Shown here in pieces: positions 1-28,026 of a stretch of DNA of 28,026 nucleotides. The notes below the pieces were generated by a model. The model made no database searches. It saw only the letters and a list, made by a program, of their open reading frames with translations, and was not told the origin of the DNA. The stretch's first letter is position 1. Each line of letters starts with the position of its first letter. The DNA is from a bacterium. GTDB taxonomy: Bacteria; UBP6; JAFGXH01. Both the position numbers and the translations under genes were made by a program. The stretch spans positions 1 through 28,026 of the forward strand of contig JAMOQH010000173.1 of NCBI GenBank assembly GCA_027064085.1, read 5' to 3'.

Positions 1-1145
1 AATCTGCTTAATTTATTGATATACTCTTCTTCAATGCTGATAAAAGTTTTTTTGGCATCTAATAAATCAAGGTATTTAAATTCCCCTTCCTTATATCCTT
101 CTCTTGCAATTTCCAGAGATTCTTTGGCCATTGGAATTGTATAGTTCTTTAAATTAATTAGCTCTTCTTTTAATCTTTTCAACTCATTAGTAAATATATC
201 AATTTTTTCATTTAATTTTAACTTTACAGAAGTAATTTCAAGTTTGTTTTTATCTATTTTGAATCTACTTTCTCTTATTTTGGCCTTATTAGAATTAAAT
301 AATGGAATTGGCATTGATATAGCAAATGTAAATGAATAATCTTCAAATTCCTGATATCTATTTGCCCCAAGTTTAAGAGTTAAATTAGGTATAGAATTAG
401 CTTCTTCTAGTTTTAAAAGTTGTAAACTTGAATGATATGCAGATTCTTTTATTTTAATATCAATATTCTCAACTTTATTTTTATTATTTATTTTTAGATT
501 TGTTTCTAATTCTCCAGCAATATTATCAAATTTTAAATTTTTATCACCAATTACAATCATGAGTAACTTTTTTAATGAGTTAATTTTATGTTTGTTTGTT
601 TTGAGAGCGATAATAGAATTTTTTTCATCAATTTGAGCTTTTATTACTTCTAATTGGGATGTTTCTCCACTATTTTTAATATTTTCAACTGTTTTAAGAA
701 TATTTTTTGATATTTCTTTATTTTTGCTTAGTAAAATTTGCTGTTTTTTGAGAGTTAGTAATTCTAAAAAGATATTTTTAATTTTATATTCTAGGTTTAT
801 TTTTTGTTTTTTTAACTCCAAATATATAGTCTTTGTTTCTAAATCAGCTAAGTCTATTAATTTGTTATTTTTACCATTAAGCACAATTTCTTGTGAAATT
901 GATAAGCTGAGTTCGCTATTTCTAAAACCAGAATAGCCTCCTGTTCCTAAAAAATCAGAAGTTTCAATTTCAATTTCAGGATTTGGATATTGCGAATTTA
1001 CAATTCCGGAATTTTTCTTAATTTGAACATCTTTTTTGATTAGCTTTAAATCTGGATTATTTTTCATTGCAAGTGATATTGCATTATCTAGAGTTAAGGT
1101 ATTTGCAAATACTCCAAATGATAATAGTATCATAATTATTTTCAT
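1..1145 (-). CDS. TolC-family outer-membrane efflux protein (partial, C-terminus off the left edge)
   Basis: The reading frame opens with ATG at 1145 and stays open to base 1, giving about 381 codons with no stop. The first residues (MKIIMILLSFGVFANTLTL) are a short signal peptide. The segment that follows, with DNAISLAMKNNPDL, is the usual start of the outer membrane efflux protein (OEP) domain. Long helical, Lys/Glu-rich stretches follow, and near the edge EGYKEGEFKYLDLLDAKKTF matches the second OEP repeat. Members form the trimeric outer-membrane channel of tripartite RND or type I exporters; the overall look is closest to the CzcC/CusC-type metal efflux group, but that subtype is inference. 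A GGAG Shine-Dalgarno lies 6 nt upstream of the ATG, directly next to an inverted repeat. It is probably co-transcribed with the small secreted protein before it. Pump and adaptor genes, if linked, would lie beyond the left edge. Confidence 0.87.
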   Translation of the reverse strand, partial: MKIIMILLSFGVFANTLTLDNAISLAMKNNPDLKLIKKDVQIKKNSGIVNSQYPNPEIEIETSDFLGTGGYSGFRNSELSLSISQEIVLNGKNNKLIDLADLETKTIYLELKKQKINLEYKIKNIFLELLTLKKQQILLSKNKEISKNILKTVENIKNSGETSQLEVIKAQIDEKNSIIALKTNKHKINSLKKLLMIVIGDKNLKFDNIAGELETNLKINNKNKVENIDIKIKESAYHSSLQLLKLEEANSIPNLTLKLGANRYQEFEDYSFTFAISMPIPLFNSNKAKIRESRFKIDKNKLEITSVKLKLNEKIDIFTNELKRLKEELINLKNYTIPMAKESLEIAREGYKEGEFKYLDLLDAKKTFISIEEEYINKLSR

Positions 1146-1154
1146 ATATTTCTC

Positions 1155-1224
1155 CATAAAAATTTAATAAATATATTTAGGGCATCGTAGCACTACGACA
1201 GAACCTCTTTATTAAATTTTTATG
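1155..1224. repeat. 70-bp nested palindrome: 17-bp perfect inverted repeat around a smaller hairpin
   Basis: The arms CATAAAAATTTAATAAA (1155-1171) and TTTATTAAATTTTTATG (1208-1224) are perfect reverse complements. The 36-nt interior holds a second hairpin, TCGTAGCACTACGA (1185-1198), in a GC-richer core. The right arm contains the stop codon of the 131-codon gene, and the left arm abuts the Shine-Dalgarno of the TolC gene. In the minus-strand mRNA it would fold into a stem immediately before the tolC start. It could be an RNA processing or translation control element, or a small MITE-like insertion. No target-site duplication is apparent. Confidence 0.8.
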
Positions 1225-1606
1225 TAAGTATTACAGTTGTTTTGATTTGTTCTAGTATTTGGTAGTATAGTATTATTTTATTATAATTGAGTTTTTTTCT
1301 TAGTTCATTTTTCAGTGAAATTTGATATCTATAATTAGAAGTAAAATCTATCTTTTCTATAATTCTGATTGTTTTGTTTATAAATTTTAATTTATAATTT
1401 ATTTGATTTGTTTTTACAAAAGAAATCTCATGGTCATTACAGTAATTATCTTTAATAGTATCTTTATCTACATAATGATGGTCACAAATTTGTAAAGGTT
1501 TTTCAAGTTCAATTCCATCTTTTGAAATACATAATACAGTTCCTTCTTGGTAATTACTTATTGATAGTAAAAAGGTAGAGATAAGCACTAGTATTAGTAT
1601 TTTCAT
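1220..1606 (-). CDS. small secreted protein of unknown function, upstream of the TolC gene
   Basis: I do not recognise this protein. The ATG at 1606 is the likely start (128 residues): a TTG three codons earlier overlaps the GGAG sequence that must serve as the ribosome binding site. The N-terminus (MKILILVLISTFLLSISN) is a clear signal peptide, so the product is probably periplasmic. The mature part is basic and has three cysteines in the segment VLCISK...LQICDHH...NYCND, plus a double His; a metal-binding role would fit an efflux operon, but that is conjecture. A good promoter lies just upstream, and the TolC gene starts 74 nt after its stop in the same direction. The stop codon lies inside the inverted repeat at 1155-1224, so the natural C-terminus may have been altered by that element. 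Confidence 0.6.
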   Translation of the reverse strand: MKILILVLISTFLLSISNYQEGTVLCISKDGIELEKPLQICDHHYVDKDTIKDNYCNDHEISFVKTNQINYKLKFINKTIRIIEKIDFTSNYRYQISLKNELRKKLNYNKIILYYQILEQIKTTVILT

Positions 1607-1631
1607 GAGCTCCAATATAAAAACTAGTTAA

Positions 1632-1660
1632 AGTATATCTTATTAGTAGGATATAGTCAA
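1632..1660 (-). promoter_or_regulatory. sigma70-type promoter for the small secreted protein and TolC genes
   Basis: Read on the minus strand, TTGACT (1660-1655) and TATACT (1637-1632) are separated by exactly 17 nt. The start codon of the first gene lies about 25 nt downstream of the -10. This is one of the best promoter matches in the window. Confidence 0.65.
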
Positions 1661-1731
1661 GGTTTTTGAGTTTAAATTTAGCAAAATTTCATCAAAGAGC
1701 TATCAATTTTATACAAAAAACTTACTATAAC

Positions 1732-1761
1732 TTTACAAACATTTAAATATTATGATATTAT
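1732..1761 (+). promoter_or_regulatory. possible promoter for the TPR-protein operon
   Basis: TTTACA (1732-1737) is followed after 18 nt by TATTAT (1756-1761), about 30 nt before the chosen ATG at 1793. Alternative -10 choices (GATATT after 16 nt) overlap it. It forms a divergent pair with the minus-strand promoter at 1632-1660. Confidence 0.4.
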
Positions 1762-1792
1762 CTGACTGTTGTTCTCTATTTTGAGGTATTTT

Positions 1793-4700
1793 ATGATAGA
1801 ATTAAAGGATAGTTTTTTAGAAAACCCTACAAATGAAAATTTATTTAAAACTTTGGAAGTAGATTACACTACATCTGAAAACTGGATGGAACTAATTGAA
1901 ATATACGAGAAATTTATAGAGGCAAATCAACTTAATGAAATTTCAAATAAATACAATCTTAAAAAAGCTTTAATTTACGATGAAATGTTAGATGAACCAG
2001 AAAAAGCTTTAGAAGAATTAAAAAAAGTTATTAGAGATGAAGAGTTTAACATTCAACATCTTAAATATTTTGAAACCTTATCTATTATAACATCTCAAAT
2101 TTATCCTTTAATAGATGTTTACAAAATCGTTGCACAAAAAGTTGATGAAGAAAACCAACTTATGTTTAACTATAAGATTGCCACCTTATATATTAGAAAA
2201 GATGACTACATAAACTCAATAAACTTTATAGATCAAGCATTATCAATAGACATTGACCATCCTGAATCATTAGATTTACTAGATTTTATTATTAATAAAA
2301 AAAATAAAGACACCCAAATATTGATGGCAGTAATTCCAATTATTGAAAAAATAGAAAATTGGGAGAAATTACTTAATATATACAATTCTATTCTTGAACA
2401 AAAAAGTAGCCTTACGGGTGAAGAACAATTAAATATTTTAAATAACAAGATAAATCTTTTTGAAAATATGTTAACTGGAGAAGAAGATTTATTGCTAGAT
2501 ACATTAGTAGAAGCATATAAACTACAACAATCATCAGAATATCTTGAAAAGATAGAATACTATTCTCAAATGCTAGATCAACATGAAAAACTAGTAAATC
2601 TACTTATCTCACTATATGATAATTCTGAGCAAAAGTCTCTTTATGCCTATAAAATAGGAACTATTTCATATTCAATACTAAATGAACAAGAAAAAGCTCT
2701 TAAATACTTGTTAGATTACTCTAATATCGCAGTTGAATATTATGAAGAAGCTTTTAACTTATTAATAGAAATTTTAAATGAACAAGAAAATTATCAAGAA
2801 TTGGTAAATACATATTTAAAACAAATTAATTTTGTTGAAGAGATTGATTCCAAAATCAATATATATAAAGAAATTGCCACAATATATGAAAATCAACTAT
2901 TTAAACTAGATGAGGCTGTTAATATTTATCAAAAAATTATAGATATTGATTCCGAAAATATTGAACACTATTTTGAAGTTGAAAGATTGTATGAAGAATT
3001 AAATAATTGGCCTGCATTAATTGAAATAATTGAAAAATTAAGTAATTATGTTGATGATATTGAAACTTATGATAAAAAGAAAGCTTTAATTTATGATGAA
3101 AAACTAGTTAATTATCCTAAAGCAATAGATGAATATAAATTAATTCTTGAAAAGTATGGCTATTATGAAAACATTGGCATAACATCAAGATTAAGAGAAT
3201 TATATAAACTAGAAAATAGATTTGAAGATTTGAAAGTATTTTTAGAAACATATAAAGATTTTGTAACATCAGAAGAGGAAGTAATAGACATTAATCTTGA
3301 AATAGCCAAAATTTATTCTGAAAAATTTAATGATTATGATACTGCATTTGAAAAGTTAAAAGAAGTATTAGAGATTGATCCAAATCATGAAACAACGATA
3401 AAGGAATTACTCCTATTTATAAAAGATGCACATCTAGCAAATGAAATCTATGAATACTTGGACTCATTGCTTGATTCAGAAAATAATATTGAATATTGGA
3501 TAAAATTAAATCAAATAAAGATAAAAAATAGTTCTGATAAACTTGAACAAGCAGATTTATGTGTAAAAGTAGGAGAAATATATACCGAAAGAGAGGGAGA
3601 CCCAGAAAAAGCATTTCCTTATTTTGCAAAAGGTTTCCAACTAGCTCCAACAGAAAATATTTATAATAAATTTAAAGAATATTATGAAACAATGGGAGTA
3701 GAAGAAAAAGCTCTTCCAATATTAAAAAGTATTGTTGATACAATTGAATCAGATGAATTATCTAACATCGTTAATTTAGACCTAGGAAAATTATTTTTTA
3801 ACGATATGGAATCAAGAAATGAAGCAATAAAGTACTTAGAAAGGGTTGTAGAAAATATGCCAGAACAATCAGATGCAATTTTTATGCTTGATGAATTATA
3901 CTCTGATGTAAATAACAATAAAGATTTATATAAAATATTATTATTAAAGCTCAATATCGATGAAGATAAAATAGAAACACTCTACAGGTTAAGAGATTTA
4001 TCAATAGATTATTTTAATGATAAAGAAAAAGCATTATCTTTCTTGTCAAAACTATACGAGTTAGATGAATACAACAAAAATGAACATAAAGATACAATTA
4101 TTGCATTCATGTATGATTTAGAACAATATGAAAGACTTTCTTTATTTTATGAAAAGATAATAGATGAAGATGAGCAACCAGAGTACATAGAAGCATTAGC
4201 TGATATTTATATTGATCATTTAGATAATCTAGAAAGAGCTGGTGAATTATACGAACAAATACTTGATATTACAGAAAACAGAAGAAAAGTATTAAATAAT
4301 CTAGAAAAAGTATATCTAAATCAAGGGAATAAAGATAGATTAACTGAAATACTTGAAGAACAATTAGATTTACTGAAAGATTTAGGAGATAAAAAAGGAG
4401 CAATTGAAATAATTTTTAAATTAGGTAAATTATATATTGAACACAGTGCTCAGTACGAGAAAGGTTCAAAAATGTTTTACTATCTTTTAAAAGCAAAGTA
4501 TCAGCCAGAAACAGTTATTCAATACCTTGAAACTTACTTAGATAACGAAGAAATACTTTTTTTCGTTTCTGATACACTAAAAGGATACTATGTATACCAA
4601 GAAGAATGGTATAATTTGATTACTCTTTACCAAAAAGAATTAGACTTCAAAAACGAAGATGATAAAATTGAAACACTTGAAAGAATAGCTAAAATATATG

Positions 4701-7495
4701 ACGGCAAATTAAATAATACATCTGAATCAATAAAATATTATAATGAATTATTTAAAATAACCATTGATTATAAATATTTAGAAATAATAGAAGAAACACT
4801 TAAAAATGAAGAAAATTATGCTAAGTTAGCTGGAATATATGAAAACTATATTTCAGAATTATCATTTGAAAACATAGAAGACAAAGAAGCTCTTTATCTT
4901 AAATTATCAAATATATATAAAAATGATTTAGAAAAACCATCAACAGCTATTAAATTTTTACTTGATGGTTTTAATGAAATCTCTTCATTATTATTAGTTG
5001 ATAATATTATAAATTTATATAAAGAAAATAATAATGATGAAAAAGTAAAAGAATTTTACTATAAAAAACTAGAAATACTAGAAGATGCAGAAGAACAAAC
5101 AAACATAAAAATTGAGTTATCTAGATTCGTAATCGAAAAATTTCATGATTTTGAAGAAGGGATTAATTTATTAATTGAAATATTAGAATGGGAAAGCTCT
5201 AATATGAGAGTAGTTAGTATGCTCTTAAAATTAAACAATTATCTAAAGCTTGAAAATATTGATTTAAAGTTAAAAATGCTTGAAGTATTAAAACCTATTC
5301 TAATAGAAAATATGGAATACGAAAGCGTTAGTGCTATATTTGAATCTATTATAAACTTAAATGGCTTGGAATATAATAAAAAACTAGAATTAATGCAAAA
5401 TGAAGTTAGCTTTTTGTTTGATGTTGCAGAGTATGATACCGGATTTGAAAAATATGAAAATCTGATTTTTGAATCTAAAGGAGATGAAGAAACATTAAAC
5501 AAAAGCATAGAATATGCTGAACTTGCCAATGATTTTGACATACTTATTAAAATATACAAAAACTTCTTATCAAAAATAAAAAACTTTGGATTTGAACCTG
5601 AAGAAATGAAATCAAAGGCATTAGAATTTTATTATAGACTAGGAGAAGTAACATTTAAATACCTAGGAGAACTAGAACAAGCAGAAAAATACTTTACAGC
5701 AATTCTCGATAAAAACCCAAATCATTTAAATTCTCTTTATAAATTAGAAGAACTATATCAAGAGCAAGCAGAATATGAAAAACTTAGAGATTTATATATA
5801 AAACTACTCTCATTTACAACAGAAGAAAAACAGATAATTAATATTTATAAAAAATTAGCAAGACTACTTGAAGAATCATTATACGAAGAAGAAGAAGCAA
5901 TAAAATATTATGAAAAAATAATAGAATTAGATAAATCTGATGAAGAAGTATTAACTGTTTTATTTGATTATTATAAAAAAGAAAAAGATTTAACAGCTAT
6001 TTTGACAATAGTAGAAGCTCAATATAATATTCATAAGGAGGAATCTTTTTATTTAAATAGAGCATCATATTACTACTTGAAAAATTATAAAAAAACAGGT
6101 GATAAAGAATCCTTAAATAAATCAATAAGTTTTGCTGAAACATCTTATGCCTTGGATAAAAATAACAAAAAAACAGAACTGATATTAATAGAGGCATATA
6201 AAGACTCTAAAGATTATGAGAAAATAATAGAAATTTATACTAAGAACTTACCTACAATTATTGATATAGACAAGAAAGTTGATTTAAATATTGAGCTTGC
6301 TAAAATTTATGCGTCTAAATTAAATAACATTACAAAAGCAGAAGAATGTGTTAATTTTGTAAATGAAGTAGCTCCTCATGATACTAGAACTCTTGATGTA
6401 AAAGAACAAATACTTGAGTCTCAAGGAAAATGGGATGAATTACTAGAATTACTAGAAGATAAAATGAATATTGTTGAAGGGAAAAAACTAAATGAGGTTA
6501 TTTTTAATAAATTAAAATTATTAACAGAAAAATTTGAAAAATATGATGAAGCCGAAGAATATTTAAGAGATTTAGTTAAAAGAGTTCCAGAAAATAGAGA
6601 TTATTTATTTTATGGTGAAAATATCTTCTCTAAAACAAATAATATGAAAGAATTCTTCTCTTTTATAAAAAATCAACTTCCAGAAATAGAATCCCTTGAA
6701 ACTAAATCAGAAATAATGTCTAAAATGGGTGATATAGCCTATGACCACTTCAAAAAAGAAGATTTAGCAGTAAAATGCTATAACAAGGCATTAGATTATT
6801 CAAGTGACTCAATCACTCCAATTAATGGACTTAAAAAGATTGCACTTGATAAACAAGACTACATAATGTATTCAGATTTATTAAAACAAATGCTTGATAA
6901 AGCAAAGGGAGAAGAATATAACAAGATAAAAGAAGAGCTAATTGATGTTTATCTTAATAAATTAAAACAACCTAAACTAGTAATACCTTTTAAAGAAGAA
7001 GAATATAATGCAAATGAAAGTGATACACTGATGTTTGAATTATTAGACTTATATGCCATTTCAGATGAGCAATTTAATTTTGATGATTACTTTGATATCT
7101 TTTTTGATAAATTAAAAACTGATAAAACGATTAAAGATAGACATTTGCATATGTTTAATTTAGCTAAAGCCTCTAAAAATTTTGGAAACTTAGATAATGC
7201 TAAAACATGTTTTGAACTAGTAAATCGTTTAAAAATGGGATTTATCCCTAATCAAATGGCTCTTGGTAAACTACTCCTTGAAATGGGTGATACAAAAGGT
7301 GCATTAAAATCATTTCAATTATTACAATTAAATCAAAGTAAGATAAAGGATATAGAACTCAAAAAAGAATTATACTTAAATTTAGGTCGTTTAAGAGCAG
7401 AAAACAATGATAATTTAAGAGCAAAATCAATGTATAAAAAGTTATTGGAACTAGACCCAGAAAATCAAGAAGCTAAAGACTTTTTAGGTTTATAA
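1793..7495 (+). CDS. giant tetratricopeptide-repeat (TPR) protein, 1900 residues
   Basis: A very long, acidic, almost entirely helical protein made of degenerate TPR-like helix pairs from end to end. Typical units read like DYDTAFEKLKEVLEIDPNHE, with recurring patterns such as A-x-x-Y-x-K-x-L-E-L-D-P at roughly 34-40 residue intervals. There is no signal peptide or membrane segment, so it should be cytoplasmic and act as a scaffold; no enzymatic motif is visible. The start is the ATG at 1793, which has GAGG 6 nt upstream; an in-frame TTG at 1769 has no ribosome binding site. Only one base separates its stop from the next ATG, so it heads a long operon whose later genes encode envelope proteins. 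Giant TPR proteins occur in myxobacteria and relatives, but I cannot assign a partner or process. Confidence 0.85.
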   Translation: MIELKDSFLENPTNENLFKTLEVDYTTSENWMELIEIYEKFIEANQLNEISNKYNLKKALIYDEMLDEPEKALEELKKVIRDEEFNIQHLKYFETLSIITSQIYPLIDVYKIVAQKVDEENQLMFNYKIATLYIRKDDYINSINFIDQALSIDIDHPESLDLLDFIINKKNKDTQILMAVIPIIEKIENWEKLLNIYNSILEQKSSLTGEEQLNILNNKINLFENMLTGEEDLLLDTLVEAYKLQQSSEYLEKIEYYSQMLDQHEKLVNLLISLYDNSEQKSLYAYKIGTISYSILNEQEKALKYLLDYSNIAVEYYEEAFNLLIEILNEQENYQELVNTYLKQINFVEEIDSKINIYKEIATIYENQLFKLDEAVNIYQKIIDIDSENIEHYFEVERLYEELNNWPALIEIIEKLSNYVDDIETYDKKKALIYDEKLVNYPKAIDEYKLILEKYGYYENIGITSRLRELYKLENRFEDLKVFLETYKDFVTSEEEVIDINLEIAKIYSEKFNDYDTAFEKLKEVLEIDPNHETTIKELLLFIKDAHLANEIYEYLDSLLDSENNIEYWIKLNQIKIKNSSDKLEQADLCVKVGEIYTEREGDPEKAFPYFAKGFQLAPTENIYNKFKEYYETMGVEEKALPILKSIVDTIESDELSNIVNLDLGKLFFNDMESRNEAIKYLERVVENMPEQSDAIFMLDELYSDVNNNKDLYKILLLKLNIDEDKIETLYRLRDLSIDYFNDKEKALSFLSKLYELDEYNKNEHKDTIIAFMYDLEQYERLSLFYEKIIDEDEQPEYIEALADIYIDHLDNLERAGELYEQILDITENRRKVLNNLEKVYLNQGNKDRLTEILEEQLDLLKDLGDKKGAIEIIFKLGKLYIEHSAQYEKGSKMFYYLLKAKYQPETVIQYLETYLDNEEILFFVSDTLKGYYVYQEEWYNLITLYQKELDFKNEDDKIETLERIAKIYDGKLNNTSESIKYYNELFKITIDYKYLEIIEETLKNEENYAKLAGIYENYISELSFENIEDKEALYLKLSNIYKNDLEKPSTAIKFLLDGFNEISSLLLVDNIINLYKENNNDEKVKEFYYKKLEILEDAEEQTNIKIELSRFVIEKFHDFEEGINLLIEILEWESSNMRVVSMLLKLNNYLKLENIDLKLKMLEVLKPILIENMEYESVSAIFESIINLNGLEYNKKLELMQNEVSFLFDVAEYDTGFEKYENLIFESKGDEETLNKSIEYAELANDFDILIKIYKNFLSKIKNFGFEPEEMKSKALEFYYRLGEVTFKYLGELEQAEKYFTAILDKNPNHLNSLYKLEELYQEQAEYEKLRDLYIKLLSFTTEEKQIINIYKKLARLLEESLYEEEEAIKYYEKIIELDKSDEEVLTVLFDYYKKEKDLTAILTIVEAQYNIHKEESFYLNRASYYYLKNYKKTGDKESLNKSISFAETSYALDKNNKKTELILIEAYKDSKDYEKIIEIYTKNLPTIIDIDKKVDLNIELAKIYASKLNNITKAEECVNFVNEVAPHDTRTLDVKEQILESQGKWDELLELLEDKMNIVEGKKLNEVIFNKLKLLTEKFEKYDEAEEYLRDLVKRVPENRDYLFYGENIFSKTNNMKEFFSFIKNQLPEIESLETKSEIMSKMGDIAYDHFKKEDLAVKCYNKALDYSSDSITPINGLKKIALDKQDYIMYSDLLKQMLDKAKGEEYNKIKEELIDVYLNKLKQPKLVIPFKEEEYNANESDTLMFELLDLYAISDEQFNFDDYFDIFFDKLKTDKTIKDRHLHMFNLAKASKNFGNLDNAKTCFELVNRLKMGFIPNQMALGKLLLEMGDTKGALKSFQLLQLNQSKIKDIELKKELYLNLGRLRAENNDNLRAKSMYKKLLELDPENQEAKDFLGL

Positions 7496-7496
7496 T

Positions 7497-7823
7497 ATGG
7501 ATTTAATACTTTATAGATACTTATTGAGAAGATTAGTCTATTATCCTATTACTTTTAGTAGAAACAAAAACTTTAACTCATATTCTTCTCAAGAAGGTGA
7601 AAAGGCCATAAAAAGAGCAAAAGTAATAAGAGCTATCATTAATGAACTAAATGAAGAAGAAAATAAAAATAATATTAAAATAGAACTAAATGAGAAAAGT
7701 TATAATATTATAATTAATGATGACTCCTTGCACATTAAATCGAAATATCTTATAGATGAATTTGAAAAAGAAATAATAAGAGAAAATCTTGGAAGTAAAG
7801 GTTTTCATTATTTTAATGGATGA
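7497..7823 (+). CDS. small basic protein of unknown function in the TPR operon
   Basis: This 108-residue protein is not recognised. It starts one base after the TPR stop codon and ends three bases before the next ATG, so it is very likely translationally coupled. The first 45 residues are basic and aromatic (MDLILYRYLLRRLVYYPITF), without the continuous hydrophobic core of a signal peptide. The rest alternates short beta-like and charged helical stretches (KIELNEKSYNIIINDDSLHI). It could be a small partner of the giant TPR protein, judged only from the tight spacing. Codon usage and AT bias match the neighbours, which supports it as a real gene. Confidence 0.6.
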   Translation: MDLILYRYLLRRLVYYPITFSRNKNFNSYSSQEGEKAIKRAKVIRAIINELNEEENKNNIKIELNEKSYNIIINDDSLHIKSKYLIDEFEKEIIRENLGSKGFHYFNG

Positions 7824-7826
7824 AAC

Positions 7827-8708
7827 ATGACTGACAAAATAGAAGTAAAATCTAATTTTTTAAAAACCTATTTGAATGATTCTGCTCAAATTCACTTTTT
7901 AGGTGATAATAATGAAGCATCATTATATATTAATGTTAACAACATAGACTTTTTAAAAAAAGATACTGAATTATCTTTTTGGATAGAATTTGAACAAACT
8001 AATAATGCTCCTATTATTATCCTATATATTAAGCTAAATACATCCATTCAGGAGAATATATTTGAATTTGTATATGATATAAAAGAAGAAACTGATATTG
8101 ATGAGCTTAACAATATTATTAAGTCTTCTGAAGTTAGTGTAAATGTTATGGAATTTAATAATGATATTTTATATTTTGGATTTAAATATAAAGTCTTTTT
8201 AGATAAAAATTTTATTGAAGAATTTAAAAGGCTAATATTTCAAGCTAAAGAATACGCTAGAACAAATATAAATGAATATAATTTTGACTTGGCATTAGAT
8301 AACTTTTTAGATGATAAAAGTATCTTCAACTCAAGCACAAATATTATATCTGAATTTGATATCTTTTTTCCACAAAAAGAATTTATAGAAGAACAAAATT
8401 CTGAAAATAGTTTTTTTACATATACGAGTAAAACAAGTGGTGATTTTCATGATGAAGGCGATACTTTACAAGTAAAAGTATACAAAAGAGATGAATATGA
8501 AAAATTAAAAAATGATAATAATACACAAAATAAAGAATTAACAAATGAAAATATAGACTCTCTAAAAAATAAAATCAAACAAATGGAAACCCTTATAAAA
8601 TCTAAAAATAAAGAAATTGAAAAACTCAAAACAGAAAATATTCATTTAAAAGAAGAATTAGAGTATCAAAAACTTGATACTCCTAAAAAAAGTTGGAAAC
8701 TTTTCTAA
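7827..8708 (+). CDS. protein of unknown function with C-terminal coiled coil
   Basis: No family is recognised for this 293-residue protein. Residues 1 to about 165 look like a mixed alpha/beta domain with alternating hydrophobic strands (SLYINVNNIDFL, PIIILYIKLNT, DILYFGFKYKVFL). An Asn/Ser-rich linker follows, and residues about 235-285 are a charged heptad-like coiled coil (NKIKQMETLIKSKNKEIEKL). There is no signal peptide, so it is probably cytoplasmic. The coiled coil suggests dimerisation or docking, perhaps to the TPR scaffold two genes upstream. The gene lies in the same operon with 3-nt spacing. Its last codons precede the RBS and start of the LolA-like gene by only 10 nt. Confidence 0.65.
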   Translation: MTDKIEVKSNFLKTYLNDSAQIHFLGDNNEASLYINVNNIDFLKKDTELSFWIEFEQTNNAPIIILYIKLNTSIQENIFEFVYDIKEETDIDELNNIIKSSEVSVNVMEFNNDILYFGFKYKVFLDKNFIEEFKRLIFQAKEYARTNINEYNFDLALDNFLDDKSIFNSSTNIISEFDIFFPQKEFIEEQNSENSFFTYTSKTSGDFHDEGDTLQVKVYKRDEYEKLKNDNNTQNKELTNENIDSLKNKIKQMETLIKSKNKEIEKLKTENIHLKEELEYQKLDTPKKSWKLF

Positions 8709-8718
8709 AGAGGATATT

Positions 8719-9483
8719 ATGAAAGCAATATATATAATACTATTATCCCTCATCTCTACATTCATTTATGCAACGAATCAAAATCTTACAGCTAAAGAGA
8801 TAATAGACAAATCGCTAGAACATAAAACTTTTTCTTACAATAATGCTGAGGCACATCTTACAATGATTCTAATAGATAAAAATAAAAATAAAGATGTAAG
8901 AAAATTAAAAATACGCTCAAAAACTAAAAATGAACTTACAAGTACAATTTCAGTATTTTCAGGAGGAACAGAAATTAATGGAGTTAAATTTTTAACTATA
9001 GAAGTTAAAAATAGTGACGATGAACAATATATTTACTACCCTGCTCAAAATAAAATAAATAGAATTGTATCTAAAAGCAATAAAAATGAATACTTCCTAG
9101 GAACAGATTTCACCTATTCTGATCTAGAAGGAAAATATAGAAAAGATGCCTCTTATAAAAAACTGAAAGATAGCAAAATAGGTAAAAATGAAGTATTTGT
9201 TGTTGAAGCTACTCCTAAAAAAGACTCAAGTTACTCAAAAACTATTATTTTTATCAGAAAAAGTGATTTTATTCCGCTAAAAGTTAAATTTTATGATAAA
9301 AATAATAAATATTTTAAACAATATTCTGTAAAAAAAATAAAAAAAATAAATGGTAAAAAAGTAATATCTATTTCAAAAGTACTAAATAAAAAAAATAAAC
9401 ATGCTACTATTTTAAAATTAGACAGCCTTAATTTCAATGCTAAAATTTCTGATTCAGAATTTAATAAAGAAAATTTAAGATGA
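8719..9483 (+). CDS. LolA-like outer membrane lipoprotein-sorting family protein
   Basis: A 254-residue periplasmic protein. The start at 8719 is chosen because AGAGGA lies just upstream and the sequence begins with a normal signal peptide (MKAIYIILLSLISTFIYA, cleavage likely after Ala18); a longer frame from 8674 lies inside the previous gene. The segment around EYFLGTDFTYSDLEGKYRKD, preceded by YIYYPAQNKINRI, is the hallmark of the LolA_like family (Pfam PF17131, 'outer membrane lipoprotein-sorting protein'). That family adopts the LolA/LolB half-barrel fold and binds lipid. The family is often found beside RND/MMPL lipid exporters, and none is visible here. It is followed with a 4-nt overlap by a secreted barrel-like protein, consistent with a shared role in outer-membrane assembly or lipid transport. 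Confidence 0.8.
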   Translation: MKAIYIILLSLISTFIYATNQNLTAKEIIDKSLEHKTFSYNNAEAHLTMILIDKNKNKDVRKLKIRSKTKNELTSTISVFSGGTEINGVKFLTIEVKNSDDEQYIYYPAQNKINRIVSKSNKNEYFLGTDFTYSDLEGKYRKDASYKKLKDSKIGKNEVFVVEATPKKDSSYSKTIIFIRKSDFIPLKVKFYDKNNKYFKQYSVKKIKKINGKKVISISKVLNKKNKHATILKLDSLNFNAKISDSEFNKENLR

Positions 9484-10283
9484 ATTTTTTTTTTATAATA
9501 TTACTTTTATTTAATGTTTTCATTTATGGAAATAAAAATAATAAAAATAATGACTTTGTATTTGATAGCCCCCAACAATCTGAAGATAAAGAAAATAAAG
9601 GAATGGATTTTAGCAATACTATTATCGAATCTGAAGATTTAGATAAAGAAGAAGAAAAAGAAGAAGAAGATCAAATAGATGAAGAAATTATAATATCTGA
9701 TAAAGAAACAAAAGCAATTGATTTAAAAGAGTTAAGAAAAAAGAAAGAAAATAAAAAAAAAGAAAATGAATCATTCTTATCTTTCTTGAAAATACAAATG
9801 AAAATGAACTATAGAAATTTAACATTATTTAATAATATTCCTTATCAACACTCAGAAGGCATTGAATTTACAACATCCATTATGGGCTTAGAATTAAAAA
9901 ATGCAAATGCCTATATTGGAGAAATAGGATACAGAATATCTCATGATAATAATTTTAATCAATCATTAATAATATCTCCTTTAATGATAAATTTTAATTT
10001 TAAAAAATGGGGAGAAGTATTACCTTTTAGTGTAAATATATTTAAAATATTTTTTTTTAAAGAAACAATTAGAGGAAATAATAACAAAACAATGAATTTA
10101 TTTTTTGAATATATTTCATTATCAATATCTTGGAGATTTTTTAAAGACAAGGACTTTTCTAGTAATATATTTTTAGGGTTTTCATTTGGTCCAGATGATA
10201 TAAAATCAAACCCCAAAAGAGAATCTATGGTTTTTACTATAGGAATATCAGGTGATTTTTTACCCATAAAAATTAAATTTTAA
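9480..10283 (+). CDS. secreted protein with acidic linker and outer-membrane-barrel-like C-terminus
   Basis: This 267-residue protein belongs to no family I know. Its ATG overlaps the previous stop (ATGA). A signal peptide (MNFFFIILLLFNVFIYG) is followed by a very acidic, low-complexity segment of about 60 residues with Glu/Asp runs, then a Lys-rich patch. From about residue 105 there are amphipathic beta-strand-like stretches (GIEFTTSIMGLELKN, YIGEIGYRIS, SLSISWRFF, NIFLGFSFGPDD), ending in ...KIKF. Alternating hydrophobic strands and a C-terminal Phe are typical of outer-membrane beta-barrels, so a small barrel with a periplasmic acidic arm is a reasonable guess. Pairing with a LolA-like protein supports an envelope role. 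Confidence 0.6.
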   Translation: MNFFFIILLLFNVFIYGNKNNKNNDFVFDSPQQSEDKENKGMDFSNTIIESEDLDKEEEKEEEDQIDEEIIISDKETKAIDLKELRKKKENKKKENESFLSFLKIQMKMNYRNLTLFNNIPYQHSEGIEFTTSIMGLELKNANAYIGEIGYRISHDNNFNQSLIISPLMINFNFKKWGEVLPFSVNIFKIFFFKETIRGNNNKTMNLFFEYISLSISWRFFKDKDFSSNIFLGFSFGPDDIKSNPKRESMVFTIGISGDFLPIKIKF

Positions 10284-10301
10284 TAATGATAAGGAGTAAT
10301 A

Positions 10302-11048
10302 ATGATAAAAATTGAATACATTAATAAAAAAATTGCAATTTTGTTTTTAGATAGACCAGAAAAATTAAATGCAATGAATTTTAAATTTTGGGAAGAACTT
10401 CCTATCAAAGTAAATGAACTAGAAAATGATACTGATTTAAAAACGGTTATCATTATGGGAAAAGGAAAATCTTTTACTGCAGGCCTAGATATAATGGGCT
10501 TTATGAAAACAGTACAAGAAAAGACATCTTCAATGAAAGGTGTTGAAAAAAGGGACTTTTTATATCATTTAATATTAAATATGCAAAAAGGATTTAATAT
10601 GATTGCTAATGGTAAAAAAGTTTATATTGCAGCTGTTCATGGATATTGTATTGGTGGAGGTTTAGATATGATTTCAGCTTGTGATATAAGAATTGCAAGC
10701 CAAGATGCTGTATTTTCTCTAAGAGAAACAAAAGTAGGAATAGTTGATGATTTAGGTAGTTTAAATCGATTGCCTAATATCATTGGAGAAGGAGAAACTA
10801 GACTTTTAGCATTTACGGGTAAAGATATTAATACAGATGAGGCCTTAAGGATTAAATTAATTAATCTTAGTTTTGAAAATAAAGAAGAACTAAAATTAGG
10901 AGCAATAAAATTAGCCAAAGAAATATCAAGAAATAAAAAAGATGTACTTGAAGGGGTAAAAGATGTTTTAAATTATAATTTGCTTCATTCTGCAGAGGAT
11001 GGTTTAAATTATGTTGCATTAAGAAATTCTTCTTTTTTAGAGATTTAA
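10302..11048 (+). CDS. enoyl-CoA hydratase/isomerase family protein, dienoyl-CoA isomerase-like
   Basis: A 248-residue crotonase-fold enzyme with an excellent ribosome binding site (AAGGAG, 5-nt spacer). The two oxyanion-hole segments are present: KSFTAGLDI (about 57-64) and HGYCIGGGLDM (113-123). Glu142 and Asp150 in RETKVGIVDDLGSLNRLP align with the catalytic Glu and Asp of delta3,5-delta2,4-dienoyl-CoA isomerase (ECH1), whose equivalent is EVDVGLAADVGTLQRLP. The C-terminal LNYVALRN also resembles ECH1. The expected reaction is double-bond migration in a 3,5-dienoyl-CoA during unsaturated fatty acid degradation. The C-terminus is shorter than usual for the family. It is the last gene of the TPR/envelope operon, an unusual place for a beta-oxidation enzyme. 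Another crotonase activity cannot be excluded. Confidence 0.85.
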   Translation: MIKIEYINKKIAILFLDRPEKLNAMNFKFWEELPIKVNELENDTDLKTVIIMGKGKSFTAGLDIMGFMKTVQEKTSSMKGVEKRDFLYHLILNMQKGFNMIANGKKVYIAAVHGYCIGGGLDMISACDIRIASQDAVFSLRETKVGIVDDLGSLNRLPNIIGEGETRLLAFTGKDINTDEALRIKLINLSFENKEELKLGAIKLAKEISRNKKDVLEGVKDVLNYNLLHSAEDGLNYVALRNSSFLEI

Positions 11049-11089
11049 TTTTCTCCAAATTTATAAGCTATTTGTTTATAATATAGTAT

Positions 11090-11107
11090 ATTTATTTATA
11101 AATAAAT
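11090..11107. repeat. perfect 18-bp AT palindrome between convergent genes
   Basis: ATTTATTTATAAATAAAT is self-complementary and sits in the 60-bp gap between the convergent crotonase and GGDEF-EAL genes, 2 bp before the latter's stop. It lacks GC pairs, so as a terminator it would be weak; no other terminator is seen in this gap. Confidence 0.5.
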
Positions 11108-11108
11108 G

Positions 11109-12827
11109 CTAAGAATATTTGTGATATATTTTTTCAATTTTCTTAGCTGAAACAGGTCGACTAAAATAGTATCCTTGCCCTTCATCACATTTCAGTTCCT
11201 TCAAAAGTTTTAATTGTTCAATAGTCTCAATACCTTCTGAAATTGTTTTTAAATTTAATTTACTTGCAAGAGTTATAATTGTCTCAGTTATTTCTCTATT
11301 TCTTGCATTATCTAGATTTTGAACAAACATCAAATCTATTTTAATTTTAGATATAGGTAAATGTTCAAGATAAGATAAAGAAGAATAACCTGTTCCGAAA
11401 TCATCAATAGAAATAGATATTCCCATATCTTTAACTTTTTTAAGTTTTTCTATATCTGCATCCATATCTATACTTAAACTTTCTGTTAATTCTATTTCAA
11501 TATCATCACTTGAAACATTTAATGTTTCAAGAGTATCCTTAATAAAATCAAGAAAATCATCTTGCTTTAATTGTAGTTGAGAAACATTTACTGCAATTTT
11601 TAAATTTATATCTTTTTGTTTCCATAAATTACTCTGTTTGCAAGCTTCTTCAAAAATCCACTTACCAACTTCAATAATAAGCTTACTTTCTTCTAAAAAT
11701 GGTATGAAATCTTTTGGGTAAACAATTCCTTTACCTGGATGATTCCAACGAACTAATGCTTCTACTCCTGAAATTTTATTAGTTAAAAAATCTATTTTAG
11801 GTTGATAATATAACTCAAATTCTTTATTTTTGATAGCGTTTCTTATTGATGTTTCTAAATCAAAAATATCTTTTAATGCCTCCATGTATTCTGTAGAGTA
11901 GAGTATAAATTTATTTCTTTTATTTTTAGATACCGACAATGAAATTTTTGCATATTTTAATAAATCATCTGATGTAGTCGCATTTTTAGGATATAATGCA
12001 CCACCTTTTGCTAAATTTATATAGATTTCCTGATTTTCAATAAAAATTGGTTCATTAAATTCATTATTTATTTTATTAACATAAGAATTTAATATATCAA
12101 AATTTTTAACTTTAATTGCAATTGAAAATTCGTCAAAACCTGTTCTTGAAAAAATAAACTGGCTTATATCAAAATATCTTTCTGATATAACAGATAATAA
12201 ATCTTTTATTTTTACTAAAATAGCATCTGCTTTTGAATATCCAAATATTTCTTTTATTTTGGTAAATTTCTGTATATCAAAAATAATAACAACAAGACTC
12301 TCCCCTGGAACAACAGATTCTATCTTCTTATCAAGTAACCTTAAAAAAGTTTTAACATTTGTTAAACCCGTTAAAGAATCTTCTTGTAGAGATGAAACAA
12401 GTTGTCTTCTTTTTGAAATAATTTTTAAATCTAAAAACATTATTTTCTTGAAGTATTCTTGTAATAAAAAATAATCTTCTTGGTTATTTACCCCTTTTTT
12501 TACTAAAGACTCAGTTACTTTTTGAAAAGCATTAAAAATTTCTAAATATCCTTCAACAGAAATATCAAATTTATTAATTATTTCTAATTGTTTTTTGATG
12601 TAGGATTCTCCATAATCACCTTTTAATTGTTCTTTAAAATATTTTAAAAAAATATCATTAGGATAATTTTCATGAATCTTCTTCAATAACTTAGATGAAT
12701 TCCATGTATCTTCAAGTAGATTTTGATTCTTTTCATAAACATTATATAGTATTTTAAACAATATTTTTACTCTATCATTTACAATTGGAATTGAAGTATT
12801 AATGTTTATTTCTGAATAATTAATCAA
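11109..12827 (-). CDS. GGDEF-EAL protein, probable cyclic-di-GMP phosphodiesterase
   Basis: 572 residues in three parts. Residues 1-145 are a helical region of unknown type with no membrane segment. A GGDEF domain follows from LTGLTNVKTF (152) to about 312, and an EAL domain from about 320 to 572. The GGDEF signature is GFDEF (230-234), so the second glycine is lost and cyclase activity is doubtful. The EAL domain has EAL (356-358), Asn414, ELTE (446-449), DDFGTG (475-480), the IKID lysine, SEGIET (530-535) and GQGYYFSRP, which is the full set of metal and catalytic residues. Hydrolysis of c-di-GMP to pGpG is therefore expected, with the degenerate GGDEF perhaps acting as a GTP sensor. The start is TTG at 12827, preceded by a G-rich GGGGGGA; there is no nearby ATG. 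It has its own strong promoter. Confidence 0.92.
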   Translation of the reverse strand: MINYSEININTSIPIVNDRVKILFKILYNVYEKNQNLLEDTWNSSKLLKKIHENYPNDIFLKYFKEQLKGDYGESYIKKQLEIINKFDISVEGYLEIFNAFQKVTESLVKKGVNNQEDYFLLQEYFKKIMFLDLKIISKRRQLVSSLQEDSLTGLTNVKTFLRLLDKKIESVVPGESLVVIIFDIQKFTKIKEIFGYSKADAILVKIKDLLSVISERYFDISQFIFSRTGFDEFSIAIKVKNFDILNSYVNKINNEFNEPIFIENQEIYINLAKGGALYPKNATTSDDLLKYAKISLSVSKNKRNKFILYSTEYMEALKDIFDLETSIRNAIKNKEFELYYQPKIDFLTNKISGVEALVRWNHPGKGIVYPKDFIPFLEESKLIIEVGKWIFEEACKQSNLWKQKDINLKIAVNVSQLQLKQDDFLDFIKDTLETLNVSSDDIEIELTESLSIDMDADIEKLKKVKDMGISISIDDFGTGYSSLSYLEHLPISKIKIDLMFVQNLDNARNREITETIITLASKLNLKTISEGIETIEQLKLLKELKCDEGQGYYFSRPVSAKKIEKIYHKYS

Positions 12828-12850
12828 AATCCCCCCAAATAAGGCTTTCT

Positions 12851-12878
12851 ATTATAGCATTTAATATAAAAAATTCAA
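12851..12878 (-). promoter_or_regulatory. extended -10 promoter for the GGDEF-EAL gene
   Basis: On the minus strand TTGAAT (12878-12873) is followed after 16 nt by a perfect TATAAT (12856-12851), preceded by TGC, i.e. an extended -10 element. The start codon lies about 24 nt beyond the -10. Confidence 0.65.
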
Positions 12879-12893
12879 ATTTTTTATTGATTC

Positions 12894-12922
12894 TTGATTT
12901 TTTTATTATTTTAGACTATAAC
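12894..12922 (+). promoter_or_regulatory. promoter for the Cys-rich lipoprotein gene
   Basis: TTGATT (12894-12899), a 17-nt spacer and TATAAC (12917-12922) lie about 35 nt before the ATG, which has a consensus AGGAGG 4 nt upstream. The strong promoter and RBS suggest high expression. Confidence 0.6.
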
Positions 12923-12957
12923 TAGTTGTTTGTTTATTTTATTTTATAGGAGGCTTA

Positions 12958-14373
12958 ATGCGTTATATCCTTTCAATGTTAATTTTAATTACTTCACTAT
13001 CGTTTTTTACGATAGCATGTGGAGGAGACACTACCAGTAGTAGTGATGCTTGTTCAGCAACAAATACTACAGGTACTTGTCCTACTGGAAAAACTTGTAA
13101 TAATGGTGTTTGTGTAGACAACACTACTTGTACACCTAGCTGTACAGGTAAAACATGTGGTGATGATGGTTGTGGTGGATCTTGTGGTTCTTGTAATGCA
13201 GGTGAAACTTGTAATGCAGCTGGTACTTGTGAAACAGGAACATGTACACCTAACTGTGCAGGTAAAGTATGTGGTGATGATGGTTGTGGTGGATCTTGTG
13301 GTTCTTGTAATGTAGGTGAAACTTGTAATGCAAATGGTACATGTGAAACAGGAACTTGTACACCTAACTGTGCAGGTAAAGTATGTGGTGATGATGGTTG
13401 TGGTGGATCTTGTGGTTCTTGTAACATGGGTGAAACTTGTAATGCAAATGGTACATGTGAAACAGGAACTTGTACACCTAACTGTGCAGGTAAAGAATGT
13501 GGTGATGATGGTTGTGGTGGATCTTGTGGTTCTTGTAATGCAGGTGAAAACTGTAATGCAAATGGTGCATGTGAAACAACTAGTGCTGACGGTGAATTAG
13601 GTGGAAACTGTAGTGAGCAAATCGCTTGTATAGATAACACTAATCTTTGTTTAGGACCTCAAGGTGGTCAAGCAATTTGTTACCAAGCTTGTAATGGTGC
13701 AAGTGATACATCATGTACACAAAATAATTATACATGTCAAAATGTTGATAGTATTGGTTTTGTATGTTTACCTGACCCAACAGGAAATACTCCTATTGGT
13801 GGTGATTGTTCTAGTGAAGCATGTGTTGAAGCAGCTATCTGCTTAAATCCAGATGCTCCAACCTGCTATGAAAAATGTAATGCAGCAACAGATACTTGTA
13901 CAACAAGTGGTTATACTTGCCAAGATACTGGTAATGCAGATATAGGTTGGGTATGTGCTCCACATAGTGAGCCAGGAACTGCACAACCAGGTGAAACATG
14001 TTCTGCAGAAAACAACTGTGTTGAAACAGCAATGTGCTTAACTAAACAAGGTGAAACAACAAGTACTTGTTACGAAAAATGTACTGCTGCAACAGATACT
14101 TGTTCTCAAGCAGGTTATGCTTGTGTTGATACAGGAGTAGCAGGTATTGATTGGATTTGTATGGAACAAGCAGCACCTGGTACAGTACCTGTTGGAGGAA
14201 CTTGTGATGCACAAAATAATTGTGTTGCAGAAGCTTCATGTCTTGGACCAGAAGGTGGACCTTATACTTGTTATGAAAAATGTGACCCTGATACAGGAGG
14301 AACATGTTCTCAAGCAAATTACACTTGTGAAGCAGTTGCAGAAGCAAATTTCTGTATGCCTCCACAACAATAA
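12958..14373 (+). CDS. Cys-rich repeat lipoprotein
   Basis: A 471-residue predicted surface or outer-membrane lipoprotein. The N-terminus MRYILSMLILITSLSFFTIACGG is a lipoprotein signal with a loose lipobox (TIAC, Cys21); Gly at +2 would favour outer-membrane sorting. After a Ser/Thr spacer come four 38-residue units (about 57-208) with the core CGDDGCGGSCGSC. Four units of about 64 residues follow, starting near 215, 281, 345 and 413, each with the pattern G-x-x-C...C...C-Y-x-x-C...Y-x-C...C. All cysteines seem paired within units, so many disulfides in an oxidising compartment are expected. The first motif is common in myxobacterial and related secreted proteins and has no established function known to me. 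The gene is monocistronic: own promoter, AGGAGG, and a strong terminator. It is clearly less AT-rich than its neighbours, as Cys/Gly codons demand. Confidence 0.85.
   Translation: MRYILSMLILITSLSFFTIACGGDTTSSSDACSATNTTGTCPTGKTCNNGVCVDNTTCTPSCTGKTCGDDGCGGSCGSCNAGETCNAAGTCETGTCTPNCAGKVCGDDGCGGSCGSCNVGETCNANGTCETGTCTPNCAGKVCGDDGCGGSCGSCNMGETCNANGTCETGTCTPNCAGKECGDDGCGGSCGSCNAGENCNANGACETTSADGELGGNCSEQIACIDNTNLCLGPQGGQAICYQACNGASDTSCTQNNYTCQNVDSIGFVCLPDPTGNTPIGGDCSSEACVEAAICLNPDAPTCYEKCNAATDTCTTSGYTCQDTGNADIGWVCAPHSEPGTAQPGETCSAENNCVETAMCLTKQGETTSTCYEKCTAATDTCSQAGYACVDTGVAGIDWICMEQAAPGTVPVGGTCDAQNNCVAEASCLGPEGGPYTCYEKCDPDTGGTCSQANYTCEAVAEANFCMPPQQ
13126..13581 (+). repeat. four tandem 114-bp direct repeats within the Cys-rich lipoprotein gene
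   Basis: Units begin at 13126, 13240, 13354 and 13468, all with a start like AC(T/A)TGTACACCTA, and are exactly 114 bp (38 codons) apart. Units 2, 3 and 4 are nearly identical at the DNA level, including synonymous positions, while unit 1 is slightly diverged. This points to recent duplication or ongoing homogenisation. The copy number is likely to vary between strains. Confidence 0.92.
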
Positions 14374-14404
14374 AAATAATAAATCAATTTTGATTTAATT
14401 TAAT

Positions 14405-14432
14405 AAAAAAGGGGCTAATCAGCCCCTTTTTT
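14405..14432 (+). terminator. strong rho-independent terminator after the Cys-rich lipoprotein gene
   Basis: GGGGCT (14411-14416), loop AATC, AGCCCC (14421-14426), then TTTTTT. The stem is preceded by AAAAAA, so it could terminate in both directions. It starts about 30 nt after the stop codon. Confidence 0.92.
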
Positions 14433-14484
14433 ATTTTCTCTTATTCTATTTTCAATTCAAAGCGGATTTTATAGTCCATTTCAC

Positions 14485-14513
14485 TTGACAAATATATTTT
14501 TATTGTATAGAAT
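14485..14513 (+). promoter_or_regulatory. promoter for the iron-type alcohol dehydrogenase gene
   Basis: A perfect TTGACA (14485-14490) with a 17-nt spacer to TAGAAT (14508-14513), 27 nt before the ATG. It lies just after the terminator at 14405-14432, so a new transcription unit begins here. Confidence 0.65.
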
Positions 14514-14540
14514 TAATTTTTATATACAAGGGGTATATTT

Positions 14541-15749
14541 ATGCAATTTTTAAAAAACAAATATCAGAGAGCATATAATAAAATAATGAAATACGCATCT
14601 ATTGTTTTACCAATTCCTATTCCTAAAGTTTTAGAGGGAGAAGGCAGTATAAAAAAACTTGCCAATGAAAAAAAATTAAAAAAATTAAAAAATATTCTAA
14701 TTGTTACAGATAAAATACTTGTAAAATTAAATCTATTAGATGATTTACTAGTTTCACTTAAAGAAAATAATATTAATTATATTATTTATGATGCCGTCCA
14801 GCCCAATCCTACTATAGAAAATATTGAAAATGGACTAATATTATATAAAAAAAATAAATGTGATGGAATCATTGCCTTTGGTGGTGGCTCTCCTATGGAT
14901 TGTGCCAAAATTATAGGGGCAAGAGTTAGCAATCCATATATGTCTGTTAGAAGAATGAAAGGACTTTTCAGAGTCTTTCTACCAATTCCACCATTCTTTT
15001 GTATCCCAACAACAGCAGGTACAGGCTCAGAAACAACAATTGCTGCAGTTATAACAGACCCAACAACACATGAGAAATTTGCAATTAATGATATTAAATT
15101 AGTTCCTAAAATTGCTGTTCTCGACCCAAACTTAATGCTTGGTTTACCTAAACATATCACATCCACAACTGGTTTAGATGCTTTAACTCATGCAGTAGAA
15201 GCATTTATTGGCTTAAATGGTACTAAGTTTACAAATGAAAAAGCAAAAAATGCAGTAAAACTTATTTTTAATAACTTAGAAGAAGTTTATAATAATCCTA
15301 AAAATATAGAAGCTAGAAATAATATGGCCTTAGCATCATTTGATGCAGGTGTTGCCTTTACAAGAGCTTACATTGGCTATGTTCATGCAATTGCACATAA
15401 TATGGGAGGAATGTATGGAGTTCCTCATGGACTGGCTAATGCAATTATTCTGCCTTATGTGTTAGAATATTATGGTGAAAGTATAATAAATAAATTAGCT
15501 GATTTAGCAAAAGTTACCAAAATTGAAGATAATAAAGATAATAATAAAACTTTAGCTAAAAAATTTATTAACAAAATAAAAGAAATGAATAAAAAAATGG
15601 AGATACCAACATCAATAAAAGAACTAAAAATGTCTGATATTCCATTACTAGCTAAAAGAGCTTTAAAAGAGGCTAATCCAGCATATCCTGTCCCTAAAAT
15701 AATGAATTATGAAGATTGTCAAAACTTAATCAAAAAACTTTTACCATAA
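14541..15749 (+). CDS. iron-containing (type III) alcohol dehydrogenase
   Basis: 402 residues, a normal length for the Fe-ADH family with a short N-terminal extension. The NAD(P)-binding half has FGGGSPMDCAK (113-123) and PTTAGTGSE (156-164). The metal-binding half has Asp213 and His217 in TGLDALTHAVEA, His282 in VHAIAHNMGG and His296 in GVPHG, with the same 14-residue gap between the two His as in FucO. It should interconvert an alcohol and aldehyde using NAD(P)H and Fe(II) or Zn(II); the substrate cannot be told. The start has AAGGGG 8 nt upstream. An in-frame ATG at residue 16 just before the conserved IVLPIPIPKVLEGEGS is an alternative. It has its own promoter, and hpf follows from a separate promoter. 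Confidence 0.93.
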   Translation: MQFLKNKYQRAYNKIMKYASIVLPIPIPKVLEGEGSIKKLANEKKLKKLKNILIVTDKILVKLNLLDDLLVSLKENNINYIIYDAVQPNPTIENIENGLILYKKNKCDGIIAFGGGSPMDCAKIIGARVSNPYMSVRRMKGLFRVFLPIPPFFCIPTTAGTGSETTIAAVITDPTTHEKFAINDIKLVPKIAVLDPNLMLGLPKHITSTTGLDALTHAVEAFIGLNGTKFTNEKAKNAVKLIFNNLEEVYNNPKNIEARNNMALASFDAGVAFTRAYIGYVHAIAHNMGGMYGVPHGLANAIILPYVLEYYGESIINKLADLAKVTKIEDNKDNNKTLAKKFINKIKEMNKKMEIPTSIKELKMSDIPLLAKRALKEANPAYPVPKIMNYEDCQNLIKKLLP

Positions 15750-15771
15750 AATAAATTTTTATTAAATCTGC

Positions 15772-15800
15772 TTGAAAAGCTAAATAAATAATGTTAGTAT
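15772..15800 (+). promoter_or_regulatory. promoter for hpf-ptsN
   Basis: TTGAAA (15772-15777), 17-nt spacer, TAGTAT (15795-15800), about 30 nt before the chosen hpf start. This would let hpf-ptsN be expressed apart from the dehydrogenase gene. Confidence 0.5.
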
Positions 15801-15830
15801 TGATTAATGGTTATTTTATAGGAGATGCTT

Positions 15831-16403
15831 ATGCAAATATTAATTACTTTCAGAAACATGGAATCTACTGATGCACTCAAAGATTATGCAAACAAAAAAA
15901 TTGGTAAATTAAAGAAATACCTTAACTCTTCATTTGAAGCAAAAGTTAATCTTTCTGTTGATAAAAAAAGTCAGCATTTAGCATCTGTAAACTTATTTTC
16001 AAACACAGGAATAAATATTCAAGGTGAAGAAAAAACTAAAGATATGTATTCATCTATTGATTTAGTAACATCTAAATTAGAAAGACAAATTAAAAAACAT
16101 AGGCAAAAATTAAGAACATTTTCACCATCTAAAATGCCTACTAAAAAAGCTCAATTAAATATTTATTCTCCAGAATCTTTTTATGATGATGTAGAAGAAG
16201 TTCTTGAACCAGAAGCAGAAGAAACAATGCCAGTTGTTGTTAAATCAGAAGAAGTTTCAGCAGAATATTTAACAGTAAGAGAAGCTGTTATGAAACTTGA
16301 ATTCAAAAAAGAAGATGTTTTAGTTTTTACTAATAAAGACACAGGTAAAACATCTATGTTACATATGAGAAAAGATGGTAATTACGGACTAGTAGAAATT
16401 TAA
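15831..16403 (+). CDS. hpf: ribosome hibernation promoting factor, long form
   Basis: The ATG at 15831 gives a 190-residue protein with AGGAG 6 nt upstream; an earlier ATG at 15825 touches the RBS and is rejected. Residues 1-97 are the S30AE ribosome-binding domain, with the conserved pattern of a beta strand, helix NKKIGKLKKYL, strands and a basic helix ERQIKKHRQKLR. A charged linker follows. Residues about 138-190 are the C-terminal dimerisation domain of long HPF, ending in the very conserved MRKDGNYGLVEI. Long HPF binds the decoding region of the 30S subunit and joins two 70S ribosomes into inactive 100S dimers in stationary phase. It overlaps ptsN by one base (TAATG). The hpf-ptsN pairing recalls the rpoN-hpf-ptsN cluster of Proteobacteria, but rpoN is not next to it here. 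Confidence 0.95.
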   Translation: MQILITFRNMESTDALKDYANKKIGKLKKYLNSSFEAKVNLSVDKKSQHLASVNLFSNTGINIQGEEKTKDMYSSIDLVTSKLERQIKKHRQKLRTFSPSKMPTKKAQLNIYSPESFYDDVEEVLEPEAEETMPVVVKSEEVSAEYLTVREAVMKLEFKKEDVLVFTNKDTGKTSMLHMRKDGNYGLVEI

Positions 16404-16858
16404 TGGAATATAAAAAATTCATAGATAAAAATTTAATTGTTACATCCCTTAAAGAAACAAAAAAGGATAAATTATTAAAAGAGTTTTCAACCATACTGGG
16501 TAAATCACTAGATATAAGTAACTCTAAAATATACAAACAATTAAAAGAAAGAGAAAGCTTAGGCTCAACTGCTGTTGGTAATGGAATAGCAATACCTCAT
16601 TGTAGAATAGATACAGATAAATTTGAAATAAAGCTACTTATTGCAAGATCTAAAATAGGTATTAATTTTGATTCAACAGATAAGAAGGTTGTAAATTTAT
16701 TTGTAGTAATTATAGCTGCAAATAATAGCCAAGCATCATACTTTAAAGTACTTTCACATCTTGCAAGAGCATTACAAAATGAAACTCTTTATAATAATTT
16801 AATTAATGCGAAAGATGAAAATGAAATCTATAATATTTTAATGGAAACTAATATTTAA
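16403..16858 (+). CDS. ptsN: PTS IIA-Ntr-type regulatory phosphocarrier
   Basis: 151 residues, the standard length for a stand-alone EIIA of the fructose/mannitol/Ntr class. His66 in NGIAIPHCR is the phosphorylated residue. The upstream LKERESLGSTAVG and the later VVIIAANNSQASYFKVLSHLAR match the family. In Proteobacteria EIIA-Ntr is phosphorylated by NPr/EI-Ntr and controls potassium uptake, nitrogen and stress responses, without transporting sugar. Coupling to hpf by a TAATG overlap, with no Shine-Dalgarno of its own, means it is likely translated by reinitiation. Its last four bases overlap the convergent methyltransferase gene. Confidence 0.93.
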   Translation: MEYKKFIDKNLIVTSLKETKKDKLLKEFSTILGKSLDISNSKIYKQLKERESLGSTAVGNGIAIPHCRIDTDKFEIKLLIARSKIGINFDSTDKKVVNLFVVIIAANNSQASYFKVLSHLARALQNETLYNNLINAKDENEIYNILMETNI

Positions 16859-17496
16859 TCTTTAATGCCTATAAACTCACATCTATTAAAATTTGTAAAA
16901 ATACCTAATCCATCTCCTATGGGTAAGAATACAAAATTCCTGCTATATTTTATAAACATTTTTCTATTAAAATTATCTATAATTTCACCTCTTTTATCAT
17001 TGGGATTATTTTTTTCTTTAACTTTTCCATTCATATATAAATTATCAAATATAATAATATAATTTTCATCTGCTTTTTCAAGAATAGTGTTAAAATAAGC
17101 AGGATAATCACTTTTTAAAGCATCTATAAAGTATAAATCATAATCTAAAGTATTATTTTTTAAGTAGTCTAATGCATCACTATGAACCCATGAAATTTTA
17201 TTTATATATTTCGATACAGCCAAAACATCTTTACAACGATTTATTGTTTCTATGGATAAATCAACCGAAGTAATTTTAGCATCTTGTGGAGTATACTTAG
17301 AAAAAGTATATGTTGAATACCCTAAACCACTTCCTAATTCTAAGACTTTTTTAGGGGAGTGAATATATAATAAATTAATCAAATAAAGTAGCGTATCCTC
17401 TTTTATAATTGGAATATTCATTTTTAGAGCTATCTTTTTTATGCTCTTTAATAAATGGTCAAAAACGGGAGATATTTCATAAATATAATCTAGCAT
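16855..17496 (-). CDS. class I SAM-dependent O-methyltransferase, catechol-OMT-like
   Basis: 213 residues from the ATG at 17496, two bases after the upstream stop; a TTG at 17517 inside the upstream gene would add seven residues and also lacks a good RBS. Motif I is ELGSGLGYS (53-61), followed by the acidic end of strand 2 in ITSVDLS. FIDALKSDY carries Asp125 and Lys128, and FDNLY carries Asp151 and Asn152. These four match the Mg2+ ligands and catalytic Lys of catechol/caffeoyl-CoA O-methyltransferases (Methyltransf_3 family). The substrate is unknown. The tight link to the HtrA-like gene suggests shared expression, though one product is cytoplasmic and the other exported. The 3' end overlaps ptsN convergently by 4 bp. 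Confidence 0.87.
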   Translation of the reverse strand: MLDYIYEISPVFDHLLKSIKKIALKMNIPIIKEDTLLYLINLLYIHSPKKVLELGSGLGYSTYTFSKYTPQDAKITSVDLSIETINRCKDVLAVSKYINKISWVHSDALDYLKNNTLDYDLYFIDALKSDYPAYFNTILEKADENYIIIFDNLYMNGKVKEKNNPNDKRGEIIDNFNRKMFIKYSRNFVFLPIGDGLGIFTNFNRCEFIGIKD

Positions 17497-17497
17497 A

Positions 17498-18919
17498 TTA
17501 ACTTTTTTTAAATACAATTAGTTTAATTTCCTTACCCCTCAAAAGTTTTATTTTAATACTTTTATTTTTCTTTAAATTATTTACATAAGTTTTATATTCT
17601 TTTAAAGATTTTATTTTCTTTCCCGATATCTCAAGAAGCCTATCTCCAACTTCAATACCATAAATAAAAGCTAAACTTCCCTCTTCTACTTCTGAAATCG
17701 TAATATTATCATCTTCTTTTATCAGTTTTATACCTATATCTTTCTTTTTATTTATTTTTTTGTGTTTTTTAGTTTTGTATAAGTATTTTAATGGTTTATC
17801 TATTAGCTTAACTTGAAAATCTAATATCTTTTTATTTCTTTTTATTTTTATTTTTATAATATTTCCTGAATTAGCGAAACTCATTACTCTTTTAACATCT
17901 TTTTTAGATTTAATTTTTGTATTATTTATTTCCACTACTTTATCTCCAGCTTTAATACCAGATATTTGAGCAGGAGAATTATTTACTACTCCTTTTACCA
18001 AAACATATTTAAGATTTATAGCTTTAGGAGTTTCAATACATTTTTCCTTTAAATATATTCCTAACCATGCATTATTTTTAATTTGGTAACCTTTTTTTAA
18101 TTTAGGAAGCAATTTTTTTATTATCTGATTTGTTACAATAAAACCTGAATTTTCATAATATGAATCATATAAAGATATTATACCTAAAAACTTAGCTCTC
18201 GAATTAAAAACTATTCCTCCTATATTGTCTATGTAAGAGATTGATTCAGAATATAAAGCATCAACAATTTCATAAAATTCAGAATAATGTAAAAAATTTA
18301 TAAAATGTTTTCTAAAGCTAAAATGATGATTAGAAATAGAGGATAAAGAAAACACTAAATCTCCTGGTAAAAATTCAGAATTTTTTATATTTAAAATATC
18401 AATTTTTTCTTTATTTAGTTTTTTAGGTGATTTTAATAGGGCTAAATTATAATTTTCATCATAGCCAATAAGCTCAAGTTCATTTATTCCATCATCATCT
18501 TTTAGAAATATAATATAAGCTTCTTTTAAAATATTTAATTCTGTTAAAATATAGTTATCACCAATATTAACTCCTAATAAAGAAAATATTTTATTTTCTT
18601 TAACTCTATTTTTATAAATTTCGGGGAGAGATGAAAAGTTTTCAAATCTAACATAAAATTGAACAGTTATAACTTTATTTTTAATTTTTTTAAATAATTT
18701 ATTAAATTTAAGCTCTTTTATCTTAGTTTTTGAACTTTTATTTCTATAAAAAGATTTAGTATCTTTATCAAAAGATATTACCTTAAATTTAGATTTTTTT
18801 TCTTTAATCTTAGAGACTACTACTTTTTTTATTTGTTTAATACTATTTTGTTTACTATCAAATGAAGTATCACAAGAAAACATAGAAAATATAGTAAAAA
18901 TAAAGAATAATTTCAACAT
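17498..18919 (-). CDS. HtrA/DegP-like lipoprotein with two PDZ domains and no catalytic triad (pseudoprotease)
   Basis: 473 residues. The N-terminus MLKLFFIFTIFSMFSCDTS is a lipoprotein signal with Cys16. Asp at +2 would, by the enterobacterial rule, keep it at the inner membrane. A basic linker leads to a trypsin-like fold (about 80-275). The His position (TNxHV in active HtrA) reads TELNI, giving Asn129. The Asp position (TDLAVLK) reads YNLALLK, giving Asn158. The Ser position (GNSGG) reads DNIGG, giving Ile233. All three catalytic residues are gone, but the surrounding fold signatures remain. PDZ1 is about 285-372 (NSPAQISGIKAGDKVVEIN) and PDZ2 about 395-470 (GSLAFIYGIEVGDRLLEISG). It probably binds envelope polypeptides without cutting them. 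No Shine-Dalgarno is present and the promoter would start transcription at or next to the ATG. Confidence 0.85.
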   Translation of the reverse strand: MLKLFFIFTIFSMFSCDTSFDSKQNSIKQIKKVVVSKIKEKKSKFKVISFDKDTKSFYRNKSSKTKIKELKFNKLFKKIKNKVITVQFYVRFENFSSLPEIYKNRVKENKIFSLLGVNIGDNYILTELNILKEAYIIFLKDDDGINELELIGYDENYNLALLKSPKKLNKEKIDILNIKNSEFLPGDLVFSLSSISNHHFSFRKHFINFLHYSEFYEIVDALYSESISYIDNIGGIVFNSRAKFLGIISLYDSYYENSGFIVTNQIIKKLLPKLKKGYQIKNNAWLGIYLKEKCIETPKAINLKYVLVKGVVNNSPAQISGIKAGDKVVEINNTKIKSKKDVKRVMSFANSGNIIKIKIKRNKKILDFQVKLIDKPLKYLYKTKKHKKINKKKDIGIKLIKEDDNITISEVEEGSLAFIYGIEVGDRLLEISGKKIKSLKEYKTYVNNLKKNKSIKIKLLRGKEIKLIVFKKS

Positions 18920-18925
18920 AGATAT

Positions 18926-18954
18926 ATAATATAGTAACTATGAATTATTTTCAA
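18926..18954 (-). promoter_or_regulatory. promoter of the HtrA-like gene, giving a leaderless mRNA
   Basis: On the minus strand TTGAAA (18954-18949), 17-nt spacer, TATTAT (18931-18926). Transcription would start 6-7 nt downstream, at 18919-18920, which is the first base of the ATG or the base before it. Confidence 0.5.
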
Positions 18955-18979
18955 GTATATCTAAATAAATTTACTAATA

Positions 18980-19008
18980 TTGACTTTGTAAGAACTTTAA
19001 TATATTCT
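18980..19008 (+). promoter_or_regulatory. promoter for the uup-pfk operon
   Basis: TTGACT (18980-18985), 17-nt spacer, TATTCT (19003-19008), 25 nt before the uup ATG. It is divergent from the HtrA-like promoter and about 25 bp away from it. Confidence 0.55.
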
Positions 19009-19032
19009 CCATAAAGTTTTTAGGAGTTAGTA

Positions 19033-20988
19033 ATGCATTTAATTTCATTAAACGATGTATATAAAATAAACGGAGATAAAGAATTATTTAAAGATGTCAC
19101 CCTAGGTATTAAAAAGGGAGAAAAAATTGCTCTTATTGGTATTAATGGAAGTGGAAAATCAACATTTTTAAATTTAGTTTCTCAAAAAACAGATGTAGAT
19201 AAAGGAATAATAACAACAAATAATAAATATAAGTATGCTTTTTTAGAACAAAATCCAGAATATTCAAATGATGAAACAATTCTAGACTATTTATTTTCAG
19301 AAGAAAGCAAAGAAGTAAAACTATTAAAAAGATATGAAGAAATTACAAATAAAGAAGACTTAAGTCAAGAAGACCTAGAGTTGCAAGAAAAAATAATGGA
19401 AGAAATGGAAAAAAATAATGTTTGGGCCTATGAATCTAAAATTAGAGAGATACTAACTGCTTTATCCATTAATGATTTGCACCAAAAAATGGGTGAATTA
19501 TCCGGAGGAATGATAAAAAAAGTTGCCTTGACTAAAACCTTATTATCAGAATCAAATATGATAATTTTAGATGAGCCGACCAACCACTTGGATATAGAAA
19601 GTATAATATGGTTACAAAGTTTTTTAAAAAAAACCGATAAAGCAGTTTTAATGGTTACTCATGATAGATATTTTTTAGAGGAAATCTCAAATATTATTTT
19701 TGAAATAGATGAAAAACAAATATTTATATATTATGGAAATTATTCATATTATTTAGATAGAAGAGCTGTAAGAAAAGCCGAAAATCAAAGAGCTGAGGAT
19801 AAACTTGCTGCAATTATGAAAATGGAATTAAAATATGTTAGACAAGGAGCTAAAGCAAGAACATCAAAAAATAAATTAAGAATGCAAAGATATGCAGAAT
19901 ATTCGAATAGAGAAAAAAAAGAAACTGAAAAGACACTAACACTTGAGGTTAATGAAAAAAGGCTTGGTAAAACAATACTTGAAATCAGTAATATATCTAA
20001 ATCATTTAATGATAAACTAATAATAAAAGATTTTAGTTACAAATTTAAACCCTATGAACGAGTTGGAATAATTGGAGAAAATGGAACAGGTAAAACAACT
20101 TTTATAAATTTAATTACAGAAAAATTAAAGCTAGATTCAGGAAATATAAAAAAAGGGATAAATACCAATTTCTCAATATTCTCACAAGATAGTAGAGATG
20201 TTTTTACCGATTTAGATAAAAAAGTAATAGAGTTTATAAAAGGAGATAATGAATTAATTGAATTAAGAACAGGAGTAATTATTTCTGCCACTCAAATACT
20301 AGAAAGATTTTTATTTCCATCCGTATTACATTACACTCCAATAAAAAATTTATCGGGAGGAGAAAGAAGAAGACTTCATTTATTGAAAGTTTTATTAAAT
20401 AATCCTAATTTCTTAGTTCTAGATGAACCAACTAATGATTTAGATATAAAAACATTAGCTATTTTAGAAGATTTCTTAGAAGACTTCCGAGGAAATGTAT
20501 TAGTTGTATCCCATGATAGATACTTTATGGATAAAATTGTTGATAATTTATTTATTTTTAAAGGAAATGGAGAGATAGAAGAAAGTGTAAAAACATGTTC
20601 TGAATATTTCGAAATAAAAATGAAAGAAAAAAAACAACATCATCGTAGGAATAAGGCGGTGAGTATGGATAAGGCGATGAGTATGGATAAGGCGATGCCT
20701 TATCCTACGACAGCGGTGCCTTATCCTACGACAGAGATGCCTTATCCTACGAAAAAGCCTAAAAAGCTAACATATAAAGAAAAAAAAGAATTAGAAACTA
20801 TTGAAAGTGAAATAGAAAATCTAGAACTAGAACAAGAAGAACTTGAAAATAGATTTTCAACTAATAATTATGATATACTAGAGCTTCCAGACTTGAATGG
20901 AAGATATGAAAATATAAAAAAAGAGCTAGAATATAAATATAATAGGTGGGAAGAACTAGAGGAGATAAAAAATGGTGGAAATAAATAA
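19033..20988 (+). CDS. uup: ABC-F family ATPase, Uup type, with a repeat insertion in the C-terminal linker
   Basis: 651 residues with two ATP-binding domains and no membrane part. NBD1 has Walker A GINGSGKST (36-44), signature LSGGM (156-160) and Walker B ILDEPTNHLD (178-187). The ABC-F inter-domain helical linker follows. NBD2 has GENGTGKTT (348-356), LSGGE (440-444) and a second LDEPTNDLD. Residues about 577-651 (LTYKEKKELETIESEIENLE ... YNRWEELEEI) are the Uup-type C-terminal coiled coil. ABC-F proteins bind the ribosomal E site or, for Uup, also branched DNA and late ribosome assembly. Residues about 537-575 are unlike the rest: 6- and 7-residue repeats (MSMDKA, MPYPTT) encoded by an inverted-repeat DNA element, in frame. 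RBS AGGAG is 7 nt from the ATG. It overlaps pfk by 17 bp. Confidence 0.92.
   Translation: MHLISLNDVYKINGDKELFKDVTLGIKKGEKIALIGINGSGKSTFLNLVSQKTDVDKGIITTNNKYKYAFLEQNPEYSNDETILDYLFSEESKEVKLLKRYEEITNKEDLSQEDLELQEKIMEEMEKNNVWAYESKIREILTALSINDLHQKMGELSGGMIKKVALTKTLLSESNMIILDEPTNHLDIESIIWLQSFLKKTDKAVLMVTHDRYFLEEISNIIFEIDEKQIFIYYGNYSYYLDRRAVRKAENQRAEDKLAAIMKMELKYVRQGAKARTSKNKLRMQRYAEYSNREKKETEKTLTLEVNEKRLGKTILEISNISKSFNDKLIIKDFSYKFKPYERVGIIGENGTGKTTFINLITEKLKLDSGNIKKGINTNFSIFSQDSRDVFTDLDKKVIEFIKGDNELIELRTGVIISATQILERFLFPSVLHYTPIKNLSGGERRRLHLLKVLLNNPNFLVLDEPTNDLDIKTLAILEDFLEDFRGNVLVVSHDRYFMDKIVDNLFIFKGNGEIEESVKTCSEYFEIKMKEKKQHHRRNKAVSMDKAMSMDKAMPYPTTAVPYPTTEMPYPTKKPKKLTYKEKKELETIESEIENLELEQEELENRFSTNNYDILELPDLNGRYENIKKELEYKYNRWEELEEIKNGGNK
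20641..20751. repeat. in-frame palindromic/tandem repeat element inside uup
   Basis: Left half: CGTAGGAATAAGGC (20644-20657), then two exact 18-bp units, GAGTATGGATAAGGCGAT (20661-20678 and 20679-20696). Right half: three copies of GCCTTATCCTACG starting at 20697, 20718 and 20739, i.e. a 21-bp period. The halves are inverted relative to each other. The centre GGATAAGGC-GAT-GCCTTATCC (20685-20705) is a perfect 9-bp stem with a 3-nt loop. The reading frame is preserved throughout, and the composition is visibly richer in GC than the surrounding gene. Confidence 0.92.
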
Positions 20989-22300
20989 AATGTTTAAAAT
21001 AAAATCTCTAGGAGAAAGAAAATATATTTCTCCATTATTAGAAAAATTTGAAAGTAATGATATTTTCATTAGTGATAAAGAAAGGTTATTTTATAAACCA
21101 TTCTTAGATAAATATGATGAAACGGAGACATTTGAATTGGCTGGACCAAGAGAGTATTTATATTTTGACCCTAAAAAAGTTACTCCTGCAATTGTTACAT
21201 GTGGAGGTTTAAGCCCAGGACTAAATGATGTTATAAGATCAGTTGTAATGGAATCTCACTATAGGTATGGAATTAAGCATGTTTTAGGAATTAGATATGG
21301 ATATAATGGTTTAAATGAAGAGAATAAATTAAGACCTCTTAAGCTAACTCCCGATAAAGTTGGCAATATTCATAAACAAGGTGGAACAATTCTTGGTTCA
21401 TCAAGAGGTGGAACCGATGATATTCCTAAATTAGTTAAAACTCTTAAAAAGTGGGGAGTAGATATTCTCTATGCTGTTGGAGGAGATGGAACACTAAGAG
21501 GTGCTCATAAGATATATGAAGAAGCTGAAAGAATAGATTATAAATTATCCGTAATTGGTATACCTAAAACAATAGATAACGATATTTCTTATATTCAAAG
21601 AACTTTTGGCTTTGATACCGCATTTTCTAAAGCAGTTGAATCAATTTCTTCTGCTCATGTAGAAGCAATAGGAGCCCCAAATGGAATCGGTTTGGTTAAG
21701 TTAATGGGTAGACATTCTGGTTTTATTGCAGCAACAGCTACGCTAGCGATGAATGATGTTAATTATATTTTAATACCAGAATCTCCTTTTGATATTGAAG
21801 GTAAAAATGGTTTTCTAGAATATCTTGAAACAAGATTAAGAAGAAGAGGTCATGCAGTGATTTGTGTTGCAGAGGGAGCTGGTCAAGAAATTTTAACTAA
21901 AGACGAAAGCTCACAAAAAAGAGATGCATCAGGAAATTTAGTTTTGGCAGACATTGGTTTATATCTCAAGAAAAAAATAAAAGAATACTTTAATAAACAA
22001 AATAAAAAAGTAAATATTAAATATATTGATCCAAGCTATATCATAAGATCTGCTCCAGCTAATCCTAATGACAGTGTTTTTTGTATTTTATTAGGGCAAC
22101 ATGCAGTTCATGCTGCAATGAGTGGTAAAACAGATATGATTATAGGGAAGTGGAATGAACAATTTACACACTTACCAATCGAATTAGCTGTATCCAAAAG
22201 GAAGCAAGTTGATATAAAATCTTCATTTTGGCATTCAGTTTTAGAAGCAACAGGTCAACCTATAAATATGTTATCAACGGATAAAAATGATAAAGATTAA
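20972..22300 (+). CDS. 6-phosphofructokinase, long PFP-related clade, probably ATP-dependent
   Basis: 442 residues with an N-terminal extension of about 70 residues before the PFK fold begins at TPAIVTCGGLSPGLNDVIR. The start has GAGGAG 8 nt upstream and overlaps uup. The phosphate-donor site reads GGDGT (170-174): Gly173 instead of the Asp of PPi-dependent enzymes, so ATP should fit. The catalytic loop reads PKTIDND (198-204), with the Lys usual in PPi enzymes where bacterial PfkA has Gly. The same combination occurs in trypanosomal and plant-type ATP-PFKs. MGRHSGF and the ESPFDIEG and RRRGHAVICVAEGAG segments are also family features. It phosphorylates fructose 6-phosphate to the 1,6-bisphosphate in glycolysis. 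The E. coli-type allosteric effector site is not evident to me. Confidence 0.9.
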   Translation: MVEINKMFKIKSLGERKYISPLLEKFESNDIFISDKERLFYKPFLDKYDETETFELAGPREYLYFDPKKVTPAIVTCGGLSPGLNDVIRSVVMESHYRYGIKHVLGIRYGYNGLNEENKLRPLKLTPDKVGNIHKQGGTILGSSRGGTDDIPKLVKTLKKWGVDILYAVGGDGTLRGAHKIYEEAERIDYKLSVIGIPKTIDNDISYIQRTFGFDTAFSKAVESISSAHVEAIGAPNGIGLVKLMGRHSGFIAATATLAMNDVNYILIPESPFDIEGKNGFLEYLETRLRRRGHAVICVAEGAGQEILTKDESSQKRDASGNLVLADIGLYLKKKIKEYFNKQNKKVNIKYIDPSYIIRSAPANPNDSVFCILLGQHAVHAAMSGKTDMIIGKWNEQFTHLPIELAVSKRKQVDIKSSFWHSVLEATGQPINMLSTDKNDKD

Positions 22301-23597
22301 ATTTTTAGTTAATTTAAAGAAAAGAATTAATAATTTTATTGATATTGATATTGAGCCAAATAAAAAATATTATTTTAGACAATTTGTTATCAGATTTATA
22401 TTTTTAATTAAATTTCATTTAAAAGAAAAGCGTTTAATTAGATCTGCATCGGCTTTATCTTTTGATTTATTACTAGCAATTATTCCAATTTTTTTTCTAG
22501 GATTTGCTCTTTTAAACAGTTTTGGTGCATTTGAAGGTGGAGGAGCAAGTATTTTAAAATACATACATGAAAATTATTTTCCAATTAAAACAAGTAGCAT
22601 GGATACACTTCTTAACTATCTAAATAAACAAAATTACTCAACAATGGGGAGTGTTGGTGTAACTACCTTAATAATATTTTCAACATCTTTATTCTTAAAA
22701 ATAGAAAATGTATTTAACCAGCTTTGGTCAGTAACAAATAAAAGGCATATATCTAAAAGGTTTACCAATTTTTTTACATTTTTAATGCTTGCACCAATAT
22801 TCTTCTCAATGTCTTTACACTTTTCTTCAAAATTTAAAACTATTTTAGATGATTTATCTGCAATCTCTGCAATCTCTGCCATATTTAGCTATATGGTTTC
22901 AGGTCTTTTCATATTTATGATGTTTTTCACATTATACTTTTTTGTTCCAAACACAAGGGTAAGATTTATTCCTGCTGCAATGGGGGCATTTATTGCATCA
23001 ATTATATTCATGATATTGAAATTCGTATTCGGTATTTATATTTCAAATTTTGTTATTCACAATTATCAGAATATATTTGGAACAATGACAATACTACCAA
23101 TTTTTCTGATATGGATTTACTTATCATGGATAGTAACCCTTATTGGAGGAGTAATATCCTATATTTACAACAAATATGAAATAATATGGAGTTTCAATAA
23201 AGAATTTATTTTAGGAGGAAAAGATAAGTCAACAGAAGTTTTAACCGTAGAAAAGTTAATTGAAATATTTTATATAATTAGCGAGAGATATTCCAAAGGA
23301 AATGGCTCTACAAGATTGGACCAAGTTAGCCAATATTTTAGGCTTCAGCCACAGGTTATTTCTTATATCATAGAAAGATGGATAGAAAATGGATTGATTA
23401 TTTCTTATGAAGATGGATATTTATCATATATTCCTAAAAAACCACTAGAAACTATTGTTATTAGCGATATTATTAATCCATTTTTAAATGATATAAATTT
23501 AGTTGATGCATCAAAGCAGTTTGATTTATTTATTAATCAATACAGAACGATAACAACAACATTTATAGAAGAAAAAACAATTAAAGACTTAATTTAA
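22287..23597 (+). CDS. YihY/BrkB family inner-membrane protein with C-terminal winged-helix-like domain
   Basis: 436 residues, overlapping the pfk stop by 14 bp. Several membrane segments are visible between about 55 and 295 (for example LLLAIIPIFFLGFALL, VSGLFIFMMFFTLYFFV, LPIFLIWIYLSWIVTLIGG). Family signatures are ALSFDLLLAIIP, ENVFNQLWSV, VPNTRVRFIPAAMGAF and GTMTILPIFLIWIYLSW. The family was once mislabelled RNase BN; its function is not established, and an envelope or transport role is usually assumed. Residues about 318-436 form a soluble tail resembling a winged helix (RLDQVSQYFRLQPQVISYII ... NGLIISYEDGYLSYIP), found in some long family members. A short SAISAISAI stretch reflects a GCAATCTCT tandem repeat. 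Confidence 0.87.
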   Translation: MIKIKFLVNLKKRINNFIDIDIEPNKKYYFRQFVIRFIFLIKFHLKEKRLIRSASALSFDLLLAIIPIFFLGFALLNSFGAFEGGGASILKYIHENYFPIKTSSMDTLLNYLNKQNYSTMGSVGVTTLIIFSTSLFLKIENVFNQLWSVTNKRHISKRFTNFFTFLMLAPIFFSMSLHFSSKFKTILDDLSAISAISAIFSYMVSGLFIFMMFFTLYFFVPNTRVRFIPAAMGAFIASIIFMILKFVFGIYISNFVIHNYQNIFGTMTILPIFLIWIYLSWIVTLIGGVISYIYNKYEIIWSFNKEFILGGKDKSTEVLTVEKLIEIFYIISERYSKGNGSTRLDQVSQYFRLQPQVISYIIERWIENGLIISYEDGYLSYIPKKPLETIVISDIINPFLNDINLVDASKQFDLFINQYRTITTTFIEEKTIKDLI

Positions 23598-23609
23598 GGA
23601 TTTTATTTA

Positions 23610-25094
23610 ATGATAAAAGCTAAAAAAACACTTCTATTACTTGTTATTTTATTTATTGCTTTAATTACAATATTTACAACTATAAGATTTAGAACAGTTA
23701 AACATTTTACTCAAATTTATACATACCCTGAATGGAAATTAAATGATAATAATGGCTTCAGGCTTGCATTTTTAGAATTTATGAATAGAAAGAGCTTTTT
23801 ACCATTTTATTTAGATTTATATATTATTGATAGTACTGGAAAAAAATTAAAATTAGATACAGGAAAACAAAAGGCTAAATTATATAATAAAGTTTTCAAT
23901 ATAAAAGGTTTAAAAGCAGGAATAGCAAATTTAAAAGGAATAGTTAAGTTTGATGATAATGTTGTGGATAATTTTAATATAGCTATTAAAATTATTGATA
24001 AATATGGTAAAACACAAATTAAATTAGCTCCAAGAGTTATCATAGAAACCAATTCTGACTTTAAAAAAGAGGATAAAATAATTACTTATCCCCGATTTAA
24101 TAAATTAACAAATGGAGAGTATAATAAAAATAATGAAGATGATATTATGATACAGTTATTTGGTTCTCCAATAGACTTAGTTTTTTCTGAAAAGAATACT
24201 ATATTTCTACTATTCACCCTACCTGATTATACTCCAATAAACCTTAAGGTAAACTTAGATATACGAGATTTTTTCTCGAAAAATAAAGAACTAACATTAA
24301 ATACTGATAAAAATGGACTAATTTCATTTAATGAAAATATCTTCCGTTCTGGAGGTTATATACTCTTAAAAAGTGAACTGTTTCATAAGAAGAGAAAACT
24401 AGTTTTTAGCCTCTCTGAAAAGAAAACAGCAATTCTAACAAATAAAGATATTTACTCCAAAAATGAAACAATTAAATTAAATATAAAAACTTACAAAAAA
24501 ATAGATTATTTATACTTTAATGTCATTATTGGTAATTCATGGATAAAGAATCAAAAAATAGCTATCAATAAAAATGGTAATGAAATTGAATTTATTCCTC
24601 CCAAAAACTATACTGGATTTATTGAGTTTAATGTTTATAAAGGATATTCATATTTAAAAGATAGTTCATACAAAAAAGTTTTTGTTGGTAATAAAAATAT
24701 GCTAAAAAAAGAGCTTTTAACTCTAAAAAACGACTTTATAAATAAAGTCATCAATAAAAGTACTGATAATTCAAACTTTTACAGATTAATCATGTCTCAA
24801 CTTGAAAAAAATAAACTTGGAATAAATAAAGTTTTTGATTCATATAAATCACAACAAGAAAAACTAGATAAAGATAGAGAAAAATATCAAGCAATTACTT
24901 GGCTTTTACTTTTACTTGTAGCAATAACTATTATTTTAATAATTTTCTTTACAAGTTATAGTTCAATAAAAAATTCTCAAAAGGATATTGAATATCAATT
25001 CCGTCAAAAAGGGGGAATAATTTATCTATTTATCTTTATAAGCATATTAATTGCTTTTATGGCTTTGATTCTTTGGATACTAAAAATCGTTTAA
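23610..25094 (+). CDS. unknown membrane-anchored protein with large periplasmic region
   Basis: 494 residues, not recognised. It starts 12 nt after the yihY-like stop with AAGGA upstream. One membrane segment near the N-terminus (about 7-26, TLLLLVILFIALITIFTTI) follows a basic KAKK. About 400 residues of beta-rich, Lys/Asn-rich sequence follow, with repeated Ig/macroglobulin-like cues (PDYTPINLKVNLDI, LTLNTDKNGLISFNENIFRSGGYILL, KKTAILTNKDIYSKNETIKL). Two membrane helices close the protein (about 429-449 and 470-491). The topology suggests N-in with the central part outside. The MG-domain-like impression (tension- or protein-binding folds as in alpha-2-macroglobulin-type proteins) is weak inference. 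It is last in the uup-pfk-yihY operon. Confidence 0.65.
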   Translation: MIKAKKTLLLLVILFIALITIFTTIRFRTVKHFTQIYTYPEWKLNDNNGFRLAFLEFMNRKSFLPFYLDLYIIDSTGKKLKLDTGKQKAKLYNKVFNIKGLKAGIANLKGIVKFDDNVVDNFNIAIKIIDKYGKTQIKLAPRVIIETNSDFKKEDKIITYPRFNKLTNGEYNKNNEDDIMIQLFGSPIDLVFSEKNTIFLLFTLPDYTPINLKVNLDIRDFFSKNKELTLNTDKNGLISFNENIFRSGGYILLKSELFHKKRKLVFSLSEKKTAILTNKDIYSKNETIKLNIKTYKKIDYLYFNVIIGNSWIKNQKIAINKNGNEIEFIPPKNYTGFIEFNVYKGYSYLKDSSYKKVFVGNKNMLKKELLTLKNDFINKVINKSTDNSNFYRLIMSQLEKNKLGINKVFDSYKSQQEKLDKDREKYQAITWLLLLLVAITIILIIFFTSYSSIKNSQKDIEYQFRQKGGIIYLFIFISILIAFMALILWILKIV

Positions 25095-25106
25095 AATAAA
25101 TATTTA

Positions 25107-25135
25107 TTGACAAACACAATAATAGTAATTAAACT
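25107..25135 (+). promoter_or_regulatory. promoter for the pncC-pepA pair
   Basis: A perfect TTGACA (25107-25112), 17-nt spacer, TAAACT (25130-25135), 25 nt before the ATG at 25160. It separates this pair from the preceding membrane-protein operon. Confidence 0.55.
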
Positions 25136-25159
25136 CTATATGTATGATTTAGAGGTAAT

Positions 25160-25831
25160 ATGAAATACACACTAAAAGCATTTTTTCCAGAGAAAAAAAA
25201 TTATAATGATTTTATTGATTTATTATCAGAAAATAAAATTGAGTATGAATATAAGTATGAATTTCCAGAGTATTTGATAACATTAGATACTCAAAAAGGA
25301 TTATTAGATAAAGTATATGAAGATTTTGGAGAATATATTTTTGCAGACGAAGATATAACTTTAATAGATATTTTTCATGATACAATATCCAAAACAGATA
25401 TCACTATTTCAGGAGCAGAATCTTGTACCGGAGGATTAGTTTCAAAATACCTAACAGATAGAGCAGGCTCATCAAAATATTTTAAATATTCAGTTGTCTC
25501 TTATAGTAATGAATCTAAAATAAAAATTTTAAATATTAATAAAGAAAAAATGGAAAAAAAGGGTGTTGTATCAAAAGCTACAATAATAGGAATGCTTGAA
25601 GGCCTAGAATACATATATCCTACAAATATAGCCTATGCAGTAACAGGTATTGCAGGACCAACAGGAGGGACAAAAGAACAACCTATAGGCACTGTTTTTA
25701 TAGGAATAGTTCAATATGGGCGCAGGGAGATACAAGCTTATCAATTTGAAGGCTCTCGTTGGGAAATTAGAAGATACTCAACATGGACTATTTTATTAAA
25801 AATGTTAAATAAAATAAAAAATGATTTATAA
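25160..25831 (+). CDS. pncC: CinA C-terminal domain protein, nicotinamide-nucleotide amidohydrolase type
   Basis: 223 residues. From residue about 70 onward it is a complete CinA C-terminal domain: GAESCTGGLVSKYLTDRAGSS with the catalytic Ser88 in AESCTGG, then VVSYSNESK, GVVS and AVTGIAGPTGGTKEQPIGTVFIG. This domain deamidates NMN to nicotinic acid mononucleotide in NAD salvage. The first 70 residues resemble the short middle (KH-like) domain that joins the two halves of full-length CinA (note YEDFGEYIFADEDITLIDIF just before the catalytic domain). The N-terminal MoCF/COG1058 pyrophosphatase domain is absent and no remnant is visible upstream. GAGG lies 5 nt before the ATG. pepA follows after 19 nt with its own RBS. 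Confidence 0.88.
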   Translation: MKYTLKAFFPEKKNYNDFIDLLSENKIEYEYKYEFPEYLITLDTQKGLLDKVYEDFGEYIFADEDITLIDIFHDTISKTDITISGAESCTGGLVSKYLTDRAGSSKYFKYSVVSYSNESKIKILNINKEKMEKKGVVSKATIIGMLEGLEYIYPTNIAYAVTGIAGPTGGTKEQPIGTVFIGIVQYGRREIQAYQFEGSRWEIRRYSTWTILLKMLNKIKNDL

Positions 25832-25850
25832 TTAGTTAGTAGGAGAATAC

Positions 25851-27377
25851 ATGAAAATAAAAATTTTAAAAGAAAGAGAAGAATTGAAAAAAGAAAATAA
25901 TATATTAGTTCCTATTTTTGAAGAACAAGTAGAAACTCAAAAATTTACTACAATGCTTACATTTTTAACACCATCTAAAAAATCAACACTAGAGGAATTA
26001 GTAAAGAAATGGAGTTTTAAAGCTAAAAAAGGAGAGTTGTTTCAATTTGATTATGAGGATAACAAAGAATTAAAGACTTTATTTTTATATGGATTAGGTA
26101 AAAAGGATAAATTTAAGTTAATAGGTTTTAAAAGAGCTATGTCTCAATCCTTTAGAGCATTATCTAATAAAAAACTTTCTACATATTCAATATTTGTTCC
26201 TTGGACTACAACATCTTGGAAATTAGATTCTGTTTTAGCTAAAGTTTATTTGGGTACAGCATTAACTAATTATAAATTTGATAAATACATCAAAAAAGAT
26301 GAAGATAAAATAGAATTAAAACAGGTTTCCTTATTCATAAATGCCTTGTATGAAAAATTTAAAGATAGTGAAGTCAAAAAATTAGTAAAAGAAAATAAAG
26401 TCATTGCAGATGCTATTGAAAATTCAAGAAATTTACTTAATGAAACTCCAATGAATATGTATCCAGAAGTTTTAAAAGACTCTGTTTTAGAATTATTTAA
26501 AGGAAGAAAAGGAGTAAAAACTAAAGTGATGGATTTTGAAGAAATTAAATCCAAAGGAATGAATTTATTAGCTGCAGTTGGAATGGGAAGTGATAAAAAG
26601 CCTTATTTTGTTGAAATTTCTTATAAAAGTACTAAAAAAGGAGCAAAAACTTTATCTCTAGTAGGTAAAGGTATCACTTATGATGCTGGTGGATATTCTT
26701 TAAAGCCGGCTCAACACATGGTTGGAATGCACATGGATATGGGTGGCAGTGCAATGATGATAGGAGTAATGGATATTATAACAAACTATAAACTTGATTT
26801 TAATGTAAACTGCTATTTAGTGATTGCAGAAAATCTAATTTCAGGTTCTGCATATAAAGTTTCTGATGTTATTACAGGATATGGTAAAAAAAGTGTTGAA
26901 ATATTAAATACTGATGCAGAGGGTAGATTAGCTTTAGCAGACGGTATTGCTTATGCATGCGACAAAGGAACTGATAAATTAATTGAAGCATCTACTTTAA
27001 CGGGAGCTGTTTTATCAGCATTAGGACAAGAAATTGCAGGTATAGTTGCAAATAATGATAGTTTTGTGAAAGACTTTAAAGAATCCTACGAAAAAACAGA
27101 AGAAAAATTCTGGCAATTACCTGCAGAGGAAAATTATAAGGAATTAATTAAATCAAAGGTTGCTGATTTAAAAAACCTCGGAGGTCCTTATGCAGGAACA
27201 ATAACTGCAGGACTATTTTTAAATGAATTTATTACAGAAAATGTTGATTTTATGCACTTAGATATTGCAGGAGCAGCAATGCTTGAAAAAGATATTGATT
27301 TTTATAATATGGGAGGAAGTGGATTTGGTATTCAAGCTCTTTCTCATTTTATATTAAAAGGTAAAGTTTTTAATTAA
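25851..27377 (+). CDS. pepA: leucyl aminopeptidase, M17 family
   Basis: 508 residues, normal length for cytosolic M17 aminopeptidases. RBS AGGAG is 5 nt from the ATG. The N-terminal half (1-170) is the variable macro-like domain. The C-terminal half has all the active-site residues expected from bovine LAP numbering: Lys273 and Asp278 in GKGITYDAGG, Lys285 in SLKP, Asp296 in HMDMGG, and Asp355, Glu357 and Arg359 in NTDAEGRL. These bind two metal ions and the bicarbonate/catalytic site. It should release N-terminal residues, leucine preferred, in peptide turnover. Some bacterial PepA also bind DNA in recombination or regulation; nothing here shows that. The gene ends just before tandem hairpins. 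Confidence 0.94.
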   Translation: MKIKILKEREELKKENNILVPIFEEQVETQKFTTMLTFLTPSKKSTLEELVKKWSFKAKKGELFQFDYEDNKELKTLFLYGLGKKDKFKLIGFKRAMSQSFRALSNKKLSTYSIFVPWTTTSWKLDSVLAKVYLGTALTNYKFDKYIKKDEDKIELKQVSLFINALYEKFKDSEVKKLVKENKVIADAIENSRNLLNETPMNMYPEVLKDSVLELFKGRKGVKTKVMDFEEIKSKGMNLLAAVGMGSDKKPYFVEISYKSTKKGAKTLSLVGKGITYDAGGYSLKPAQHMVGMHMDMGGSAMMIGVMDIITNYKLDFNVNCYLVIAENLISGSAYKVSDVITGYGKKSVEILNTDAEGRLALADGIAYACDKGTDKLIEASTLTGAVLSALGQEIAGIVANNDSFVKDFKESYEKTEEKFWQLPAEENYKELIKSKVADLKNLGGPYAGTITAGLFLNEFITENVDFMHLDIAGAAMLEKDIDFYNMGGSGFGIQALSHFILKGKVFN

Positions 27378-27382
27378 TTCTC

Positions 27383-27419
27383 CCCACATCCGTGGGTTTT
27401 AACCACATCTGTGGTTTTT
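27383..27419 (+). terminator. tandem hairpin terminator after pepA
   Basis: Two near-identical small hairpins: CCCAC-ATCC-GTGGG (27383-27396) followed by TTTT, and AACCAC-ATCT-GTGGTT (27401-27416) followed by TTT. The cores CCACATCCGTGG and CCACATCTGTGG differ at one base and are 19 bp apart. They lie 6 nt past the pepA stop and would terminate plus-strand transcription before the convergent cdd gene. Confidence 0.75.
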
Positions 27420-27465
27420 ATTCCATTTTTAAAAAATAAAGCTTAGTTATTTAACTTAAACAAGT

Positions 27466-27861
27466 TTAATCAAGATATTTATTATCGAAACTATGAGGCA
27501 ATAGCTCCTTTACAGTACTTTTTTCAATTTTATCATTATCTCCGAGCATGATAACTTCCATATCCATAGAAAACTCACTCATAACTTGCCTACATATACC
27601 ACATGGAGGTACAATAGGATGTTTACCTTGCTTATCCTCAACATAAAGATAAATTTTTTCAAATTCCTTTTCTCCTTCACTAACAGCTTTAAAAATAGCA
27701 ACTCTTTCGGCACAAATAGTTCCTCCATAAGAAGCATTTTCAATATTTACTCCAGTATAAACTTTGCCTGATTTTGTTACTAAAACAGCCGAAACTTTAA
27801 AATGAGAATATGGAGAGTAAGAAAATTTTAAATTTTCTTTTAAAAGATTAATATTATTCAT
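27466..27861 (-). CDS. cdd: cytidine deaminase, tetrameric type
   Basis: 131 residues, the size of the homotetrameric class. GAGG lies 7 nt before the ATG at 27861. The zinc site is complete: CAE (50-52) with Cys50 as ligand and Glu52 as the proton shuttle, and PCGIC with Cys87 and Cys90. The substrate loop GVNIENASYG and SPYSHFKVSAVL are also typical. It hydrolyses cytidine and deoxycytidine to uridine and deoxyuridine in pyrimidine salvage. It is convergent with pepA and seems monocistronic, with a possible promoter upstream. Confidence 0.95.
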   Translation of the reverse strand: MNNINLLKENLKFSYSPYSHFKVSAVLVTKSGKVYTGVNIENASYGGTICAERVAIFKAVSEGEKEFEKIYLYVEDKQGKHPIVPPCGICRQVMSEFSMDMEVIMLGDNDKIEKSTVKELLPHSFDNKYLD

Positions 27862-27896
27862 TACTAAACCTCAAAATATCTAAGAAAACAAATAAC

Positions 27897-27925
27897 ATAA
27901 TATTTAAAATTTATCTAATTTTGAA
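27897..27925 (-). promoter_or_regulatory. possible cdd promoter
   Basis: On the minus strand TTCAAA (27925-27920), 17-nt spacer, TATTAT (27902-27897), about 35 nt before the ATG. The -35 is weak and the region is extremely AT-rich, so the call is tentative. Confidence 0.35.
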
Positions 27926-27964
27926 TAAAAAAATTAAATAAAAAAAAACTTATAAAAAGCTCAA

Positions 27965-27988
27965 TTAAAGCTTGAATAAAAGCTTTAA
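27965..27988. repeat. inverted repeat in the right-edge intergenic region
   Basis: TTAAAGCTT (27965-27973) and AAGCTTTAA (27980-27988) form a 9-bp stem with a 6-nt loop. The remaining sequence from about 27926 to the window end shows no convincing coding start or terminator tail. It could be an operator or 3'-end structure belonging to a gene beyond the edge. Confidence 0.5.
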
Positions 27989-28026
27989 ATAACATATAGT
28001 TAAAGTTCCACTTTTTGTTGTAATGA

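Follow-up and report, generated by a model that had tools for sequence, protein, structure and literature searches.

An in-frame palindromic array in a bacterial uup gene, probably one copy of a REP-type family that resides mainly in coding sequence

Introduction

Intragenic REPs have been described for both the GTAG class (in O. terrae, Thauera, X. oryzae and others) and the CGTC class, and copies inside genes are still counted as REPs (PMC3733652). The same paper places RPE-4 and RPE-6 of Rickettsia in the CGTC class, RPE-1 being longer. The GTAG foot is recognized by TnpAREP (PMC8266576). In subclass 2.4, REPs are found in frame inside the tnpAREP genes themselves, between HUH and Y, and REPs with a double foot are also known (PMC6006769).

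Here we analyze a palindromic array in the uup gene of a 28,026-nucleotide stretch of bacterial DNA (contig JAMOQH010000173.1; "the window" below) together with its kin in the same genome. Like the intragenic GTAG REPs of PMC3733652, these are short GTA(G)-footed palindromes lying in frame in ORFs and often doubled or grouped; in both cases they encode 20–80 amino acids, perhaps in flexible linkers, and replication and repair genes are among the hosts. However, most of the published REPs are intergenic and those in ORFs are a minority, whereas the main type found here (type I) lies inside genes at nearly every locus, keeps to a single frame and has GTAA as its commonest foot.

Results

The palindromic array in uup

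The product of the host gene has ABC_ATPase_Uup as its best NCBIfam match (E 7e-136, under the curated cut-off of that model), and Pfam finds two ABC_tran domains and an ABC_tran_CTD in it. The array (Table 1) lies just before the latter domain, in the type of inter-domain linker that a first-pass annotation of the DNA had taken to be the most tolerant site. That annotation had also counted two 18-bp and three 21-bp units; the latter number stands, but the 18-bp units are three as well. The later 18-bp units are 78–83% alike to the first, and the 21-nt units are their inverted complement. The array was correctly described as inverted about a perfect 9-bp hairpin. The repeat search found six perfect 9-nt inverted pairs GGATAAGGC/GCCTTATCC. 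The motif GCCTTATCCTACG occurs at three places in the window, where 0.14 are expected.

Table 1. Features of the uup gene and its palindromic array (window coordinates)
Feature	Position	Strand	Basis
uup-type ABC-F ATPase gene, host of the element	19033..20988	+	ORF, 651 aa
Whole palindromic array inserted in uup, in frame, coding approximately RRNKAVSMDKAMSMDKAMPYPTTAVPYPTTEMPYPTK	20645..20754	+	
Three 18-nt units (starts 20645, 20663, 20681)	20645..20698		Direct reading, repeat search, TRF
5' arm unit 1, GTAGGAATAAGGCGGTGA, GTAG foot	20645..20662	+	Repeat search
5' arm unit 2, GTATGGATAAGGCGATGA	20663..20680	+	Repeat search
Intact central REP unit, foot GTAT, 9-bp stem GGATAAGGC/GCCTTATCC, loop GAT	20681..20706	+	
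Central hairpin, 3-nt loop	20685..20705		
Three 21-nt units (starts 20692, 20713, 20734)	20692..20754		
3' arm unit 1, GCGATGCCTTATCCTACGACA	20692..20712	+	Repeat search
3' arm unit 2, GCGGTGCCTTATCCTACGACA	20713..20733	+	Repeat search
3' arm unit 3, GAGATGCCTTATCCTACGAAA	20734..20754	+	Repeat search
ABC_tran_CTD (PF16326), directly 3' of the element	20764..20964	+	Pfam, residues 578-644
Peptide stretch SMDKAMPYPTTAVPYPTTEMPYPTK, part of Uup in the region of the insert			

The strand that carries the array folds as RNA into one long hairpin of -53.5 kcal/mol, compared to -29.3 ± 3.7 kcal/mol for shuffled sequences (z -6.6; none of 200 shuffles was as good). Two other early observations were borne out: the ORF is open throughout the insert, and the base composition departs from that of the surroundings, the GC content being 48% at 20650–20759 versus 21–30% around it and about 25% in the gene. 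Alignment with the Uup proteins of 16 relatives, which are too distant to provide an exact empty site at this or the other loci, shows that the block is absent from all of them and that their linker is 20–25 residues shorter and unrelated in sequence. Programmed translational bypassing was considered and rejected, as the insert leaves the frame open and about 50 unrelated genes carry the element in frame.

A family confined to one genome

A BLAST search of 31 genomes with 111 bases of the array gave 19 further matches in its own genome and nothing convincing outside it. We also built a covariance model from 16 aligned units (foot GTAN, 9-bp stem, 3-nt loop), which was initially trained mostly on in-gene copies. 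Scoring 150 of about 1200 candidate places, it returned 112 at E<=1 in the 3.65-Mb genome, the central unit of uup being the top match in the window (45.4 bits). Among the 30 relatives there was essentially none: 26 genomes, both of the same family included, had no match at all. Merging of the two strands left 108 places at 66 loci, the genes being called from ORF length and Pfam matches. To check the census, we read 966 kb (26% of the genome), made up of 211 kb of contigs chosen irrespective of hits and of long contigs. There were no strong new loci in this sample, and hence the census is nearly complete. The assembly itself is incomplete; it consists of 195 contigs, several of which are broken at palindrome arrays. 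Such arrays are seen at the contig ends of loci L116, L122, L143, L144, L153, L154 and L159. They therefore probably break the assembly and are under-counted.

Two simpler searches were less productive. The pattern GCCTTATCCTACGACA, with two mismatches allowed, gave just two weak extra matches in the same genome, where BLAST and the covariance model found far more. A scan of 84,980 genomes for the exact motif gave 17 scattered single matches against about 120 expected by simple chance, and so there is no sign in it of a family outside this genome; viral contigs did not contain the exact motif.

Pairing, feet and arrays

The nine stem pairs of 52 in-gene units make up 468 cells, of which 422 are Watson-Crick versus 353 ± 6 with shuffled partners, a comparison that ignores the relatedness of the units and is thus not a strict probability. 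The covariation count on 16 units agrees with it. One stem pair displays all four Watson-Crick types, with Ala..Pro, Ser..Thr, Thr..Ser and Pro..Ala codons, and in another example of compensation a synonymous change from GAT to GAC is matched by a change from CAT to CGT, which replaces His with Arg. What is conserved is the base pairing, while the peptide varies.

The feet of these 52 units are GTAA (36), GTAG (10), GTAT (4) and GTAC (2). At 37 loci only a core of about 28 nt is held in common, and the identity of the flanks (0.31–0.33) equals background; 11 loci have a longer common unit of about 75 nt coding for (N)KSSDKxxSKDKTxSYPTKNTNGEK. Many loci carry extra arms, mostly the 3' arm (for example five in contig C32 and seven in C69), in steps of 18, 21 or 24 bp, due to which the frame is kept in the arrays. 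Both arms are tripled in uup alone.

Location, orientation and reading frame

The loci fall into two types. Type I, that of uup with the foot GTANGG, has 56 loci, 49 of which lie in ORFs in one orientation and frame, five in ORFs in other frames and two between genes. The classification was re-read by hand; the two intergenic loci are C137:1605 and the C189 array, which is counted as such despite an overlap of its last unit with the open frame that precedes the next gene. Ten loci are of type II (GTAGAGAC...GTCTC, mostly with a double foot), and half of these are intergenic. The C189 locus (L072, 3793-4279) is the family's only large intergenic cluster, and its REP units are joined by repeats of the ATATGATA type.

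The type I frame reads S-K/R-D-K/E-A/S/T/P-x-P/T/S/A-Y/H/R-P-T, i.e. SKDKAxPYPT and variants. The canonical element has the palindromic 3' end TAC, with which the other-strand frame for the same hydrophilic peptide is closed by TAG. Its remaining open frames give VRIRRCLIL- or SRIRHRLIL-like peptides that are hydrophobic or contain Cys. We rejected stop codons as the sole cause of the frame lock of the present copies, as 91 of 96 units are open in opposite phase 0 and yet a single locus uses it. Most of the lock is probably accounted for by tolerance of the hydrophilic frame. Nevertheless, if all good-frame copies survived and no other genic ones did, 69% of the copies would be genic in a genome that is 93% coding, while 49 of 51 are (P 1.6e-6). 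Intergenic copies are thus fewer than expected, and insertion and tolerance alone do not fully explain the distribution. Possible reasons for the shortage are a preference for A-rich linker DNA as a target or spread from genic sources.

The hosts named by Pfam scans include dnaX, yidC, ftsK, tilS, cheA, exbD, an amidase, a secretin, protein kinases and flagellar proteins, among others. In 26 of 27 host proteins the insertion is outside every Pfam match, exbD being the exception; 12 insertions inside domains would be expected from domain coverages that are approximate and were read off by hand (P 3e-7). The dnaX genes of the relatives have no DKAMPYP motif in the linker.

RAYT genes with embedded palindromes

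A protein query revealed four RAYT genes of one kind in the genome, recovering those with inserts that are missed by PF01797 alone. Their matches to NCBIfam REP_Tyr_transpos score under the curated cut-off, which the insert probably explains. In three of the four (C192, C185 and C182:61.5k), REP palindromes lie in frame in the HUH-Tyr interval, after MP[ND]HIH, and the first palindrome copy in each has the foot GTAG. The C192 gene contains six 63-bp units with the uup-type hairpin and an inverted unit (L073, 3016-3395), and the other two (L192, C182 at about 61.5–62.3 kb; L190, C185 at about 19.1–19.8 kb) contain a REP, an inverted REP and low-complexity spacers (DKLDKLDK, NIKDNIENKKN).

REPINs (PMC3116915) resemble the C185, C192 and C182:61.5k genes, in each of which a spacer is bracketed by a REP and an inverted REP. 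However, REPINs are dispersed units located mainly between genes and are not known to form part of the reading frame of a RAYT. The gene layout is also that of TnpAREP/RAYT subclass 2.4 (RAYT group 4; PMC6006769), in which palindromes of variable length occupy the RAYT frame between HUH and Tyr and double-foot REPs are also present, as in type II here. This likeness is one of gene layout, and there are differences: the dispersed copies described here mostly have GTAA, and the foot of the stem has two, not three, consecutive G-C pairs.

Six relatives have RAYT genes with palindromes of their own, different ones, in frame at the same post-HUH site (L201 in G002, L199 in G003, L200 in G006, L196 in G012, L195 in G013 and L202 in G027); no palindromes were found before the HUH motif in these ORFs. 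The G003 palindrome, GAGACGTTTCATGAAACGTCTC, is present in other genes too, mostly in one frame coding for VETFHETSLQ, and roughly one in three of the 15 places read lies between genes. Unrelated sequences thus show the same in-gene behavior, and this speaks against any single peptide having a role.

Another palindrome, AACAAGGGGTTGCAACCCCTTGTT, flanks and overlaps the end of a different Y1 transposase gene of the original genome (L076 in C32, 1339-1362 and 1883-1906; L241, 2162-2185). The two may represent a second transposase-repeat pair.

Discussion

The likely explanation for the uup block is that it is an intragenic copy of a REP-type element of the RAYT kind, similar to those of TnpAREP subclass 2.4, which has been multiplied locally. 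Its family numbers about 100 copies in the genome. Like GTAG-type REPs, the family is a multi-copy hairpin palindrome, and the genome has a RAYT gene carrying the same palindrome; GTAG-type REPs are mainly extragenic, whereas 49 of the 56 type I loci are in frame in ORFs. RAYT would be the mobilizer, copying the elements as folded single-stranded DNA. One copy would have inserted into the flexible Uup linker and persisted because one orientation and frame gives a short hydrophilic peptide of the SKDKAMPYPT kind. Its arms may then have been multiplied three-fold, in steps of 18 and 21 bp, by hairpin-driven slippage or repeated insertion. The peptide would be a tolerated and presumably neutral passenger, the base pairing being what is conserved. 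The feet count against the REP reading, as most of those in genes are GTAA and not GTAG (the uup array has GTAG as its outer foot and GTAT in the intact unit), and E. coli TnpAREP accepts no change in the GTAG foot (PMC8266576).

That nearly all copies are genic and in one frame, 11 of them with the longer coding unit, could also mean that SKDKAxPYPT is a functional linker module (a spacer, a protease site or a binding motif) that spread as a useful peptide, with the palindrome incidental to it. This is unlikely, since compensatory pairs alter the peptide (DKA..PYP, DES..THP, DKT..SYP, DEA..PHP) and keep the pairing, the host proteins are unrelated in function and compartment, and an unrelated palindrome with an unrelated peptide behaves alike in the genes of G003. 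Control at the RNA level, in which the mRNA hairpin would delay ribosomes at domain boundaries or determine how stable the mRNA is there, seems more improbable still. The fold is indeed very stable, nearly all in-gene copies have one orientation relative to transcription, and the sites are domain boundaries. However, there is no pathway common to the hosts, the element is specific to the lineage and missing from orthologues, and its orientation and frame go together with the open hydrophilic frame.

There is hardly any room for an ordinary tandem duplication of uup linker codons without a mobile element: it would agree with the 18- and 21-bp tandem units and with how common linker slippage is, and may account for the extra arms but not for the family, as a palindrome with the same kind of foot is present at 65 other loci, intergenic sites and RAYT genes among them. 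We consider it equally far-fetched that the lineage acquired a CGTC-class REP or an element of the Rickettsia RPE type, to which the first-pass annotation had likened the insert. RPEs too are selfish-looking in-frame palindromes in many unrelated genes, at tolerated sites in ORFs (PMC3733652). The view of the insert as a selfish palindrome that stays in frame is supported, and both checks set by that annotation turned out in its favor: the genome has further copies, and Uup orthologues lack the block. Nevertheless, its closest kin are REPs of the GTAG type: the foot resembles that of this class and palindrome-bearing RAYT genes are present in the genome, whereas RPE-4 and RPE-6 are placed in the CGTC class, for which no transposase is reported, and RPE-1 is longer (PMC3733652).

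Nor is such an element as novel as it had first seemed, because REPs in frame inside genes, including RAYT genes, have been published (PMC3733652, PMC6006769); what is new is a REP population that is almost wholly intragenic and frame-locked. More tentatively, this REP lineage may have adapted to living and spreading in coding sequence, with a hairpin that in one frame encodes a harmless linker peptide, RAYT genes that hold source copies in their own frames, and new copies surviving mainly in genes, so that inter-domain linkers are rewritten genome-wide. The family is a clear case of a small pairing-constrained repeat that also codes for part of about 50 unrelated proteins, among which several are usually essential (dnaX, ftsK, yidC, tilS). 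It shows how selfish DNA can rewrite protein linkers and makes it testable why REPs normally stay extragenic. It is also a warning against taking such peptides for conserved domains when they are met in proteins of uncultured bacteria.

Two further repeats were observed in the window. Four near-identical 114-bp tandem repeats with 93% matches occupy 13126-13578 in a gene for a Cys-rich, lipoprotein-like product (CTPNCAGKVCGDDGCGGSCGSC...), and two 19-bp repeats, CCACATCCGTGGGTTTTAA, are located at 27384-27420, just 3' of a gene that ends at 27377.
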